DNA of 64,000 bases from Haloarcula mannanilytica (GTDB taxonomy: Archaea > Halobacteriota > Halobacteria > Halobacteriales > Haloarculaceae). The DNA is taken from the NCBI RefSeq assembly GCF_005406125.1, contig NZ_BIXZ01000007.1, positions 62,001-126,000 on the forward strand, written 5' to 3'. The notes beneath the pieces are model-generated. The model was given only the letters and a program-made list of their open reading frames with translations. It was not told where the DNA came from and searched no databases. Below, piece by piece: positions 1 through 64,000 of this stretch (positions within the stretch are counted from its first letter, which is position 1; each line of letters begins with the position of its first letter). A program made the translations under genes and the position numbers.

Positions 1-315
1 GACATCCGGGCTCGCGGTATCGAACTCCCGGTCGAAATCGGTATCCCGGGTGTGATGAACTACCAGCGCCTGATGCAGATCTCCCAAAAGGTCGGGGTCG
101 GTGACTCGATAAAGTTCCTCAGGAAAACGACGGGTATTCTCGGCTTCGTCAAGCAACTGGTCGGGTCTCGCGGGACGTACGAACCCGATGACCTCATCGA
201 CGGGCTCGCGCCGTACGTCGACGACGACGAGTACAAGATCCGCGGCGTCCACATCTACACCTTCAATCAGACGCCGGACACCGAGAAATGGCGGCACAAG
301 CGCCTAGAGAGCTAG
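1..315 (+). CDS. metF: 5,10-methylenetetrahydrofolate reductase, C-terminal part
   Basis: The open frame enters from the left edge without a start, so only the last ~104 residues are seen. The segment includes IPGVMNYQRLMQISQ and ends with the motif HIYTFNQTPDTEKW, which fit the C-terminal part of the MetF TIM barrel. The family interconverts 5-methyl-THF and 5,10-methylene-THF with a flavin cofactor in the cytoplasm. The window also holds a GcvT-like methyltransferase, GlyA, FolD, dihydrofolate reductase and formate dehydrogenase, so it probably belongs to a one-carbon module. Direction (methyl oxidation or methyl synthesis) cannot be told from sequence. The next gene starts about 100 bases later on the same strand with its own promoter. 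Confidence 0.85.
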   Translation, partial: DIRARGIELPVEIGIPGVMNYQRLMQISQKVGVGDSIKFLRKTTGILGFVKQLVGSRGTYEPDDLIDGLAPYVDDDEYKIRGVHIYTFNQTPDTEKWRHKRLES

Positions 316-386
316 TCGTCGACCCAGCGGTGCTCCCTGTCGTTGCACTGGTGGCGGTCGGCGGTACAATTACCTGATGGAAAAAC

Positions 387-397
387 AATATTTATTT
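387..397 (+). promoter_or_regulatory. TATA box for livH (first liv operon)
   Basis: The AT-rich element aatatttattt is centred about 26 nt before the ATG at 418. That spacing is typical of haloarchaeal leaderless transcripts, and it supports starting livH at 418 rather than at the upstream in-frame ATG at 343, which lies before this element. Confidence 0.55.
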
Positions 398-417
398 GGC
401 AGCTACATTTCCTGCGT

Positions 418-1836
418 ATGGCGCCGTCAGCCGGACTGTTGAACGCAATTCTGACTGGGTTGGTCACGGGTAGTATCATTGCCCTCGGTGCTATCGGCCT
501 GTCGCTGGTCTATGACATCGCCGAGGTCCCGAACTTCGCGCACGGGGACTTGCTGACACTGGGAGCCTACACCGCACTTCTGGTGAACAAACCACAGTCC
601 GTCCCGCTGTTCGACGTGTTCGCCACGGGCCCGCGTGCGGTCGGTGCCACGGGTGCCGGACTGCTGTTCGCTGCCACAGCGGCGGGGGTCCTCGGTTCGG
701 TGTACCACCTCGGTGGTGTCGACGCGATACGCGGGGGCTGGTGGGGGGTTGACGTGTCACCGACAGTGGGGACCGCCACGCATGTCGGACTCGCAGTCGC
801 CGTCGGCGGACTCGTCGTCGCCGGCCTCCCGTCCTATCCCGCCGCACTCCTGTTTTCCGTCGTCGTTCTCGGAGCAGTGGTCCCGCTGACCGAGTCGGTC
901 GTGTTCCGGAAGTTCCGGGAGAAAGATGTCGAACTGGCGATGATGCTCATCGTCTCCCTCGCGATGGCGTTTATCATCCGGTTCAGCATCCAGACCGTCT
1001 TTGGCGGCGACATCCGGTTCTACGAGGTCGACACGACCATTCAGGCGGCCGGGTCGAGCGTCAACTTCACCTTCGCGAAGTTCATCGACCTGCTTGTATC
1101 GAGCAATGGGGTGGTTGTCAACGTCCTCGAAACCAGGGGTACAGAGAACCTCCAGCTGTTCGCCCTGGGCTATGGCTGGCTGGAAGTGATTGGTATCCTG
1201 GGCGTCACAGCCCTAGTCGCAGGTGCGGCGTACCGACGCCGTCGTGACACCGCGGGTGTCGTCGGCCCGCGCCTGGCTGCGGGACTCGGCGGCGTGGCCG
1301 TGCTCATCGTCGGTGGCGCACTGCTGGCCGGCGGCGGGACGGTCCCGTCGGAAACGCTGTACGAGACGCGCCTGCGAACGTCGCCGCTCAGGCTCGGGAT
1401 TATCCTCATAGCTTTGGCACTCATGGGATTCCTCCACTACCTGTTGCAGGCGACAACGCTCGGGAAGGCGATGCGGGCGACCAGCGACAACCGGGAGCTG
1501 GCGATGATACGCGGTATCAACACGCGTCGCGTGATGATGGTCGTCTGGATTATCGCTGGGATGTTCGCCGCGGTCGCCGGCGTGTTGCTTGGCTTCCTGT
1601 TCAGTAACATCACGATCAACCTCGGCTTTTTCCTGTTGCTCCCGATGTTCGCTGGCGTCATCCTCGGCGGTATCTCGGTGTACGGGGCCATCCTCGGGAG
1701 TTACGTCGTCGGGCTCGCGATGGAAGTCGGTATCTTCGCTATCCCGGGCCTGAGCGCCACCTACCGGGTCCCCGTCGCGTTCGTCGTGTTACTGCTCGTC
1801 TTGCTCATCAAGCCGGAAGGCATAACGGGGGACTAA
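418..1836 (+). CDS. livH: Branched-chain amino acid-type ABC transporter permease LivH, enlarged
   Basis: An integral membrane permease of the LivH family. The N-terminus (GSIIALGAIGLSLVYDI, then NFAHGDLLTLGAY) and the C-terminal half (LGKAMRATSDNRELAMIRGI and the GGISVYGAILGSYVVG region) match the family. At 472 aa it is far longer than the 313-aa LivH at 60380. The extra residues are mostly hydrophobic and lie in two blocks, about residues 60-150 and 250-340. The in-frame ATG at 343 would place start and coding sequence across the TATA element, so 418 is chosen. It is first in livHMGF, whose likely binding protein is on the opposite strand at 6598-7929. The substrate is unknown; amino acids, amides or other small nitrogen compounds are possible. 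Confidence 0.85.
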   Translation: MAPSAGLLNAILTGLVTGSIIALGAIGLSLVYDIAEVPNFAHGDLLTLGAYTALLVNKPQSVPLFDVFATGPRAVGATGAGLLFAATAAGVLGSVYHLGGVDAIRGGWWGVDVSPTVGTATHVGLAVAVGGLVVAGLPSYPAALLFSVVVLGAVVPLTESVVFRKFREKDVELAMMLIVSLAMAFIIRFSIQTVFGGDIRFYEVDTTIQAAGSSVNFTFAKFIDLLVSSNGVVVNVLETRGTENLQLFALGYGWLEVIGILGVTALVAGAAYRRRRDTAGVVGPRLAAGLGGVAVLIVGGALLAGGGTVPSETLYETRLRTSPLRLGIILIALALMGFLHYLLQATTLGKAMRATSDNRELAMIRGINTRRVMMVVWIIAGMFAAVAGVLLGFLFSNITINLGFFLLLPMFAGVILGGISVYGAILGSYVVGLAMEVGIFAIPGLSATYRVPVAFVVLLLVLLIKPEGITGD

Positions 1837-1839
1837 CAG

Positions 1840-3621
1840 ATGGCAGTATCAGATGTCGTCATCTCGTTCATCGTGTTGGTCGCCATCTACGGCATCCTGT
1901 CGTACGGGCTGACCCTGAAGTACGGCCACACCGGGCTGTTGGACTTCGGCCACGTGGGATTCTTCCTCGTTGGCGCGTACACGTCGGTCCTGTTCGTTCT
2001 CCCGCCGGACGAGCCTGGCGACTTCACCGCCTACGTCTTCGGACTCGGCGATGTCCCCGTCGTCGGGACCTGGGTCGTCGGCATCGCAGTCGCGACGCTG
2101 TTGTCGGGTATCATCGGTGGCTTGGTCGCGCTGCCGACTATTCGCCTGCGGGAGGATTACCTCGCTATCACGGTGCTTGGCGTGTCGGTCATCTTCCAGC
2201 GGTTCATCCAGGCCGAATCGTGGTTTGCGAACGGCCCCGACGCGCTGCGCGGGTACAGCCCACCACTGAAGAGTAGCTTCCCGCTGTTGCTGGAGGGGCA
2301 GGTCGGCTTGCCGTTCCTCGGCGTGTCGCTCCCGGCCACACCGCTGCTGTTCGGCGTCATCACAGCCGTCGTCTGGGGCGTCGCCCTCGTTGTACTCGCC
2401 GGCGAGCGCGACCGCGGCTCCCCGCTGCCGGTGTCAACGCTGTATCTCGTGGGCTCGTTCGGCCTCTCGACGCTCAGTCAGCCCGGCGGCCCGCTGAGAA
2501 ACCGGGCTCAGGTCGCCGCCACCGGCGGCGTTGTTGCCGCCGCGCTCATGGCAGTGTTGCTAGCCGTCGCGGACCTCATCCTGCTGGTCGGCGTGCTCGT
2601 CTCGACGTTCACGTGGATCGTCATGGTCGCAGTCCTGGCTCGACAGCTCGGGCGACTCACCCGCCGCGAATGGCTGAGCGGTCTCGCCCTCGGCACGGGC
2701 TTTCTCGTCGCCTTGCTACCGATTCCCTACGCCGATGCTGTCTCAGTCAAGGTCGCCGGCAGTCTGCTCCTGCTTGGTATTGTCATCGGCGGCTTCTACC
2801 GTGGCGTTCGGTCGCTGGACTGGTTCGCAGCGGCGAAAGTACAGATAATCGGCGTAGCGGCGCTGTGGTTCGTCGCTATCTGGTACTTCGTCATTCCGAT
2901 GGTTGGACCGCTCAGTGGCGGACAGCCCGGGTCGGCGCTCAAAGCATTGGTGCAGAACCTCGTGTGGATACTGGCCTTCGGTGGCGATGTCGGCGTGGAC
3001 TACATCGTGGCTGTCGTCGGAGATCTGACTGTCCAGGTCGACTACCAGCGGTTCCTGCTGGCCGGCTTTGTTCTGTGTATGCTCGGTGCGTACTACCTGC
3101 TGGAACTGACTGCCCGGTCGCCGTTCGGCCGCGTGCTTCGGGCGGTTCGGAACGACGAAGACGTGGTGCGCTCGCTGGGCAAGGACCCCTTCGTGTACAA
3201 GATACAGAGCATGGTCATCGGCTCGGCGCTGGCCGGCTTTGCGGGCGCGCTGTGGGCCATGTATACTCAGGGGCTTACGTTCGTCACGTTCGCGCCGCGT
3301 GTGACGTTCATCGCCCTGCTCATCGTCTTCATCGGCGGCCCCAACAACAACAAGGGGACGATCCTCGGGGCTGCCGTCTTCTGGGCCTTCCAGCAGGCGA
3401 CGACCCAGATAGCGTCGTTTTTCCCGCCGGCGCTGCGCGTCAACGTGGTGGCGTTCCGCCTCGTCGTCATGGGAATCCTCTTTCTCATCGTGCTGTACTA
3501 CCTCCCCGATGGATTACTCGGGAAAGCGAACTACAGCACGCCCGGACGGGCCGACGAAACCCGCACGCCACAGCAGGAGGGTGGCGTGGCCGCCCGAGCC
3601 GACGGGGGTGACGACGAATGA
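1840..3621 (+). CDS. livM: Branched-chain amino acid-type ABC transporter permease LivM, enlarged
   Basis: A second permease of the LivM family. The first ~120 residues (YGLTLKYGHTGLLDFGHVGFFLVGAY ... LPTIRLREDYLAITVLG) and the last ~190 (SPFGRVLRAVRNDEDVVRSLGKDPFVYKIQSMVIGSALAGFAGAL ... FIGGPNNNKGTILGAAVFW) are typical. Between them lie roughly 200 extra residues, mainly hydrophobic helices with short Arg-rich turns. The protein is 593 aa against 380 aa for the paralogue at 61318. It starts 3 bases after livH stops and overlaps livG by 4 bases (ATGA), so translation is probably coupled. The C-terminal tail is hydrophilic and acidic. Confidence 0.85.
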   Translation: MAVSDVVISFIVLVAIYGILSYGLTLKYGHTGLLDFGHVGFFLVGAYTSVLFVLPPDEPGDFTAYVFGLGDVPVVGTWVVGIAVATLLSGIIGGLVALPTIRLREDYLAITVLGVSVIFQRFIQAESWFANGPDALRGYSPPLKSSFPLLLEGQVGLPFLGVSLPATPLLFGVITAVVWGVALVVLAGERDRGSPLPVSTLYLVGSFGLSTLSQPGGPLRNRAQVAATGGVVAAALMAVLLAVADLILLVGVLVSTFTWIVMVAVLARQLGRLTRREWLSGLALGTGFLVALLPIPYADAVSVKVAGSLLLLGIVIGGFYRGVRSLDWFAAAKVQIIGVAALWFVAIWYFVIPMVGPLSGGQPGSALKALVQNLVWILAFGGDVGVDYIVAVVGDLTVQVDYQRFLLAGFVLCMLGAYYLLELTARSPFGRVLRAVRNDEDVVRSLGKDPFVYKIQSMVIGSALAGFAGALWAMYTQGLTFVTFAPRVTFIALLIVFIGGPNNNKGTILGAAVFWAFQQATTQIASFFPPALRVNVVAFRLVVMGILFLIVLYYLPDGLLGKANYSTPGRADETRTPQQEGGVAARADGGDDE

Positions 3622-4586
3622 GCGCGATTCTCGAAGTCGAGGACCTGCGAAAGACCTTCGGCGGGATCGTCGCCGTCGACGGCGCGACCTTCGACATCGA
3701 GGAGGGGTCGATAACGGGCCTTATCGGGCCCAACGGCGCCGGCAAGACGACGACGTTCAACCTCATCAGCGGGTTCTACAAGCCCGACAGCGGGACCATC
3801 CGCTACGACGGACAATCGCTGCAGGACCTGATGACGGCAAGCGGTGACGAACGGGTCATCTGGGGCGGTGCGTCCGGACTCACCGCCGGGAGTATCGGTG
3901 CCATCACGGCCTTCGGTGCTGCGGGCCTCGGCCCGGCGACCAGTCTGGGCGCGGGCGCGCTGGGGGCGGGACTGGGGGCCGGCGTCTACTTCGGGCAAGA
4001 GCGACTCAAGGCCGCGTCCGACAGCCACAAATTCAGTCGACCGTTCATGCTGGCTCGGGAGGGGCTGGCCCGGACGTTCCAGATAACGCGGGAACTGAGC
4101 GATATGACCGCCCGGGAGAACCTGATGCTCGCCCCCCAGCAACAGGCCGGCGAGAACCTCGCTAACGCGTGGTTCCGCCGCGACGCCGTCGCCGAGGAGG
4201 AGACGGCGCTGTACCAGCGGGCGACGGAGATGCTGGAACTGCTCGAAATCGACCACGTCGCCGAAGAACTGGCCGGCAACCTCTCGGGCGGCCAGCGGAA
4301 ACTGCTGGAACTGGGCCGGGTACTAATGCTCGACCCGAAGCTCGTCCTCCTCGACGAACCGGTCGCAGGCGTCAACCCGGCGCTGACCGAGAAGTTGACC
4401 GACCGCATCAGGGCCTTGCGAGACGAGGGCTACACCTTCTGTATTGTCGAACACGACATGGATGTCATTATGGACCTCTCTGATACGATCATCGTCATGA
4501 ACGAGGGCAAGAAACTGGTCGCAGGCGAACCCGCCGCGATTCGGAACGACCAGCGTGTCATCGACGCCTACCTGGGGGTGGACTGA
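3618..4586 (+). CDS. livG: ABC transporter ATP-binding protein LivG with a Gly/Ala-rich insertion
   Basis: A cytoplasmic ATPase with Walker A GPNGAGKTT (about residues 38-46), Q-loop ARTFQITREL (near 155), signature LSGGQRKLLELGRVL, Walker B LVLLDEP and the switch VEHDMD. Between DGQSLQDL (about 72) and the Q-loop helix there is a ~67-residue insertion made almost entirely of Gly, Ala, Ser, Leu and Ile (about 82-126), followed by a charged stretch. Normal LivG, such as the 253-aa copy at 62460, has nothing there. The insertion looks like a glycine-zipper hydrophobic hairpin. It overlaps livM by 4 bases and precedes livF directly. Confidence 0.85.
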   Translation: MSAILEVEDLRKTFGGIVAVDGATFDIEEGSITGLIGPNGAGKTTTFNLISGFYKPDSGTIRYDGQSLQDLMTASGDERVIWGGASGLTAGSIGAITAFGAAGLGPATSLGAGALGAGLGAGVYFGQERLKAASDSHKFSRPFMLAREGLARTFQITRELSDMTARENLMLAPQQQAGENLANAWFRRDAVAEEETALYQRATEMLELLEIDHVAEELAGNLSGGQRKLLELGRVLMLDPKLVLLDEPVAGVNPALTEKLTDRIRALRDEGYTFCIVEHDMDVIMDLSDTIIVMNEGKKLVAGEPAAIRNDQRVIDAYLGVD

Positions 4587-4587
4587 G

Positions 4588-5295
4588 ATGGCACTGCTCG
4601 AAGCACGGGGCGTCGTCTCCGGGTACGGTGACGCCGAAATCCTCCACGGTGTCGACATAGAGGTCGGGGCGGAGGAGATCGTTACGATCATCGGCCCGAA
4701 CGGGGCCGGGAAGTCGACGCTGATGAAGGCTATCTACGGCCTCATCGACTGCTGGGAAGGACAGGTCACGTTCGACGGACTCGACATCACCGACCTCCGG
4801 GCCGATGAAGTGACTGAACAGGGACTGTGCTACGTCCCCCAGCGGGAGAACGTCTTCCCGACGCTCACCGTCCGGGAGAACCTCGAAATGGGGGCCTATA
4901 TCGACGCCGACGTGAGCGAAGCGGACTTCCAGGAAGCCTTCGAGCGGTTCCCGGTCCTCCGTGAGCGACAGAACCAGAAGGCCGGAACTATGTCCGGCGG
5001 GCAACAGCAGATGCTCGCCCTGTCCTCGGCGCTGATGCTCGACCCGGAACTCATCCTCGTCGACGAACCCTCGGCCGGTCTGGCCCCGGACCTCGTGGAC
5101 GACATGTTCGACCGCCTCGTTCGCATCCGTGACGAGACCGACACGGCGATTCTCATGGTCGAACAGAACGCTCGGCAGGCCCTGTCAGTCTCCGACAAAG
5201 GCTACGTACTGGACATGGGAGAAAACAAGTTCGCGGGAAGCGGCCAGGACCTGCTCGACAGCGACGAAGTGGGTGAGCTGTATCTCGGCGGCTAA
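4588..5295 (+). CDS. livF: ABC transporter ATP-binding protein LivF
   Basis: The second ATPase of the liv system, 235 aa and of normal size. It has Walker A GPNGAGKST, signature MSGGQQQMLALSSAL, Walker B LILVDEPSAGL and the H-loop MVEQNARQAL. The ATG at 4588 follows the livG stop by one base; an upstream in-frame codon at 4555 would lie inside livG and put 11 unrelated residues before the conserved MALLEARGVVSGYG start. This is the last gene of the operon: the next gene is on the opposite strand and its 3' end overlaps the livF stop by a few bases. Confidence 0.88.
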   Translation: MALLEARGVVSGYGDAEILHGVDIEVGAEEIVTIIGPNGAGKSTLMKAIYGLIDCWEGQVTFDGLDITDLRADEVTEQGLCYVPQRENVFPTLTVRENLEMGAYIDADVSEADFQEAFERFPVLRERQNQKAGTMSGGQQQMLALSSALMLDPELILVDEPSAGLAPDLVDDMFDRLVRIRDETDTAILMVEQNARQALSVSDKGYVLDMGENKFAGSGQDLLDSDEVGELYLGG

Positions 5296-6494
5296 GTGCT
5301 CGTCCTGAGCACGTTGTCCGGAATCAGTTCCCGCCGGTCGGCCCCGTCATCGGGGAGCGCCTTGGGTTCGAAAGGCCCGTCATTGCGTGCCCAAAGCAGC
5401 TTCGTCGTCTCACTGTGCTCCCGATAGGCAGCCACCGTCACCGGCGAGACCCGGCCCACGTCCAGCGTCCGCTCGTCTAGCGGGAGCCGTTCGAGAGCGG
5501 CTAGCGGTTCGTCGTTCGGTTCTGTCTCGAAAACCGGGAACAGGTGGGCACCGGCACCGGCGGGTTCGGTCCCGATGGCCAGCCCTGTCGCGCCCACGGA
5601 GCGGAGGTGCGAGACCAGGTCCGGAAGCGAGCGCTCGACGCCCGCGAGTGCCGTTTCGAGTCGGTCAGTCCCGTCCGCTATCGCAACCGAGATGTCGTCC
5701 GTCTCAGCGTACACGACGAGGTGTGAGTCCGCGTGGACCGGGTCCGACGCCTCGCTAACGGTGAAGTCGTAGGACTGGCCATCTACCCGCAACGCGGCGG
5801 CGTCCGTGACGGCGTCGGGTTTCGTACCGTTTGCTGGGACCCCGACGACCACGCGCAGTTCGGCGTCCCAATCCGGGTAGACGGTATCGACCGCCACGTA
5901 GTCGGCATCCCGCTCGGTCCGATAGGCCTCAACGAACGCCGCCAGCGGGACCGCCGAGACGGCCTCGTCCAACAGTCGAGACAGGCAGTCGCTGAACGTT
6001 TCGTTCGGCCGCCGGTGTCGCTGGAGCCGCTCGGCGACTGGTGTGTCGACCCAGAGCATGGCGGGGTCGTCGTACACGTCGTCCGGGTACGGTGGCGGCC
6101 CGGTCCGCTTGACCGTCGCCTCGGCTCGCTCGATCTTTGTCTCGGCCCGGTCGTAATAGTCCGTCACGATAGTCCGCGAGAGCGGGTCGCCGTCTGTCGC
6201 TCGGCCGATGGCCCAGATGTATAGGCCGATAGCCTCATACGAGAGCGGTTCGGTCCCGTCGTGAGCGAGCGTCCGGAGCACCCACGTCTGGGCTTCCCGC
6301 TGTGAGAGGGTGGTCTCGGCGACGATCTCGTCCACGTAGTCGCCGTAGAGTTCGCGGATCGTGTAGCAGATCTCCTCGATCTGGTCGCGGGTAACGTTCT
6401 CCGGGAGCGGATCCAGCGCCGTGAAATCCAGCGCGCCGCCGATGACATTCAGCTTCGTCGCCGGCTGCCACTCCGGCTCGATATCCACGCTCAT
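5292..6494 (-). CDS. Haloarchaeal protein of unknown function with a VapB-like ribbon-helix-helix segment
   Basis: A 400-aa acidic soluble protein with no signal peptide or membrane span. The first ~110 residues form helices (TRDQIEEICYTIRELYGDYVDEIVAETTLSQREAQTWVL) that look like a small DNA- or protein-binding module. A central segment, MLWVDTPVAERLQRHRRPNETFSDCLSRLLDEA, resembles the ribbon-helix-helix fold of VapB-type antitoxins. The rest is a beta-rich region I cannot assign. The ATG at 6494 is preferred over one 24 codons upstream because the extra residues look non-conserved. It lies convergent to livF and just downstream of the livK-like gene on the same strand. Function unknown. Confidence 0.75.
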   Translation of the reverse strand: MSVDIEPEWQPATKLNVIGGALDFTALDPLPENVTRDQIEEICYTIRELYGDYVDEIVAETTLSQREAQTWVLRTLAHDGTEPLSYEAIGLYIWAIGRATDGDPLSRTIVTDYYDRAETKIERAEATVKRTGPPPYPDDVYDDPAMLWVDTPVAERLQRHRRPNETFSDCLSRLLDEAVSAVPLAAFVEAYRTERDADYVAVDTVYPDWDAELRVVVGVPANGTKPDAVTDAAALRVDGQSYDFTVSEASDPVHADSHLVVYAETDDISVAIADGTDRLETALAGVERSLPDLVSHLRSVGATGLAIGTEPAGAGAHLFPVFETEPNDEPLAALERLPLDERTLDVGRVSPVTVAAYREHSETTKLLWARNDGPFEPKALPDDGADRRELIPDNVLRTST

Positions 6495-6597
6495 ACCTCT
6501 CGTAGACACGTCGGCGAAATAAAGCCATACACCGTCTGCGTCTGTCGTTGGTGGCTCTCTATGCACCCGACAAAGCCACTGGGAGGGTTGCTGTCGG

Positions 6598-7929
6598 CTA
6601 CATCTTGCCCTCGAAGTAGCTCAGTGGGACTTCCTCGATGACTTCGGCTTCGCCGTCGGTTACTTCGAGGATGCGGTAGGGGACGACCGGTTCGAGGTTC
6701 TCGTTGAGATCGACCGAACCGGAGGCTCCGTCGTAGTTCACGCTCTCGTCGTTTGCGAGCGCCTCTTTGCCGGCCTGGAACTCCCCGACACCGACCGTTG
6801 TCCCCTCACTCCGGGAGACGCTACGGATGTTCTCCGCGATAGCCGTCCCGCTGGCTTCCCCGGCCTGCTGTATCGCCAGCGCTTCGAGGTAGGTCGCGTC
6901 GTAGGCATGGGGCGCGAACTGCGTGACCGCGTCTTCCCCGCCCATGTTACTGATGAACGTCTCGCTGTTGGCGGTCTGTGGGGACGTAATCAACATCCCC
7001 TCAACGATGTCCGAGAGGTCCGACAGGAGTTGGGGTGCGAGGATGGCCTCTGCGGCGACCCACTGCCCGCCGTAGCCGCCCTGACTCCACTGGTTCAGTA
7101 TCGTCCGACCGTTCCCCGGGTACATCACCGCGCCGACGGCGTCGGGGTCGCCGTCGAACACTGAATCGAGCGTCGAGGTGTAGTCGTTCGTCTGCTGGGA
7201 GTACCCGACCATGTTCAGCGTCTCACCCTCGAAGTTCTCGCTGGCCTGTTCCGCGAGTCCCTGGCCGTAGGGGTTGTCGACGTAGAGGAACGACGCCGTC
7301 TCGGCCTCGATGCGCTGGTTCAGTATCCGACCCATCACGAGCGCCTGCTGGACATCGTTGGGTGCGGTTCGGCCGTAGTATTTCACGCCGTTGTCCTCGT
7401 TGACGCCCGCGGTCGCAAGCGCCGGGGACGTGTTGCCGTTGCTCACTTCCATTACCCGGTTGTCACGAGCGACCGGGGCGAGCGTGGTCCCGATACCGCT
7501 TGAGTACGGACCCACGAGTCCGACGATACCTTCTTCGTTTATCATCGTCCGGAACTTCTGGGCCGCCCGAGAGGGGTTCCCCTCCGTGTCGCGGTTGATT
7601 GTCTCGATCTCCCGGTCCAGTGGGCCACCTGCCTCGTTGATTTCCTCGGCCGCGAGATTGGCAGCCTCCTGATGGCCGCCACCGTATGCGCTGTTGGTTC
7701 CCGTGACCGGGAACAGCGTCCCAATCGAAATCGACTCACCACCACCGCCACCGCTTTCACCATCATCGCTCTCCGTGCTCGTCGACCCGTCGCTACCCTC
7801 GGTGGCCGTCGTCTCGCCGTCACCGCCGCCGTCGTCTGACTGTTGTGCACATCCAGCGAGCGATGCGACACCGACCGTGCTTCCGACGCCGAGTCGTTTC
7901 AGAAGGTCACGTCTGGTCTGTCTTGACAT
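6598..7929 (-). CDS. livK: Branched-chain amino acid-type ABC transporter substrate-binding lipoprotein (LivK family)
   Basis: A 443-aa extracellular binding protein. It opens with a Tat signal (SRQTRRDLLKRLGVGSTVG) and a lipobox LAGC, then a Gly/Ser/Asp/Thr-rich linker. The mature part has the periplasmic-binding type I fold of LivJ/LivK: ISIGTLFPVTGTNSAYGGGHQEAANLAAEEIN, VGPYSSGIGTTLAPVA and FLYVDNPYGQGLA. The start is the methionine directly before SRQTRR; a second ATG two codons upstream is equally possible. It probably serves livHMGF at 418-5295, although it is divergently placed and separated from that operon by an unrelated gene. Confidence 0.85.
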   Translation of the reverse strand: MSRQTRRDLLKRLGVGSTVGVASLAGCAQQSDDGGGDGETTATEGSDGSTSTESDDGESGGGGGESISIGTLFPVTGTNSAYGGGHQEAANLAAEEINEAGGPLDREIETINRDTEGNPSRAAQKFRTMINEEGIVGLVGPYSSGIGTTLAPVARDNRVMEVSNGNTSPALATAGVNEDNGVKYYGRTAPNDVQQALVMGRILNQRIEAETASFLYVDNPYGQGLAEQASENFEGETLNMVGYSQQTNDYTSTLDSVFDGDPDAVGAVMYPGNGRTILNQWSQGGYGGQWVAAEAILAPQLLSDLSDIVEGMLITSPQTANSETFISNMGGEDAVTQFAPHAYDATYLEALAIQQAGEASGTAIAENIRSVSRSEGTTVGVGEFQAGKEALANDESVNYDGASGSVDLNENLEPVVPYRILEVTDGEAEVIEEVPLSYFEGKM

Positions 7930-8143
7930 GTCCATTGGTATGTATGAACAAATCACTTATCAATCTAGCTTGAGATGCAATATTGACCTTCCACTAGCGT
8001 CGGTAGCTGTGGTGTCCGCTCTCGATACCACCACTGGATTCCTCGCTTGCACAGCAGTGACCGCCGGGTCCCACAGCCAGTCACCGATCTGATAGGTTGC
8101 GTCACCACGCAAATTCTTACGTTACCAGGCCGTTGACGGCAGT

Positions 8144-9391
8144 ATGACGTACGAAACTGTTCGCGAAACGGACCCAGCAGTAGCTGACGCTCTCACTGGC
8201 GAGCGCCAGCGACAGAACGACACGCTGGCGATGATCGCCAGCGAGAACCACGTCAGCGAGGCCGTAATGGAAGCCCAAAGCTCCGAGTTGACGAACAACT
8301 ACGCGGAAGGCTATCCAGGCGAGCGCTACTACGGCGGCTGTGAGTACGCCGACGAAGTGGAGCAGTTGGCTATCGACCGCGCGAAAGAGCTGTGGGGCGC
8401 GGACCACGTCAACGTTCAACCCCATTCAGGCTCGCAGGCGAACATGGGCGTCTATCTCGGTGTACTCGAACCCGGCGACAAGATCCTCTCGCTTGATCTG
8501 ACCCACGGTGGTCACCTCTCCCATGGCCATCCGGCGAACTTCGCCGGCCAGGTGTACGAGGTCGAACAGTACAAAGTCGACGAAGAAACCGGCTACATCG
8601 ATTACGAGGGGCTCCACGACCACGCCGAGGAGTTCGATCCCGACATCATCGTTTCGGGCTACTCCGCATACCCGCGTGAGGTCGATTTCGAACGGATTCA
8701 GGAAGCCGCTGACGCCGCCGACGCTTACCACCTCGCGGACATCGCTCACATCACTGGTCTCGTCGCTGCCGGCGTCCACGAATCGCCCGTCGGCGTCGCT
8801 GACTTCGTCACCGGCTCGACACACAAGACCATCCGGTCCGGTCGCGGCGGTATCATCATGTGCGACGAGGAGTACGCCGACGACATCGATTCCGCCGTCT
8901 TCCCCGGGACACAAGGCGGACCAGCGATGCACTGTATCGCCGGTAAGGCGGTCGGCTTCGGCGAGGCGCTTTCCCCCGAGTTCGACCAGTACGCCCAGCA
9001 AACCGTCGACAACGCAGTTGCTCTCGGCGACCGACTGCAAGAGCACGGCCTAGATCTGGTTTCTGGTGGCACGGACAACCACCTCGTCCTCATTGACCTC
9101 CGCCCGTCCCATCCCGACACGACTGGGAAGGAAGTCGAGGAGGCCCTCGAAGACGCGGGCATCGTCCTCAACGCCAACACCGTCCCCGGCGAGACACGCT
9201 CGTCGTTCAACCCCTCGGGCATTCGTGCGGGGACCCCAGGCCTGACATCACGCGGGTTCGGCGAAGACGCTTGTCGCGAGGTCGCCGATCTCATCTATGA
9301 GGTCGTCGACGCCCCACACGACGACGATGTGATCGCGGCAGTCAGCGACCGTGTGGACGAACTGACCGACGAGTACACGCTGTACGAGTAG
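8144..9391 (+). CDS. glyA: Serine hydroxymethyltransferase
   Basis: Converts serine and THF to glycine and 5,10-methylene-THF, using pyridoxal phosphate, in the cytoplasm. At 415 aa it has the usual length. Family signatures include MIASENHVSEAVMEAQSSELTNNYAEGYPGERYYGG near the N-terminus, the PLP-lysine motif TGSTHKTIRSGRGG, and GTRSSFNPSGIRAGTPGLTSRG-like text near the C-terminus (here GETRSSFNPSGIRAGTPGLTSRG). It stands alone with its own start at 8144. It shares the one-carbon theme with the convergent GcvT-like gene, folA, folD and metF. Confidence 0.95.
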   Translation: MTYETVRETDPAVADALTGERQRQNDTLAMIASENHVSEAVMEAQSSELTNNYAEGYPGERYYGGCEYADEVEQLAIDRAKELWGADHVNVQPHSGSQANMGVYLGVLEPGDKILSLDLTHGGHLSHGHPANFAGQVYEVEQYKVDEETGYIDYEGLHDHAEEFDPDIIVSGYSAYPREVDFERIQEAADAADAYHLADIAHITGLVAAGVHESPVGVADFVTGSTHKTIRSGRGGIIMCDEEYADDIDSAVFPGTQGGPAMHCIAGKAVGFGEALSPEFDQYAQQTVDNAVALGDRLQEHGLDLVSGGTDNHLVLIDLRPSHPDTTGKEVEEALEDAGIVLNANTVPGETRSSFNPSGIRAGTPGLTSRGFGEDACREVADLIYEVVDAPHDDDVIAAVSDRVDELTDEYTLYE

Positions 9392-9702
9392 CGCTGCGAC
9401 ACAGATAGTCGAATCAGTCCAAAATTTTCCTCGCTCAGGGGCCAATTCTTCGATATAGCGGCTTGCCGCCTGTTCCGTCGCGACCCAGAGGCCGACGCGT
9501 TCGCAGATTCGGTTCTGGAAACCAACGGGACGGAACGCAAACAGTCGCTGAACAAATACGCTGTCCGAACCCTCCATCGGTCCGAGGGGTGTTCCAAACG
9601 GAGTGCACTCTTCAGCCGATAGCTGGGAAATCACAAAAACCGCGCATCACGATACCCCGTGCGGGGGTACGAACCGAAGGTGGGACAGACTATGGTGAGT
9701 GG
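9392..9702. other. Convergent spacer between glyA and the GcvT-like gene, with a possible gene remnant
   Basis: No clear gene. On the minus strand, 9410-9577 has coding-like text (SVFVQRLFAFRPVGFQNRI, then GLWVATEQAASRYIEEL), but this frame runs on into the antisense strand of glyA with no sensible end. It may be the remnant of a small haloarchaeal gene or chance. No promoter or terminator could be assigned. Confidence 0.3.
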
Positions 9703-11079
9703 TTAGTCTTGGCTTTCGGCTTCTTTCCGAGCGTTGAGCTTCGCCTGCTCCCGGGCACTCGGGTTGACGGACTCCTTGAACGGGACCTTGGCTGCCGTCG
9801 CGAACACCGGTTCGCCGGGTTCCTCGGCGTACTCGTCGGGGAGGTGAATCTGGAACTCCAGATCCAGCTCTTCGTCGTAGATGTCGTCGTTGAGCGGCGT
9901 GTCGGTGACTTCCTCGATCTTCTCGGCCGGGACGAAGCCCATGCCGATGTTGGTTTCGAGGTCCGGGTTGTACCACGGTGAGGTGAGGTAGCCACATTCC
10001 TCGCCCGTCTCCGGATCGGAGATGAGCCAGAAGTCCGGAGCGTAATCACGGATCGGCTCGCCTGCGATTTTGAGGCCGATGAGCTTGTGCTGGAACGGGT
10101 AGTTCCCGTTCTCGATCTGTTCTTTCTGCTCTTCGAGTGCCTCTTTTCCGATGTAGTCCGCGTCCTTGTCGTCAGGGACGTGGTACCCGAGGTTGACCTG
10201 GAACGGGGAGGTCTCGTGGTCGAGGTCCTGCCCCCAGGACATGATACCGGCCGCGATGCGACGGTGATGGCCCGGCGCAATCTGGCGGCCGCCGTGTTCC
10301 TTGACGGTCTCCATAACGGGGTCCCATACCTTTTCGGCGTCCTCGTGTGCGTTTCGGACGTAAATCTCGAACCCTTTCTCGCCGGAGAAGCCAGTCTGGC
10401 TGATGAGGACATCGGCACCGTTGATTTCGGCGTCCATCAGGCCGTAGTACGGCACATCGCTGACCTTGTCGCCGACGACATCGATCATCACGTCTTCCGA
10501 GAGCGGGCCCTGAATCTGCATCGGAGCCACGTCGATCTCGTCGATTTCGACATCGAAGTCGTTGTCGACGTTGACTCCCTGGAGCCACTGCATCAAGGTC
10601 GAGTCTGAGATGGAGAACCAGAATTCGTCCTCCTCCGGGCGCAGCAGCACTGGGTCGTTCAGGACGCCGCCGTCCTCGTTACAGAGGATGACGTACTTCC
10701 CGTCCATCGCGTCCATACCGGTGACATCACGGGTGACGACGTAGTTGGTCAGCGCCTCGGCGTCCGGGCCCTTGACCCGAATCTGGCGCTCTACGGCCAC
10801 GTCCCACAGTGTGACGCTCTCGGTGAGAGCCTCGTACTCCTTCATTGCGCCGCCGTCTTCCGGCTCGACGAATCCGCGTGGGTGGTACAGCCGGTTGTAG
10901 ACGGTACAGCGCCAGGCACCTTCCTCGTTGAAGGACTTGTGGAAGAACGGGGACTTTCGGACCCGCGTTGACACCAACATCTCGATGTTGGGATCACCGG
11001 TCTGGCGAAGGTTCCGGGGAATGGTTCGATCTGACTGGTCGACACTAGGATAGTTAGGGTGTTCCTCGTTACCGCTCAT
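9703..11079 (-). CDS. GcvT/DmdA-family aminomethyltransferase-like protein (THF-dependent demethylase candidate)
   Basis: A 458-aa protein of the glycine-cleavage T / folate-dependent methyltransferase fold. Supporting text includes YEALTESVTLWDVAVERQIRVKGPDAEALTNYVVTRDV, GGVLNDPVLLRPEEDEFWFSISDS, SQTGFSGEKGFEIYV and the C-terminal GECGYLTSPWYNP-like beta region. It is about 90 residues longer than classical GcvT and has an N-terminal RKSPFFHKSFNEEGAWRCTVYNRLYHPRGF block. No GcvP or GcvH lies nearby, so a stand-alone demethylase (DMSP, betaine-derived or other methyl donor to THF) is more likely than glycine cleavage. That is inference from family and neighbours, and the substrate is not readable. 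A minus-strand TATA-like element (taataaaaga) near 11103-11112 suggests a leaderless start at 11079. Confidence 0.75.
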   Translation of the reverse strand: MSGNEEHPNYPSVDQSDRTIPRNLRQTGDPNIEMLVSTRVRKSPFFHKSFNEEGAWRCTVYNRLYHPRGFVEPEDGGAMKEYEALTESVTLWDVAVERQIRVKGPDAEALTNYVVTRDVTGMDAMDGKYVILCNEDGGVLNDPVLLRPEEDEFWFSISDSTLMQWLQGVNVDNDFDVEIDEIDVAPMQIQGPLSEDVMIDVVGDKVSDVPYYGLMDAEINGADVLISQTGFSGEKGFEIYVRNAHEDAEKVWDPVMETVKEHGGRQIAPGHHRRIAAGIMSWGQDLDHETSPFQVNLGYHVPDDKDADYIGKEALEEQKEQIENGNYPFQHKLIGLKIAGEPIRDYAPDFWLISDPETGEECGYLTSPWYNPDLETNIGMGFVPAEKIEEVTDTPLNDDIYDEELDLEFQIHLPDEYAEEPGEPVFATAAKVPFKESVNPSAREQAKLNARKEAESQD

Positions 11080-11325
11080 GCCTGTGAAAGATGACCAGAA
11101 ATGCTAATAAAAGATATTGTTACTTGCTTCTGGGATTTATATACGGAAGGGTATTTCATTCGGATAGCGATAGTTCTCAAATCCATCGTTTACGGGTAGT
11201 AAGCATGACTGGTCAACGTATAGCTACGATGTGTGTCAGTCGGCCGATAGTGGAAACTGCAGCGGTCAAAGGATGGCCACCGGACGGGACGAGACAGTTG
11301 GTATGGCTGTGCTGTCGCCGCTCTG

Positions 11326-11823
11326 TCATTCCGACCCGCGCTCGGTGCGAGTGTATTTGACAATGTCGAACCCATCGTGTGACGTTCGGTCCCTCTCAGT
11401 CCAGTGAGACCAATCGACGGTCGGAAAGACCGTATCACCGTCGAAGGCCGTGTCGATCTCCGTCAGGAGTAGTTCGTCGGCCTGTGGGAGAAACTGTTCG
11501 TAAACGGTAGCACCACCGATGACATACGTCGTGACCGCGTCGCTGTCGTCTGCCTCCCTTAGCGCCGCTGTTGTCGACGTAACAGCTGTGACAGTATCAG
11601 GAAGCCGTTCCGGCGTCGTGGTCAGAACGATGTTCGATCGCTTCGGGAGCGGGCCGCCGAGATCCCGCTGGATGCTCTCGAAGGTCCGCCGTCCCATGAC
11701 GACTGGATGGCCGGTAGTCGTCTGCTTGAAGTGTGTCAGGTCTTCGGGATACTGCCACGGAATGTCGCCGTCGGCACCGATGACTCCGTTTGCCGCAACG
11801 GCGGCAATCAACGAGAGCTTCAT
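11326..11823 (-). CDS. folA: Dihydrofolate reductase
   Basis: Reduces dihydrofolate to THF with NADPH. The 165-aa protein starts [33 protein letters not shown], the standard substrate-binding N-terminus, followed by [11 protein letters not shown] and [24 protein letters not shown], the cofactor-binding motifs. A longer in-frame reading up to 11952 would add 43 non-homologous residues and overlap the divergent gene, so the ATG at 11823 is chosen. It lies downstream of and in the same direction as no other folate gene directly, but the window as a whole is folate-rich. Confidence 0.93.
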
Positions 11824-11937
11824 AGACACGTCGTTGTTCGTTTCAAGGACATAAGTCCATTCCAATGCAATGCTAACTCGACACGCGCTACCGCGTCTCG
11901 CGCGCGACTTATGAGGGTCAGCCATATAAAACATCGT

Positions 11938-12213
11938 ATGGATACGATTCACCTCTCGCCCGGTCCCGATGCAGCTCAGGCCTATCGCCTGGGCATCATT
12001 ACGAGCGCAGTCGCCGGACTCACTGGTATCGTGACGCTATACTGGCTCGGTGTCCTGGCACCAATTTTTGCCGGATACGCACTCGTTCTCTTGTTCCCCG
12101 TGTATATGGTCTTCGCTGCGACGGCACTGAGTGTCTGGCTGGGGTACAACAAAGACGCGACATCGTTGCGGCCTGTGTACCGCGAAAAGGGATCGAATAG
12201 TCGGTCCGAGTAG
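11938..12213 (+). CDS. Small membrane protein of unknown function
   Basis: A 91-aa protein beginning [30 protein letters not shown], with two predicted membrane helices (about residues 18-38 and 42-66) and a short charged C-terminal tail. The start at 11938 is chosen because the preceding in-frame sequence lies antisense to folA. Divergent from folA, with a 114-base shared spacer containing an AT-rich catataaaac element before the start. I recognise no family motif. Confidence 0.6.
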
Positions 12214-12357
12214 CGAACCCGGTCGTAGATGTATAAAACAGACCGAAGAATCTGTATTGACGAGAGCTCAGAGATAAAGACCGACGATCAAGTCGTATAC
12301 CTGGCCGATATTCGGAGAAATTGATACAATAGTTGCTTAGTTTACTGGTTTGTGAAC

Positions 12358-13011
12358 TCACTCCTCTTTGTCAATAATCGTTGCTGCAACGAGGTTCCGC
12401 ATCCCCCGTCGGAGCCGACCGCTCATTGCTGTCGACGAGAGCCCGATTTCCTCCGCAACCTCGTTCAACGAGATGTCTCTGGGTTCTCCGAAGTAGCCGT
12501 TTTCGTAAGCGGTTATCAATGCCGTCCGCTGTTCAGCGGTCAAACCGTACGACGACTCACCGCCGGTGTCCGTGTTTCCGTATATTTCGATGATATCGAG
12601 CGAGATGTCGTTCTCGTCGGCATACTCCCATATCGTGTTGAGTGCCGCGCGGTCGGGGAGCAGTAGTCGGACGAGCCAGCCGTTACCCTTCGTCTCCGTA
12701 TGGACGAGAAACCCGTTGACATCTGTCACGACGGAGCTGATGAGTTTCGTCTCGGGAGTGTGTTCGATGTAGTATATCCCTGTCTGGTCGGTCCAGTCGA
12801 CGAGTTCGTAGCTCTGGACTGTCGGGTCGGTATCGAGCATCTCTTCGAGCCGCTCTCTGTCTTCGTAATCGATGAGGAACGGGAACACAGTTGATCCCGG
12901 GTCAGTGTTGCCCTGCGTGATCACGCGGATCGTTACGTCTTCGAGGTTCTGTAACGTCGGGACGAGAGCAAGGCGTTCGTGTTCGATGTGGATTTTTGTT
13001 GTTATTGACAT
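12358..13011 (-). CDS. HTH_10 (bacterio-opsin activator-type) transcriptional regulator
   Basis: A 217-aa haloarchaeal regulator. The C-terminal ~55 residues (LTAEQRTALITAYENGYFGEPRDISLNEVAEEIGLSSTAMSGRLRRGMRNLVAATI) are the HTH_10 domain found in Bat and its many relatives. The N-terminal ~150 residues form a beta-rich sensory region without a recognised PAS or GAF motif. It stands alone, upstream of AT-rich spacer and gene remnants. Its target is unknown; the downstream catabolic genes are candidates only by position. Confidence 0.88.
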   Translation of the reverse strand: MSITTKIHIEHERLALVPTLQNLEDVTIRVITQGNTDPGSTVFPFLIDYEDRERLEEMLDTDPTVQSYELVDWTDQTGIYYIEHTPETKLISSVVTDVNGFLVHTETKGNGWLVRLLLPDRAALNTIWEYADENDISLDIIEIYGNTDTGGESSYGLTAEQRTALITAYENGYFGEPRDISLNEVAEEIGLSSTAMSGRLRRGMRNLVAATIIDKEE

Positions 13012-13418
13012 TTTGTGGAACAGATCCTGCTATGGAAGCGTCAAAAACAGGTGCGGGTTCGACAATTGAGTGTCATCGTCTGTTGCTGGGTGTAGCTATG
13101 TTGGGCCCCCACGTCAATGTTTACATGCACAGGTGCACACACGAGGGTAACAATAAAAACCTGTCTCCAGACCCAAATAATACCGACCGCCGTGACCGGT
13201 AAGTATCTCACTATTGAAAACGACTCTGCGGATACGATCAGGGGCTGACGACATGTCGGACAACTCAGAACTCGTGTGTCAGTAATCCACTTAATTCGGT
13301 GGGTAGAACACGTATCGACAGTAACCTGTATTAACAATCGTTTATAATTAGCTGTATTAAATGCCCGAAATTATCCACCAATGAGCTTAGGGGGCTAAAC
13401 CCAGTATAGTGTATTGAA
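13012..13418. other. AT-rich spacer without a recognised gene
   Basis: Upstream of the HTH_10 gene. An open frame on the minus strand (13041-13337) has no coding character. Nothing else assigned. Confidence 0.4.
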
Positions 13419-13586
13419 ATGAATAAAACACAGAACCAGACTACCGAGGTCAGCAAGTTTTCGAACGATGATTTCTATCTACCGGCTGTCGCGCTCCCGC
13501 CGAACTTCAGTCGGATCGAAGCGGTCGTTTCCAACCTCTTCGACTTCCACGGCGTCGTGTTGATCCCGGACAGTTACAACAAGTAA
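13419..13586 (+). CDS. Short ORF, possibly a gene remnant
   Basis: A 55-codon frame with ATG and TAA, encoding MNKTQNQTTEVSKFSNDDFY, then LPAVALPPNFSRIEAVVSNLFDFHGVVLIPDSYNK. GC-rich codon use begins only after about codon 19, inside an AT-rich region, which suggests the C-terminal half is a relic of a larger gene or a small real protein. No family recognised. Confidence 0.35.
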   Translation: MNKTQNQTTEVSKFSNDDFYLPAVALPPNFSRIEAVVSNLFDFHGVVLIPDSYNK

Positions 13587-13640
13587 CTCGACACGGGATC
13601 GGGGTGGGATCCGTTCGGCAACTGACCGGTCAGCCGCGGT

Positions 13641-13869
13641 TAGTCGGGCAGTTTGTTTGTAAGGGCTTCGACGGTATCGAGATGGATGTTGAGACGCCTC
13701 TCCGCCAGTGTGGGTCGTCCGGGAAGTACGTCTCCGGGAATACGACGATGTCCGCACCGTCTCGACCGGCCTGTTCGAGATACCGGTATCTCTCGTCCGG
13801 CGTTCCTTCTTTGCCGAAGTAGACGGATTCGACCCGTGTGGCTGCGAGTGTGACCGATCTGCCTGACAT
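13641..13869 (-). pseudogene. Truncated carbon-nitrogen hydrolase (nitrilase family) remnant
   Basis: On the minus strand from the ATG at 13869 the product starts SGRSVTLAATRVESVYFGKEGTPDERYRYLEQAGRDGADIVVFPETYFPDDPHWRRG. This is the N-terminal beta-alpha unit of the nitrilase superfamily, including the VFPE glutamate of the Glu-Lys-Cys triad. The lysine and cysteine regions are missing. After ~60 residues the homologous reading ends, and a different frame gives coding-like text (LAERRLNIHLDTVEALTNKLPD) followed by a stop, as expected after an internal deletion joining two gene ends. Non-functional in all likelihood. Confidence 0.55.
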
Positions 13870-14186
13870 TCGTTCACAATATACAGACCAGCAACAAATC
13901 AGGAGGTCTGGATACAACAATGTTTAGTTGAGTATAATAAATGAACTGTATAAATATACTCATGGTATATGACATTAACCGCCTATCTCAGGGAGTGTCG
14001 CGACTACATGAAGCCTGTGAACACGAACGGATACCCGAACGAGTGGTAACCGTCGATATTCAGCCATATGTGCAAAATTATAAGAACTATATATTACTAT
14101 ATTTCTTGATAGGTTGGGTAACCAATACTCTGAAAGGCTGTCTACGACTGGACCCAGAAAGCCAAAATCCAGGTCGCCAGCGGTAA

Positions 14187-14339
14187 ATATCAAATCAGAT
14201 CGTGGCCGACTGGGAGAGCTTCGAAGCGACGAACAACAGTCTGGCTGTCCGTTACTGTGAAACCCCAGTCGAACCAAAGTGGCTATCCGCGGCCACTTCC
14301 ACCGGAGAAACCGTGTTCATCGAAATATATTCAATTTAA
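14187..14339 (+). pseudogene. Possible C-terminal gene fragment
   Basis: A 50-codon frame without a start, bounded upstream by an in-frame TAA, reads IVADWESFEATNNSLAVRYC, then ETPVEPKWLSAATSTGETVFIEIYSI and a stop. Base composition and codon use are those of haloarchaeal genes, while the surrounding several hundred bases are AT-rich and non-coding. It may be the tail of a deleted gene; no family recognised. Confidence 0.3.
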
Positions 14340-14565
14340 CACAGGAATTCGACATCAAAACAGCTGTTTTTGGCCGATAGCACAGAACATGATTACATAT
14401 TTCTATCAATCTGGAGTTCGGGCAAAGGCAAAACGTCGTAGCAACAGCACTGCAATTAGATATATTACTTTGCACTCATATTTACGGTTCTATTTGTAGA
14501 CATACTATTTAGTCAAGGCAAACTGAGACAGGTGAAATCTGACTCCAGTGGTTTCGCTCGCAGAA

Positions 14566-14577
14566 ATATTTATATAG
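14566..14577 (+). promoter_or_regulatory. TATA-like element for the aldehyde dehydrogenase gene
   Basis: An AT-rich atttatatag element lies about 30 nt before the ATG at 14601. The spacing fits a leaderless haloarchaeal promoter. Confidence 0.5.
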
Positions 14578-14600
14578 TATATTACGACTAAATCTTAACA

Positions 14601-16121
14601 ATGGGTAGTCGTAGCTCCGAATCACGAGTCCTCGAACGCCACGAAGATGCAATCGAAACGATTCATACAAAAAGTGACTTCGATGCCTGGGTTGGGGGCT
14701 GTCCAACGACCAGCGAGACAGCGGCATCGATCGTCACGTCTGACCCGGTTATCAACGAACCGATCACTACTGTGCCGAAATTCGAGAGCAAAGACGTGAA
14801 AGACGCCGTGAATACGGCGAAAGAATGCTATGAGACGACCTGGGAGGGGGTCACGAAAGCAGACCGGTCGAGGCTTCTCCACGAATGGGTCGGCGTCCTC
14901 AAAGACAACCTCGAAGAGTTGGCGCTGCTCGAATGTATCGATACTGGAAAACCGAAAACCCACGCCCGTGGTGAGGTCGAAGGGGCCATCCAGACACTCG
15001 AATACTACGCAAGCATCTGTCGGAGTCAGGACGCGCGCCAGATTGACGCGAGAGACGATCTCCACCTGTATACGCGTCACGAACCGTACGGGGTCGTCGG
15101 ACAGATCATCCCGTGGAACTTTCCGCTGTGGGCACTCGCCTGGAAACTGGGCCCGGCGATTGCGGCAGGTAACTGTACCGTTCTGAAACCGGCTTCTGAT
15201 AGCCCGCTAACCGCAATTCGGGCAGCCGAACTGTCAGCCGGAATATTCCCAGACGGAGTGATCAACGTAATCACCGGTGAGGGATCCACCGTAGGGTCCG
15301 CCATGACAGCAAACGATGACATCCGAAAGCTATCGTTCACCGGCAGCACGGATGTCGGTTCGCAGGTAATGAAATCGGCCGCAGAAAATATCGTCCCGGT
15401 GACGCTGGAGCTCGGTGGCAAATCGCCGTTTATCGTATTTCCCGACGCGGAGCTCGATAAAGTCGTGGATGCGGTTGCGGACGGAGTGTTTTACAGCACG
15501 GGCGAGATCTGCGACGCGCTTTCGCGTGCGATTGTCCACGAAGATATAGTCGATCAGTTCACTGACCGCCTCGTCGAGAAGGCGGAGTCATACGTGCTTG
15601 GCGACCCACTGGACGAGGAGACGACGATGGGTCCGCTCACGAACCGGGAGCAGTTCGAGACGGTCAAAGAGTATATCGAGATCGGCCGTCAGGAAGGTGC
15701 AACACTTCTCACTGGAGGTCGGGTCCCGGATGACAAAGCGCTAGAGGACGGGTGGTACATCGAACCGGCTGTTTTCAGCGATGTATCGAACGATATGCGG
15801 ATCGCGCAAGAAGAGATATTTGGACCGGTACAGACAGTACAGTCGTTCGAAACGTACGAGGAAGCAATTGAACTGGCGAACGATACGACGTTCGGTCTCG
15901 CAGCGGGTATCGGGACAGAGCGGACATCACTCGTCCACAATGCAGCACAGGATATCGAGGCGGGCCTGATTTACGTTAACGAATACGGTCCGATTCTCCC
16001 CGAAGCTCCCTACGGGGGGTTCAAGGACTCGGGAATCGGCAACGATCTCGGAACGGAGGCGCTAGACCACTACCAGCAGACGAAGAGCGTGTACGTCAAC
16101 CTTGATGAGCCTAGTCTCTGA
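14601..16121 (+). CDS. Aldehyde dehydrogenase, betaine-aldehyde-dehydrogenase-like
   Basis: A 506-aa NAD(P)-dependent aldehyde dehydrogenase. Visible are PWNFPLWALAWKLGPAIAAGN (Asn173), the nucleotide-binding FTGSTDVG, the general base in TLELGGKSP (Glu270) and the catalytic cysteine in GEICDALSRAIV (Cys304). The GEIC-ALSR form resembles betaine aldehyde dehydrogenases (GQICSATSR) more than classical aldehyde dehydrogenases, so oxidation of betaine aldehyde or a related amino-aldehyde is likely but not proven. It has its own promoter, and an opposite-strand gene separates it from the amidohydrolase operon. A betaine-type transporter lies 3 kb downstream. Confidence 0.82.
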   Translation: MGSRSSESRVLERHEDAIETIHTKSDFDAWVGGCPTTSETAASIVTSDPVINEPITTVPKFESKDVKDAVNTAKECYETTWEGVTKADRSRLLHEWVGVLKDNLEELALLECIDTGKPKTHARGEVEGAIQTLEYYASICRSQDARQIDARDDLHLYTRHEPYGVVGQIIPWNFPLWALAWKLGPAIAAGNCTVLKPASDSPLTAIRAAELSAGIFPDGVINVITGEGSTVGSAMTANDDIRKLSFTGSTDVGSQVMKSAAENIVPVTLELGGKSPFIVFPDAELDKVVDAVADGVFYSTGEICDALSRAIVHEDIVDQFTDRLVEKAESYVLGDPLDEETTMGPLTNREQFETVKEYIEIGRQEGATLLTGGRVPDDKALEDGWYIEPAVFSDVSNDMRIAQEEIFGPVQTVQSFETYEEAIELANDTTFGLAAGIGTERTSLVHNAAQDIEAGLIYVNEYGPILPEAPYGGFKDSGIGNDLGTEALDHYQQTKSVYVNLDEPSL

Positions 16122-16217
16122 TCCGGTGGGATCTTCTATCCCCAAATAGCAGGGCTACCGGGCCAAAGGGGGACAACGGCATCGTTCGGTAGCGAGATTC
16201 GTGGGCGGTGTTGCGAA

Positions 16218-16532
16218 CTACGGTTCGATCGTTTCTGTGACCTGTCGACGGAACTCCGACGCAGTCAACTGGTACACGTTGTTCCCGTTCTCGTCTCGAT
16301 GCCGGCGAGTCTCCGCACAGGCTGTGCCGTTGATTCGAAACGTCCAGTTACTGGGATAGTTCGGGTCTTCGCTTACCAACTCGACTTCACAGTCGTATTC
16401 CTCTTCGATTTCCTCGATAACTTCGTGGACGTAGGCTCCGTCGGTAAATCGAGACGGTTCGTATTCCGGCAATCCCATCTTCTCGCGGAGCGCTGCGTTC
16501 TTCTCCCACCATTCCGGATAATCGTGTGCCAT
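16218..16532 (-). CDS. Conserved-looking small acidic protein, unknown function
   Basis: A 104-aa soluble acidic protein (MAHDYPEWWEKNAALREKMG ... YVHEVIEEIEEEYDCEVELVSEDPNYPSNWTF ... YQLTASEFRRQVTETIEP). Codon use is typical of the genome. Two cysteines, no metal motif, no membrane span. Its upstream region contains one of the 17-bp IclR-type operator sequences (16584-16600), so it may belong to the same regulon as the amidohydrolase and OpuC-like genes. No family recognised. Confidence 0.7.
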   Translation of the reverse strand: MAHDYPEWWEKNAALREKMGLPEYEPSRFTDGAYVHEVIEEIEEEYDCEVELVSEDPNYPSNWTFRINGTACAETRRHRDENGNNVYQLTASEFRRQVTETIEP

Positions 16533-16583
16533 ACTATCCCCAGATTCTACTGCGACACACGTAGATGTTAGTGTTCGAACCGG

Positions 16584-16600
16584 ATTCTGTATTACCGAAT
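16584..16600. promoter_or_regulatory. IclR-type operator, type A, copy 1
   Basis: The sequence ATTCTGTATTACCGAAT is a near-perfect palindrome: both arms read ATTC-GTA / TAC-GAAT. Copies are found at 16691 and (inverted) at 19222, next to the IclR gene. This copy lies 52 bases upstream of the 104-aa gene and 340 bases before the amidohydrolase gene. Confidence 0.6.
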
Positions 16601-16690
16601 TCCGATCCGAAGAGCAGGGACGATTATTTATCTGAATTTTCAGAGTTTCTTACGATAACATACGTACTCCTGTTATATTCAGTCTAAATC

Positions 16691-16707
16691 ATTCTGTCAT
16701 ACCGAAT
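16691..16707. promoter_or_regulatory. IclR-type operator, type A, copy 2
   Basis: ATTCTGTCATACCGAAT, 15 of 17 bases identical to copy 1, about 107 bases downstream of it (centre to centre) and 233 bases before the amidohydrolase start. Confidence 0.6.
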
Positions 16708-16939
16708 TTGGCACGTTAGAGTGTAACATGGGTGGTGGTAACGAAGTTGTGGAGATATCGTGGGCAACCAAACAACGTAGTGTTGTCACGAACGGACCAA
16801 AACGGGCTGCTCAGGCGCAAAAAAGAACGAAGTCGAATGAGATAGTGTCCGCCATCGCAGATATTTTTCTATCGGAATGAATGAAATCTCAGCAAGCTAG
16901 AAAAAGGGTTTTATGATACTTCTGCAAAAGAAGCGGTGT

Positions 16940-18013
16940 ATGGCACAAACGAGCTCTCACGCGTTAGCAGACACTACCGTGATTGATACAGACGTGCACA
17001 TCACGGTCGAAGAGGAGACGATCGCTGAGTATCTCGACGAGCCCTATCGGTCAAGTATCCTGGACTCCCCGCATCCGGTGTTTCCCTCCAGTAGCTGGGA
17101 TCAACGGATGGGTGGCAAAATCGACGATCACTTCTCGACGTTCACTGGCCCGGCCGATATCCGGCAGTTCCAGTCCGATTTCAACATCGATTACCCGATC
17201 ATCAATACGTTCGAACCGTTGGGGAAGTTCTCTCAGCCCGATCTGGCGATGAGTCTGATGCGGGCGTACAACGACCTGTTGATGGATCGGTTCTTGGACG
17301 ACTATGACTTCTTGGGACTTGCCGCGGTCGCGACGCAAAAGCCGGCCGAAGCCGCGGAGGAAATCGACCGAATGGGCGACGAGGACCAGATTGTCGGCAT
17401 CTATCTGGGAACGAGCGGCGAATACCCACCGCTCGGTGATCCGTCCAACGACCCGATATATAAGGCCGCAGAGGACAACGGCCTCCCGGTCGTGTTCCAC
17501 GGGAACGGAGACGAATTTATGTTCGATTTCCCCCATCACAACAAGGGCTTCAACAATTACTTCGAGGTCCAGACACTGGGTCACCCGTGGCAACAGATGG
17601 CGACGATGTCGAGTCTGATCGGCGAGGGGGTTCCCGCGAAGTTCCCGGATCTCGATTTCGTCTTCCTGGAGGCGGGAATCGGCTGGGTTCCGTATATGAT
17701 GCATCGGATGAACAAGATATACCGAATGCGCCGTAGTGAGGTCCCACTGCTCGAGAAGTCCCCCGAAGAGTACGTCCGCGATCAGTTTTATATCGGCTCG
17801 CAGCCGTTAGGCGAACCGAACGGTGCGGAGGATATGAAACGAATGATCGAAACCCTCGGAGCGGACCTGCTGATGTTCGCGACGGACTACCCGCATTGGG
17901 ATTTCGACCACCTCGAGGAGTTAGACAAGTATCTACAGCATTACTTCTCGGAAGAAGAGCGACAGAAAATCCTCTATGAAACGCCGGTTGAAGCCTTCAA
18001 TCTGGACCTCTAA
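16940..18013 (+). CDS. Amidohydrolase-2 family metal-dependent hydrolase or decarboxylase
   Basis: A 357-aa TIM-barrel protein of the amidohydrolase-related family (ACMSD / resorcylate decarboxylase group). Motifs in order: VIDTDVHITVEEETIAEYL (the D-x-H metal motif), a histidine in LPVVFHGNGDEF, the region VFLEAGIGWVPYMMHRMNK and MFATDYPHWDFD near the C-terminus (metal aspartate). Members hydrolyse C-N bonds or decarboxylate; the substrate cannot be told. The ATG at 16940 is preferred over 16913 because MAQTSSHALADTT is a plausible N-terminus and the upstream nine residues are basic and non-acidic. Two bases separate it from the Rieske gene, so the two are co-transcribed and probably act together. 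Confidence 0.8.
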   Translation: MAQTSSHALADTTVIDTDVHITVEEETIAEYLDEPYRSSILDSPHPVFPSSSWDQRMGGKIDDHFSTFTGPADIRQFQSDFNIDYPIINTFEPLGKFSQPDLAMSLMRAYNDLLMDRFLDDYDFLGLAAVATQKPAEAAEEIDRMGDEDQIVGIYLGTSGEYPPLGDPSNDPIYKAAEDNGLPVVFHGNGDEFMFDFPHHNKGFNNYFEVQTLGHPWQQMATMSSLIGEGVPAKFPDLDFVFLEAGIGWVPYMMHRMNKIYRMRRSEVPLLEKSPEEYVRDQFYIGSQPLGEPNGAEDMKRMIETLGADLLMFATDYPHWDFDHLEELDKYLQHYFSEEERQKILYETPVEAFNLDL

Positions 18014-18015
18014 AG

Positions 18016-18381
18016 ATGAGTGAACACACTGTGTCGACGGTCGACGAGATTCAGGATGGCGAACGAAAGCTCGTTGAAGTAGAGGGTCGAGAAATCGCGA
18101 TCTTCCGGCTCGACGGCGAGTTTTACGCGTACACGAACTGGTGTGCACATCAAGGTGGACCAGCCTGTGAGGGGAGCGTCACGGGGACGAGAAACGCCGA
18201 ATTCGATCGAGAGGAGTTAGAGACCGATCTAGAGTGGTGTAAGGAAGACGAGATACTCAACTGTCCGTGGCACGGCTGGGAGTACGACATTCCGAGCGGC
18301 GACTGCCTGTCCCGAGACGGCACGAAACTGCCCGGCCATCCGGTGAAGGTAGAAGAGCAGGAGATAATCGTCTCGCTGTAG
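18016..18381 (+). CDS. Rieske [2Fe-2S] ferredoxin-like protein
   Basis: A 121-aa soluble protein with the Rieske ligand pairs CAHQGGPAC (Cys43, His45) and CPWHGWEYDIPSG (Cys83, His86). An extra ~20-residue acidic loop separates the two motifs. There is no oxygenase catalytic domain, so it should be an electron-transfer protein. It starts 2 bases after the amidohydrolase stop. A Rieske protein beside an amidohydrolase suggests an oxidative catabolic route whose oxygenase is elsewhere, or a partner of an unrecognised enzyme. Confidence 0.88.
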   Translation: MSEHTVSTVDEIQDGERKLVEVEGREIAIFRLDGEFYAYTNWCAHQGGPACEGSVTGTRNAEFDREELETDLEWCKEDEILNCPWHGWEYDIPSGDCLSRDGTKLPGHPVKVEEQEIIVSL

Positions 18382-18411
18382 CCGTGCCGGGAAGCGACGC
18401 CGTTTCCGGGG

Positions 18412-19185
18412 CTACCGCACGTTCGGTTCGTTGATGTTCAGTTCGATCACGTTAATGGACTGGCGGAGCCGGTCGGGAAGTTCTCGCTCCAGCCGCTCGT
18501 CTTTCATCCGGTGAGCGGGGCCAGCGATGCTGAGTGCTCCGATCACAGTGTCGTTTTGCCGCGTAATAGGCGCGCCGACCGATTTGAGGCCGTCTCGGAA
18601 CTCTTCTCTATCGTAGGCTAGATTGTCTTCGCGTATCGAAGCAAGTTCGTTATGGAGTCGTTTGCGGTCGGTGATTGTCTGGGTCGTCTGGGCTGGCAGG
18701 CCGTGCTCGTCGAGTATCCGATTCACATCCGCTTCTGGCAGCCACGCCAGCACTGCTTTGCCAACCGCCGAACAGTGGAGATAAGTTCGGTCGCCGGGGA
18801 CGGCCGGATATCGGATTTCGTTGCTCCCAACGCCGATGTCCAAGTAAATGCCGCGACCGTGTTCCTCGACGAGTAGCGTGATTAGTTCACCAGTCTGATC
18901 GGCTAGCTTCTGGACTTCAGTGTGTGCGGCATCGTACAGTTCGATCCGGCGTCGAACCCGTTCACCGATACCCATAAACCGGAGACTCAGTTCGTACTCG
19001 TCTCCCGATTTGACTACGTATTCAAGCTGCCTGAGTGTGTTGAGGTGGTTGTGTACGACGCTTTGGGGACGGTCGACGTAGGACGCGATGTCGACGATCC
19101 GGCCGCCGTCAAGGTCGTCTAACGCCGTTATAATCTCGTTTGCGGTCAACAGTGCTTTCACCGGATTTCGGGCCTCGTAGGTCAT
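18412..19185 (-). CDS. IclR-family transcriptional regulator
   Basis: A 257-aa regulator: N-terminal winged helix (LTANEIITALDDLDGGRIVDIASYVDRPQSVVHNHLNTLRQLEYVV) and C-terminal effector domain (YLHCSAVGKAVLAWLPEADVNRIL ... GLKSVGAPITRQNDTVIGALSIAGP). Start at 19185 because upstream in-frame codons run through the promoter. It lies between the amidohydrolase-Rieske pair (convergent) and the OpuC-like operon (divergent). A type A operator lies at 19222-19238, beside its own TATA element, which suggests autoregulation and control of the neighbouring catabolic genes. Confidence 0.9.
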   Translation of the reverse strand: MTYEARNPVKALLTANEIITALDDLDGGRIVDIASYVDRPQSVVHNHLNTLRQLEYVVKSGDEYELSLRFMGIGERVRRRIELYDAAHTEVQKLADQTGELITLLVEEHGRGIYLDIGVGSNEIRYPAVPGDRTYLHCSAVGKAVLAWLPEADVNRILDEHGLPAQTTQTITDRKRLHNELASIREDNLAYDREEFRDGLKSVGAPITRQNDTVIGALSIAGPAHRMKDERLERELPDRLRQSINVIELNINEPNVR

Positions 19186-19208
19186 TTTGATACACAGTGA
19201 CATCGGAA

Positions 19209-19220
19209 TTATATAAAAGT
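19209..19220 (-). promoter_or_regulatory. TATA box of the IclR gene
   Basis: On the minus strand the text reads cttttatataat, 25-30 nt upstream of the ATG at 19185, again fitting a leaderless start. Confidence 0.5.
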
Positions 19221-19221
19221 A

Positions 19222-19238
19222 CTTCGGCATTACAGAAT
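19222..19238. promoter_or_regulatory. IclR-type operator, type A, copy 3 (inverted)
   Basis: CTTCGGCATTACAGAAT is the inverse complement of ATTCTGTAATGCCGAAG and matches the copies at 16584 and 16691 (ATTCTGT..T.CCGAA). It abuts the TATA box of the IclR gene and lies about 120 bases before the OpuC-like binding-protein gene. Confidence 0.6.
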
Positions 19239-19356
19239 ACACCATATCTGTGATATATTTGCTGTGGGTTGTTGGGAACTGCTAGGGTAGTTTTATAGCT
19301 CCAGTATAAATACCCTGTATACTTGGGAAAGCTATAAATATGATGGCTCGTATTGG

Positions 19357-20316
19357 GTGAGTGTGACTCTCACACGCAGAAATATCCTCAAACACGGCAT
19401 AGCCGCATCTGGAACCGCAGCACTCGGGTCCTTGGCCGGCTGTACGGGGACGATACTCGGAGGGTCCGGTGGTACCTCAGTTACGGCGGCATCGATGCAG
19501 TGGACGGAAGCCGAGTTGATGGGGTACCTCGGATTCGAATCGTTGAAGGCCAACACGGACGTGCAGGTCGAGAACGAACTCTCACTCGGGGGCTCGATGC
19601 AGTGCTTCCAGGCAGTCAAGAACAGAGAGGCTGGCTTCTACCACCTCTACACCGCCGGTGCGTACGCAACGATACCACCGGAACACGATGAGATTCCGAG
19701 TGATCCGGAGGACCTCTACCAGCGCGCCAAAGAAGATCTGAGCGATGAACACGGACTGCGGTATCTGCAACGGGCGACGTTCAACAACACCTACGCCCTG
19801 GCGGTCCGACCCGGCTTCCAGGAAGAGACGGGAGTCGAGACTATCTCCGAGTTCGCGGAGTACATTAATAGCGGTAACACCGATATTACGGCTGTTTTGG
19901 GTCCGGAGTTCGCCGAACGAGAGGATGGATGGCCCGGGCTAGTGGAAGCATATGGGTTCGCCAACGCAGCCGAGGAGCTAAACATCCGACAGATCGGTGC
20001 GAACCTCACGTACCAAGTTCTGGGCGAAGGGGAGGCGGAGGTCGGAATGGTATTCACGACCAACCCACAGATACAGCAGTACGACCTCGTCGTCCTCGAA
20101 GACGACCGGACCTTCTTCGCGCCGTACAATCCCGCCCCGGTGGCACATCCGGACGCCGTTCCGGAAGGCTCACCGATAGAAGAGGCGCTCAACGCGCCGA
20201 TGGAGGCGCTCACGAGCGAAGAACAGGTGATCGAGTTGAATGCACGGATCGCGATCGACGAAGAGGACGTACAGACGGTCGCAGTTGACTTCCTGGAAAG
20301 CGAGGGGATTATCTGA
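19357..20316 (+). CDS. Betaine/choline/carnitine-type ABC transporter substrate-binding lipoprotein
   Basis: A 319-aa extracellular binding protein. Tat signal TRRNILKHGIAASGTAALGS with lipobox LAGC. The mature domain is of the OpuAC/ProX-OsmF class: GFESLKANTDVQVENELSLGGS, the typical GLRYLQRATFNNTYALAVRPGFQ and the hinge TYQVLGEGEAEVGMVFTTNPQI. These proteins bind quaternary ammonium osmolytes or related compounds; the exact ligand here is unknown. The start codon is GTG. It is first in a four-gene operon (binding protein, permease, ATPase, permease) divergent from an IclR regulator, which favours catabolic uptake rather than osmoprotection. Confidence 0.85.
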   Translation: MSVTLTRRNILKHGIAASGTAALGSLAGCTGTILGGSGGTSVTAASMQWTEAELMGYLGFESLKANTDVQVENELSLGGSMQCFQAVKNREAGFYHLYTAGAYATIPPEHDEIPSDPEDLYQRAKEDLSDEHGLRYLQRATFNNTYALAVRPGFQEETGVETISEFAEYINSGNTDITAVLGPEFAEREDGWPGLVEAYGFANAAEELNIRQIGANLTYQVLGEGEAEVGMVFTTNPQIQQYDLVVLEDDRTFFAPYNPAPVAHPDAVPEGSPIEEALNAPMEALTSEEQVIELNARIAIDEEDVQTVAVDFLESEGII

Positions 20317-20319
20317 ACG

Positions 20320-21039
20320 ATGGGTCTGATCCACTTCGTCCTCGGATTGACTGTTGGGAGTGCGTACGTAGAGTTCATCCGCGAAAACTTCACCCAGCTC
20401 ATCGCACGGCTCGCCGAGCATATTCTCATCACGGCCCAGACCGTCCTGATCGCGGTCCCAATCGCGGTCAGTCTCGGAATCCTCATTACGTACAACGACC
20501 AGGCGGCGACGGCGGTACTCTGGCTCGCGGGGATTGCGATGACGATTCCCAGTCTTGCGGCGTTCGGGTTGCTCGTTCCGTTTCTCGGCATCGGGAGTGC
20601 GCCGGTCATCTTTACGCTCGTGCTGTACTCTCAGTTGCCGGTTATCCGGAACACGTACGTCGGACTCACGGGCGTCGAAGAGGCAACGAAGAACGCAGGA
20701 CGCGGACTTGGTATGACGCGTCGACAACGTCTGCAGCGACTGCAGATTCCGATGGCACTTCCCATCATTCTCGCAGGCGTGCGCAACGCTGTCGTCATCG
20801 TGGTCGGTGTTACCGCCGTCGGGGCCTACATCGGAGCGGGCGGGCTCGGCGAATTCATTTTCGAGGGGATCCGACAGGGAGATACCGTGATGATCGTCGT
20901 CGCCACAGTCGTCGTCTCGGTGCTCGCACTCGTCGTGGATTACGGTATCGCGACGGTTGAGCAGCTGCTTCGACTGCGGAACGGCGAACAAATCGAGCAA
21001 CGAGTGAGCACGCAGGTCATTCGGAGGGCAGTTCAATGA
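20320..21039 (+). CDS. OpuC/ProW-type ABC transporter permease
   Basis: A 239-aa membrane protein with about six membrane helices and the binding-protein-dependent permease motif EEATKNAGRGLGMTRRQRLQRLQIPMALPIILAGVRNAVVIVVGVTAVGAYIGAGGLG, characteristic of the glycine-betaine/choline group. It starts 3 bases after the binding-protein stop and overlaps the ATPase gene by 4 bases (ATGA). Confidence 0.88.
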   Translation: MGLIHFVLGLTVGSAYVEFIRENFTQLIARLAEHILITAQTVLIAVPIAVSLGILITYNDQAATAVLWLAGIAMTIPSLAAFGLLVPFLGIGSAPVIFTLVLYSQLPVIRNTYVGLTGVEEATKNAGRGLGMTRRQRLQRLQIPMALPIILAGVRNAVVIVVGVTAVGAYIGAGGLGEFIFEGIRQGDTVMIVVATVVVSVLALVVDYGIATVEQLLRLRNGEQIEQRVSTQVIRRAVQ

Positions 21040-22022
21040 TCGAATTCGAGAACGTTACGAAAGTCTACCCGGACGGGACGAAGGCGATAGAAGAAGTCAG
21101 TTTCACGGTCGAGGAAGGCACGACGACGGTCCTCGTCGGACCGTCGGGCTGTGGAAAGACGACGAGTATGAAACTGGTGAACCGGCTCGAAGAGCCGACC
21201 GAAGGAACTGTGTACGTCGACGGCGTCGATAATATGGCACAAGACAGAATAGACTTGCGTCGGAATATCGGCTACGTCATTCAGGAAATCGGTCTGTTTG
21301 ACCATATGACGGTCGGGGAAAACATTGCGACAGTGCCTGAGCTGAGAGAATGGGAGCAGTCTCGTATCGACGAACGCGTCGACGAACTACTGGAACTGAT
21401 GGACCTCCCCGGCAACTACCGCGACCAGTACCCCCGAGAGCTGTCGGGCGGACAGCAACAGCGAATTGGCGTTGCACGAGCGCTCGCTGCTGACCCGGAT
21501 ATCTTGCTGATGGACGAGCCGTTTGGAGCACTGGATCCGATCACCCGTGATAACCTTCAGGACGAATTCTTGGAGATACAAGACCGGATTAACACCACCA
21601 TCCTGTTTGTGACTCACAGCATCGACGAGGCACTCAAGATGGGGGATCAAATCGCGATTTTCGACGTGGGAGAAATCGTCCAGTACGACACGCCGACGGA
21701 GATCCTCCAAAACCCGAAAAACGAGTTCGTCGAGAACTTCATCGGTGACAATCGAACGTTCAAGCAACTCGCGATCACCACCGTTGAGGAGGTGATGGAA
21801 CCCAGAGAGGAACGTCCACCGGGCGATGGCGATGTGATCTCGGCGGCGACCGACGGCGGCGACGATTACGCCATCCCCGCAGATGCGAGTCTTCAGGTGG
21901 CACTGACAAAGTTACTCGGGTCAGAGGATCCGACGTTACCTGTCGTCAGAGACGGGAGAGTAGTCGGAACGGTTTCCGAACGGCACGTTCGCTCATACTT
22001 CGGCCCGACGGAGGAATCGTAG
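21036..22022 (+). CDS. OpuC/ProV-type ABC transporter ATP-binding protein
   Basis: A 328-aa ATPase: Walker A GPSGCGKTT, Q-loop GYVIQEIGLFDHMTVGENIATVP, signature LSGGQQQRIGVARAL, Walker B ILLMDEPFGALDPITR and H-loop FVTHSIDEALKMGD. The C-terminus holds a CBS-like unit (DASLQVALTKLLGSEDPTLPVVRDGRVVGTVSERHV), as in OpuCA/ProV proteins where CBS domains tune transport to ionic strength; only one clear unit is seen. It lies between the two permeases. Confidence 0.9.
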   Translation: MIEFENVTKVYPDGTKAIEEVSFTVEEGTTTVLVGPSGCGKTTSMKLVNRLEEPTEGTVYVDGVDNMAQDRIDLRRNIGYVIQEIGLFDHMTVGENIATVPELREWEQSRIDERVDELLELMDLPGNYRDQYPRELSGGQQQRIGVARALAADPDILLMDEPFGALDPITRDNLQDEFLEIQDRINTTILFVTHSIDEALKMGDQIAIFDVGEIVQYDTPTEILQNPKNEFVENFIGDNRTFKQLAITTVEEVMEPREERPPGDGDVISAATDGGDDYAIPADASLQVALTKLLGSEDPTLPVVRDGRVVGTVSERHVRSYFGPTEES

Positions 22023-22023
22023 A

Positions 22024-22698
22024 ATGCAAAGCGCCGTATCGACGGTCGCCGAAAGCATTCAGTTCCTGTCGGAGAACTTCCCCGAATTCCTGCAGTTGCT
22101 TCAGGAACACCTGCTGTTGGTCATCATCTCAGAGATCACGGCTATCGCAATCGCGGTTCCACTCGGCGTTTTGGCTGTCCGTCACGAGCGACTCAAGAGC
22201 CCGATCCTTTCGATCGGGAACGTCGCCCAGACCGTTCCACCACTCGCGATAATCGCACTGATGTTCCCGGTTCTCGGATTGGGCTTTCTCCCGTCGTTCG
22301 TCGCGCTGTTCATTTACGCACTGTTGCCGGTGTTGGTGAATACGATAACCGGACTTGAGGATGTCGAAGAGAGTACCATCAACGCTGCAAAGGGAATGGG
22401 AATGACGCCGTACGAACGGCTCACGAAGATCAGATTTCCGCTCGCGCTGCCAGTGATATTTGCGGGCATTCGGACAAGTATGGTGATAAATGTCGGAACC
22501 GCCTACCTCGCGTTCTTCATAGGCGGAGGGGGGCTGGGAGTGTGGGTTATCAGTGGTATCAACCTCTTCAATATGCCGCAGGTTCTCGCCGGCGCAGTCA
22601 CTGGAGCGCTACTTGCGATCACTCTGGATATCGGCTTAGCGGTGATCGAGTCTCGAATTGGCACTGCGAGTCCGGATTCCAGTCAGGTTGCCGCGTAA
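22024..22698 (+). CDS. OpuC-type ABC transporter permease, second subunit
   Basis: A 224-aa permease with the same family motif (VEESTINAAKGMGMTPYERLTKIRFPLALPVIFAGIRTSMVINVGTAYLAFFIGGGGLG). It follows the ATPase with one base between and ends the operon. Two different permeases around one ATPase is the usual OpuC arrangement. Confidence 0.88.
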   Translation: MQSAVSTVAESIQFLSENFPEFLQLLQEHLLLVIISEITAIAIAVPLGVLAVRHERLKSPILSIGNVAQTVPPLAIIALMFPVLGLGFLPSFVALFIYALLPVLVNTITGLEDVEESTINAAKGMGMTPYERLTKIRFPLALPVIFAGIRTSMVINVGTAYLAFFIGGGGLGVWVISGINLFNMPQVLAGAVTGALLAITLDIGLAVIESRIGTASPDSSQVAA

Positions 22699-23497
22699 GG
22701 GAGTTTGTGCGGCTCCCGATTCGCCAGCGATTCTCAGATAACGGACTCACCCGCCACCAATACGCTACGGACACGGTTGGAACGTTGTCGTGATTGATGA
22801 CCTCGATAGCTCTCGGACGGGTACCACCACGTGAAAACAGCGGATGAGCTATGCGTTTCGTATACTGTTCCCCACTAAATTCACGTTTCCCCATTTCAAA
22901 TACCATATTCGATTATATGGTTCTAATAGTTCACTATTCGAGTTCAAAAACTGATATATAGTAGTAAATACCTCAATTTAATAGTATTTAATATCAAGAA
23001 TATTCTATTCTGGATCGTTACGGCAGCCAGTGTACAGGCGTCCCAATCAAGAATAAGCAGACGGATTCATGTGGGGTGTGATGCACCCAATTTTCATAGT
23101 CTCTAACTGCATCAAGCACACACACCCAGTAATTCCCGACACCGCGTCAGAGTTTGGCAGTACGGCCTGTAAGTCATCGGGACTAATATTGGTACAGTTG
23201 TTATTTTTAACTTATAAAATCGGTATCACAGCCCGCAACGGTCCGTACACAGTATCCGCAAAAATTGGCAGATCCGTTATGCTGAGAGAGACTGTGGTGC
23301 ATGGACAGAGAAGAGTGTATTAGCGGTCTCCAGTCCGAACTGCCAGCTGGGAACCGGTGCCGCCCTATAATCGATATCTTCGGGATCTCGGAAACCGAGC
23401 GGGAACAGGTCCGCTCTCATACTGTCGGCTGTAATCACGTGAAGAATAATGCCACCTCGGGGTGGCGAATATCTTCACGAAGTTACAGCCAACAGTA
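22699..23497. other. AT-rich spacer with a long inverted repeat
   Basis: No gene recognised in about 800 bases. Open frames at 22619-22906 (minus) and 23069-23323 (plus) lack coding character. The only clear structure is the hairpin at 23419-23498. Confidence 0.45.
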
Positions 23498-23498
23498 T
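23419..23498. repeat. Long imperfect inverted repeat (hairpin) at the 3' side of cysE
   Basis: The left arm (about 23419-23456, starting ATACTGTCGGCTGTAATCAC) and right arm (about 23461-23498, ending TTACAGCCAACAGTAT) pair over ~37 bases with about seven mismatches around a TCGG tetraloop. It overlaps the very end of cysE. It could be a transcription terminator or mRNA-stabilising hairpin for cysE, or a fossil miniature element. Confidence 0.6.
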
Positions 23499-24361
23499 CA
23501 GTCGGTTCGTTTCCGCTCCTGTGTCGGGTGGTCAGTGACGTATACTTTCGTATCGTCCGGAACGTCGTCAGTGATCCATGAGTTCGCACCGATGCTGACG
23601 TGGTCGCCGACGGTAATAGCGCCCAGCACTTTCGTTCCCGCACCGATAACGACGTGGTCACCGATGTCCGGATGTCGTTTGTACCCCTTTTTCAGTCTGT
23701 GTTCGTCGCTCTCGTCGGCTTCGAAGTGGAGAGCCCCGAGAGTCACGTCCTGATACAGCCGGACCCATTCCCCGACGGTGGTGGTTTCGCCGATAACGAC
23801 ACCGGTTCCATGGTCGATAAAGAAGTAGTCCCCGATTTCAGCACCGGGATGGATGTCGATACCGGTCTCGGTTTTGGCGTATTCTGTGAGTTCCCGAGCG
23901 TATTCGGCGGCTCCGGCGTCGTAAAGCACGTGTGCGACACGCTGGACCAGTATCGCCATGAACCCCGGATAGGACCGGATTATCTCCATGTACGTTTTCG
24001 CCGCCGGATCGCCTTTGAACGCGGCTTCGACATCTTTCTTGAGTCGTGCCCGAACGGCCGGGAGTTGGTCGATGACAGCAGCGACTGTCGCAGCCGGGTC
24101 CGATCCGGAGTACGGTCTGATGCCCGCAAAGAAGAGCCCGCCGAGAGTGTCGAGGTGGTCCAAGACAGCGAGCTCGTCTCGAACCAGTGCGGCGGCGTTC
24201 CAGCAGGTCGGAAAGAACAGTCGTTTGAGGATGTCCACCTCTGCCCGTCGGTGTTCCCGCCGCGGGAACTCCATCTGGGTCTGGGTTGGGAACGGCTCGG
24301 CGTCGGCCTGGTACGCCTCGAACAGTTCTTCGTGTGTGTCACCGGTGTAGCAGTAGTCCAT
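23498..24361 (-). CDS. cysE: Serine O-acetyltransferase
   Basis: Acetylates serine with acetyl-CoA as the first step of cysteine synthesis. The 287-aa protein has an N-terminal helical domain (AEVDILKRLFFPTCWNAAALVRDELAVLDHLDTL) and the C-terminal left-handed beta helix of hexapeptide repeats (GIDIHPGAEIGDYFFIDHGTGVVIGETTTVGEWVRLYQDVTLG ... HPDIGDHVVIGAGTKVLGAITVGDHVSIGANSW), with the catalytic His of the DHGTG motif. Related EpsC-type enzymes share this layout. Single gene; no cysK or sulfate genes are visible nearby. Confidence 0.92.
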   Translation of the reverse strand: MDYCYTGDTHEELFEAYQADAEPFPTQTQMEFPRREHRRAEVDILKRLFFPTCWNAAALVRDELAVLDHLDTLGGLFFAGIRPYSGSDPAATVAAVIDQLPAVRARLKKDVEAAFKGDPAAKTYMEIIRSYPGFMAILVQRVAHVLYDAGAAEYARELTEYAKTETGIDIHPGAEIGDYFFIDHGTGVVIGETTTVGEWVRLYQDVTLGALHFEADESDEHRLKKGYKRHPDIGDHVVIGAGTKVLGAITVGDHVSIGANSWITDDVPDDTKVYVTDHPTQERKRTD

Positions 24362-24513
24362 ATCACAACTTCGTGCTGCAACTGTTTAGTTCTGAAACAA
24401 GACCTGTCGAATTTCCGCTATATTATGTTCTCGCAGTCGTAGCTACACTGAAAAAGCGGACAGACACTCTCAGGAGAGATAGTTATTTGATACTGGATTG
24501 TCACTGAATACGT

Positions 24514-24714
24514 ATGAACGGCGAGTGCTACTTCTGTCACGGCATCGTTTCAGCACCGGAGGAGGGTCACATCTGGTTGCGTGAGCACGACAGCCATGAA
24601 GTGTACATGCATGAACAGTGTGCGAGCGGACACAACGTCATCGAGGAAGGGCAACAGTCTGACGGTGAGATCCTGATTACGTGCCCGGAATGTGGCGAAG
24701 TCGAAACCGCGTAA
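24514..24714 (+). CDS. Small zinc-ribbon-like protein, unknown function
   Basis: A 66-aa protein with CYFCHGIV near the N-terminus and CPECGEVE at the C-terminus, plus HEQCASGH between: two CxxC pairs that could bind one zinc. Such small zinc-finger proteins are common in haloarchaea and mostly unstudied. Divergent from cysE. Confidence 0.65.
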   Translation: MNGECYFCHGIVSAPEEGHIWLREHDSHEVYMHEQCASGHNVIEEGQQSDGEILITCPECGEVETA

Positions 24715-24749
24715 CGACACATACCCCGTGACAGGCAAGCAGTCCCAGC

Positions 24750-25643
24750 CTATGGAAGTGTAATATCGACGCCGGACTGCAGGCTGGCCGCTTTCACGGT
24801 GTTGTACATCAACATTGCGATGGTGAGTGGGCCGACGCCCCCCGGAACCGGGGTGATGGCGTCCGCCTTCGCTTTCGCGCTCTCGAAGTCCACGTCACCA
24901 ACGAGTTCGTATCCCTTGTCGGTGTCAGCGTCCACCCTGTTGATGCCCACGTCGATAACCGTCGTGCCTTCCGAGAGCATCGACCCGTCTATCATTTCCG
25001 GCACGCCGGCGGCCGCGATGACGATGTCCGCGTTGCGGGTCTTGGCTGCGAGGTCGTCTGTCCGCGAGTGACAGACGGTCGTTGTCGCGTTCCCGCCGGG
25101 TCCGTACTGAATGAGCAAGTTCGCCATCGGTTTGCCGACGATGTCCGAGCGACCGACGACGACGGCGTCTTTCCCCTCGGTTTCGATACCGGTCTCGGCG
25201 AGTATCTTCTGTACCCCATGCGGTGTACAGGGTTTGTATCGCGCGTTGCCTGCGACGAGACGGCCGACGTTTTCAGGGTGGAAGCCATCGACATCTTTCA
25301 TCGGATCGATCCGTTCCAACACGTCCCGCTTGTTCACGTGGTCGGGCACTGGCATCTGCACGAGAATCCCGTGGACAGTCGGATCGGCGTTCAGTTCGTC
25401 GATGGTTTCAAACAGCGTTTCGGCCGGTTCGTCGGCGCTGATTTCGCGATGGAACCCCTCGATACCGATTTCTTCACAGGCCTGTTGTTTCATCGAGACG
25501 TAGGTCTCGCTGGCCCCATCGTCGCTCATCAACACTGTCGCCAGCCCTGGTGTGACACCTTCGCTGACGAGCGTGTCCGTACACGCCGCGACGCCGTCTG
25601 TGATCTGGTCGCCGATCTCGTTACCGTCGATTATTGTGGTCAT
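24750..25643 (-). CDS. folD: Bifunctional methylenetetrahydrofolate dehydrogenase / methenyltetrahydrofolate cyclohydrolase
   Basis: Oxidises 5,10-methylene-THF to 5,10-methenyl-THF with NAD(P) and hydrolyses that to 10-formyl-THF. The 297-aa protein shows the family signatures: ETYVSMKQQACEEIGIEG (substrate lysine), GILVQMPVPDHVNKRDVLERIDPMKDVDGFHPENVG, VVVGRSDIVGKPMANLLI and the C-terminal TPVPGGVGPLTIAMLMYNTVKAA. The start at 25643 gives the usual MTTIIDGNEIGDQI N-terminus. It links methyl-group oxidation (MetF) to formate (formate dehydrogenase at 32.8-37.6 kb). Confidence 0.95.
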   Translation of the reverse strand: MTTIIDGNEIGDQITDGVAACTDTLVSEGVTPGLATVLMSDDGASETYVSMKQQACEEIGIEGFHREISADEPAETLFETIDELNADPTVHGILVQMPVPDHVNKRDVLERIDPMKDVDGFHPENVGRLVAGNARYKPCTPHGVQKILAETGIETEGKDAVVVGRSDIVGKPMANLLIQYGPGGNATTTVCHSRTDDLAAKTRNADIVIAAAGVPEMIDGSMLSEGTTVIDVGINRVDADTDKGYELVGDVDFESAKAKADAITPVPGGVGPLTIAMLMYNTVKAASLQSGVDITLP

Positions 25644-25959
25644 AGTTGCTGTGTTCGCTGTCGGCCCGTAGCTCCCCGAGTCGGCTCCGTGCGGGAACAC
25701 ACTGCATCACACTCAGCAGTCGGGACCAGACACGCGTTCGATACACGCCTCGAACCCTGCTAGCTTAGTCGGCAATGTGGAATAATGCAGCCTTTGAAAT
25801 AGCCCCTGATATTCGTCCACTGAGCAACCACAAACAGACGGAATATAGACAGTAGTAGCGTCATTGGTGGGACGTACCGAAGGTTTTTGTCGGGACCGGT
25901 GAAACGTCTACACAACCATATTGGGAGGCAGAGACCTCTCGTTTAGGAGCGACTGTACG
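25644..25959. other. Divergent spacer between folD and the TrpE/PabB gene
   Basis: No gene recognised. A stretch containing gggttcga near 25745 recalls a tRNA T-loop but has no supporting stems. Promoters for folD and the chorismate enzyme are expected here but could not be placed. Confidence 0.4.
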
Positions 25960-27471
25960 ATGAGTACTATTCGGTTCAGCACCGACGAGGAATCGTTCGC
26001 CGAAACTGCACGGGCGGCACCGGACGGAGCTCGTGTGCCGGTCGAAGCGCGCGTCACAGTCACCGATCCGTTCGAGGCGTACCGACGCGCACGGAGCGAG
26101 AACACTGAGGGCGTTTACCTCGAAACAACCGGCGGACAGTCCGGCTGGGGATACTTCGGCGTAGATCCGGTCGAACAGATCGAGGTCCCACAGGACCCAA
26201 CGCCCACACGGGACGGAAGCAGCGCGAGTATCGAGGCCATCGAGGAACTACTCGACCGTGAACACCTGGAACGGGGCGACTGTACGGTTCCGTACCCGTG
26301 TGGTGCCTTCGGGTGGCTATCGTACGACGTGGCCCGGGAGCTAGAGGACCTCCCGGAGACGACCGTTTCGGATGGGCTGCCACGGCTACAGCTGGGGGTG
26401 TTCGACTGTGTCGCCGCCTGGGAGGAGCCACGCGACGGTGCGGTCGAGATGCACGTGACGGCGTGTCCCATCGTTGATGGACCACCCGAAGAAGCGTATG
26501 AGCGCGGCCGTGAGAAGGCCCACAAGCTAGCCCAAAACGCCATCGACGGTGAGACACATGTCCAGTCCCAGCCGATCGCAGCGAGTCAGGCGACGTTCGA
26601 GAGCGACTGCGGCGAAGCGGCATTCGCCGAGCGGGTCCGACAGATAAAACAGTACGTCAGGGACGGCGACACGTTCCAGACGAACGTCTCACACCGACTG
26701 ACCGCCCCGGCGGCCGTCCATCCGGTCGACACCTTCGGTGCTGTCCGTCGGGTGAACCCCGCCCCGTACTCGGCGCTGCTTGAGTTCCCCGGTGTCGACC
26801 TCGTCAGTGCCAGCCCGGAACTGTTGCTGGATGTCGATGACGACCAGTTGCTCACGGAGCCGATTGCCGGCACGCGTCCGCGGGGCGCGACACCCGAAGA
26901 AGACGAGGAACTGGAGGCAGACCTCTGTAGCGACGAGAAAGAGCGGGCGGAACACGCAATGTTGGTCGATCTCGAACGCAACGACCTCGGGAAGGTCAGC
27001 GAGTACGGGTCCGTCGATGTCGCGGAGTACCGCCGCGTCGACCGGTACTCGGAGGTGATGCATCTCGTGTCCCTCGTGGAAGGGGAGTTACGTGACGGCG
27101 TGAGTATCGCTGAGGCGGTCGCGGCGGTGTTCCCCGGCGGGACCATCACCGGCGCGCCGAAACCACGGACGATGGAGATTATCGACGAAGTGGAGCAAAC
27201 CCGTCGCGGTCCCTACACCGGTAGCATCGGCGTCTTCGGTTTCGACGACCGAGCGACGCTGAACATCACCATCAGGACGCTCGTCCACTACGACGGCGAG
27301 TACCGGCTTCGCGTCGGGAGCGGCATCGTCCACGATTCCGTTCCGGCGGCAGAGTACCGGGAGACCCTGGACAAGGCCCGCGCGCTCGTCACCGCCGTCG
27401 ACGAGGCGCTCGGCGAACAGGGGTCGTTCGCGGTCGAATCCGCGACCGAACCGATGGAGGGGACGCGATGA
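25960..27471 (+). CDS. Anthranilate synthase component I / aminodeoxychorismate synthase component I
   Basis: A 503-aa chorismate-utilising enzyme. The C-terminal domain shows [92 protein letters not shown] and GPYTGSIG. The PIAGT motif carries Ala where E. coli PabB has the nucleophilic Lys (PIKGT); this favours anthranilate synthase (TrpE), but some PabB enzymes also lack that Lys. The folate-rich neighbourhood, and the absence of other trp genes, would fit p-aminobenzoate synthesis. Overlaps the amidotransferase gene by 4 bases. The start at 25960 gives [13 protein letters not shown]; an upstream TTG is less likely. Confidence 0.85.
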
Positions 27472-28040
27472 TACTCATCATCGACAACTACGATTCCTTC
27501 GCCTACAATCTGGTCCAGTACGTCGGCGAGTTCGACGATGTCACCGTCCGTCGGAACGACGCAATAGATGTCGCCGGAATCCGTGCCCTCGATCCGGACG
27601 GTATCATCGTCTCACCGGGTCCCGGGACGCCGGCAGACGCCGGCGTGTCTATCGACGTGTTCGCCGAGACGGAGTACCCCGCACTGGGCGTTTGTCTGGG
27701 CCACCAGGCGCTCTGTGCGGCCCACGGCGCATCCGTCGGCCACGCACCGGACGTGGTCCATGGGAAGCCCTCGGAAGTCCGCCACGACGGGACCAGCCTG
27801 TACGACGGGATCGACAATCCCTTCGAGGTCGGCCGGTATCATTCGCTGGCTGTCGAGGCCACGGACCTTCCGGACCCGCTGGAAGAAACGGCTTACACGA
27901 ACGACGAGCAAGGTATTGTCATGGGTGTTCGCCACGTCGAGCGACCACACATCGGCGTCCAGTTCCACCCGGAGAGCATCCTCACCGACGCCGGGAAACA
28001 GATCGTCGAAAACTTCTGTACCGGTCTCGCGCAGGCCTGA
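27468..28040 (+). CDS. Glutamine amidotransferase subunit of anthranilate/aminodeoxychorismate synthase
   Basis: A 190-aa class I amidotransferase (TrpG/PabA). It delivers ammonia from glutamine to the preceding chorismate enzyme. Motifs: [28 protein letters not shown], the nucleophile Cys in [10 protein letters not shown], and the C-terminal His-Glu in [11 protein letters not shown]. The ATGA overlap with component I means coupled translation. Whether it serves tryptophan or folate synthesis depends on its partner. Confidence 0.92.
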
Positions 28041-28061
28041 ACTCGGCAGGGGACGGGCGGG

Positions 28062-29918
28062 TCACTTCTCGTCGGGCGGGTCCACGTCGTGGTGTGTCTG
28101 GACGTGTGGGAGCCGGTCGAGGACACGTCGAACGACGGACGTGTGCCCCCGCTCGTCTCGGTACCAGGTCACGGTCAGTCCGCCGGCCGCAACGAGCGAA
28201 ATGACGGCGAAGGGGCCACCGGTCAGGACAGCCAGCGCCTGTAGCGTCTCAGCACCGCCCAGGAGTAGCACTGAAACGGCCACCGCGCCCTGGAAGACGC
28301 CCCAGAAGGCGATGTGTGTTACCGACGGCGCGAATCCCCGACGTGTCGCAAGCACCGAGACGACGAGCGTCGACGTGTCCGCAGAGGTGGTGATGAACAC
28401 GACGATGAGCGCGAGAAACAGGAACATCAGGAGCTGTCCAAGCGGCAGCGACGCGAACAGGGGGAACCCCGCGACGGCTTCCGAGCCGCCGCGTTGCGCG
28501 ATGACGGCGAGGATGTCAGCCTGCCCCGTCCGCTGGACGAACAGCGACGTGCCACCGAGCAACAGGAACCAGACCATCGTCGCCGCCGACGTTGCGACGA
28601 CGGTCGTAAACACGACGGTCCTGACACGCCGACCGCGGGAGAGCGCTGCGACGAACAGCCCCGCGAAGGGTGCCCAGGAGAACCACCACGACCAGTTCCA
28701 GACCGTCCACTCGGCGACCCACTCTCCGCCCGTGTGGAGACTCAACGGGACGAACTCCAGCACGTAGACCCCAATCGCCTGTGTCCCCCGACTGATGATG
28801 AACGACCGGGGACCCACGGCGACGATGAGCAGCGCGAACAGGCCGAACAGGACGACGTTGAGGCCGGCGATCCGGCGGATACCGCGGTGAATCCCGGTTA
28901 CGCTGGAGACGACGAATATCAGCGTCAGTCCGCCGACGAACAGGACCGGTCCGATATCGCCGGCTGCCACGTCCCACTGGTAGTTGATACCGGCGAGGAA
29001 CTGCTCGCTCACCAGTGCCACCGAGGTGGCGATACCGCCGATAGTGGCGAAGACGGCCAGGATGTCGACTAGTGTTGCCCATACCGAGTCCAGTCCGTCA
29101 ACGCCGAGCACCGGTGCTAACACCGTCGAGACGCGAAGCGGAGCGTCCCGCGTGAACGCGAAGTACGCTATCGGGACGCCGATGACAGCGTATGCGCTCC
29201 AGGCCGAGAGGCCCCAGTGAAAGAGGGTGTACGTCAGGGCACCGGTGACCGCTCCCGGTGACTGTGGGGCTGTGCCGACGTACGGTGGCGGCTGGTCGTA
29301 GTGAAACAGGGCCTCAGTCGGTCCCCAGAACACCAGCCCGGCCGCAATGCCGGCAGTGAACACCAGCGTGAAGTACGTCGGGTAGGTGTAACTCGGTTCT
29401 GTGTCCGGACCGCCGAGTTTGATGTCACCCCACGGCCCCAGCAACAAGACCAGACAGTAACAGACGGAGAGAAAGACGGCGGCGAGAAACAGCGGTCCGG
29501 CGTCGCGTAACACCGTGGCTGCTGCGGCGTCGACGGCGCTCGTCGTCCGTGCCGGGAACGCTATCTGGAGCCCGAAGAACGCGGCGAACACGAGCACCGG
29601 GAACGCGAGGATTGCCGGCTCGTGCTGTGTGAGGAACCCGCGGACGGCCTGGCGGATATCGGTCCGGCGGACTCGGAGGAGCACGTCGGCCGCGGCCGGT
29701 TCGGCGTTGTCTTCGGAGTACGGAAGCAGGGCGATGTAACAGAGTCCCGAACTGAAAAACACGAGCGCGATAGTGAGCCACGCCGGGCCGGTCACGGCGT
29801 CGCCGACCAGCGTCGGAAAGAAGAACCCTGCAAGCACGAGTGCCCCGGACGCGGCACAGAGTGGTACCAGTAGCCGGCCGACGAGTTCCGCAATGCCACT
29901 GGCGTCCGAGGTGGCCAT
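28062..29918 (-). CDS. BCCT-family transporter (choline/betaine/carnitine type)
   Basis: A 618-aa secondary transporter with about twelve membrane helices. The family segment VFTAGIAAGLVFWGPTEALFHYDQPP (helix 3) and the aromatic-box segment TVWNWSWWFSWAPFAGLFVAALSRGRRVRTVV (helix 8) are unmistakable. BCCT carriers import glycine betaine, choline, carnitine or DMSP, often with Na+. Helix 3 lacks the common MGIG sequence, so ligand and coupling ion are open. The N-terminus is extended by about 130 residues with three extra hydrophobic stretches before the family core; the C-terminus is short. Convergent to the amidotransferase gene. It adds to the evidence that the region handles methylated onium compounds. 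Confidence 0.88.
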   Translation of the reverse strand: MATSDASGIAELVGRLLVPLCAASGALVLAGFFFPTLVGDAVTGPAWLTIALVFFSSGLCYIALLPYSEDNAEPAAADVLLRVRRTDIRQAVRGFLTQHEPAILAFPVLVFAAFFGLQIAFPARTTSAVDAAAATVLRDAGPLFLAAVFLSVCYCLVLLLGPWGDIKLGGPDTEPSYTYPTYFTLVFTAGIAAGLVFWGPTEALFHYDQPPPYVGTAPQSPGAVTGALTYTLFHWGLSAWSAYAVIGVPIAYFAFTRDAPLRVSTVLAPVLGVDGLDSVWATLVDILAVFATIGGIATSVALVSEQFLAGINYQWDVAAGDIGPVLFVGGLTLIFVVSSVTGIHRGIRRIAGLNVVLFGLFALLIVAVGPRSFIISRGTQAIGVYVLEFVPLSLHTGGEWVAEWTVWNWSWWFSWAPFAGLFVAALSRGRRVRTVVFTTVVATSAATMVWFLLLGGTSLFVQRTGQADILAVIAQRGGSEAVAGFPLFASLPLGQLLMFLFLALIVVFITTSADTSTLVVSVLATRRGFAPSVTHIAFWGVFQGAVAVSVLLLGGAETLQALAVLTGGPFAVISLVAAGGLTVTWYRDERGHTSVVRRVLDRLPHVQTHHDVDPPDEK

Positions 29919-30011
29919 ACCTCAATATTCAGTATCGAATACGTATATTACTATCCCACAGCCTGGTGCGCGTGGGTGGCAGAGGCACCCATCGCACGAC
30001 TTCGGGACGGC

Positions 30012-31262
30012 TCACTCGGAATCGTCAGTCCCGCCCGCTTCGTCTCTCGGCCCGCGTCCGTCCAACAGTGATTCGGTCTGGCCGCCGCCGAGTACCGACT
30101 GCCCCAGGAGCCGGCCGCCGATAGACCGGGGGTTGATAACTTCGTCCGCGCCGACGGTGCGGAACTTCTCGACGTGTTTCTCGTCGGTGGCCGCTGCGAC
30201 GATGCGGATGTCCGGATTGACGTTTTTCGTCGCAATGACAGCCAACACGTCGCGTGCGTCGTCGTTACTCCCCACCACAACGCCGCTTGCGGTTCCAACA
30301 CGTGCGTCCCGGAGGATGCCCTCGTCGGTAGGGTCACCCGTGAGAAGATTCACGCCTTCGCCTTGCAGCGACGCGACCGTTTCCTCGTCGGGCGTGACGA
30401 CGACGACCTCCGTCTCGTCGCCCAGTTCCTCAAGCAGCGATGCCGTAACGTCTCCGTACCCGAGGACGACGATGTGGTCCTCCAGGAGTGTGAGTTCTGA
30501 TGCAGTCATGACTCCGAATGCTGTCGCCATTCTGGATTCGATAGCCGGTCCGATGAGCGCGCCCACGGCGACGGTGAACGCGCCGGTCCCGAACAGGATG
30601 ATCGAGAGCGAAAACCACCGTGCTTCCGCCGTCATCGGAGTGATATCACCGTACCCGACCGTCGCGATGGTGACGATGACGTAGTAGACGGCATCGCCCC
30701 AGCTGTCGAGTTCGAGAAACTGACCTCGAAGCCCGTACGCGCCCACGGTCCCGTAGAGAACGACGCCAAAAATCGCTGACAGCGACGCGATCTGAATCGG
30801 CGAGAGGCCGAGCGACTGGTCGAATCGGTGGCGGTTTCGGACGAGCAACGGGTACGTGACCAGCGTTAGCACCAATAGCGGGATATCCGTGGGTTGGAAC
30901 GTGGCAAGCGGCAGCAGTACAAGCCCGAGGAACACCACCGACGCAACGCGCCAGGCGAGTCGTTTCCGCCGCTGGAGCCCGACCGTCACGAGTCCAAGCA
31001 CGAACGCGAACAGGACGCCGCCGAACCGAACAAAGGCCAGTGGCAGATCGACAGCTGCTGACAGCGGGCCATCGAGTACCAATGGTGTCTGGCTGAGGTT
31101 CGAAAGCCCGGTCACGAACGCCAGGAACGTGACGACCCCGGTCAGGACCACCGTCGGCTTCGCACCGGAGAACTCGTCCCAGTCGACGAATGGAACCCTG
31201 TCAGCCGGGTAGAACACGTCCTCTAGGGCCTTGTCCGTCGAATCCTCCGGCGCGTTAGCCAT
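30012..31262 (-). CDS. Potassium channel with RCK (TrkA-N) domain
   Basis: A 416-aa membrane protein. The N-terminal half has several membrane helices, ending in a pore loop with the selectivity filter ATVGYGDITP, followed by one more helix. The C-terminal half is a Rossmann-like RCK domain (HIVVLGYGDVTASLLEELGDETEVVVVTPDEE ... GDPTDEGILRDARVGTASGVVVGSNDDARDVLAVIATKNVNPDIRIVAAA). The first glycines read GYGDVT rather than GxGxxG. It should conduct K+ gated by a cytoplasmic ligand. The start may be at 31262 (MANAPEDS) or two codons earlier. Confidence 0.9.
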   Translation of the reverse strand: MANAPEDSTDKALEDVFYPADRVPFVDWDEFSGAKPTVVLTGVVTFLAFVTGLSNLSQTPLVLDGPLSAAVDLPLAFVRFGGVLFAFVLGLVTVGLQRRKRLAWRVASVVFLGLVLLPLATFQPTDIPLLVLTLVTYPLLVRNRHRFDQSLGLSPIQIASLSAIFGVVLYGTVGAYGLRGQFLELDSWGDAVYYVIVTIATVGYGDITPMTAEARWFSLSIILFGTGAFTVAVGALIGPAIESRMATAFGVMTASELTLLEDHIVVLGYGDVTASLLEELGDETEVVVVTPDEETVASLQGEGVNLLTGDPTDEGILRDARVGTASGVVVGSNDDARDVLAVIATKNVNPDIRIVAAATDEKHVEKFRTVGADEVINPRSIGGRLLGQSVLGGGQTESLLDGRGPRDEAGGTDDSE

Positions 31263-31434
31263 TACCATAGTGTTGTCGGAGTCGCCATAAAAAACACGCG
31301 GCGGACGGGCAGCGAACTCAAGGGCTCGGGCTGTGTAGCAGTGACCAGATGCACCGAGTATACGATCCGAAACATAACTGTATGCACAGCCTACTCACAG
31401 GGGATTGGAATCGAGTTTTCCGGAGACTAAACCG

Positions 31435-31845
31435 ATGAACGCGGCCGTCCTGTTCGGGCTGGGGACGATGATCGCCTGGGGGTTCTGGATCGCGTTTGGC
31501 AACATCGCATCGAGTACGATGGACCCCGAAACCGCGGCGTTCGTGTCGTACGCGACCGCAGCAGTCGCCACCGGCGTCTACGTCGTCGCCTCCGACGCCT
31601 CACTCGCGGTCACTAACCGTGGGCTGTTGTTCGCTGGAGCGGCCGGCATCGCGGCCGCTGTCGGGGTCGTGTCGACGTTCATCGGCGTCACTGTCGGATC
31701 GACATCGATCGTATCCACCATCGGTGGGATGTACTTCATCACCGCCGCTGTCATCGGTGTGATTGCTTTCGGGGAGTCAATGACACTGACGAAGGTTGCC
31801 GGAATCGGGCTGGCGCTGACCGCGATTGTCGTCATCAATCAGTGA
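31435..31845 (+). CDS. EamA/DMT-type half transporter
   Basis: A 136-aa integral membrane protein with about four to five helices (MNAAVLFGLGTMIAWGFWIAFGNIASSTMDPETAAFVSYATAA ... GGMYFITAAVIGVIAFGESMTLTKVAGIGLALTAIVVI). The C-terminal text is typical of the drug/metabolite superfamily's EamA unit. Being a single unit, it probably works as a dimer. The start at 31435 is chosen as the first methionine next to the hydrophobic core. Substrate unknown. Confidence 0.75.
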   Translation: MNAAVLFGLGTMIAWGFWIAFGNIASSTMDPETAAFVSYATAAVATGVYVVASDASLAVTNRGLLFAGAAGIAAAVGVVSTFIGVTVGSTSIVSTIGGMYFITAAVIGVIAFGESMTLTKVAGIGLALTAIVVINQ

Positions 31846-31935
31846 CTGGACACAACTGGTAAGCTCCAGAGAACGTTGTGCGGAGCTGACCCGGGACGGC
31901 CGGGATTTATGCGATGGGGTCGGGTACGTCCGGGC

Positions 31936-32316
31936 ATGAAGCGTGCAATCAGCACCGACGAGGCACCGGCCGCGGTCGGCGCGTACAGTCAGGCAACCAC
32001 GAACGGCGATCTCCTCATCACTGCCGGACAGCTCCCGCTGACCACTGATGGCGAACTGCTCGACGACGAGTCGGTCGCCGACCAGACACGACAGTGTCTC
32101 CGTAACGTCGAGGCGATTCTGGAGTCTGAAGGGCTCTCGCTGGACGACGTACTCAAAACGACGGTCTTCCTCGACGACATCGACGACTTCGACGCCTTCA
32201 ACGAGGCCTACAGCGAGTTCTTCGAGTCGGAGCCGCCGGCCCGGAGCGCCGTCGGTGCGGGGGCGGTTCCGAAAGGCGCAGCCGTCGAAATCGAAGCTAT
32301 CGCCACCACCGAGTAA
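31936..32316 (+). CDS. ridA: RidA-family reactive enamine/imine deaminase
   Basis: A 126-aa protein with the family signatures MKRAISTDEAPAAVGAYSQATTNGDLLITAGQLPL, LRNVEAILESEGLSLDDVLKTTVFLDDIDDF and PPARSAVGAGAVPKGAAVEIEAIA, including the ligand-binding Arg of the PPARSAV motif. RidA proteins hydrolyse reactive 2-aminoacrylate-type intermediates made by PLP enzymes. The start at 31936 is supported by the conserved N-terminus. Confidence 0.92.
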   Translation: MKRAISTDEAPAAVGAYSQATTNGDLLITAGQLPLTTDGELLDDESVADQTRQCLRNVEAILESEGLSLDDVLKTTVFLDDIDDFDAFNEAYSEFFESEPPARSAVGAGAVPKGAAVEIEAIATTE

Positions 32317-32340
32317 CAACGGGCGGGTTCGGTCCCGGTC

Positions 32341-32610
32341 TTATCGGAGTTCCATTTGTTCGGCACGCTCGGCTGCGAGGGCCGTGAGTTCGTCGACGCT
32401 ACTGTCAGAACGGTCCGCGAGGACGCGCAGCAACATTCCGAGTTGTATCGCTGCGGCCTCGCGGAGTTCAGCCGCTTCCTCAGTATCGTTGCCGAAGTAG
32501 TACTCGTGGCGACCGTCCTCGTGTATGATCCCGGTGTACACCGAGCGAAGGTCGTCCTCGGTGAGCGCGGCTGACGCTTCCGATTTCACGTCCTGAAATC
32601 GCGGATTCAT
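32341..32610 (-). CDS. Small helical haloarchaeal protein, unknown function
   Basis: An 89-aa acidic protein (MNPRFQDVKSEASAALTEDDLRSVYTGIIHEDGRHEYYFGNDTEEAAELREAAAIQLGMLLRVLADRSDSSVDELTALAAERAEQMELR). Helical, no motif or membrane span recognised. The ATG at 32610 is chosen; 11 further residues are possible upstream. Convergent to ridA. Confidence 0.6.
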   Translation of the reverse strand: MNPRFQDVKSEASAALTEDDLRSVYTGIIHEDGRHEYYFGNDTEEAAELREAAAIQLGMLLRVLADRSDSSVDELTALAAERAEQMELR

Positions 32611-32780
32611 TGGTCCGTATCCCCAATCACACTGCACCCACATTGTTGCAACGAAACTGTGTCACTCTCACTGTACTCACCCTGTTATCGGAGCGAGTAG
32701 TTGAGGGAGCCGTCTCTCAGCGTCCCGTCGGTGGGGTCCGCCAGGCTGGATTTTTAACCTTTCAGCACGACGCTCAATCT

Positions 32781-34304
32781 ATGACACAGGAACGGTCGGC
32801 CCTCGCCCACACCACTGTGGTCCGTGTGGCGACAGACGGGCGGCCGACGAGCGGGGACCGTGTCCTCACTGCGGCGCGTGATACGGCGGACTCGGTCCCG
32901 GTAGTCAGGACAGGACCGACGGGCATCACAGCGATGTCACCACTACTGCTGCTCACGAGTGACGGACGGACAGCATTCTACGGTGACCCGTCGCCGTCGG
33001 CCGTCCGCGAACTGGTCGGCGAACTGGAAGGAGGGACAGTCCCGACAGCAGCGGCGGACGCAGTCGTCGATCACGACCCGGACACGACAACGCTTCCAGT
33101 CCCGGAGAATGGGCCGCTCTCGACTGGGCAGCGTCACGTACTGGGTCCGTGCGGCTGGGCTGCCCCGCTGCACCCGGCCGATTGGTCGTTCGTCTCGACG
33201 GACCAGACGGCCGAGGCGGCGACCGACGCTGGACTGCTGGGGCGGGGTGGCAGGGACGCTGCCACCGACGCTCCCGTCGCTTCTGTCTGGGAAACGGCCA
33301 GAGCGACCGAGGGTGATCCAGTGGTCGTCTGTAACGCCAACGACGCCAGCGACCTCCCGACAGGCGATGAGACGCTCCTGTCCGGGGCACCGATGGCAGT
33401 CCTCGACGGGATCGCGGCAGTGGCCGAGTACCTGGACGCTGGCGACGCCGTCATCTACGTAAACGAGTCCCAGACAGACCTGCAAGCGGCGCTCCGAGAG
33501 GCTATCGAGGCGGCCGCCGACACGCTGCCCGTCGTTCCACAACTGGTCGCCGGACCCGACGAGTTCCGGGCGAGTGAACCGACGGCCGCACTCGAAGCTC
33601 TGGAAGGAGCCGACCGCATCGAACCGCGACTCCAGCCGCCGGTGCCGGCCAAACACGGCCTGTACGGCCGCCCGACAGTTATCCACACCCCGCGTACGTT
33701 CGCGCACGTCCAGCGAGCCATCGCAAACCCAGAGCGCATCGATGCCGACGCCACGGACCCCGGGACGCGAATCGTCACCGTCACCGGTGACGTGGCCGAC
33801 CAGGCCACAGTCGAACTCGGGTCCAGCGGGAGCCTCGCAACTGCCCGCGAGGCAGTCGAGATGGACGGTCCGTTCAAGATGGCCTGTGTCGGCGGCGTCC
33901 TCGGCGGCATCACGCGAAGTCTCGATGTCGCACCGACGGCTCAATCGCTCCGAGCCGCCGGTCTTGGGACCGACGGCGTCGTTGAACTGTTTGACAGCGA
34001 CCGCTGTGCAGTCGAGACGGTCGGGAAACGGGCTCGGTTTGCCTCCGAGGAGAACAGCGGCCGGTGCGTTCCCGGGCGCGAAGGCACGAAACAGCTCACC
34101 GAACTGCTGCGTGACGTGTATGATGGCACCTTCGAGAGCGAGAAAATACGCGAACTCGCTCGGGTGATGCGCGAGTCGAGTAACTGCCAGATCGGCGAAC
34201 ACGCCCCGCGGCCGGTGACCACGGCCATCGACGAGTTCGAACCCGAGTTCCGCGCCCACACGAACGGCCGCTGTCCCAGCGGCACTTGCACGGAGAAACT
34301 ATGA
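32781..34304 (+). CDS. NuoF-like beta subunit of formate dehydrogenase, with missing Fe-S ligands
   Basis: A 507-aa relative of the NADH-oxidising 51-kDa subunit (NuoF, HoxF, FdsB). Recognised segments: GLLGRGGRDAATD (degenerate FMN glycine loop), VVVCNANDAS (for VVCNADEGEP), HGLYGRPTVIHTPRTFAHV, GPFKMACVGGVLGG-like text, and EENSGRCVPGREGTKQLTELL. The usual ESCGxCxPCREGT cluster motif has lost two cysteines here (S and G instead), while SNCQIG and the terminal GRCPSGTC keep theirs. It may therefore bind FMN/NAD poorly or act structurally. The start at 32781 is chosen. Its stop overlaps the start of the alpha subunit (ATGA). Confidence 0.75.
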   Translation: MTQERSALAHTTVVRVATDGRPTSGDRVLTAARDTADSVPVVRTGPTGITAMSPLLLLTSDGRTAFYGDPSPSAVRELVGELEGGTVPTAAADAVVDHDPDTTTLPVPENGPLSTGQRHVLGPCGWAAPLHPADWSFVSTDQTAEAATDAGLLGRGGRDAATDAPVASVWETARATEGDPVVVCNANDASDLPTGDETLLSGAPMAVLDGIAAVAEYLDAGDAVIYVNESQTDLQAALREAIEAAADTLPVVPQLVAGPDEFRASEPTAALEALEGADRIEPRLQPPVPAKHGLYGRPTVIHTPRTFAHVQRAIANPERIDADATDPGTRIVTVTGDVADQATVELGSSGSLATAREAVEMDGPFKMACVGGVLGGITRSLDVAPTAQSLRAAGLGTDGVVELFDSDRCAVETVGKRARFASEENSGRCVPGREGTKQLTELLRDVYDGTFESEKIRELARVMRESSNCQIGEHAPRPVTTAIDEFEPEFRAHTNGRCPSGTCTEKL

Positions 34305-37300
34305 GTACTGACAAATCGATCCCACGCGTTCCAGAGATACACGACCCACAGCCAGAGACACCGGTCACCGAAGCGTTCGAGACCGGAACTGCTAACGACC
34401 CCGACGTGGGGACCGACTCCGACGACCCGTCGACGCTTACCGTCGACGGCGAACCAGTCACTGTCGCTCCGGGGTCGACTATCATCGACGCCTTGCAGGA
34501 CCTCGACGACGACATCGTCAGCGTCGACCCCGGTGCCGAAGGCGTCGAAGACGACGCCGACGTGCCGGCGCTGTGTTACTACGACCGCGACGGGGACTGT
34601 AGCGACGAAATCGGCCCGCGCAGTGAGTGTCGTACCTGCATGGTCGAGACCGAACAGCACGGCCTCGTCCCGTCGTGTTCGTTCCCCGCCGAGGACGGCC
34701 TCACCGTCTCGACGGACACGCCCGACGCCGAGGAAGCCCGCAGCGTCAATCTCGACCTGGTGCTGTCGAACCACAATCTCCGGTGTACCACCTGCAACGG
34801 CAACGGTCGGTGTGAACTGCAAGACGCCGCTATCAGCGAGGGCGTCGACCACCCACGCTACGGCGTCTTCGACGAGCGCGACCAGTACGAGCCCATCGAC
34901 GACACCTCCTCGTTCATCCAGATCGACCGCAACAAGTGCATCCTCTGTAACCGCTGTGTCGACGCCTGCAACGACGTGCAGGTCGAGGGCGTCCTCCGAA
35001 TCGAGGGCCACGGCGAGGACACCCGCATCGGCTTCCAGTCCGACGCCGAGACGATGCACGACTCGGAGTGTGTCTCCTGTGGCCACTGCGCGACGGTGTG
35101 TCCGACCGGCTCACTGACCGAGAAGGGAATCGACGGCGCGGCGACGCTTCCGCTGCCGGGCTTTACCCAACGGAACTCCATCGGGACAGTCATCGAGCAC
35201 GAAGACGTGGAGACCATCGACGATACCACCGCTCCGAACCGCGCCTTCGAACCCGGTGATCCGAGGGCGGCGAAGGGGAAGACCGGCCTCGCCAAGTTCG
35301 CGTCAGCGGCGAAACGGCGCGCCGGTGACATCGCCAAGGACTACGGCAAGAAGGCGTTCCTCGCCGGTGAACACACCGCCGAGAGTATCGCGGCAAACAC
35401 GATGCCGGAGGGTCGCCTGTTCGACATCGCCAGCGTGGTCAGCGACTACCGCCTCTCGAAAATCGACAAGGAAGAGACGACCTGTGGGTTCTGTGCCGTC
35501 GGCTGTCGCTTCGAGATGTGGGGCAAGGACGGCGACTCCCTCGGGGTTGTTCCGGTTGATGACCCTGACGATGCGCCCGCGAACAACTTCTCGACCTGCG
35601 TGAAAGGGAAGTTCGGCCACGAGTTCGCCAACAGCAAACAGCGGGTCACCGAACCGATGGTCCGCAATGATGACGGCGAACTCGAACCCACCACGTGGGA
35701 CGAGGCACTGGATTACGTCGCCGAGCGCTTCACCGAGATTCAGGAGGACCACGGCATCGACTCGCTGGGCTGTCTGGCCTCCTCGAAGGGCAGCAACGAG
35801 GAGGCGTATCTCGTCCAGAAGTTCGCTCGGCAGGTGCTTGGGACGAAGAACATCGACAACTGCGCTCGGCTGTGTCACTCCTCGACGGTCGCCGCGCTCC
35901 AGCAGACGCTGGGCTATGGCGCGATGACCAACCGTATCAACGAGGACATCGGCGAGGCCGACGCCTACCTCATCAGCGGCTCCAACACGACGGAGTCCCA
36001 TCCAGTGCTCGCCACGCGAATCAAGCAGAACGTCCGCGAGGGGGCCGATCTGGTCGTGTTCGACCCGCGGAAGATCGGCATCGCCGAACACGCCGACCAG
36101 TACACTCGAACGAACCCCGGCTACGACGTGGCCTGGCTCAACGGCCTGATCCGCTACATCATCGAACACGACCTCCACGACGAGGACTTCATCGAGCGCA
36201 ACACGAAGAACTTCGAGGAAGTCAGGGAGAAGGTTCAGGCGTTTACACCCGAGAAAGTCGAAGAACTGGCTGGCGTGTCGCCCGAGGAACTCGCCTCGGC
36301 CGCCGAAACGCTTGCCGAGGCCGACAGCGTCGTATTCGGCTGGGCGATGGGAATGACCCAGCAGAGCCACGGCACGGAGAACCTCATCGCCATGGCCGAC
36401 CTCGCGCTCGTTTTGGGACAGGTCGGCAAGCCTGGCGCTGGCCTCTCACCGTTCCGGGGCCAGAACAACGTCCAGGGCGGCGGTGGCGACATGGGCACAC
36501 TGCCCGGCAGCCTCCCGGGGTATCAGAACCCTGCAGACGACGACGTGGGCGAGAAGTTCGCCGACGCGTGGGGCGAGCGACCACCTGAAGAACCCGGCCT
36601 GAAAGTGCCGGAGATGCTTGCCGAGGCCCACGCGGGCAACCTTCGCGGGATGTACGTCGTCGGCGAGAATCCCGCGCTCTCCGAACCGGATATCCAGCAC
36701 GCTGGCGAGGCGCTGGCAGACATGGAGTTCCTCGTCGTACAGGACATCTTCATGACCGAAACGGCCGACCACGCCGACGTGGTGTTGCCCGCTGCCACCT
36801 CGCCGGAGAAACACGGCACGTTCACCAACACTGAGCGCCGCATCCAGCGGGTCCGCCCAACCTCGGAGCCGCCGGGCAAGGCCCGTCAGGACTGGGAAAT
36901 CACGCAGGCGCTGGCCCGTCGGCTCGGCTACGACTGGGACTACGACCACCCGCGGGAGGTCATGGATGAAATCAACTCCCTTGCGCCCATCTACGGCGGC
37001 GTGACCTACGACCGCTTAGAGGAGGGCGAGGAACACGGCCTGCAGTGGCCCTGCTGGGACGAGAACCACGAGGGCACGCCGTACCTCTACGACTACGAGG
37101 AGGGGAACTTCAACTTCGAGGACGGGAAAGCCCGCTTCGTTCCAGCGGACGGCGGCCACCCCGGCGAGATTCCCGACGAAGAGTACCCGCTGACGCTCAC
37201 CTCCGGGCGGGTGCTGTATCACTGGCACACGGGCCAGATCACCCGCCGCGTCGAGGGACTGATGAGCCACGTCGGGGAGAGCTTCGTCGAAGTCAATCCC

Positions 37301-37612
37301 GAGACGGCCGAGAAGCTCGGCATCGCTGACGGCGAATACGTCCGCGTCGAGTCCCGCCGGGGTGACATCGTCGTCAAGGCGCAGGTCACCGAACGGGTTG
37401 GCCCCGGGACGTTGTTCATCCCGATGCACTTCGCCGCGGGCGCGGTGAACAAGCTCACCGGCGAAACGTTCGATCCGACTGCCGGCATACCGGAGTACAA
37501 GGTTTCCAGCGTCCGCGTGGAAGTGCTGGGGCCGGAAACGGACGAGACGGTGCTCCGGACGCCGGACGCCGGCGGGAAACAGATCCGCAAGCGAGGCGCG
37601 GGCGACGACTGA
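34301..37612 (+). CDS. Molybdopterin-dependent formate dehydrogenase alpha subunit
   Basis: A 1103-aa enzyme oxidising formate to CO2. Domain order: N-terminal NuoG-like [2Fe-2S] domain (cysteines near 92, 110, 113), His-Cys [4Fe-4S] segment (LRCTTCNGNGRCEL, near 163), two [4Fe-4S] ferredoxin sets (CILCNRCVDAC near 213, CVSCGHCATVCPTG near 257), a ~100-residue linker, then the Mo/W-bisPGD catalytic domain beginning with CGFCAVGC (near 394) and containing NCARLCHSSTV, with Cys at the metal position instead of selenocysteine. The C-terminal domain has the MoCo-binding ending. No signal peptide: a cytoplasmic, NAD-linked type. Coupled to the preceding NuoF-like gene by a 4-base overlap. It would complete oxidation of THF-bound C1 units. 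Confidence 0.88.
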   Translation: MSTDKSIPRVPEIHDPQPETPVTEAFETGTANDPDVGTDSDDPSTLTVDGEPVTVAPGSTIIDALQDLDDDIVSVDPGAEGVEDDADVPALCYYDRDGDCSDEIGPRSECRTCMVETEQHGLVPSCSFPAEDGLTVSTDTPDAEEARSVNLDLVLSNHNLRCTTCNGNGRCELQDAAISEGVDHPRYGVFDERDQYEPIDDTSSFIQIDRNKCILCNRCVDACNDVQVEGVLRIEGHGEDTRIGFQSDAETMHDSECVSCGHCATVCPTGSLTEKGIDGAATLPLPGFTQRNSIGTVIEHEDVETIDDTTAPNRAFEPGDPRAAKGKTGLAKFASAAKRRAGDIAKDYGKKAFLAGEHTAESIAANTMPEGRLFDIASVVSDYRLSKIDKEETTCGFCAVGCRFEMWGKDGDSLGVVPVDDPDDAPANNFSTCVKGKFGHEFANSKQRVTEPMVRNDDGELEPTTWDEALDYVAERFTEIQEDHGIDSLGCLASSKGSNEEAYLVQKFARQVLGTKNIDNCARLCHSSTVAALQQTLGYGAMTNRINEDIGEADAYLISGSNTTESHPVLATRIKQNVREGADLVVFDPRKIGIAEHADQYTRTNPGYDVAWLNGLIRYIIEHDLHDEDFIERNTKNFEEVREKVQAFTPEKVEELAGVSPEELASAAETLAEADSVVFGWAMGMTQQSHGTENLIAMADLALVLGQVGKPGAGLSPFRGQNNVQGGGGDMGTLPGSLPGYQNPADDDVGEKFADAWGERPPEEPGLKVPEMLAEAHAGNLRGMYVVGENPALSEPDIQHAGEALADMEFLVVQDIFMTETADHADVVLPAATSPEKHGTFTNTERRIQRVRPTSEPPGKARQDWEITQALARRLGYDWDYDHPREVMDEINSLAPIYGGVTYDRLEEGEEHGLQWPCWDENHEGTPYLYDYEEGNFNFEDGKARFVPADGGHPGEIPDEEYPLTLTSGRVLYHWHTGQITRRVEGLMSHVGESFVEVNPETAEKLGIADGEYVRVESRRGDIVVKAQVTERVGPGTLFIPMHFAAGAVNKLTGETFDPTAGIPEYKVSSVRVEVLGPETDETVLRTPDAGGKQIRKRGAGDD

Positions 37613-37912
37613 ACTGACCCATTTCCTTGGGGGTCATACGATACCGCTCCCGGTCTTGGGGGTACGTCTGGCGGCGTTCCCAGATATAGTTACTTTTGTG
37701 ATAACTTCAGTGTCAACTACCAGTATATCTCCAGTGGGACTCCCAAAATCCATCATATATTTTATCACTTGTGTAATCTGGATACGTGACGTTACTGTAT
37801 TCGCAAGTCGAATGAGCGAGTTGATCTGAGAACCCCGTTTTCGTCAGTATTTGGGATTCCCTATATTAGCTATGACTGCCTTTTTATATTTACTCGACAA
37901 CACATCAGTCGC
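37613..37912. other. Spacer with no recognised gene
   Basis: AT-rich towards the right. Contains ttttgtgataac near 37692 and tttatcacttgtg near 37762, whose GTGATAA / TTATCAC cores are inverted; their role is unknown. A tttttatattt element about 30 nt before the next gene is a probable TATA box. Confidence 0.4.
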
Positions 37913-38332
37913 ATGGTCGAATCTATCCCGCTTGCGACCGCGACGGAATTGATTGCAGCAGCCGAGGAGAAAGCCACCGAGATCGAGAATCCGATGGTCA
38001 TCACAGTCGCAAACAGCGAAGGCAACCTCGTCGCACAACACCGCATGGACGGGGCATGGCTTGCGTCTGTTAGCATCTCGCGCAACAAGGCCTACACTGC
38101 GGCGGCGCTCGAAACACCGACACACGAACTGGCCGAGCCATCGGAGCCCGGAAATTCGTTGTACGGGCTACAGAACACCGACGACGGACAGCTCGTGATT
38201 TTCGGGGGCGGCTATCCGCTCGAACGAGACGGAGAGATCGTCGGAACCATCGGTGTATCCGGCGGCGCAGTTGCCCAAGACCGAACGGTCGCCGAGGCCG
38301 GCGTCGACCGATGGCAGGAACTCACGGAGTAA
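37913..38332 (+). CDS. GlcG/HbpS-family protein (DUF336)
   Basis: A 139-aa soluble protein of the heme-binding GlcG/HbpS family: PMVITVANSEGNLVAQHRMDGAWLASVSISRNKAYTAAALETPT and YGLQNTDDGQLVIFGGGYPLERDGEIVGTIGVSGG. Members bind heme or corrinoid-related ligands or sit in diol/glycolate catabolic clusters; the true function is usually unknown. Single gene with a TATA-like element at about 37883-37893. Confidence 0.85.
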   Translation: MVESIPLATATELIAAAEEKATEIENPMVITVANSEGNLVAQHRMDGAWLASVSISRNKAYTAAALETPTHELAEPSEPGNSLYGLQNTDDGQLVIFGGGYPLERDGEIVGTIGVSGGAVAQDRTVAEAGVDRWQELTE

Positions 38333-38864
38333 CCCCGTCAGTCACGCACGACGCGCGGCCGATTGACCCGCGATAGCATCGAGGCGTCCAACGAGCGACA
38401 CAACAAGTCGAATACCGTCTCACCGTGTTGGGCGTCTCCGTGGGTGAATCCCCGTCACTTGCTTTGTTTTCCGTCGTCTTGATGTGCCGCTGAACAACCA
38501 TATCTATCGAAACTGGGCAAGCTGTCGCCCCGGACCCATGTGCGAACTGAAACCAGTGTCAGTCTCTGTTACCAATATCAGCAGACCCATGATCAAGATA
38601 GGATAATACAAACACGCATTCGAAAATACAATAGAGTATTATGGTATATGAAATCATCTACTGAAAAATATCTACACTATCTCTTTGCATATAACTATAT
38701 CCTCCCAATATACGATCTATGGATGCTGTAGTACTTGGAGTCCGTCTCGGTTGCCGGGGTCACGGCATCCGATACCACGATCCCCTCAGCGTGTGGCCAA
38801 TACCGGACTGACTCCCGAGCACACTGGCACGCCCGCCGCTGGTAAAGGGACTCTCATTGAAGGA

Positions 38865-38878
38865 TTAGGACGGCCTAA
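38865..38878. promoter_or_regulatory. TTAGG-N4-CCTAA operator, upstream copy
   Basis: TTAGGACGGCCTAA, perfect inverted half-sites spaced by 4 bases, lying just upstream of the TATA box. TTAGG/CCTAA half-sites are known from DtxR/IdeR-family metal repressors; assignment to an iron repressor is inferred from that and the gene controlled. Confidence 0.65.
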
Positions 38879-38890
38879 AGTTCGGAACCG

Positions 38891-38900
38891 TTTTATATTA
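38891..38900 (+). promoter_or_regulatory. TATA box of the siderophore-type binding protein gene
   Basis: ttttatatta, centred 25 nt before the ATG at 38920, predicting a leaderless transcript. It is bracketed by the two TTAGG-N4-CCTAA sites. Confidence 0.65.
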
Positions 38901-38914
38901 TTAGGGGAACCTAA
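38901..38914. promoter_or_regulatory. TTAGG-N4-CCTAA operator, downstream copy
   Basis: TTAGGGGAACCTAA, directly after the TATA box and ending 6 bases before the start codon. Occupancy would cover the transcription start and block initiation. Confidence 0.65.
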
Positions 38915-38919
38915 AAAAT

Positions 38920-40113
38920 ATGCCAGGCGAGTCAAGCGGTCCACAGGAACTGACGCGGCGTGACTATCTGAAGTACGGCGGGGTAATTACGGGTAGCGGT
39001 CTGTTTGCAGGCTGTTCGGGCACTTCCCAGTCAGGACCGGACGCCACAGGATCACCTGTCCCATCGTCACAGACAGGGAACTCGGGAACGGATACCGAGA
39101 CTGAGTTTGATGGGTCATACACTGTCGAAATGGAACCAATGGGTCCAGTTGAGTTCGACGGACCACCCGAGCGATGGACCGCACTCTTACCGACGTTCGC
39201 GGATATGGCGTTTGCACTCGGCGGGGGACAAACACTCGGCATTCAGAATCACGATCGGTTTGCGAACGAGGTCTTCGAAAACCTTCCAGGGGTAGCGTTC
39301 GATGCGGATGAGATCATGGAACTCGTCGGAGACGGTGTGAGCAAGGAAGCGTTCTATAAAATGGATGCGGATGTGCATTTCATTGACCCACATATACTGC
39401 GACTCTGGTATGACTGGGATCAGGCTGATATCGATGAGGTTGCCGAAAACCTCGGTCCGTTCTTCGGTAATTTTATTCGCCGACATAGTGACGACTGGCA
39501 CGATTACCGCTACTACTCCTTGTATGAGGCCTTTGGAGTGATGGCTGAGGTCTTTCAGGCACAGGAGCGCTACCAAGCATTCGTTGACCTCCACGAGCGG
39601 ATGCGTACGTTGATCAATGAACACTTGCCGCCGGCTGACCAGCGGCCGACTGCCTTACTGATCTTCCCAGCGGACGGATCAGGGTTCCAATTCTATCCGT
39701 TCCGGTTTGATGATGGCGGAATCAGCACCAAGCAGTGGCGCGAACTCGGTCTGACAGATGCACTCGCGGCGACGGATGTGGGACATTATAGTTTCTCTGA
39801 TAGGGGGACACTCGATCTGGAAGCCTTGATCGAAATCGATCCCGAGATACTGTTAGTGCGAAATCACGGCGGTGCGTCCGAGTCTGCGTTCCAAACAGAG
39901 GTCGTCGAGCCACTGCAAGCGGAGGACGGATCTAACGGCGTACAGGCAGTTCAGGACGGTAATATATACAATGCTGGCTATCTCGATCAGGGACCAATTA
40001 TCAATTTCTACCATACTGACCGCGCGGCGAAGGATATCTACCCGAATGCATTCGAGGATGTGACGTTGTTCGACCGTGAACGCGTCGCGGAGATCGTCAA
40101 AGGGAATATCTGA
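38920..40113 (+). CDS. Iron-siderophore-type ABC transporter substrate-binding lipoprotein
   Basis: A 397-aa extracellular binding protein. Tat signal (TRRDYLKYGGVITGSGLF) and lipobox FAGC, a polar linker, then the type III binding-protein fold of the FecB/BtuF kind (PPERWTALLPTFADMAFALGGGQTLGI ... ALIEIDPEILLVRNHGG). No permease or ATPase is next to it, so it must share a transporter encoded elsewhere. Its promoter is enclosed by two TTAGG-N4-CCTAA palindromes, consistent with repression by a DtxR-family iron regulator. The ligand may be ferric siderophore or cobalamin; regulation favours iron. Confidence 0.83.
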   Translation: MPGESSGPQELTRRDYLKYGGVITGSGLFAGCSGTSQSGPDATGSPVPSSQTGNSGTDTETEFDGSYTVEMEPMGPVEFDGPPERWTALLPTFADMAFALGGGQTLGIQNHDRFANEVFENLPGVAFDADEIMELVGDGVSKEAFYKMDADVHFIDPHILRLWYDWDQADIDEVAENLGPFFGNFIRRHSDDWHDYRYYSLYEAFGVMAEVFQAQERYQAFVDLHERMRTLINEHLPPADQRPTALLIFPADGSGFQFYPFRFDDGGISTKQWRELGLTDALAATDVGHYSFSDRGTLDLEALIEIDPEILLVRNHGGASESAFQTEVVEPLQAEDGSNGVQAVQDGNIYNAGYLDQGPIINFYHTDRAAKDIYPNAFEDVTLFDRERVAEIVKGNI

Positions 40114-40254
40114 GACAAATTATCGACCGAGGGACTGCTTCTGCGCTAAGCGGTACCGTGAAGTCTTCTCAATTCGCTCTCAGTGTAGGACGACGTGTTA
40201 CCCCGCCGACCCATGGTATAAAAGGAAATCCATAGCATTCGCCCCGTGGTGATC

Positions 40255-40650
40255 TCAGGATTCGACCCACTCACACCGGAGTTCGTACCGCGTTACGTCC
40301 TCAGTGTCGATCGTGAGGGGGAACTCCAGGGACATCGACTCCCCAACGGCGACTGGTTGGACCAGTTGTTTGCCGGCCTCGTGGAGTGTCTCGCCGGCGT
40401 TGTCCAGAAACGTACAGGTGATATTCGGGACCTGACCGTCCGGCGTGATCTGTTCGTCGCCGCCGTTCTCGGCGGTAACATCGACGTAGACGCGGGTCCC
40501 GGAGGGCGTCGCCTGTGTCGTGTATTCGTGAGAGAAGACCAGGGGCGTCTCGTTCAACGCCACCTCCCCGTCGACCCGCGACCCCAAGCAGCCGGCCAGC
40601 AGTACCCCTGTCCCTGCTCCCAGCGTCCCGAGAAACCTCCGTCGGTGCAT
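40255..40650 (-). CDS. Small Tat-exported lipoprotein, unknown function
   Basis: A 131-aa protein with RRRFLGTLGAGTGVLLAGC (Tat signal plus lipobox) and a beta-rich mature domain (VYVDVTAENGGDEQITPDGQVPNITCTFLDNAGETLHEAGKQLVQPVAVGESMSLEFPL) that resembles FxLYD-type extracellular domains. It lies just downstream of the C-P lyase operon on the same strand (about 60 bases after the HAD gene), so could be read through from it. Confidence 0.72.
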   Translation of the reverse strand: MHRRRFLGTLGAGTGVLLAGCLGSRVDGEVALNETPLVFSHEYTTQATPSGTRVYVDVTAENGGDEQITPDGQVPNITCTFLDNAGETLHEAGKQLVQPVAVGESMSLEFPLTIDTEDVTRYELRCEWVES

Positions 40651-40708
40651 ACTCCCACTGAAGCGAGGTCAGCCCTCAATGTATCGTCCGTAGAGTCCGG
40701 ACTCGGCA

Positions 40709-41377
40709 TCACACAGGGCGTTCGGTTTCGGTTATCCGCTCGACGAGGCACTCTAAGTCTGGGACCTCGAAGGTCGGTTCCGCGGTGAGTGTCACGTCAG
40801 CGACGTGGTCGCGTCGCAGGTAGGCCGCGTCGATACCGGCCCGCTGTGCAGCGACCACGTCTTTCTCCGAGTCCCCCACGTACAGCGCGTCTTCGACGCC
40901 CAGTTCCGCCAGCGCTGCCTCGACGTAGTCCGGCTCCGGCTTGCGTGCCGCGGCACCTGCCAGGGTGGGCCGTCGTCCGCGGGCCGTCTCGAATGTCGGC
41001 AGGTCGTGGTAGGCACGCAGGAACTCGATGGTCGCGTGCTGGTTGTTGCTCACCAGGCCGAGAGAGCACTCGATGCTGTCCAGGGCGGCGACATCGTCAT
41101 AGACGGGCTTGCCGCCGTCCCGGATATGAGTCTGCTGGGCCAGGCTAGCGGCGAGTTCGCGGTAGTGCCAGAACGCCTCGGGATCGATACCGTGGTCACA
41201 AGCCGTCTCGGCCGGCACGGCGTCCTCGGTAACTGACTGACGGGCGACCGAGCGGTCGATATCGGCGCCGAACGCGTCGAACGCTTCGACGACGGCATCG
41301 ACCAGGACTGCAGTGTCCGTCGGTTCGACCAGCACGCCGTCACAGTCGAAAACGATGGATTCGTAGCCGTCAGTCAT
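40709..41377 (-). CDS. HAD-family phosphatase at the end of the C-P lyase operon
   Basis: A 222-aa HAD hydrolase: motif I VFDCDGVLV, an alpha-helical cap, motif II in GLVSNNQ, motif III lysine in ARKPEPDY, and motif IV YVGDSEKD. Probably a sugar-phosphate phosphatase. It overlaps the TIM-barrel gene by 8 bases, so is translated with the phn genes. Since neither PhnP nor PhnN is encoded here, it may act on a ribose-phosphate product of the C-P lyase; that is inference. The start at 41377 omits an Arg-rich, non-homologous extension. Confidence 0.8.
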   Translation of the reverse strand: MTDGYESIVFDCDGVLVEPTDTAVLVDAVVEAFDAFGADIDRSVARQSVTEDAVPAETACDHGIDPEAFWHYRELAASLAQQTHIRDGGKPVYDDVAALDSIECSLGLVSNNQHATIEFLRAYHDLPTFETARGRRPTLAGAAARKPEPDYVEAALAELGVEDALYVGDSEKDVVAAQRAGIDAAYLRRDHVADVTLTAEPTFEVPDLECLVERITETERPV

Positions 41378-42179
41378 CGGTCGACACCTCCGTCTCCGGC
41401 GGCGCCTGATCGACACCGACGGTCTGTGCCACGTCCGCGACAGATTTCATCTCGAAGACGAAACAGTCCGCCGGGACGGCTTCGACGACGGACTCGTAAC
41501 CGGGGAACGGCCGGTGCTGGTCCGCAGTGCCGTCGTTGTCGTGGAGATGACAGACACGGATGCGATCGCCGAACCGGTCGACGAACTCTCGCCAGTCGTG
41601 GCCGCTCATCTTCGCGTGGCCCACGTCGAGCGTGACGCTGAGGTACTGAGCGGGCACGTCGACGGAGTCGATCATCGCGGCCAGGTCCGACTGTGTCGTC
41701 GTGTACCGCCGCGTGTCGTCGTCGATCGGTTGGTTCTCTAGACAGAGTGGGACACCGACGAACTGGGCGTACTCGGCGCACTCGGCGAGCGACCGGCGCG
41801 CGTTCTCGTGGGCCTGCTCCCGGACCCAGTCCGGGTATCGGCGGGGAACCGAACCGCCGTGGACGACGACACCGGACGCCCCCGCGGCCGCCGCGTCGTC
41901 GAGCGTTTGCTTGACACGCTCGACGGAGTCTTGCCGGACCGTCTCGTCGTAGCTTCCCACGTTCCAGTCCCGAAACGGGGCGTGGTAGGTGATAGTGACG
42001 CCGTAGGACTCGGCCAGTTCCCGCACCCGTTCGGGGCCGGGCGTATCGGGGTGTCCGGCCAGGTACTCCCGCTTGAACTCGACGTGGTCCAGCCCGATGT
42101 CCGTGACGTAGTTCATGAACTCCTCGACGCTCGCACCAAATCGGATGTCCATGGCCGCTCCGACGCGATGGTCAGTCAT
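41370..42179 (-). CDS. Sugar phosphate isomerase/epimerase-like TIM-barrel protein in the C-P lyase operon
   Basis: A 269-aa xylose-isomerase-like (AP endonuclease 2 superfamily) protein: ITYHAPFRDWNVGS, VVVHGGSVPRRYPDW, GVPLCLENQPI, SVTLDVGHAKMSGHDW, RVCHLHDNDGTADQHRPFPG and DCFVFEMKS supply the usual Glu, Asp, His metal ligands. It overlaps phnM by 4 bases and the HAD gene by 8. Enzymes of this fold isomerise sugars or hydrolyse phosphodiesters, so opening the cyclic ribose phosphate made by PhnJ, in place of PhnP, is a testable idea. The ATG at 42179 is chosen; a second lies 9 codons in. Confidence 0.78.
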   Translation of the reverse strand: MTDHRVGAAMDIRFGASVEEFMNYVTDIGLDHVEFKREYLAGHPDTPGPERVRELAESYGVTITYHAPFRDWNVGSYDETVRQDSVERVKQTLDDAAAAGASGVVVHGGSVPRRYPDWVREQAHENARRSLAECAEYAQFVGVPLCLENQPIDDDTRRYTTTQSDLAAMIDSVDVPAQYLSVTLDVGHAKMSGHDWREFVDRFGDRIRVCHLHDNDGTADQHRPFPGYESVVEAVPADCFVFEMKSVADVAQTVGVDQAPPETEVSTDD

Positions 42180-43342
42180 CGTCGCCCTCCCGAATCGGCG
42201 TGGTACACCGGCCGCCCGCTGACCAGCGCGTTCGTAACGGTCGGCGCTGGCTCCCGGTCGACGACGATCAGATCCGCACGCTTGCCTTCCTCGATCCGTC
42301 CCCGGTCGGTGAATCCCGCGGCGTCGGCGGGGTTCGCGCTGACACGGGCCACCCGTTCGGGGAGCGACTCTCCCGTGTCGACGAACACTGACGCTAAAAG
42401 GGACGGCGGGTGGTAGTCCGCAACCAGGATGTCCACGACGCCGGCGTCGATGCCCTCGGCGGTCGCGAGGTTGCCCCACTGGCTGCCTCCGCGGACGAGG
42501 TTCGGTGCGCCCATCGCCGTCGTCATCGTCTCCTCGGCCGCCGCTTTGGCGGTTTCCAGCGTGATGGGGTACTCGGTGATATCGACGCCTGCCCCCGCGA
42601 GACGCCTGACTTCCTCGGGGTGCTCGTCGTCGTGAGAGGCCGTCACCGCGCCAGCCGCGTGGGCGCGTTCGACGACTCGGTCGATCCGGTCCCGTATCGT
42701 CCCGGTCGGGATTTCAGTGCGCTCGTCGATGATCTCCTGGGCCTCTTCGGCCGACCGGTCGTTGGCATTCTCGTAGTACTCCCGGAAGGTATCGATATCC
42801 TGGAACTGGCCCTTTCCTGGGATGTGGCTCATCACCGACACCAGATCGGCGTCACCGTTGTCGACGACTTCCAGCACAGCCTCGACACACCGCTGTTGGG
42901 TGACTTCACACCGGGCGTGCAGGCGGTGGTCGACCAGCAGGTCCGTGGCCTCCGAGATGGCGTCGGTCAACGTCGCCGCCAGTTCCGGCGAACGGTCGGC
43001 CGCTTCGTCTGTCTCGAAGGAGATGGCGTGGAACTTCGTAGTGATGCCAGCGGCGACGTTCGCGCGGTCGGCGGACGCCAGGGCCAGCGGGATGTCAATC
43101 CGTGCTCCGGACCGCGGGTGGAGGTGGCCCTCGATGTCGTCGCCGTGAAGGTCGACCAATCCCGGCAACACCAGGTGGCCGTCGGCATCGATGACGATGT
43201 CCGCGTCCGCGTCCACGTCGCCGACATCGACGATGCGGTCCTCCTCGATGCGGACGCCGCCTTCGACGACGGCCTCGGGCGTGACGAGACATCCGTCGAC
43301 GACTGCGATCGTGGCTTCGGCGGCCTGGGCGGTCGTACTCAT
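42176..43342 (-). CDS. phnM: C-P lyase pathway triphosphohydrolase PhnM
   Basis: Hydrolyses ribose 1-alkylphosphonate 5-triphosphate to the 5-phosphate plus pyrophosphate. The 388-aa amidohydrolase-fold protein has the metal motif LPGLVDLHGDDIEGHLHPRSGARIDI, ITTKFHAISFE, VMSHIPGKGQF, ASHDDEHPEEVRRL and the C-terminal ILVADYHPPSLL and GKRADLIVVD, all typical of PhnM. Overlaps phnL and the TIM-barrel gene by 4 bases each. Confidence 0.93.
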   Translation of the reverse strand: MSTTAQAAEATIAVVDGCLVTPEAVVEGGVRIEEDRIVDVGDVDADADIVIDADGHLVLPGLVDLHGDDIEGHLHPRSGARIDIPLALASADRANVAAGITTKFHAISFETDEAADRSPELAATLTDAISEATDLLVDHRLHARCEVTQQRCVEAVLEVVDNGDADLVSVMSHIPGKGQFQDIDTFREYYENANDRSAEEAQEIIDERTEIPTGTIRDRIDRVVERAHAAGAVTASHDDEHPEEVRRLAGAGVDITEYPITLETAKAAAEETMTTAMGAPNLVRGGSQWGNLATAEGIDAGVVDILVADYHPPSLLASVFVDTGESLPERVARVSANPADAAGFTDRGRIEEGKRADLIVVDREPAPTVTNALVSGRPVYHADSGGRR

Positions 43343-44070
43343 CGCACCACCTCACCGTCGAACTCCTCGATCGGCAGGACCGCTTGGATACGCCCCTCGT
43401 CCAGCACGACGACGCGGTCGGCGACGGCCGCGACCACGTCCGTATCGTGGAAGACACCGATGACGGTGGTTCCTTGTCCGAGAGCCGTCTCCAGCAGGTC
43501 GATCGCTTCCCGACGAGTCTCCGGGTCGAGAGCGCTTGTGGGTTCATCAAGCAACAGCAAGTCCGGGTCGGGGGCGAGGGCCTGCGCGAGGTTGACCCGC
43601 TGGCGCTCCCCGCCGGAGAATGTCGCGGGGTAGGCGTCCCACAATTCCGCAGGGACCGAGAGGGCCTGAAGCAACTCCCGAGCGCGTCCCCTGGCCGTCT
43701 CGGCCGGCGTTCCCTGTTCGACCAGCGGTCGGGCGACCACGTCGACGGCCGGGACGCGAGGTATCTCGTTGAGGAACTGGGACGTGTAGCCGATAGCGGT
43801 ACCGCGAAGGGCCATCACGGTACGGTCGTCACACGTGGCCAGGTCAACCTCGTCGTCGCCGTGGTAAACGACGCGGCCGTCGGTGGGGTCGTAGGTCCGG
43901 TAGAGACACTTCAACAGCGAGGATTTCCCGCTACCGGACTCTCCGACGACTGCGAGGAACTCGCCCTCCCGGACGTTGAACGATACGCCGTCTAACCCGA
44001 CGACCTGGGTGTCGTCGAGCACGTGCACGTCGAAGGTCTTCGAGAGGCCTTCGACTGATAGGACTGTCAT
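43339..44070 (-). CDS. phnL: C-P lyase subunit PhnL (ABC-type ATPase)
   Basis: A 243-aa ATPase: Walker A GESGSGKSS, Q-loop GYTSQFLNEIPRVPAVDVVARPL, signature FSGGERQRVNLAQAL, Walker B LLLLDEPTSALD. The Q-loop text with FLNEIPRV is characteristic of PhnL. It belongs with the PhnGHIJK core rather than with a transporter. Overlaps phnK and phnM by 4 bases. Confidence 0.93.
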   Translation of the reverse strand: MTVLSVEGLSKTFDVHVLDDTQVVGLDGVSFNVREGEFLAVVGESGSGKSSLLKCLYRTYDPTDGRVVYHGDDEVDLATCDDRTVMALRGTAIGYTSQFLNEIPRVPAVDVVARPLVEQGTPAETARGRARELLQALSVPAELWDAYPATFSGGERQRVNLAQALAPDPDLLLLDEPTSALDPETRREAIDLLETALGQGTTVIGVFHDTDVVAAVADRVVVLDEGRIQAVLPIEEFDGEVVR

Positions 44071-44897
44071 ATTACTGAATTGATGAGCGTCTGCGTGTAC
44101 TCGTGGTGCGGGTCCTCCATGACCCGGTCGGTGAGGCCCGACTCGACGATGCGGCCGTGGCGCATCACCAGCGTCCGGTCGGCGAGCAAGCGGACGACGC
44201 CGAGATCGTGTGAGACGACGATGGCCGCGACGCCCTCCTCGCGCTGGACGCGGCGGAAGGTGTCAAGGACTCGCGCCTGGACGCTGACATCCAGCCCCGT
44301 GGTCGGTTCGTCGAGGACGATCAGGTCCGGATCGGTCGCCAGGGCGCGGGCGATCTGGACACGGCGCTGCATCCCACCTGAGTAGGTTCGCGCGGGGTCG
44401 TCCATCCGGGCAACCGGGATCTCCGTCTCCTCGAACAACTCCCGGACGCGCATTCGCACGTCCTCGTACGAGCGCCACCCGGCCGAGAGGAGTTTCTCGG
44501 CGACGTTGCCGCCGCCGGTAAACTCCAGGTCCAGGCCGTCGCGGATGTGCTGGTGGACCAGCGAGATGTCACGACTCCGCAGGTCGTGGCGCGTCTGGTA
44601 ATCCACCTCAAGCAGGTTCCCGTCGTGACCGGCGTAGGACACCTCGCCGTTGACGGTCGCCTCCGGGTCGCGTTCCAGCGCCAGCGCCTCTGCGAGGCTG
44701 GACTTGCCTGATCCCGACTCGCCGACGATACCGAGCACCTCGCCCTCCGCTACGTCGAGGTCGGCCTCGGCGCAGGCGACGACGGTGCCACAGCGGGGAC
44801 ACTGGTTGGTCCCGGCGCGGTCGCCGGTCGCGTCGAGACAGTCCGGGCATCCCGGCCCGTAGATTGTCTCGACAGCCGACGCTTCGAGGAGTGTCAC
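44067..44897 (-). CDS. phnK: C-P lyase subunit PhnK (ABC-type ATPase) with a zinc-ribbon-like insertion
   Basis: A 276-aa ATPase bound to the C-P lyase core. Walker A GESGSGKSS, VHQHIRDGLDLEFTGGGNVAEKLL, signature YSGGMQRRVQIARAL, Walker B LIVLDEPTTGLDVSVQAR and the ending ESGLTDRVMEDPHHEYTQTLINS all match PhnK. Between the first beta strand and the Walker A region there is an insertion with CPDC and CPRC pairs (residues ~17-38: GCPDCLDATGDRAGTNQCPR), which should bind zinc; E. coli PhnK lacks it. Overlaps phnJ by 4 bases. Confidence 0.93.
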   Translation of the reverse strand: MTLLEASAVETIYGPGCPDCLDATGDRAGTNQCPRCGTVVACAEADLDVAEGEVLGIVGESGSGKSSLAEALALERDPEATVNGEVSYAGHDGNLLEVDYQTRHDLRSRDISLVHQHIRDGLDLEFTGGGNVAEKLLSAGWRSYEDVRMRVRELFEETEIPVARMDDPARTYSGGMQRRVQIARALATDPDLIVLDEPTTGLDVSVQARVLDTFRRVQREEGVAAIVVSHDLGVVRLLADRTLVMRHGRIVESGLTDRVMEDPHHEYTQTLINSVI

Positions 44898-45946
44898 GCG
44901 TTCTCACCCCCGTCCGGCGTCGCGGGTCCCCAGTCGACCCCGGAGCGGTCGAGGTGGTGGTCTTTCGGCAGGTTGGGGTTCTCGCGGCGCTTGGCACAGA
45001 AGCTCGAATCGTTGCAGGCGTAGCGCGTCTCGAAGCTCGCCGCCGTGTCGTCGTCGCCCGCTGTCGTTCCGGGTTCCTCGGAGACCTCGACGAGGTAGGT
45101 GTCGGTCGACCCGCAGGCGTGACAGGCCTGCTCCGGAAAGCGCTCGACGGTGAACGACCGGTCCTCGAACGCCAGCGGCTCGACGGATGTGTGTGGTGGC
45201 ACGGCGTAGATGCGGGCCTCCCGGCCCGCCGCGAGTATCGTCAGGTGGTTGGCGTCGTCGAGTTTGGGCACGTCCCACCGCGGGATGGGCGACGGATCCA
45301 TCAGGTACCGGTTCGCAACCATCGTCGGGTAGCGGGAGGCGATGTTGATCTCACCGTACTCGACGACGTTCTCGTAGAGGTGGACCCACATCTTCCCGTA
45401 GTTCTTGTGAGCGTGACGCCGTCGGTTCGCGGCGTCGGAGGGGTCGACCTTCCTGAGTGCGTCGGTGATCGGTACCTGCAGGACCAACCGCTGGTCGTCG
45501 GTCAGCACCTCCTCGGGGATGCGGTGGCGGCTCTGGATCAAGTCCGCCTTCGTCGTGTCGGTGGTCGTCGCCACCTCAGCAGTGTTCTCCGCGAGTCGCC
45601 GGATGTTGGCGGCGTTGACGCTCTCGTCTGCGCCCTGGTCGATCACCTTGAGCGTGTCAGCCGGCCCGAGAAGCGACAGCGATGCCTGGATCCCGCCGGT
45701 CCCCCATCCGCGGGCAAGCGGCATTGGCCGCGAGGCGTAGGGCACCTGGTGGCCGGGAATTGCGACGGCCTTCAGCATCGACCGTCGGACCTCTCGCTTG
45801 GTGTGCTCGTCGAGGTAGGCGTAGTTGTACCCCGATAGCCCGTCAGTCTCGACCGCCGAGAGTGCGGCATCGACGGAGTCGGTTGGCACCGGTGTTCCCC
45901 CGCCTGTCGATTCATCTCGGTGCTGGGAGGTGGTTTCCTTAGCCAT
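44894..45946 (-). CDS. phnJ: C-P lyase, radical SAM subunit PhnJ
   Basis: Cleaves the carbon-phosphorus bond of ribose 1-alkylphosphonate 5-phosphate with a [4Fe-4S] cluster and S-adenosylmethionine. The 350-aa protein starts its homology at GYNYAYLDEHTKREVRRSMLKAVAIPGHQVPYASRPMPLARGWGTGG and keeps four cysteines: CHAC (275, 278), YAC (311) and SFC (317). The spacing between second and third is about 32 residues, longer than the 21 of E. coli PhnJ. The start at 45946 gives an acidic Ser/Thr-rich N-terminal tail; longer readings are antisense noise. Overlaps phnI by 8 bases. Confidence 0.94.
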   Translation of the reverse strand: MAKETTSQHRDESTGGGTPVPTDSVDAALSAVETDGLSGYNYAYLDEHTKREVRRSMLKAVAIPGHQVPYASRPMPLARGWGTGGIQASLSLLGPADTLKVIDQGADESVNAANIRRLAENTAEVATTTDTTKADLIQSRHRIPEEVLTDDQRLVLQVPITDALRKVDPSDAANRRRHAHKNYGKMWVHLYENVVEYGEINIASRYPTMVANRYLMDPSPIPRWDVPKLDDANHLTILAAGREARIYAVPPHTSVEPLAFEDRSFTVERFPEQACHACGSTDTYLVEVSEEPGTTAGDDDTAASFETRYACNDSSFCAKRRENPNLPKDHHLDRSGVDWGPATPDGGENA

Positions 45947-47078
45947 CGTCGTTCGCCTCCGCGACCGGCGCGCGTTCGGCGGACTCCTCGTCGGCAAGGT
46001 CATCGTGGCCCTTTCCCGCTGTGCCCTTGCGTTCCCGGATCGCCCGGATCCGGTCCAGGATGGACTGGAAGGTGACGTAGTGAGGGAGTTTGAGGTGTTC
46101 GATGAAGCCAAAGGAGTCCATGCCGTCGATGGTATCGAGGACGAACTCAGCGTTCTCGGCGGGTTCGTCGTCGCTGTCCAGCTGGATCGAGGCGTCGAGG
46201 ATGGTCATTCCGATGGCCTTGCGCTCGTTGCGGCCGAACGTCAGGCCGTAGCCGAACGCGAACTGCGGGTCCTCGCGCTTCTCGTAGACAGGGACGACCG
46301 CCTCGGACTCAGTCACGTCTGCATGGGTGACCGTCACTTCGTCGCCGGTGTAGGGATGCTCGATCCGTACCGGGAGGCGACCCACTCGGACCTCCGCCAG
46401 CGTCGGGTGGACCTGGCCGTAGCCCCGAAGCGCCGAGTACCCCAGCGCGGTCACCGCGCCCGTTTCGCCGCGGGCGAGTTCTTGAAGCACTGCGTCCCGG
46501 TCCGGCGGGTGCGTTACCGATTCCCGGGTCGTGTCTGTTGGGTCGTCCACGTCGGGTTCGTCCGGTTCGTGGAGGAGGCCCTCCGAACGCAGGAGTTCCG
46601 TGACGGTGGTCAACCGCTCGGGGTCGCCCTCGTCTGCAACCTCCCACTCTTCGGTCGGGTCCGCTGTTTCTCCGTCGACGAGGTCGAAGTCCAAGAGGCG
46701 CTGGGTGTAGTCCTTCGTCGCGCCGAGAATCTGCCCGCCGGGTACGTCTTTGAATGCAGGGGACACTCTCCGGGTAGCAATCATCTCGCCCGGGTCGACC
46801 GCTGGCGTCTCGTCAAACCGCTCCAGCGTCGAGCGATAGGCCCGAAGCAGGAAGGCGGCCTCGACGGTGTCACCCTGTGCCTGTTTGACTGCCAGGGCCG
46901 CCAACCGCGGCGCGTACAGGCCGCCCTCGCTCATCGCCTGGGCGGTAAGGCGTCCGAGTTGGTCGTCCAGTTGGTCAACGTCGAGGCCCTCGCTGTCGCC
47001 GGCGAGGCGCTGCTTCTCGAACAGGTCCGCCGCCCGCTCGATGATTTCTTCGCCGGCGGTTACGGCGACGTAGCCCAT
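45939..47078 (-). CDS. phnI: C-P lyase core subunit PhnI
   Basis: The nucleosidase that, with PhnG, PhnH and PhnL, displaces adenine from ATP by a phosphonate to form ribose 1-alkylphosphonate 5-triphosphate. The 379-aa protein begins MGYVAVTAGEEIIERAADLFEKQRL and contains LTAQAMSEGGLYAPRLAALAVKQAQGDTVEAAFLLRAYRSTLERF, SPAFKDVPGGQILGATKDYTQRLLDF, LGYSALRGYGQVHPTLAEVRVG and FGYGLTFGRNERKAIGMTILDAS, all PhnI hallmarks. Its ATG directly abuts the phnH stop. Confidence 0.94.
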   Translation of the reverse strand: MGYVAVTAGEEIIERAADLFEKQRLAGDSEGLDVDQLDDQLGRLTAQAMSEGGLYAPRLAALAVKQAQGDTVEAAFLLRAYRSTLERFDETPAVDPGEMIATRRVSPAFKDVPGGQILGATKDYTQRLLDFDLVDGETADPTEEWEVADEGDPERLTTVTELLRSEGLLHEPDEPDVDDPTDTTRESVTHPPDRDAVLQELARGETGAVTALGYSALRGYGQVHPTLAEVRVGRLPVRIEHPYTGDEVTVTHADVTESEAVVPVYEKREDPQFAFGYGLTFGRNERKAIGMTILDASIQLDSDDEPAENAEFVLDTIDGMDSFGFIEHLKLPHYVTFQSILDRIRAIRERKGTAGKGHDDLADEESAERAPVAEANDDG

Positions 47079-47624
47079 TCAGGCCACCTCCATCGTCACC
47101 GACCGCGGGACGGCGGCGATACGTTCCTCGGTGGCGAAGACAGCGTCAACGCCGCGCGGGTACTCCGACTGGGCCTCGGACAGCGCCGACAGTGCCGATT
47201 CGGGTACCGACACCGACAGCGCCGCGGTCCCATCGACACCGGGGCCCGAGAGCGTCACCGTTGTCCCCAGTCCGGAACTGCCGGAGATGGAGTCGACGCG
47301 GTAGACGATGATCGCGCCCTCACTGGGTTCGACCAGCGGACCGCGCTTGCACGCCCGCACGTCGACAGCGGTGTGATCCCGGACATGGACGATATCGGCG
47401 TCCTCTACAGCGGCCGGTTCGAGGCGACCCTGCCCCGAAAGGGCGTCCCGGAGTCCCTCATCTGCCGTCGCTATCGTCACCTCGTGATCGACGAGGGTGG
47501 CGACGACAGCGTGGTCGGCGGGGGCGGGCACCTGGTGGACCGTTCCTGGTCGACTCATTGCTGACAGGAGCCCGTCGAACGTCCGGCGCGTGTCGTGGAC
47601 CGGGTCGATGCCGAGCGCTCTCAC
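47079..47624 (-). CDS. phnH: C-P lyase core subunit PhnH
   Basis: A 181-aa structural subunit of the C-P lyase core. Family text: MRALGIDPVHDTRRTFDGLLSAMSRPGTVHQVPAP, ALVDHE-like ATLVDHEVTIAT and TLSGPGVDG near the centre. Overlaps phnG by 4 bases and abuts phnI. Confidence 0.9.
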   Translation of the reverse strand: MRALGIDPVHDTRRTFDGLLSAMSRPGTVHQVPAPADHAVVATLVDHEVTIATADEGLRDALSGQGRLEPAAVEDADIVHVRDHTAVDVRACKRGPLVEPSEGAIIVYRVDSISGSSGLGTTVTLSGPGVDGTAALSVSVPESALSALSEAQSEYPRGVDAVFATEERIAAVPRSVTMEVA

Positions 47625-48064
47625 TGCTGGTCCTCCATCGTCTCAAACTCGACGGCGGTGTGTTTGCTCTCGGCCCACGCGCGCTGGCGCTGTTCTCGCT
47701 GGCGGGCTGCCGCGTCGTCGAGCGCGCTGACGATAGCCGGTGTCCGCTCGTGGTCGGCGGCCACCGCTGCGTCGACGATGGCCCCCGAGAGGGCGGCGCG
47801 TTCGGCTTTTCCGGGGACCATCGCGAACCCGCGTTCGCCGGCCAGGTCGACCTCCGCTGGGGTGACCAGGATCTCCCCCAAATTGAACGGTCTGCGCTCG
47901 ACCGGTTCCTCCACGCGCTGCATCAACAACTGTGGCCGCGGCTCCTGACGGACCGACAGCGGGGGGTCGTCCGCAAGTACCTCGTTGGCGAACCGGGCGA
48001 GCGTCGCCGCCTCACAGGTAGCGATCAACTCGAACCGGTCCGATCTGTCGTGTGGATCAACCAT
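47621..48064 (-). CDS. phnG: C-P lyase core subunit PhnG
   Basis: A 147-aa subunit, first gene of the operon phnGHIJKLM-TIM-HAD on the minus strand. Recognised by DRFELIATCEAATLARFANEVLAD at the N-terminus, RPQLLMQRVEEPVERRPFNLGEILVTPAEVDL and GFAMVPGKAERAALSGAIVDAAVAA. The ATG at 48064 gives MVDPHDRSDRFELIA; longer readings run into the promoter. A cttatg element about 33 nt upstream may be its TATA box. Confidence 0.9.
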   Translation of the reverse strand: MVDPHDRSDRFELIATCEAATLARFANEVLADDPPLSVRQEPRPQLLMQRVEEPVERRPFNLGEILVTPAEVDLAGERGFAMVPGKAERAALSGAIVDAAVAADHERTPAIVSALDDAAARQREQRQRAWAESKHTAVEFETMEDQQ

Positions 48065-48132
48065 GCACTCGGGGGAAACACGCCCCAACGGTCGCATAAG
48101 ACTTCGCTCAGTACTCTCTGTTCTCTCCCGGA

Positions 48133-48158
48133 CGTGGGGGTTTGTTCCCCCTCCCACG
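48133..48158. repeat. GC-rich hairpin in the phnG-phnD divergent spacer
   Basis: CGTGGG (48133-48138) pairs with CCCACG (48153-48158), with an inner GGGGG/CCCCC alternative around TTTGTT. It could be a regulatory site or a structural element; no known motif matched. Confidence 0.4.
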
Positions 48159-48166
48159 GTAGCCTA

Positions 48167-48182
48167 TCCGGACTAGTACGGA
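48167..48182. promoter_or_regulatory. Palindromic putative operator between phnG and phnD
   Basis: TCCGGACTAGTACGGA is palindromic except for one position pair. Twelve bases of it recur as TCCGGACCAGTA at 52176-52187, between the two PhoU-domain regulator genes. A role in phosphate- or phosphonate-dependent control is inferred. Confidence 0.4.
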
Positions 48183-48287
48183 CGAGCTGTGGCGGGCGAT
48201 TACTTTGCCCACTATCGACGGAGTGCCACCCTGACGGGTTGGACTCTACCCAGACAACCGTTATTCGACCTGTTTGCCAGTCCTGAG

Positions 48288-49316
48288 ATGATGTCAGACA
48301 ATCAGAGCGGACGTGAGGGGGTATCGACACTGACTGACGGTACATCGATCAGTCGCCGCAAGTTCATCGCCGGTAGCGCGGCGACGGCGGTCACGGCGGG
48401 TCTGGCGGGCTGTGGCGGCGCTATCGGCGGTAGCGGTTCCTCGGGTGGGGAGACCGTCACAATGCTGCTCACGCCTGGCACGCCGGGCGACATCCGACCG
48501 CGGTACGAACCCGTCCTCAGGATGCTCAACGACAAGGTCGACGGTGCCGAGGTCGAGATGGAGGTCCCGCAAAACTACTCGGCGATCAAGCCGGCACTGG
48601 AGAGCGAACAGGCCGAGATCGGGATGGACGACGTGACGCTCATCTCGAACCCCGATATCATGGACGTTTACGGGACCAACGTCACCGACGGGTCGGCCTT
48701 CTATTTCTCGATGATGCTCGTCCCGTTGGACTCGGAGATCGAGAAACGCACCGATGTCGAGGGCAAGACGTGGGCGTTCGCGGACCGCCTGAGCACCAGT
48801 GGATCAATTTTCGCACTCTACACGCTTCAGGAGGCCGGCCTCGACATCGGCGAGGCACCCGAGGAGCAACCCAACGACTTCGAGGGAAGCTGGACCGACC
48901 ACAACCAGGCGATCCAGCGTGTCGCAAACGACAAGGCCGACGGCGCGACGACCTGGGGTGGCAATGGCTTCCCGCACGTCCCGGAGAAGTTCGAGTCTGA
49001 GTTCCCCGAGCGGGTCACAGAGAAGAGTTCCTTCCTCGGAGATGTCGGCACCGAGCAACCGGAACTGCGCCCGATCTGGTTCTCGTTCCCGATCCCCAAA
49101 CAGCCGTGGTACGCCCGCCAGACGTGGGAGTCCCCGGTCAAAGAGGAGATCGGCGAGGTGCTGCGCAACTCCGACCAGGAGACAATAAGCGAGTACTATC
49201 CCGACGACTACGACACGGACAACCCCGCGTTCACGACGCTGCGTGACACGTCGATGGAGACCTATGAACCTGTCATCAAGCGGATGAACGCGGTCGGCAT
49301 CGACCCTGCGGCGTAA
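48288..49316 (+). CDS. phnD: Phosphonate ABC transporter substrate-binding lipoprotein PhnD
   Basis: A 342-aa extracellular binding protein. Tat signal SRRKFIAGSAATAVTAG with lipobox LAGC, Gly/Ser linker, then the PhnD fold: TPGTPGDIRPRYEPVLRMLNDKVDGAEVEMEVPQNYSAIKPALESEQAEIGMDDVTL, VEGKTWAFADRLSTSGSIFALYTL, VANDKADGATTWGG. It captures phosphonates (or phosphite/phosphate) for PhnCE. ATG codons at 48288 and 48291 are both possible. Divergent from phnG across a 223-base spacer. Confidence 0.9.
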   Translation: MMSDNQSGREGVSTLTDGTSISRRKFIAGSAATAVTAGLAGCGGAIGGSGSSGGETVTMLLTPGTPGDIRPRYEPVLRMLNDKVDGAEVEMEVPQNYSAIKPALESEQAEIGMDDVTLISNPDIMDVYGTNVTDGSAFYFSMMLVPLDSEIEKRTDVEGKTWAFADRLSTSGSIFALYTLQEAGLDIGEAPEEQPNDFEGSWTDHNQAIQRVANDKADGATTWGGNGFPHVPEKFESEFPERVTEKSSFLGDVGTEQPELRPIWFSFPIPKQPWYARQTWESPVKEEIGEVLRNSDQETISEYYPDDYDTDNPAFTTLRDTSMETYEPVIKRMNAVGIDPAA

Positions 49317-49343
49317 CCTCCCACTCAGCTATTTTCACTCCCA

Positions 49344-50168
49344 ATGAGTACCCTCAAGATAGAGAATCTCTCGAAGCAGTATGGCGATGTAACGGCTCTC
49401 GAAGACGTATCCTTCGAGATCGAAGACGAGTTCGCGGTGTTGCTCGGTGAGTCCGGTGCCGGCAAGTCCACGATGCTGCGGTGTGTCAATGGCCTGACCG
49501 AACCCACCGAGGGGACCATCGCTCTCGATGGCACGGAGATCAGCGACTCACAGACGGACGTGGGGATGATCTTCCAGCAACACAACCTCGTCGAAGGCGT
49601 CTCAGCGTATCTCAACGCGCTCACCGGTTCGCTCAACCGAGTCTCGATGCTCAAGAGCCTATTCCAATGGCAGTCCCGCGAGGACAAACTCCGGGCGCTA
49701 GAAGCCTTAGAGACTGTCGGGTTGCTGGAGGAGAGCCACCAGCGGGTCTCCCAGATGTCCGGCGGCCAACAGCAGCGTGTCGGTATCGCTCGCGCCCTCG
49801 TTCAGGACCCGCGGCTGCTGCTCGCGGACGAACCGGTCGCCAGCCTCGACCCCTCCAGCGCCGAGACGGTGATGGGGTATCTCCGCAAGGCGGCCGCTGA
49901 ACACGACGTTACCGCGCTGGTAAGCCTCCACCAGGTGAACATCGCCGCGTACTTCGGCGACCGGTTCATCGGGCTCAAGGACGGCGAGAAACTGTTCGAT
50001 GTCCGTCGTGACGAGCTCACACCCGAACTGATCGATGATCTCTACGGCAGCGTCGAGACCGTCGGCCTCGCCGAGCAGGACGAGACTGTCGAGGAGATAC
50101 TGAACAACGGCAAGGCCCCGGAAACCGCATCGAAACCGGAGGCCGTGACAGAGGAGATCGAAGCATGA
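49344..50168 (+). CDS. phnC: Phosphonate ABC transporter ATP-binding protein PhnC
   Basis: A 274-aa ATPase: Walker A GESGAGKST, Q-loop GMIFQQHNLVEGVSAYLNALTGSLNRVSMLKSLF (a strong PhnC signature), ABC signature MSGGQQQRVGIARAL and Walker B LLADEPVASLDPSSAETVM. A ~30-residue acidic C-terminal tail is extra. It lies between phnD and phnE and overlaps phnE by 4 bases. Confidence 0.93.
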   Translation: MSTLKIENLSKQYGDVTALEDVSFEIEDEFAVLLGESGAGKSTMLRCVNGLTEPTEGTIALDGTEISDSQTDVGMIFQQHNLVEGVSAYLNALTGSLNRVSMLKSLFQWQSREDKLRALEALETVGLLEESHQRVSQMSGGQQQRVGIARALVQDPRLLLADEPVASLDPSSAETVMGYLRKAAAEHDVTALVSLHQVNIAAYFGDRFIGLKDGEKLFDVRRDELTPELIDDLYGSVETVGLAEQDETVEEILNNGKAPETASKPEAVTEEIEA

Positions 50169-51205
50169 GTACGCCACGGCCCGAAAGCAAGTCGATAGCG
50201 ACGTATTTCGGGTACGGGGAGGCCGGCGACTCGGACGCCGAGCAGAAGCTGCAGGACCTGAAGCGTCGCAAGACGAAGCGGCGTCTCTGGACGCTTGCTA
50301 GCGTGATCGGCGGTGGAGTGCTATTTTATTTCAGTCTAGTCGTCATCGAGTTCAATTTGGGGATGCTGTACAACCAGGTTCCGCAGTTCATCGATGCGCT
50401 CTACGGACCGAACAACTACTTCCCACCGGGAGAACTCTTCGGGATTCCGTTCATCGACCTGGGTGCGTACTGGTCGTTCATGATGGAGGAGAACCTCATC
50501 CTCACGATTGAAGGCGGCCGGATCGTCTGGGGTGCGATGTTCGTCACGCTGGCGGTCGCGTTCGCGGGGTCGGTTCTGGGACTGCCCGCGGCACTGCTGT
50601 TCGGCGTGATGGCCAGCGAGCGGGTCATCCCCTACCCCTTCAACTTTGCCTTCCGTGCAACGATGAGTCTTATTCGAGCTATCCCCGGGCTGGTCTGGTT
50701 CCTCATCCTGATTCCGCTAGGTGGGGTCGGACCGTTCACCGCAGCGCTCGCTATCATGATCGACACCACCGGATACCTGGGGCGACTGTTTACCGACGAA
50801 CTCGAAGAGATCGAAGACGGTCCCATCGAGGGTATCCGTTCGACGGGTGCGAACCGCTCGCAGGTCGTCTCTTTCGGGATGCTCAGCCAGGTCTTCAGGC
50901 AGTTCATCGCCTGGATCGCCTTCGACCTCGAACACAACGTCCGTGCCGCTATCGGACTGGGCCTCATCGGGGGCGGCGGCCTGGGGCTGGAACTGTACGT
51001 CCAGCGCCAGACGTTCCACTATACGAATATGATGGCGTGTATCATCCTGATCTTCCTGCTTGCCGGCTCGGTCGAACTGCTCAGCCAGCGCGTCCGGTCA
51101 TACCTCCGTGAGGAAGACGATGTCGAAAAGTCGGGCGTCATCGAGGCTCTCGTCAACGCGCCCAAGAATATCCTCTCCTCCACGATGGGACGACGCGGGC
51201 ACTGA
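50165..51205 (+). CDS. phnE: Phosphonate ABC transporter permease PhnE
   Basis: A 346-aa permease with about six helices. Family text: ANATMSLIRAIPGLVWFLI-like AFRATMSLIRAIPGLVWFLILI, FTDELEEIEDGPIEGIRSTGANRSQVVSFGMLSQVFRQFIAWIAFDLEHNVRAAIGLGLIGGGGLG. It carries a ~40-residue charged cytoplasmic N-terminus and a charged C-terminal tail. Last gene of phnDCE; the next gene is convergent. Confidence 0.92.
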   Translation: MSTPRPESKSIATYFGYGEAGDSDAEQKLQDLKRRKTKRRLWTLASVIGGGVLFYFSLVVIEFNLGMLYNQVPQFIDALYGPNNYFPPGELFGIPFIDLGAYWSFMMEENLILTIEGGRIVWGAMFVTLAVAFAGSVLGLPAALLFGVMASERVIPYPFNFAFRATMSLIRAIPGLVWFLILIPLGGVGPFTAALAIMIDTTGYLGRLFTDELEEIEDGPIEGIRSTGANRSQVVSFGMLSQVFRQFIAWIAFDLEHNVRAAIGLGLIGGGGLGLELYVQRQTFHYTNMMACIILIFLLAGSVELLSQRVRSYLREEDDVEKSGVIEALVNAPKNILSSTMGRRGH

Positions 51206-51254
51206 CTTACTACGAGGACAACGGTCTGGTACCAAACATTCGGTCCCGAACCGC

Positions 51255-52130
51255 TCAAATCGAAGTGTGCTCGGGTCGGACGCCGGAGTGGAGCTGAACG
51301 GCCAGTTCGGCGGCGTCGACCCAGTAGTAGATGGCCCGTTCGAGTGCCCGGGTGACGGTGACGAGATACCCGTACATCTCGGGGTCATATGCAGTCACCA
51401 GCTCGAACAGTTCGTCCAGATCGCGGTGGACCGTCTCCTCCTCGTCGCGGAGCGTCTCGTGGACGGTGAGCTCGCAGTCGAAGAGTATTGCTGAAAAGTA
51501 GTCGTTGATGCGCGCGCCGGACTCGAAGATATCGGCCATCCGTTCGCCAACGATACCCGTTGTGTCGGTGTCTTCGCGGTCGACTACGTCCGCGATGAAA
51601 CAGGCCCGGTCGCCGATAATCTCCAGGTTCGTGGCGATGGTCGCCAGATCCGAGGCGACACGGTTGCCCGGCCAGTCCGTGGTCAGAGTGTAGGATTTGA
51701 GCTCCGAGAGGACCGCGGAGTACCGCTCGTTGGTCAGCGACTCCAGTGTTTCGGCGGATCGGTCGACTGACTCGCCCGCAAAGGCGGCCCGCGCGGCGTC
51801 GTACTGACGGGCCGTTACCGACTCCAGGCGGTTTAAAAGCTCTAGAACGTCTGCTCCGGGGCTGTTGTCCTCATCTCCGCCACTTAGCTTTGTAATGTGG
51901 TCGGCACTGGCGTACAATGCGTCGTCATCGACGACGTACCCCTTTCGGACAGCGCCCTCAGCTTTCAGTTCCTGGAGCAACTCCGAGAGGTACTGCTCGG
52001 AGATGCCGACGGCCTGTGCTAGCTCTGACTTCGTCTGTGGTGCCGTCCTGTCGATGGCTTCGACAATCTGTACACGCGTCGCCTCACGACCACCGACGCC
52101 CAGCGAGCGCCCATACATTTGGCGAGACAT
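51255..52130 (-). CDS. HTH-PhoU-domain regulator
   Basis: A 291-aa protein. The first ~70 residues form a winged helix (EATRVQIVEAIDRTAPQTKSELAQAVGISEQYLSELLQELKAEGAVRKGYVVD). The rest is helical with PhoU-type repeats (LESLTNERYSAVLSELKSYTL ... ATIATNLEIIGDRACFIADVVDRE). Likely a phosphate-responsive transcription factor. It is convergent with phnE and divergent from the AbrB-PhoU gene, so control of the phn genes is plausible. The start at 52130 (MSRQMYGRS) is preferred; the methionine four codons in is also possible. Confidence 0.78.
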   Translation of the reverse strand: MSRQMYGRSLGVGGREATRVQIVEAIDRTAPQTKSELAQAVGISEQYLSELLQELKAEGAVRKGYVVDDDALYASADHITKLSGGDEDNSPGADVLELLNRLESVTARQYDAARAAFAGESVDRSAETLESLTNERYSAVLSELKSYTLTTDWPGNRVASDLATIATNLEIIGDRACFIADVVDREDTDTTGIVGERMADIFESGARINDYFSAILFDCELTVHETLRDEEETVHRDLDELFELVTAYDPEMYGYLVTVTRALERAIYYWVDAAELAVQLHSGVRPEHTSI

Positions 52131-52321
52131 ACCTGAAAATTTCGACTGGCTGGCATATGTGTGCCCCACAGACACTCCGGACCAGTATGTACTCGGACGG
52201 ATCGGACGAGACGTGACCGAGTCAGGCGAGGAGCTATCGCTTGCCTCAGTACATAGTCCTCTGTAACGATACGGACCTTTCATATCAACGATTAGGTATC
52301 GCTTGGTCGTCGCGACCCCGT
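52131..52321. promoter_or_regulatory. Divergent control region of the two PhoU-domain regulators
   Basis: Contains TCCGGACCAGTA (52176-52187), shared with the phnG-phnD spacer, and a tttcatat TATA-like element about 30 nt before the AbrB-PhoU start. Operator function is inferred from the shared 12-mer only. Confidence 0.35.
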
Positions 52322-53338
52322 ATGGAGACACGTAAAGTCCAGCTCTCCGGGGGAACGACCTACACTATCTCGCTGCCGAAATCGTGGGCGAACGAGCACA
52401 GAATCGATGCCGGGTCCATCCTGTCGCTATACCCCAACGACGATGGGACATTGCTGGTCGAGGCAGACGGCGACGTATCGACAGACACCCGATCAGCGAC
52501 CGTCGATGTCTCAACGGCGTCGGAAGACGCGGTCCGACAGCGGATCCACGCGCTCCACGCTGTCGGCTTTGACTCGGTGACGCTGGTCGACAGGGCGGGC
52601 CACTCCACCGAGATACGCGCCCTCGTCGAAAACACCGTCTCGAACCTCTCGGGATTCGAGTTGCTGGAGGCGGGGGACACGCGGATCCAATTGACGAACC
52701 TCATCGACGCCGACAACGTCGACATCCGGAAATCGACGCTTCGACTCCGCCTCGTCATGCTCGGAATGCATCGGGACGCAGTGAGTGCCGTTCTGGATGG
52801 CGACGAAGCGCTCGCCCGGCGAGTCGTCGACCGGGACAGCGAGGCGGACAAACTGTTCGCGATGGTTACACGGCACTTTCGGCGGGCATTGACGAACCTC
52901 CAGGAGGTCGAGAAACTGGGCTACAGTCGGGACGAACTCTTCGAGTACTACTACGTCAGTCGGCAGTTCGAGCGGATCGCAGACCACGCCGAAAAGATCG
53001 CCCGGTTCGCTATCGATCCGGAGGCGACGGTGCCAGCAAACCTCGCCGAGCGGATCGACTCGGTGGCCTCCAGCGCCAGACGGGTCGTCGACACGGCGGC
53101 GGACGTAATCCTCGCTGATGCCGATATCGAGACGGCACACACAGCGCTTGCAACCCAGGCGGAACTGACGACAGAACTCCGGACGCTCGACCGTGACCTG
53201 TACACGCACGACGATCCCGCCGAAGCGTACGTCGTGGGACTTCTCCTTGACAGCATCCGCCGAACAGCCGAGTACGGCGGTAACGTCGCCGACATCGCGA
53301 TACAGCAGGTCACGCGGGAGGGTAACTCCGTCGAGTAA
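52322..53338 (+). CDS. AbrB-PhoU-domain regulator
   Basis: A 338-aa archaeal-type PhoU protein. The N-terminus METRKVQLSGGTTYTISLPKSWANEHRIDAGSILSLYPNDDGTLLVE is an AbrB/SpoVT swapped-hairpin DNA-binding domain; two PhoU helical repeats follow (DRDSEADKLFAMVTRHFRRALTNLQEVEKLG ... YYYVSRQFERIADHAEKIARFAI ... LLDSIRRTAEYGGNVADIAIQ) with metal-binding ExxxD-like motifs. PhoU proteins control phosphate uptake and Pho regulons. The start at 52322 is set by homology and the TATA box upstream. Confidence 0.88.
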   Translation: METRKVQLSGGTTYTISLPKSWANEHRIDAGSILSLYPNDDGTLLVEADGDVSTDTRSATVDVSTASEDAVRQRIHALHAVGFDSVTLVDRAGHSTEIRALVENTVSNLSGFELLEAGDTRIQLTNLIDADNVDIRKSTLRLRLVMLGMHRDAVSAVLDGDEALARRVVDRDSEADKLFAMVTRHFRRALTNLQEVEKLGYSRDELFEYYYVSRQFERIADHAEKIARFAIDPEATVPANLAERIDSVASSARRVVDTAADVILADADIETAHTALATQAELTTELRTLDRDLYTHDDPAEAYVVGLLLDSIRRTAEYGGNVADIAIQQVTREGNSVE

Positions 53339-53397
53339 CCACTCTACAGTGGAATTCCGGTGGACGCGGCCACTCAGTAGCTGCTGGAGCAACCAAG

Positions 53398-54234
53398 TCA
53401 ATTTGAACGTGTCGTCCACCACCGAAGCAAGTACACGATTGACGATATCCAGAATGCAGCAAGGAAGACATACATCGCGTCGCCTTGCGGAGCTACAGAC
53501 TGAGTGAAACTCCATGAAACCGCATACCCGATAGCCGCAACCAGAATAGGGACGCCAACGTGTACGAGAACGTGTGACTGCCGGTTGGCATCCTGCAGCC
53601 AATGGTCCTTGCCATGGCGATACATCGCAACTACTGTCAACGGGGTCAAACCCAGTATTAGGCCAAGCAACCCCACGGTAGAAAGAATAAATATTGCATC
53701 ATTTCCTGAAGCAAAGAAAACCGCACAGATGAGAAGTGGTGACAAGACGACGTATCCGAGTATCACAAGTGGCCATTTGTCGGAGATGGTAACATGGGAT
53801 CCAAACCGCTCGACGAGAGCTAATGAGAACGGATACCGCCATGCCGTCCCGAATATGGCTTTTACCATTGCGATGAGGCCGACAGCGAATGTCCACGCCG
53901 TGACAGCAAACCAAAGCATGAAAAGTGCGGAAATAACGATGCCGGCCACCGTCGACACAGACGATGGAAGAATGGAACCATCGGTGATGCCTTGTCCAGT
54001 AAGTTCGGCAAAGGTGAACAGTGAGCCAAACGTGATGGCTGTTATTACCAATACAGTAAGGTGCCAGTCAAGCGCGTTGCGGGCGTTTCGTTTCGTGAAC
54101 TCGTCTGTGGCGAGGAGATACAGGATTCCAGCTCCGACGACGCCAGTTGGAATCGCAAGGAAGTGGATGAGGATGCCACTGAGTGAGCGTTCATCAAGCA
54201 GTTTGGGTCCGGGTGTTGGTGGTGTGGAGGTCAT
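53398..54234 (-). CDS. DUF4870-like membrane protein
   Basis: A 278-aa protein with about seven to eight membrane helices. The N-terminal ~110 residues (DERSLSGILIHFLAIPTGVVGAGILYLLATDEFTKRNARNALDWHLTV) match the Tic20/DUF4870 fold; the remainder is a second hydrophobic region with an Arg/Lys-His loop (MYRHGKDHWLQDANRQSH). Base composition is lower in GC than the phn genes. Function unknown. Confidence 0.75.
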   Translation of the reverse strand: MTSTPPTPGPKLLDERSLSGILIHFLAIPTGVVGAGILYLLATDEFTKRNARNALDWHLTVLVITAITFGSLFTFAELTGQGITDGSILPSSVSTVAGIVISALFMLWFAVTAWTFAVGLIAMVKAIFGTAWRYPFSLALVERFGSHVTISDKWPLVILGYVVLSPLLICAVFFASGNDAIFILSTVGLLGLILGLTPLTVVAMYRHGKDHWLQDANRQSHVLVHVGVPILVAAIGYAVSWSFTQSVAPQGDAMYVFLAAFWISSIVYLLRWWTTRSN

Positions 54235-54285
54235 GGATTGAGTGGGGGCTTCGAAGTTGTGTTATTGATTTCTGGTTCGTTTTGT

Positions 54286-54933
54286 TTACGTCGATGGTAG
54301 GAGGTTCAGTGGGCCATATCTGTCACGAACCCACCAGACTGTCCGCTCGGCGATGAGTAACAGTATGCTCACGAGTATTAGGTCGAATGCGGTATCCCAG
54401 AGTACGATGTCGCTTTGGGTACCGCCTACGTCAGCACCAATGGCTGTGAGGATGCCACCAAGTGCGAGCAGGACGAGGCTCAACTGGAACCCAGCGAGCA
54501 CCAGCGTACGGATTCCAGCCGTGTCCGAGAGAGTAAGGAATCCGCGAGTGGAGAGCCGATCCAGCGGGGTGTTTGCGTTCAGCGCATGTTTGCCCTCGGG
54601 CGACACTGGCCAGTCCGACTCTGGGTGGTTGATGTAGTACAGGCTGATCGAGTCAGGATACGTTTCAGTTGCGACAACATCGATCTCCTGGAGTTCCTGA
54701 AGCCGGTTCCGAACCGTGGCCCGACTAACATCGGGCTTAATGCGCGCATGCAGTTGACGGATCGAAAAGAACGGCCGATCAGACTCAAGCATCGTCTCGA
54801 CAACGTGTTCCTGCGTGAGCGTGTTGTCGAGGTTCCGATCGATCCGTTCGTCGATCCAGGTTGGAATCGCGGACACGGTATCGCTGGATAGTTGACGGGG
54901 ATAATTAAAATCGGACGGGGATTTCACGCCCAT
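54286..54933 (-). CDS. Winged-helix regulator with C-terminal membrane helices
   Basis: A 215-aa protein. Residues ~40-110 form a winged helix (TQEHVVETMLESDRPFFSIRQLHARIKPDVSRATVRNRLQELQEIDVVATETYPDSISLYYI). Two membrane helices follow (about 138-165 and 175-200), so the DNA-binding part would be tethered to the membrane. The ATG at 54933 is used; a TTG three codons earlier is less likely. Same strand as the DUF4870-like gene, about 50 bases upstream of it. Confidence 0.72.
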   Translation of the reverse strand: MGVKSPSDFNYPRQLSSDTVSAIPTWIDERIDRNLDNTLTQEHVVETMLESDRPFFSIRQLHARIKPDVSRATVRNRLQELQEIDVVATETYPDSISLYYINHPESDWPVSPEGKHALNANTPLDRLSTRGFLTLSDTAGIRTLVLAGFQLSLVLLALGGILTAIGADVGGTQSDIVLWDTAFDLILVSILLLIAERTVWWVRDRYGPLNLLPST

Positions 54934-55251
54934 GAACTGCAATTAGGCGGCCGTGAAACAGGGGTAGCCCATCTTTAGCTGGGAACCCACCGTACAGCGA
55001 CGATTTTGGATACAGCTTTCGAAAAACAAACAATCGGGTGTTCATAGCCACGAACTGGATATTTTCGGGGTTGGAATTGACCGCAGACTGTCTGTACATA
55101 CTGATAAGCGTGTAATTAGGTTGTATACAGATTATGAAATCCTACACACTCCACTAGTTCTGTCATTGTCCGTTGCAGCACCGTGCTGTCAATCTCGATT
55201 GGTGCTCGGTAAGCGTACGTCTCGGCACGGGCAGCAATTACACCGGGTAAG
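54934..55251. other. Spacer without a recognised gene
   Basis: AT-rich; nothing coding-like on either strand. The promoter of the winged-helix gene (atccccgtcaac side, aattaggcgg region) could not be placed. Confidence 0.4.
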
Positions 55252-55746
55252 TCAGATCTTCTTCACAGCCGAAACGGCTCCAAAGAGAGCGAACAGGCCA
55301 CCAATTCCAATAGCTATGAATGGCGCGTTTGATGTTTTGTTCTTCAGAAACGCATCTCCTGGCTCCGCTGGAGAAACATATGCAGTTGTCTGTGTCCCCT
55401 CTTCATACGGTTCGATTGCTGATTCGGCTGCTGAACGTGTCTCATAGTTGCGTTCAATATTCGCCGGGTATAGTTTTGTTCCGGTGTACGTAGTTCCTTT
55501 ATAAGCGTATTCGAATTCGATGCGCGGTTGGTACTCTACGCCCGGATTCGATGATGTGCCGCTATCCGTCTCAATACTAACCTCTGTGAGAGTCGCATCT
55601 ACTTCAACCGAATTTCGAACCGCTTCGGTCTGCTGAACGTAATCGTATCCTCCGTAGCTAACAATAGCAACACCGACAAGGATGTATAGTACTGCTTTAC
55701 CCAGCGTATCAGGACCATTAACACTGAAATCTGAATCTCTGGACAT
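55252..55746 (-). CDS. DUF3592-type membrane protein
   Basis: A 164-aa protein with one N-terminal membrane helix (AVLYILVGVAIVSYGGYDYVQ), a beta-rich extracytoplasmic domain (VDATLTEVSIETDSG ... YQPRIEFEYAYKGTTYTGTKLYP ... PYEEGTQTTAYVSPAEPGDAFL) and a second helix at the C-terminus. This is the DUF3592 pattern. Low GC compared with its surroundings further left. Function unknown. Confidence 0.75.
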   Translation of the reverse strand: MSRDSDFSVNGPDTLGKAVLYILVGVAIVSYGGYDYVQQTEAVRNSVEVDATLTEVSIETDSGTSSNPGVEYQPRIEFEYAYKGTTYTGTKLYPANIERNYETRSAAESAIEPYEEGTQTTAYVSPAEPGDAFLKNKTSNAPFIAIGIGGLFALFGAVSAVKKI

Positions 55747-56361
55747 GCTACCACTCCCCTTCGTACTGCTGGATTTCTGGTAACAGCCAGTTGTCTCTGA
55801 GACTCCCGATTAATTCACAACCGACTCGCTCACTCAGACGGAAGCAACGGGGCAAACAGATCGAAGTCATTGGCAGGACGCCATGTCGGAGGAGTGATCG
55901 GTGGTACTCCTGGAGGGCGGAATACACAAAAGATGCTCCTGTACGCTGGCTACTAAAACCTATATACAACCATTTTTCAGTGAAGGGGGATTCGCTATAT
56001 CACACACTCTGGTCAGTCGTAGTGGTAACTTATCAACAATAGATTCAATGAGGGAACTTCCCATTTTACCTGTATAGGGCTATATCCAATCAGATAATCA
56101 GAACGTCCATCTAAATACAAAAAGGCCTTGCTTCGGGAGCAATCGTAGTATCCAGCAGTTTTCCGGACCCATTTTGCCGTTGTCCCAGCAACAATTTCAG
56201 AAGAGTCTGTCAACGGATAGCCGCAATTACCGAATAGAACGCAAGATAACGTCTACAAATGGGGATAAAAAGACCGAATTTGGCGGTATAATTTCTTATT
56301 ACCTGATCATGTGTGTAAGAAGTGACTGTCTAATCGATATTAGTACTCGATTCGAACAATC
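55747..56361. other. AT-rich region with possible gene debris
   Basis: About 615 bases without a convincing gene. On the minus strand, 55748-55969 and 56013-56213 have frames with some protein-like text (GCELIGSLRDNWLLPEI; EIVAGTTAKWVRKTAGYYD and LYLDGRSDYLIGYSP) but no proper starts or known families. Probably decayed or acquired DNA. Confidence 0.4.
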
Positions 56362-57255
56362 TTAGACTGCACGTGACCGCCTGACCCAGCCGATGCGCGT
56401 GATTGCCTCCGCGCCGAGTTGGCCAAGAAGTCCGGCGGCTTCAAGATCGTGTTCCGCGAAAGCGTCGACGACGACATCGCCGGCGCTGAGGACGCCGTGT
56501 TCACCGATAGGGACGTACAGTCCGGACTGAAGATCACCACGGTTATGATCATCTGCGGTCAGTTCGTGGTCCGCATGGAGCTCGGGTTCGCCGGTCCGGA
56601 AGGTCCGTGCGGCGGGGGTCTCCTCGTCCACGGAATAATCGGGTCGGTCGCCGGCCCGCTCAACACACTCCTCGGTAGCCACGACAGTTCGCAACAAGTC
56701 GGCGTCGGTATCGACCAACCGAACCGTCGTATTGACTAGTCCGAGGATGTTCTTCGCGGCGTCGGCGAGGATTTCAGCAACGTCCTTCCGTGAGCTCACA
56801 GACCGAAGTTCCTGACTCGTTTTCCGAAGCACCTCGATGCGCTGTTCGCGTCGCTTCACGTCGGTGATATCCTGAACGGTCCCGTACAACCACAGTTCTC
56901 CGCCTGCCGTTTCACGCGGCTCGCAGTGCATCTGTATCGACCGCTCGGTCGTGCCTGCCCCGGTAAGCGCCACGTCGACGGTGAACGGTTCGGTATCTGA
57001 AGCCGCCTCAGTAAATAGCCGGAGCACTTGCTCCTCGTCGCTATCAGTGTATTGGGCGACGAGGTCGGCAAACGACAGCTGCTGGTCCGGATCGATACTG
57101 TGGACCCTCTTGGCCTGTCGGCTCCACCACGTCTCTTCAGTCGCCACCCTATAGGAGAACACGCCGACACCAGTAAGCCGCTGAAAGCTTGACAGCAGTT
57201 CCAGATACTGCTCCTCATTTAGCAACTCCGACGGTCTGTCTCGTGGACTACCCAT
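56362..57255 (-). CDS. PAS-GAF sensor protein without an output domain
   Basis: A 297-aa soluble protein. Residues ~15-130 are PAS-like with a PAC end (CEPRETAGGELWLYGTVQDITDVKRREQRIEVL). Residues ~150-290 are GAF-like (EILADAAKNILGLVNTTVRLVDTDADLLRTVVATEE ... LQSGLYVPIGEHGVLSAGDVVVDAFAEHDLEAAGLLGQLGAEAI). Such modules in haloarchaea usually end in a HTH_10 domain; here the protein stops with GWVRRSRAV right after GAF, so it may be truncated. Start at 57255. Divergent from the IclR gene. Confidence 0.78.
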   Translation of the reverse strand: MGSPRDRPSELLNEEQYLELLSSFQRLTGVGVFSYRVATEETWWSRQAKRVHSIDPDQQLSFADLVAQYTDSDEEQVLRLFTEAASDTEPFTVDVALTGAGTTERSIQMHCEPRETAGGELWLYGTVQDITDVKRREQRIEVLRKTSQELRSVSSRKDVAEILADAAKNILGLVNTTVRLVDTDADLLRTVVATEECVERAGDRPDYSVDEETPAARTFRTGEPELHADHELTADDHNRGDLQSGLYVPIGEHGVLSAGDVVVDAFAEHDLEAAGLLGQLGAEAITRIGWVRRSRAV

Positions 57256-57475
57256 ATTCCTGTGGGCAATTAACACAGACGCCGGATAAAAACCTTCGTG
57301 TGGAGTCTCTCTACCGCATTCGTACCCGTACCGGTCGCACTCCAGCTGTGTTACGTCAGCTCGTGGAACCAATCTAGCCCGATTAAATAAATCAATTAAA
57401 TTACTATTATGGGAATTCAGATCTCCGGTCCATCCGTTATCGACTGCTGATTACTGGCAGTACTTCCAGTCGATA

Positions 57476-57490
57476 TTCACATAATGCGAA
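57476..57490. promoter_or_regulatory. IclR-type operator, type B, copy 1
   Basis: TTCACATAATGCGAA, a near-palindrome (TTCRCATWATGYGAA). Related copies lie at 57515 and, inverted, at 58531. Confidence 0.6.
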
Positions 57491-57514
57491 TAATTCTCTT
57501 TCGAGGCGGTAGTG

Positions 57515-57529
57515 TTCACATTATGCAAA
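57515..57529. promoter_or_regulatory. IclR-type operator, type B, copy 2
   Basis: TTCACATTATGCAAA, 13 of 15 bases identical to copy 1 and 39 bases away from it (about four helix turns), 33 bases before the chosen IclR start. Confidence 0.55.
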
Positions 57530-57561
57530 CTGTTATGAAAACGGCACAGTATGGGTACGGT

Positions 57562-58329
57562 ATGATAGAGAATACCGACCGCCGGACCCTCAAGACGACC
57601 CAGACATCGCTACGGATTCTCACCCTGGTTCTGGAGCACGACGGACTCACCCTGGCAGAACTCGACGGGATGGTCGACAGTCCGAAGAGTTCGATTCTCA
57701 GCCACCTCGACACGCTCCGTGACAGCCGATATCTGGTCAAAACAGACGGTGTGTACCGGGTGAGCTTCAGAGTAGCGCTACTGGGTGACAGAGTCAAAGC
57801 GCGGTATCCCGACCGCGACCGCGTCAGTTCTGTCCTCGAAGACCTGGCCGAGACGACTGGTGAGGAGGCCAACTTCACTATCTTCGAGCATGGCCGGCTG
57901 CTGATGTTCCACGGAACTTCGGGCAGCGCCGCGACTACGGAGGACGAAACCGACTACCGGTCGGAGTATTATCTCCACAACACCGCCGCTGGAAAAGCGA
58001 TCCTGGCGGAACTTGACCCGACTCGTGTCGAGCGGATACTCGACAAGTGGGGACTGCCCCGGGAGTCCGAGGCCACGATCACGGATCGGGAGCGACTGTT
58101 CGACGAACTGGCGGAGACCGGTGAGCGGGGGTACGGCATCGTTGACGAGGAGTTCGCGCCCGGCCTCGTTGCCGTCGGAGCGGCCGTCCACCGAGACGAG
58201 GGGACGGTCCTCGGCGGTTTGAGTGTGGGCGGGCCGAAGTATCGGATCGATAGAACTCGCATCGACCACGAGCTGGGCGAGCAGTTGCTTTCGGCCGTGA
58301 ACTCACTGGAATCCACACTCCACTCGTAG
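57562..58329 (+). CDS. IclR-family transcriptional regulator
   Basis: A 255-aa regulator: winged helix (TTQTSLRILTLVLEHDGLTLAELDGMVDSPKSSILSHLDTLRDSRYLVKTDG) and effector domain (EYYLHNTAAGKAILAELDPTRVERIL ... GYGIVDEEFAPGLVAVGAAVHRDEGTVLGGLSVGGP). The ATG at 57562 is chosen; earlier in-frame ATGs (57484, 57523, 57535) overlap the operator copies. Two type B operators precede it and one precedes the liv operon that follows, suggesting it regulates itself and that transporter. Its ligand is probably the transported compound. Confidence 0.88.
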   Translation: MIENTDRRTLKTTQTSLRILTLVLEHDGLTLAELDGMVDSPKSSILSHLDTLRDSRYLVKTDGVYRVSFRVALLGDRVKARYPDRDRVSSVLEDLAETTGEEANFTIFEHGRLLMFHGTSGSAATTEDETDYRSEYYLHNTAAGKAILAELDPTRVERILDKWGLPRESEATITDRERLFDELAETGERGYGIVDEEFAPGLVAVGAAVHRDEGTVLGGLSVGGPKYRIDRTRIDHELGEQLLSAVNSLESTLHS

Positions 58330-58530
58330 TCGGCCGACCGCCTTTGCAGTGGTATTTGACCGCTAAAATAACGTCTGTACGTCTGTTAGATCTCGTGAGT
58401 CAGCTACCAGTCCACTGTTCTGGAGCTCCCAACGTAGTATGCGAATGCCCCCGACCCAGAGCGACCGTTTCAGCCGTTTGGCTCAAACGGTGGTTCGCTG
58501 AGACGGTACCTATTGGTCCGAGCCTTCTCA

Positions 58531-58545
58531 TTCGTATTATGTGAA
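58531..58545. promoter_or_regulatory. IclR-type operator, type B, copy 3 (inverted)
   Basis: TTCGTATTATGTGAA; its inverse complement TTCACATAATACGAA differs from copy 1 at one base of 15. It lies about 170 bases upstream of the TATA box of the second liv operon. Confidence 0.6.
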
Positions 58546-58710
58546 TGATTTCGACAAACACTCAGTCTGTGGTCGGCGCGATAGTTGCCGGTCGGAGTCG
58601 GGAGATGGATGCGAGAACAAAATGATTGATTGTGGACAACTCGCACACTATCCGTCCACGTGGGGCCGAAATTGGAGTTCGATCCTATTCATAATTATTA
58701 ATATTGCAGA

Positions 58711-58721
58711 AGTTTTAAATA
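58711..58721 (+). promoter_or_regulatory. TATA box of the second liv operon
   Basis: agttttaaata, about 27-40 nt before the candidate ATG codons at 58742 and 58757. Confidence 0.5.
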
Positions 58722-58756
58722 GGTTGTTGAACCATTCTTTCATGTACGTTCCAACT

Positions 58757-60160
58757 ATGACCAGAGATGCAGAAGCGGTGGACGGGACCAGGCGAAGCTA
58801 TCTGAAAGCTATCGGAACCGCTGGCATCGCTGCCGGCCTTGCCGGCTGCTCGGGTGGTGACGGGGGCAGCGGCGGCGGTGGTGGTAGCACCGGTAACGGG
58901 GACAGTAGCGGTGGTGGCGACGGCGGGACCGAATACGCCGCTATCGGAAACTTTCCCCCAGAAGGCGATACAGTCTCCATCGGATTCAACGGACCGACTT
59001 CGGGGGCGTTGGGTCCCGACGGCCAAGACCAGGAGAATGGGTTCGACCTAGCGGTCACACACCTCAACAACGGCGGGGGGCTCGTAGACTATTGGGACCG
59101 GCTGAGCGGCGGCGGCATCTTGGGTCATCAGGTCGAACCGACGAAAGCCGACACCGCGGGAAGTGCCGACACTGCCCAGGACAACATCGACCGGATGATT
59201 CAGCGGGATAACATCCAGTTCTGGACGGGTGGCATGTCCAGTACGGTGACGATGGCGATGCAGAACGTCGCCCAGCGCGAGAAAGTGCCGTTCATGGGAG
59301 GGAACTCCACCTCCGCAGGCATCTCCGGGGAGAACTGTTCGCGGTACTACTTCCATCCCACGTTCCACGCGGAGATCATCGGGATGGCAATGGGTGAAGC
59401 TGCGCCGTCGGTACTCGGCGAGGATCGGTCGCTGTTCCACATCTATATGGATTACTCCTACGGGCAGTCCAACCGGGACGCCGCCCGCAAGTACCTCACG
59501 GAAGAGGGTCCGTGGGAAGACGCTGGTGGGGCAGCCATCGCAGAGGGTGAGACCGACCACAGCTCCCAGATACAGGCGCTCGAAGAGTCCGGTGCCGACA
59601 CGCTGTACTTCTCTAGTTTCGGGAACTTCGCCGCCAGCGGCCTCGCACAGCTGCGTGACGCCGGCCTCACCGACGATATCGACGTAATCATCCCACACGT
59701 CAGCGCGTTCACGCTCGATCCGCTCGGTGCGGACGCAGAGGGCGTCCTTGGGATGGAGCCGTGGAACCCCAACGCCGACAACGAGGCCAGCCAGGTGTTC
59801 GTCGAGGCGTATCGACAGGAGTACGACGAGACGCCAAACCAGAGCTCGATGCACACCTACGAGTCGATGATGGTCTACGCGGCCGCGGTCGAGGAGGCTG
59901 GCACCTTCCATCCACCGACGGTGGTCAGAACGCTCGAGGAATTCGAGTGGAGTCTCGCGTGGGGCGAGTCCGCCTACCGGACGTGCGATCACCAGGTCGA
60001 ACGACCGTGGTATCTCGTGCGTGGCGTCGGCGACGACCGGGCCGAGGAACTCGGTATCCGGACGGAGATCGTCGAGACGACCGACCCGCTGATCTACGAC
60101 TGTAGTTCGTTCCCGGCGTCCAACTGCGCGATGGGGGACAACCAGTACGGAGACGAGTAG
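58757..60160 (+). CDS. Branched-chain amino acid/amide-type ABC transporter substrate-binding lipoprotein
   Basis: A 467-aa extracellular protein. Tat signal TRRSYLKAIGTAGIAAG with lipobox LAGC, then a Gly/Ser-rich linker and the type I binding fold: VSIGFNGPTSGALGPDGQDQENGFDLAVTHLN, FWTGGMSSTVTMAMQNVAQREKVPFMGGNSTSAGI, LFHIYMDYSYGQSNRDAARKYL and the C-terminal FEWSLAWGESAYRTCDHQVERPWYLVRG. That last segment recalls amide/urea- or aromatic-acid-binding members rather than LivJ. The ATG at 58757 (or 58742) fits the TATA box; the longer frame from 58541 does not. First gene of the second liv operon, next to an IclR regulator. Confidence 0.85.
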   Translation: MTRDAEAVDGTRRSYLKAIGTAGIAAGLAGCSGGDGGSGGGGGSTGNGDSSGGGDGGTEYAAIGNFPPEGDTVSIGFNGPTSGALGPDGQDQENGFDLAVTHLNNGGGLVDYWDRLSGGGILGHQVEPTKADTAGSADTAQDNIDRMIQRDNIQFWTGGMSSTVTMAMQNVAQREKVPFMGGNSTSAGISGENCSRYYFHPTFHAEIIGMAMGEAAPSVLGEDRSLFHIYMDYSYGQSNRDAARKYLTEEGPWEDAGGAAIAEGETDHSSQIQALEESGADTLYFSSFGNFAASGLAQLRDAGLTDDIDVIIPHVSAFTLDPLGADAEGVLGMEPWNPNADNEASQVFVEAYRQEYDETPNQSSMHTYESMMVYAAAVEEAGTFHPPTVVRTLEEFEWSLAWGESAYRTCDHQVERPWYLVRGVGDDRAEELGIRTEIVETTDPLIYDCSSFPASNCAMGDNQYGDE

Positions 60161-60379
60161 CGCCAGACAGCCTCCGAGCCGTGAAGTTGGCTACCAACTG
60201 GACGCAGAAACGGATGTCGAACCACGACTGCGGTGGCTCGTGGGCGAACGGCGGTTGTCCACCACGACGCGAGTTCTGCCCGGAGTCTCCCAAAGCGCAA
60301 AGTTAACATACATGATGGATGCAGTACAAATCGTACACACTATGAGACGGATACGCACACTTGTCCCGAGGTGCCAGCC

Positions 60380-61321
60380 ATGAGTATCGATGGAATCGTC
60401 GGATTCCTGTTTATCGCACTGAGCGTCGCGTCCCTGTACTTGCTCGTCGCGGTCGGCCTCTCGATCGTGTTCGGATCGCTTAAATACGTAAACATGGCAC
60501 ACGGAGTGCTATACCTGGGTGGCGCATACATCGGCCTCCTCATCGCATCGAGCGAGCAGTATGGCGGGCTCCTGAGTGATCTGGGCCAGGTCGGGCTCGG
60601 CTGGGGGTTCATTCCAGCGCTGATACTGACCCCGGTCATTATTTTCGTCCTGGGTATCGTCATGGAGCGGTTCCTGGCGAAGCCGTTCTACGAACGCGAT
60701 CTGCTCGATCAGTTGCTGGTGACGTTCGGGGTTCTGATCGCTGCCCAGGAGTTCGTCGCCATCATCTTTGGTCGGACGGGGACCATCTATCCCCGCCCCG
60801 AGTGGCTCACGGGCGCGATATCGCTTCCCGTTATCGGCACACCGCCCGGGATGAGCGCGGCGTCGACGATACGCGTACTGGTTGTTGCGCTCACACTCGT
60901 TCTCATCCTGGCCATCTTCGCGTTCTTCAAGTACACCGACTACGGGCTCGCAGTGCGTGCGGGGACAGAGGACTCGGAGATGGCTGAGATGCTCGGGATC
61001 CGAGTCGGACGGCCGTTCCTGCTGATATTCGCCGTCGGGTCCGCGTACGCGGGCCTCGCGGGCGTACTCGGGGGCTCGCTGTTTAACGTCACCTCCGGAA
61101 TCGGCATGGAAATAATCATCCCCTCGCTGGTCATCGTGATAATGGGCGGCGTCGGCAGCCTCAGAGGGACAGTGGTCGGGGCGCTTCTGGCCGGTCTCTT
61201 TTTCGCGACAGCCACCGAACTTATGCCGAGCATGACTAGGGCCAGTATTTACCTGCTGGCAATCGTGGTCCTGTCTCTCAGACCGAACGGGATCTTCCCC
61301 TCCACGGAGGTCGGGCAATGA
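60380..61321 (+). CDS. livH: Branched-chain amino acid-type ABC transporter permease LivH
   Basis: A 313-aa permease of normal LivH length with about eight helices: LLVAVGLSIVFGSLKYVNMAHGVLYLGGAYIGLL, ERFLAKPFYERDLLDQLLVTFGVLIAAQEF, YGLAVRAGTEDSEMAEMLGIRV and VIMGGVGSLRGTVVGALLAGL. Start at 60380, 219 bases after the binding-protein stop; that gap holds no gene. Overlaps livM by 4 bases. Confidence 0.9.
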   Translation: MSIDGIVGFLFIALSVASLYLLVAVGLSIVFGSLKYVNMAHGVLYLGGAYIGLLIASSEQYGGLLSDLGQVGLGWGFIPALILTPVIIFVLGIVMERFLAKPFYERDLLDQLLVTFGVLIAAQEFVAIIFGRTGTIYPRPEWLTGAISLPVIGTPPGMSAASTIRVLVVALTLVLILAIFAFFKYTDYGLAVRAGTEDSEMAEMLGIRVGRPFLLIFAVGSAYAGLAGVLGGSLFNVTSGIGMEIIIPSLVIVIMGGVGSLRGTVVGALLAGLFFATATELMPSMTRASIYLLAIVVLSLRPNGIFPSTEVGQ

Positions 61322-62460
61322 GTATTGACACGATTCGCAACAGCGTCAACGGCGACTCGACGTTGGTTAGCTGGGAGACGTGGAATCGAATCAAACACAC
61401 TGAACGATTCGTCTTCCTGTCGTCGGTCCTGTTCGTGCTCCTGTTCTCGTACACGTTCGGACGGGCACCTGTTATTTCAGGGATTTTCCGGGGCTATCAC
61501 GGACTCGCGATGACGATACTCATCTGGTCGATCTTCGCCCTCGGCTTCAATCTCCTCCTGGGACAGACCGGATTGCTCTCGTTTGGACACGCCATGTTCT
61601 TCGGAACGGCGAGTTACGCTGCAGCGCTGTTCGCGATTCACGTGTACAACGAGCCACTCGTCGTCGTGCTTGTCGGGACGCTGGCTGCGGTGGCCCTCGG
61701 TGTGGTTTCGGCGCTGATATTGCTTCGTCTACACACCGTTTACTTCTCAATCGTCGCGCTCGCGATAGCCCAGCTCCTCTACTTCCTCGCTCGGGAGCCG
61801 CTGGTCGAGATAACGAAGGGGATAAACGGGCTCGACATCCCGCGCGTTGCTCTCCTGGGAATCATCGACCTGGAGCACGAATACAGCGGTCTCGTCGGCA
61901 CACTCCTGGTGAATAACCTCTACATCTTCATCGGGGTCTTCTTCGTCGCCGTCGTCGCGCTCATCACGCGAATCCGAAAGTCGCCTTACGGGCTGATATT
62001 CAAGTCCATACGGGAAAACGAGAAGCGGACGGCGTTTGTGGGACTCGACGTTTGGCGCTACAAGTTCGCGGCGTTCATCCTCTCGGCGGCGATTGTCGGA
62101 CTCGCCGGAGGCCTGATGGCCGTCAACACGCAGTTCGCTGGGGTTGAGCGCCTCTACTGGTCCGTCAGCGGTGACATCGTCGTGATGACCGTCCTCGGTG
62201 GGCTGGGAACGCTCGCCGGACCCGTTATCGGGACGTTCGTCTTCTTTTATTTCAAAGGCATCGTCAACGGGTTCCCGGCGCTGGGCAACTACTGGTTGCT
62301 CCTGCTGTCGCTGTCGTTCACTGCCGTCGTGTGGATCTATCCGGACGGAATCTGGGGCATGCTCACCGACTTTACTGTGGCGCTTCGTGACCCGAAGGAA
62401 CTGGTGGCGAAAACGAAACAGCGGCTGGCGAACCTGCTCCCGTCCGGGGGTGAGCGCTGA
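61318..62460 (+). CDS. livM: Branched-chain amino acid-type ABC transporter permease LivM
   Basis: A 380-aa permease: FALGFNLLLGQTGLLSFGHAMFFGTASYAAAL, VYFSIVALAIAQLLYFLAREPLVEITKGINGL, SPYGLIFKSIRENEKRTAFVGLDVWRYKFAAFILSAAIVGLAGGLMAVNTQF and TVLGGLGTLAGPVIGTF. About 60 extra residues at the N-terminus are hydrophilic then hydrophobic. Overlaps livH by 4 bases and livG by 1 (TGATG). Confidence 0.9.
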   Translation: MSIDTIRNSVNGDSTLVSWETWNRIKHTERFVFLSSVLFVLLFSYTFGRAPVISGIFRGYHGLAMTILIWSIFALGFNLLLGQTGLLSFGHAMFFGTASYAAALFAIHVYNEPLVVVLVGTLAAVALGVVSALILLRLHTVYFSIVALAIAQLLYFLAREPLVEITKGINGLDIPRVALLGIIDLEHEYSGLVGTLLVNNLYIFIGVFFVAVVALITRIRKSPYGLIFKSIRENEKRTAFVGLDVWRYKFAAFILSAAIVGLAGGLMAVNTQFAGVERLYWSVSGDIVVMTVLGGLGTLAGPVIGTFVFFYFKGIVNGFPALGNYWLLLLSLSFTAVVWIYPDGIWGMLTDFTVALRDPKELVAKTKQRLANLLPSGGER

Positions 62461-63221
62461 TGGCACTGCTCGAAACACAGGGCCTGACGAAGGAGTTCGG
62501 GGGTCTCACGGCACTCAACAACGTCGATATGGCTGTCGAAGCGGGTGAGCTAGTCTCGCTTATCGGCCCGAACGGCGCTGGGAAGTCAACGCTCATCAAT
62601 ACGATAACAGGACAGCTGTCGCCGACGCGGGGCGATGTCTACTACGACGGGACCGACCTCGTCGGGATGAAACCGTTCGAAATCGCGCAACTCGGGGTCG
62701 GCCGGTCGTTCCAGACCGCGTCGATTCTGCCGGAACTGACGGTCCGTGAGAACATCCAGGTCGCGTCCTTCGCGGCGGAGCACGGATCGTTCAGGATCAA
62801 CTTCCTCCGTCGTCGTGACTCCTTCGAGGAAGTGCAAGCACAGACGGACGACATTTTGGAAACAATCGGTCTCGACTCGGAGGCCGACTCGGACGCTCGG
62901 TCGCTCCCGTACGGTGACAAACGTCGACTCGAAGTGGCGATCGGACTCGCGACCGATCCGGACCTGCTGTTCATGGACGAGCCGACGGCCGGGATGTCTC
63001 CTGCGGAGACCGAAATGACAGTGAATCTCATCGGCGACCTGCTGACCGACTGGGGAATGACGATATTCCTCGTCGAGCACGACATGGACATCGTCTTCGA
63101 CGTTTCGGACCGCATCTTTACGCTCCACCAGGGAGAGCTGATCGCACGCGGCACGCCGGAAGAAATCAGAGATCATCCGGCCGTCAGAGAAGCCTATCTC
63201 GGCGGGGGTGAAGAGGCGTGA
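62460..63221 (+). CDS. livG: ABC transporter ATP-binding protein LivG
   Basis: A 253-aa ATPase of normal size: Walker A GPNGAGKST, Q-loop GRSFQTASILPELTVRENIQVAS, Walker B LLFMDEPTAGM and H-loop VEHDMDIVFDVSDR. The ABC signature is degenerate, LPYGDKRRLEVAIGL in place of LSGGQ, as in many LivG proteins (LPYGxQRRLEIARAL). It lacks the Gly-rich insertion of the LivG at 3618. Overlaps livF by 4 bases. Confidence 0.92.
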   Translation: MALLETQGLTKEFGGLTALNNVDMAVEAGELVSLIGPNGAGKSTLINTITGQLSPTRGDVYYDGTDLVGMKPFEIAQLGVGRSFQTASILPELTVRENIQVASFAAEHGSFRINFLRRRDSFEEVQAQTDDILETIGLDSEADSDARSLPYGDKRRLEVAIGLATDPDLLFMDEPTAGMSPAETEMTVNLIGDLLTDWGMTIFLVEHDMDIVFDVSDRIFTLHQGELIARGTPEEIRDHPAVREAYLGGGEEA

Positions 63222-63961
63222 GCCTGCTCCATCTGGATGACGTGCACGCCTATTACGGACCGAGTCACATCCTGCGGGGCGTCACGCTCAGCATCGAAGA
63301 AGGTGAAATCGTCACACTCCTCGGACGGAACGGTGCCGGCAAGACCACCACCGTTCGGAGCATCGCCGGTACCGAACCGCCCGAAGTTCGGTCCGGAGCG
63401 ATCCGTTTCGACGGGACAGACATTACGGACTGGCCGGCCGACAATGTTGCGATGGGCGGCATCGGCGTCGTCCCCGAGGGGCGTCGCCTGTTCACCGAAC
63501 TGACGGTCGAGGAGAACCTCGAAATGTCCAAGATCACCCGTGGCTGGTGGAACACGATCCGCCGCGGCGGGCTCGGTGGCGACGACAGTACGATGGCGCT
63601 CGGGGAACTCTACGACCTGTTTCCTCGACTGGAAGAACGGCGAGAGCAGGAAGCCGGAACGCTCTCCGGTGGAGAACAACAGATGCTATCGATTGCGCGG
63701 ACGCTCCGATTACCGGATCTGAAGCTATTACTGTTGGACGAGCCGACCGAGGGCCTGGCCCCACAGATAGTCAAGGCGGTCGGTGACTCCATTAACGAAA
63801 TCGCCGGCCAGGGACTGACGGTGCTGCTAATCGAGCAGAACGTCCGCGAGGCGCTTCGCATCGCAGACCGCGGATACGTCCTCGATCAGGGCGACATCGT
63901 CTACGAGGGTACTGTCGAGGAACTCGAAAACAAAGACCTCGACGAATACCTCGTCGTATAG
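63218..63961 (+). CDS. livF: ABC transporter ATP-binding protein LivF
   Basis: A 247-aa ATPase, last gene of the second liv operon in the window. Walker A GRNGAGKTT, GIGVVPEGRRLFTELTVEENLEMS, signature LSGGEQQMLSIARTL, Walker B LLLLDEPTEGLAPQIV and H-loop LIEQNVREAL. Starts with GTG, overlapping the livG stop (GTGA). The remaining 39 bases of the window hold nothing recognisable. Confidence 0.93.
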   Translation: MSLLHLDDVHAYYGPSHILRGVTLSIEEGEIVTLLGRNGAGKTTTVRSIAGTEPPEVRSGAIRFDGTDITDWPADNVAMGGIGVVPEGRRLFTELTVEENLEMSKITRGWWNTIRRGGLGGDDSTMALGELYDLFPRLEERREQEAGTLSGGEQQMLSIARTLRLPDLKLLLLDEPTEGLAPQIVKAVGDSINEIAGQGLTVLLIEQNVREALRIADRGYVLDQGDIVYEGTVEELENKDLDEYLVV

Positions 63962-64000
63962 CGACGGGACGGTCGGATGACGCTGTCTCTCGACGGCCGA

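Follow-up and report, generated by a model that had tools for sequence, protein, structure and literature searches.

We consider it fairly likely, judging from the sequence, that a 64,000-nucleotide stretch of Haloarcula mannanilytica DNA (NZ_BIXZ01000007.1, positions 62,001 to 126,000; hereafter the window) holds a complete C-P lyase operon of archaeal type, with the bacterial enzymes of the final steps replaced by a TIM-barrel phosphodiesterase and an optional HAD phosphatase. As in E. coli, PhnGHIJKLM would turn a phosphonate into 5-phosphoribosyl 1,2-cyclic phosphate (PRcP). In the scenario we propose, the TIM barrel would take over the job of PhnP by hydrolysing the cyclic phosphodiester of PRcP to a ribose bisphosphate (1,5- or 2,5-), and the HAD protein, where present, would remove one phosphate to give ribose 5-phosphate and Pi, in which case the PhnN kinase would not be needed. 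Genomes without the HAD gene might rely on a paralogous or other phosphatase, or on ribose 1,5-bisphosphate (R15P) isomerase where they have one. The wider proposal, to which we give slightly better than even chances, is that archaeal C-P lyase pathways open PRcP with a further structural type of phosphodiesterase, a TIM barrel resembling endonuclease IV, whose linkage to phn genes predates Halobacteria or arose repeatedly and which leads to ribose 5-phosphate and Pi without a kinase.

The proposal points to one gene, in strict linkage with phn, as a candidate for the final step still missing from the archaeal C-P lyase reaction. Cleavage of methylphosphonate releases methane. In salt ponds, genes for methylphosphonate degradation correlate with methane flux, and two phnJ-bearing genomes are those of haloarchaea (PMC8692437). 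A working archaeal pathway, if true, would therefore bear on methane from hypersaline sites. Published data on archaeal phosphonate consumption are lacking according to the available text of a 2023 review (PMC10574752).

A C-P lyase operon lacking PhnP and PhnN

The operon consists of nine minus-strand genes, phnGHIJKLM followed by the TIM and HAD genes (window positions 48064-40709; Table 1). PhnG, PhnH, PhnI and PhnJ, the set by which we recognise a C-P lyase, are all present and clustered with PhnK, PhnL and PhnM, and alignment of PhnJ with its E. coli counterpart (49% identity) shows that the C-x2-C ... C-x5-C iron-sulfur cysteine motif is kept. The genes overlap or abut throughout, as originally predicted, with every junction at 0, 4 or 8 bases: phnG and phnH overlap by 4, phnH and phnI abut (0), phnI and phnJ overlap by 8, TIM and HAD by 8, and the J/K, K/L, L/M and M/TIM pairs by 4 each. 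The arrangement is not due to chance, as the same gene order recurs at 35 other haloarchaeal loci. Regarding the divergent transporter genes, the Haloarcula halophila orthologue of the phnC-like gene is annotated as a phosphonate ABC transporter ATP-binding protein.

Table 1. Genes of the C-P lyase operon and the adjacent transporter in the window
Gene or product	Position	Strand	Family evidence	Remark
phnG	47621..48097	-	PF06754 6e-22; TIGR03293 over cut-off	ATG start at 48097 or 48064
phnH	47079..47624	-	PF05845 9e-31; TIGR03292 over cut-off	
phnI	45939..47078	-	PF05861 3e-134	
phnJ	44894..45946	-	PF06007 2e-127	radical-SAM C-P lyase
phnK	44067..44897	-	TIGR02323 best NCBIfam match, 210 bits, below cut-off 303	
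phnL	43339..44070	-	TIGR02324 best NCBIfam match, 242 bits, below cut-off 256	
phnM	42176..43342	-	NF011990 430 bits, cut-off 233 exceeded	RPnTP diphosphatase
TIM-barrel metal enzyme	41370..42179	-	PF01261 2e-33; AP_endonuc_2 fold	proposed PRcP phosphodiesterase
HAD-IA phosphatase	40709..41377	-	PF00702/PF13419	accessory; proposed pentose-bisphosphate phosphatase
phosphonate-binding protein (phnD-like)	48285..49316	+	PF12974 6e-30	divergent; kept in nearly all loci
ABC ATPase (phnC-like)	49344..50168	+	PF00005	
permease (phnE-like)	50165..51205	+	PF00528	orthologue annotated PhnE

That the operon has neither PhnN nor PhnP was part of the original prediction, and the absence extends genome-wide at curated cut-offs. 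No protein exceeded the PhnP cut-off (TIGR03307, 272 bits) in 69 haloarchaeal genomes, the best in H. mannanilytica scoring 41 bits, and none exceeded the PhnN cut-off (TIGR02322, 156 bits) in 36 genomes, where the best score was 27.5 bits (21 bits in H. mannanilytica). A PhnP homologue elsewhere in the genome had been named as evidence that would count against a replacement. This point is technically touched by a weak PhnP-like metallo-beta-lactamase homologue; however, such a protein occurs in 68 of the 69 haloarchaea irrespective of phnJ and is therefore not a dedicated PhnP. Proteins of the 2H phosphoesterase type are likewise present in all 59 genomes searched for them. Archaeal operons without phnNOP are described in the available portion of the 2023 review (PMC10574752). 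A phn operon on a Thermus plasmid is without PhnN and PhnP and also without the TIM gene, so PhnP-less operons do not all use this enzyme.

Linkage and putative active site of the TIM barrel

The TIM barrel is a core part of haloarchaeal C-P lyase operons. A survey of other phn loci, suggested with the original prediction, revealed conserved linkage: the TIM gene lies directly 3' of phnM at all 36 readable haloarchaeal loci (35 plus the window), and at 32 of these the two genes overlap by 4 bases. Among 391 Halobacteria, all 38 genomes with phnJ contain a TIM orthologue (36 score at least 429 bits and two are partial), while none of the 353 genomes without phnJ reaches the orthologue score, the maximum being 383 bits. 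A lower-scoring subfamily, about 45-55% identical and located away from phn genes, is found in 22 of these 353. Pairwise divergences of the TIM protein track those of PhnI-M (r 0.76-0.88), and its level of conservation is about that of PhnM. The Haloarcula halophila orthologue (P0204_RS16465) shares 87% identity with the window protein. Furthermore, the corresponding position in an archaeon from a different class is occupied by a very divergent TIM barrel (22-26% identical) that retains all nine of the metal-ligand types described below. The divergent TIM barrel of locus L185 matches the acc region of Agrobacterium plasmids; we dropped AccF, the agrocinopine phosphodiesterase, as a precedent because the match is to a separate gene downstream of accF-accG.

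The nearest named models to the TIM protein are phosphodiesterases: it scores 68 bits against CbiR (NF041277, below the cut-off of 105) and 52 bits against deoxyribonuclease IV. Against the endonuclease IV family (nfo, TIGR00587) it scores 23.8 bits, below the cut-off of 129.65. No named isomerase or epimerase model was exceeded either (FrlC-type, 45.5 bits with a cut-off of 305; XylA, 29 bits with a cut-off of 447). Nine residues, H66, H107, E148, D185, H188, H211, D220, H222 and E243, are invariant in 24 sequences and correspond to the nine ligands of the trinuclear metal site of endonuclease IV; direct alignment recovers seven of these, and a slightly shifted motif the other two. The E. coli isomerase and epimerase controls keep fewer (UlaE 4, Hyi 5, YcjR 7 and FrlC 7); with FrlC and YcjR, both epimerases, at seven of nine, the signature is suggestive, not decisive. 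The AlphaFold model has a mean pLDDT of 91, and comparison of folds placed MJ1311 and sugar epimerases, L-ribulose 3-epimerase and UlaE among them, closest and endonuclease IV only at rank 40, a point against a phosphodiesterase, but gave no separation of epimerases from phosphodiesterases.

It had been suggested that the TIM barrel either opens the cyclic ester or isomerises R15P. We favor the former, that is, a PRcP phosphodiesterase replacing PhnP. Our reasoning for this is that: (i) linkage to phn is conserved; (ii) PhnP and PhnN are absent genome-wide and (iii) the ligands are of the phosphodiesterase type. The isomerase alternative is not supported, given the nine ligands and the proximity to CbiR and endonuclease IV. 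All readable operons of salt-loving C-P lyase archaea carry this metal enzyme, often together with a phosphatase, and it probably opens the cyclic phosphate.

The HAD gene and alternative readings

The HAD gene is not an equal partner of the TIM gene, as it had first been taken to be. It is present at 17-18 of 36 loci (about half), is broken at two, and has paralogues in every genome tested. Because half of the loci are without it, the phosphatase step cannot count as a constant element of the pathway. D11 and D13 (DxD), K146 and the G168-D169 ... D173 motif are invariant in 13 orthologues; the DxD nucleophile and C-terminal GD...D motif identify a HAD-IA phosphatase. The structural model is of moderate confidence (pLDDT 79), and its only matches are generic HAD-IA enzymes. 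The protein probably dephosphorylates a pentose bisphosphate. A ribulose 1,5-bisphosphate (RuBP) phosphatase might be expected in an operon with a FucA-type aldolase, whereas the window HAD gene sits in the phn operon; the aldolase II locus of the same genome is flanked by a sugar kinase and an ABC transporter, with no HAD match. The sole clearly related HAD protein beside an aldolase (locus L168) is 39% identical.

The universal TIM gene and the optional, sometimes broken HAD gene could also be explained if the TIM barrel were a two-step enzyme like PhnPP of the PHP family, converting PRcP to ribose 5-phosphate and Pi, with the HAD protein a house-cleaning phosphatase for side products. The literature recognises two routes, one through PhnP to R15P and one through PhnPP to ribose 5-phosphate (PMC8774927). 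We nevertheless think this improbable, as the TIM sequence carries no phosphomonoesterase signature. The fold of PhnPP is also a different one.

Alternatively, the TIM barrel could act earlier, freeing phosphonates from mono- or diesters such as phosphonolipid or glycan fragments, with a housekeeping 2H or PhnP-like metallo-beta-lactamase protein opening PRcP. The near-universal occurrence of those enzymes, noted above, would allow this, and the bacterial 2H protein RcsF is found in phn operons without phnP in the text available from PMC10574752. However, genomes without phnJ contain these housekeeping enzymes just as often, so nothing ties them to phn, and the strict linkage of the TIM gene to phnM across all lineages, with overlapping translation, favors a core over a substrate-specific step. 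We therefore regard an early role as unlikely and retain the TIM barrel as the candidate PRcP phosphodiesterase.

The original prediction also offered R15P and RuBP as an outlet, which is unsupported in H. mannanilytica. No protein in this genome exceeded the R15P isomerase cut-off (TIGR00511, 314 bits); the best match, at 161 bits, belongs to a group of paralogues that nearly all genomes share. Only 19 of the 36 phnJ-bearing genomes have an isomerase over the cut-off, and these include 7 of 17 with and 12 of 19 without the HAD gene, with no clear complementarity. A protein in genome G110 that resembles R15P isomerase (195 bits) and lies next to an aldolase is probably another isomerase, MtnA-like judging from its position and score, and was left out of account. 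That the TIM barrel is itself an isomerase or epimerase of R15P or another pentose phosphate, feeding the haloarchaeal pentose bisphosphate pathway, would suit its epimerase-like fold matches and the 17 genomes without R15P isomerase, but is very unlikely, since the cyclic ester would stay unopened, nine ligand positions are kept rather than four to seven, and the TIM gene occurs just as regularly in the 19 genomes with an R15P isomerase of their own.

Relation to known systems

The window operon resembles E. coli phnCDEFGHIJKLMNOP in the order of the core phnGHIJKLM, in the identity of PhnJ given above and in having a phosphonate transporter alongside. Unlike the E. coli operon, it is without PhnF, PhnN, PhnO and PhnP, its transporter is divergent, and the TIM and HAD genes follow phnM. 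There is precedent in archaea for phnGHIJKLM without phnNOP, reported for Haloquadratum walsbyi and Natronomonas moolapensis (PMC1544339; PMC10574752, in the available text), and our analysis places the TIM gene at the H. walsbyi J07HQW2 locus as well. The available text of these two papers makes no mention of a TIM barrel or of an archaeal PRcP-opening step. Thus, archaeal C-P lyase without phnNOP is known, and for the TIM barrel linked to it we came across no earlier description.

Among solved structures, MJ1311 (PDB 3wqo) is closest to the TIM protein (E 7e-18 to 1e-16 by fold, 3e-31 by profile) and shares similar HAPF, VVH, LEN and D-x-x-H motifs; it differs in that its function is unknown and it has no known phn linkage. 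Endonuclease IV is a phosphodiesterase with the same nine ligand types, to which the TIM protein is only about 23% identical and from which it differs in that we have no evidence for a DNA substrate. PhnP, a metallo-beta-lactamase phosphodiesterase, catalyses the same reaction as we propose, PRcP opening, with an unrelated fold. The bacterial PRcP enzymes PhnPP (PHP) and RcsF (2H) have still other folds and are not in these archaeal operons; they are precedents for replacement of the PhnP step by another fold (PMC8774927; PMC10574752, as far as its available text goes). CbiR, a cobamide-remodelling phosphodiesterase, gave the best NCBIfam match and has the same AP_endonuc_2 fold in a different operon context, providing precedent for this fold hydrolysing phosphodiesters other than DNA (PMC7733943).

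TIM-barrel gene of haloarchaeal phn operons

We found the nine genes to lie head to tail as originally noted, with 4- or 8-base overlaps at the junctions and a single zero gap. Domain-library matches back the identity of all seven phn genes; the alignment of PhnJ to its E. coli counterpart runs the full length and takes in the cluster cysteines. The close relative in Haloarcula halophila has an unchanged gene order and lies on a 525-kb plasmid; large plasmids (137-862 kb; plasmid records H1-H10) carry many haloarchaeal phn-TIM operons. Two apparent regulators flank the transporter genes, which suggests phosphate control.

Features of the phn region, in window coordinates
Feature	Position	Strand or orientation
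phnG-H-I-J-K-L-M, AP_endonuc_2 TIM barrel, HAD-IA hydrolase	48097 (or 48064) to 40709	minus
TIM-barrel gene	41370..42179	minus
HAD gene	40709..41377	minus
Phosphonate transporter (binding protein, ATPase, permease)	from 48285	divergent to phn operon
Winged-helix protein; protein with PhoU-annotated H. halophila counterpart	51255-53338	

The TIM gene is a core member of the haloarchaeal phn operon. Of the 391 Halobacteria genomes sampled, 38 have PhnJ. Wherever sequence was available past phnM (35/35 other loci), the gene that follows is TIM: 31 of these loci show a 4-base overlap, 3 a 1-base overlap and 1 a 49-base gap. With a profile built from 24 TIM proteins, each of the 38 phnJ+ genomes yielded an orthologue, 36 of them scoring at least 429 bits and two giving partial matches. 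Among the 353 phnJ− genomes, not one reached that level; a second TIM subfamily (298-383 bits) was present in 22 phnJ− genomes and one phnJ+ genome. The divergence of TIM follows that of PhnI, J, K, L and M no less closely than these proteins follow one another. In an archaeon from another class of the same phylum (G397, L185:425-9664), the slot after a complete phnCDE-GHIJKLM operon is likewise occupied by a very divergent TIM barrel, which shares only 22-26% identity with the haloarchaeal protein. The phn operon of G314 (L071; G314:C1:2431820-2443010) looks disrupted, with phnJ incomplete and a TIM fragment about 10 kb away.

Predicted chemistry and missing PhnN and PhnP

The absence of PhnN and PhnP from the operon extends to the whole genome at curated cut-offs, and to relatives: PhnN passed in 0/36 phnJ+ genomes (top score 27.5 bits, cut-off 156) and PhnP in 0/69 genomes (top score 69, cut-off 272). 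A weak PhnP-like metallo-beta-lactamase-fold protein does exist in 68/69 genomes, but irrespective of phnJ, and is therefore not pathway-specific.

The original prediction had the TIM and HAD proteins standing in for these enzymes. For the TIM barrel this is strengthened, in the form of a candidate phosphodiesterase, by its phn linkage and by the following: (i) its top curated models, both under cut-off, are the phosphodiesterase CbiR and deoxyribonuclease IV; (ii) nine His/Asp/Glu positions never vary and match the nine metal ligands of endonuclease IV (Nfo), of which direct alignment places seven and a slightly shifted motif the other two; (iii) the divergent L185 protein retains 9/9 ligand types; and (iv) four E. 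coli isomerases/epimerases of the same fold, used as controls, retain only 4, 5, 7 and 7 of the nine positions. AlphaFold modelled the protein with confidence (pLDDT 91, pTM 0.90). A fold search with this model placed MJ1311 and epimerases at the top, with endonuclease IV at rank 40; fold by itself is thus not decisive, and for this reason our confidence in the phosphodiesterase reading is only moderate.

HAD gene and pathway outlet

The HAD gene is an accessory in phn operons, and its casting as a replacement enzyme is weakened. It directly follows TIM in 17 loci, the window counted (G300 has it on another contig). It is split in G268 and carries a stop in G049; unrelated genes fill the slot in the remaining loci. 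On the phn tree it undergoes at least eight state changes. Catalytic motifs are intact among aligned orthologues. Paralogues occur in 71/71 genomes tested; G138 and G282 have a phn locus without HAD but a 314-bit copy elsewhere. Dephosphorylation of the opened ribose bisphosphate by HAD would be a natural guess, yet replaceable.

R15P (ribose 1,5-bisphosphate) isomerase belongs to haloarchaeal pentose bisphosphate pathways (PMC9700705). It exceeded its cut-off in 19/36 phnJ+ genomes and not in the window's genome, and seven phnJ+ genomes lack both it and the operon HAD gene. The single R15P/ribulose 1,5-bisphosphate outlet proposed earlier is therefore not general, and is probably missing here. 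In the simplest alternative, the product would yield ribose 5-phosphate and Pi and re-enter through PRPP synthetase; for bacterial PhnPP a route from 5-phosphoribosyl 1,2-cyclic phosphate to ribose 5-phosphate is already recognised (PMC8774927).

Related loci and known systems

Loci L117-L135, in phnJ− haloarchaea except L119 (phnJ+ G379), carry a TIM subfamily (45-55% identical) away from phn. In many of them the genes nearby, named by eye, encode a ComB-like protein and a transporter of the ECF type with a membrane component, a double ATPase and a T component; L131 also has a creatininase-like gene, likewise named by eye. This setting suggests another pathway.

Our literature search, with most subscription papers outside its reach, returned no paper tying a TIM barrel to archaeal phn operons. 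Archaeal phnGHIJKLM without phnNOP has been on record since H. walsbyi (PMC1544339). A review that covers such clusters states that phosphonate consumption by archaea has not been published (PMC10574752). The phn operon of Thermus thermophilus plasmid pTthSNM1-7c (L189) lacks PhnN, PhnP and the TIM gene, and is adjoined by a GNAT gene and a TIGR00282 metallophosphoesterase, possibly a further PhnP substitute. In bacterial phn operons that lack phnP, rcsF may be present (PMC10574752).
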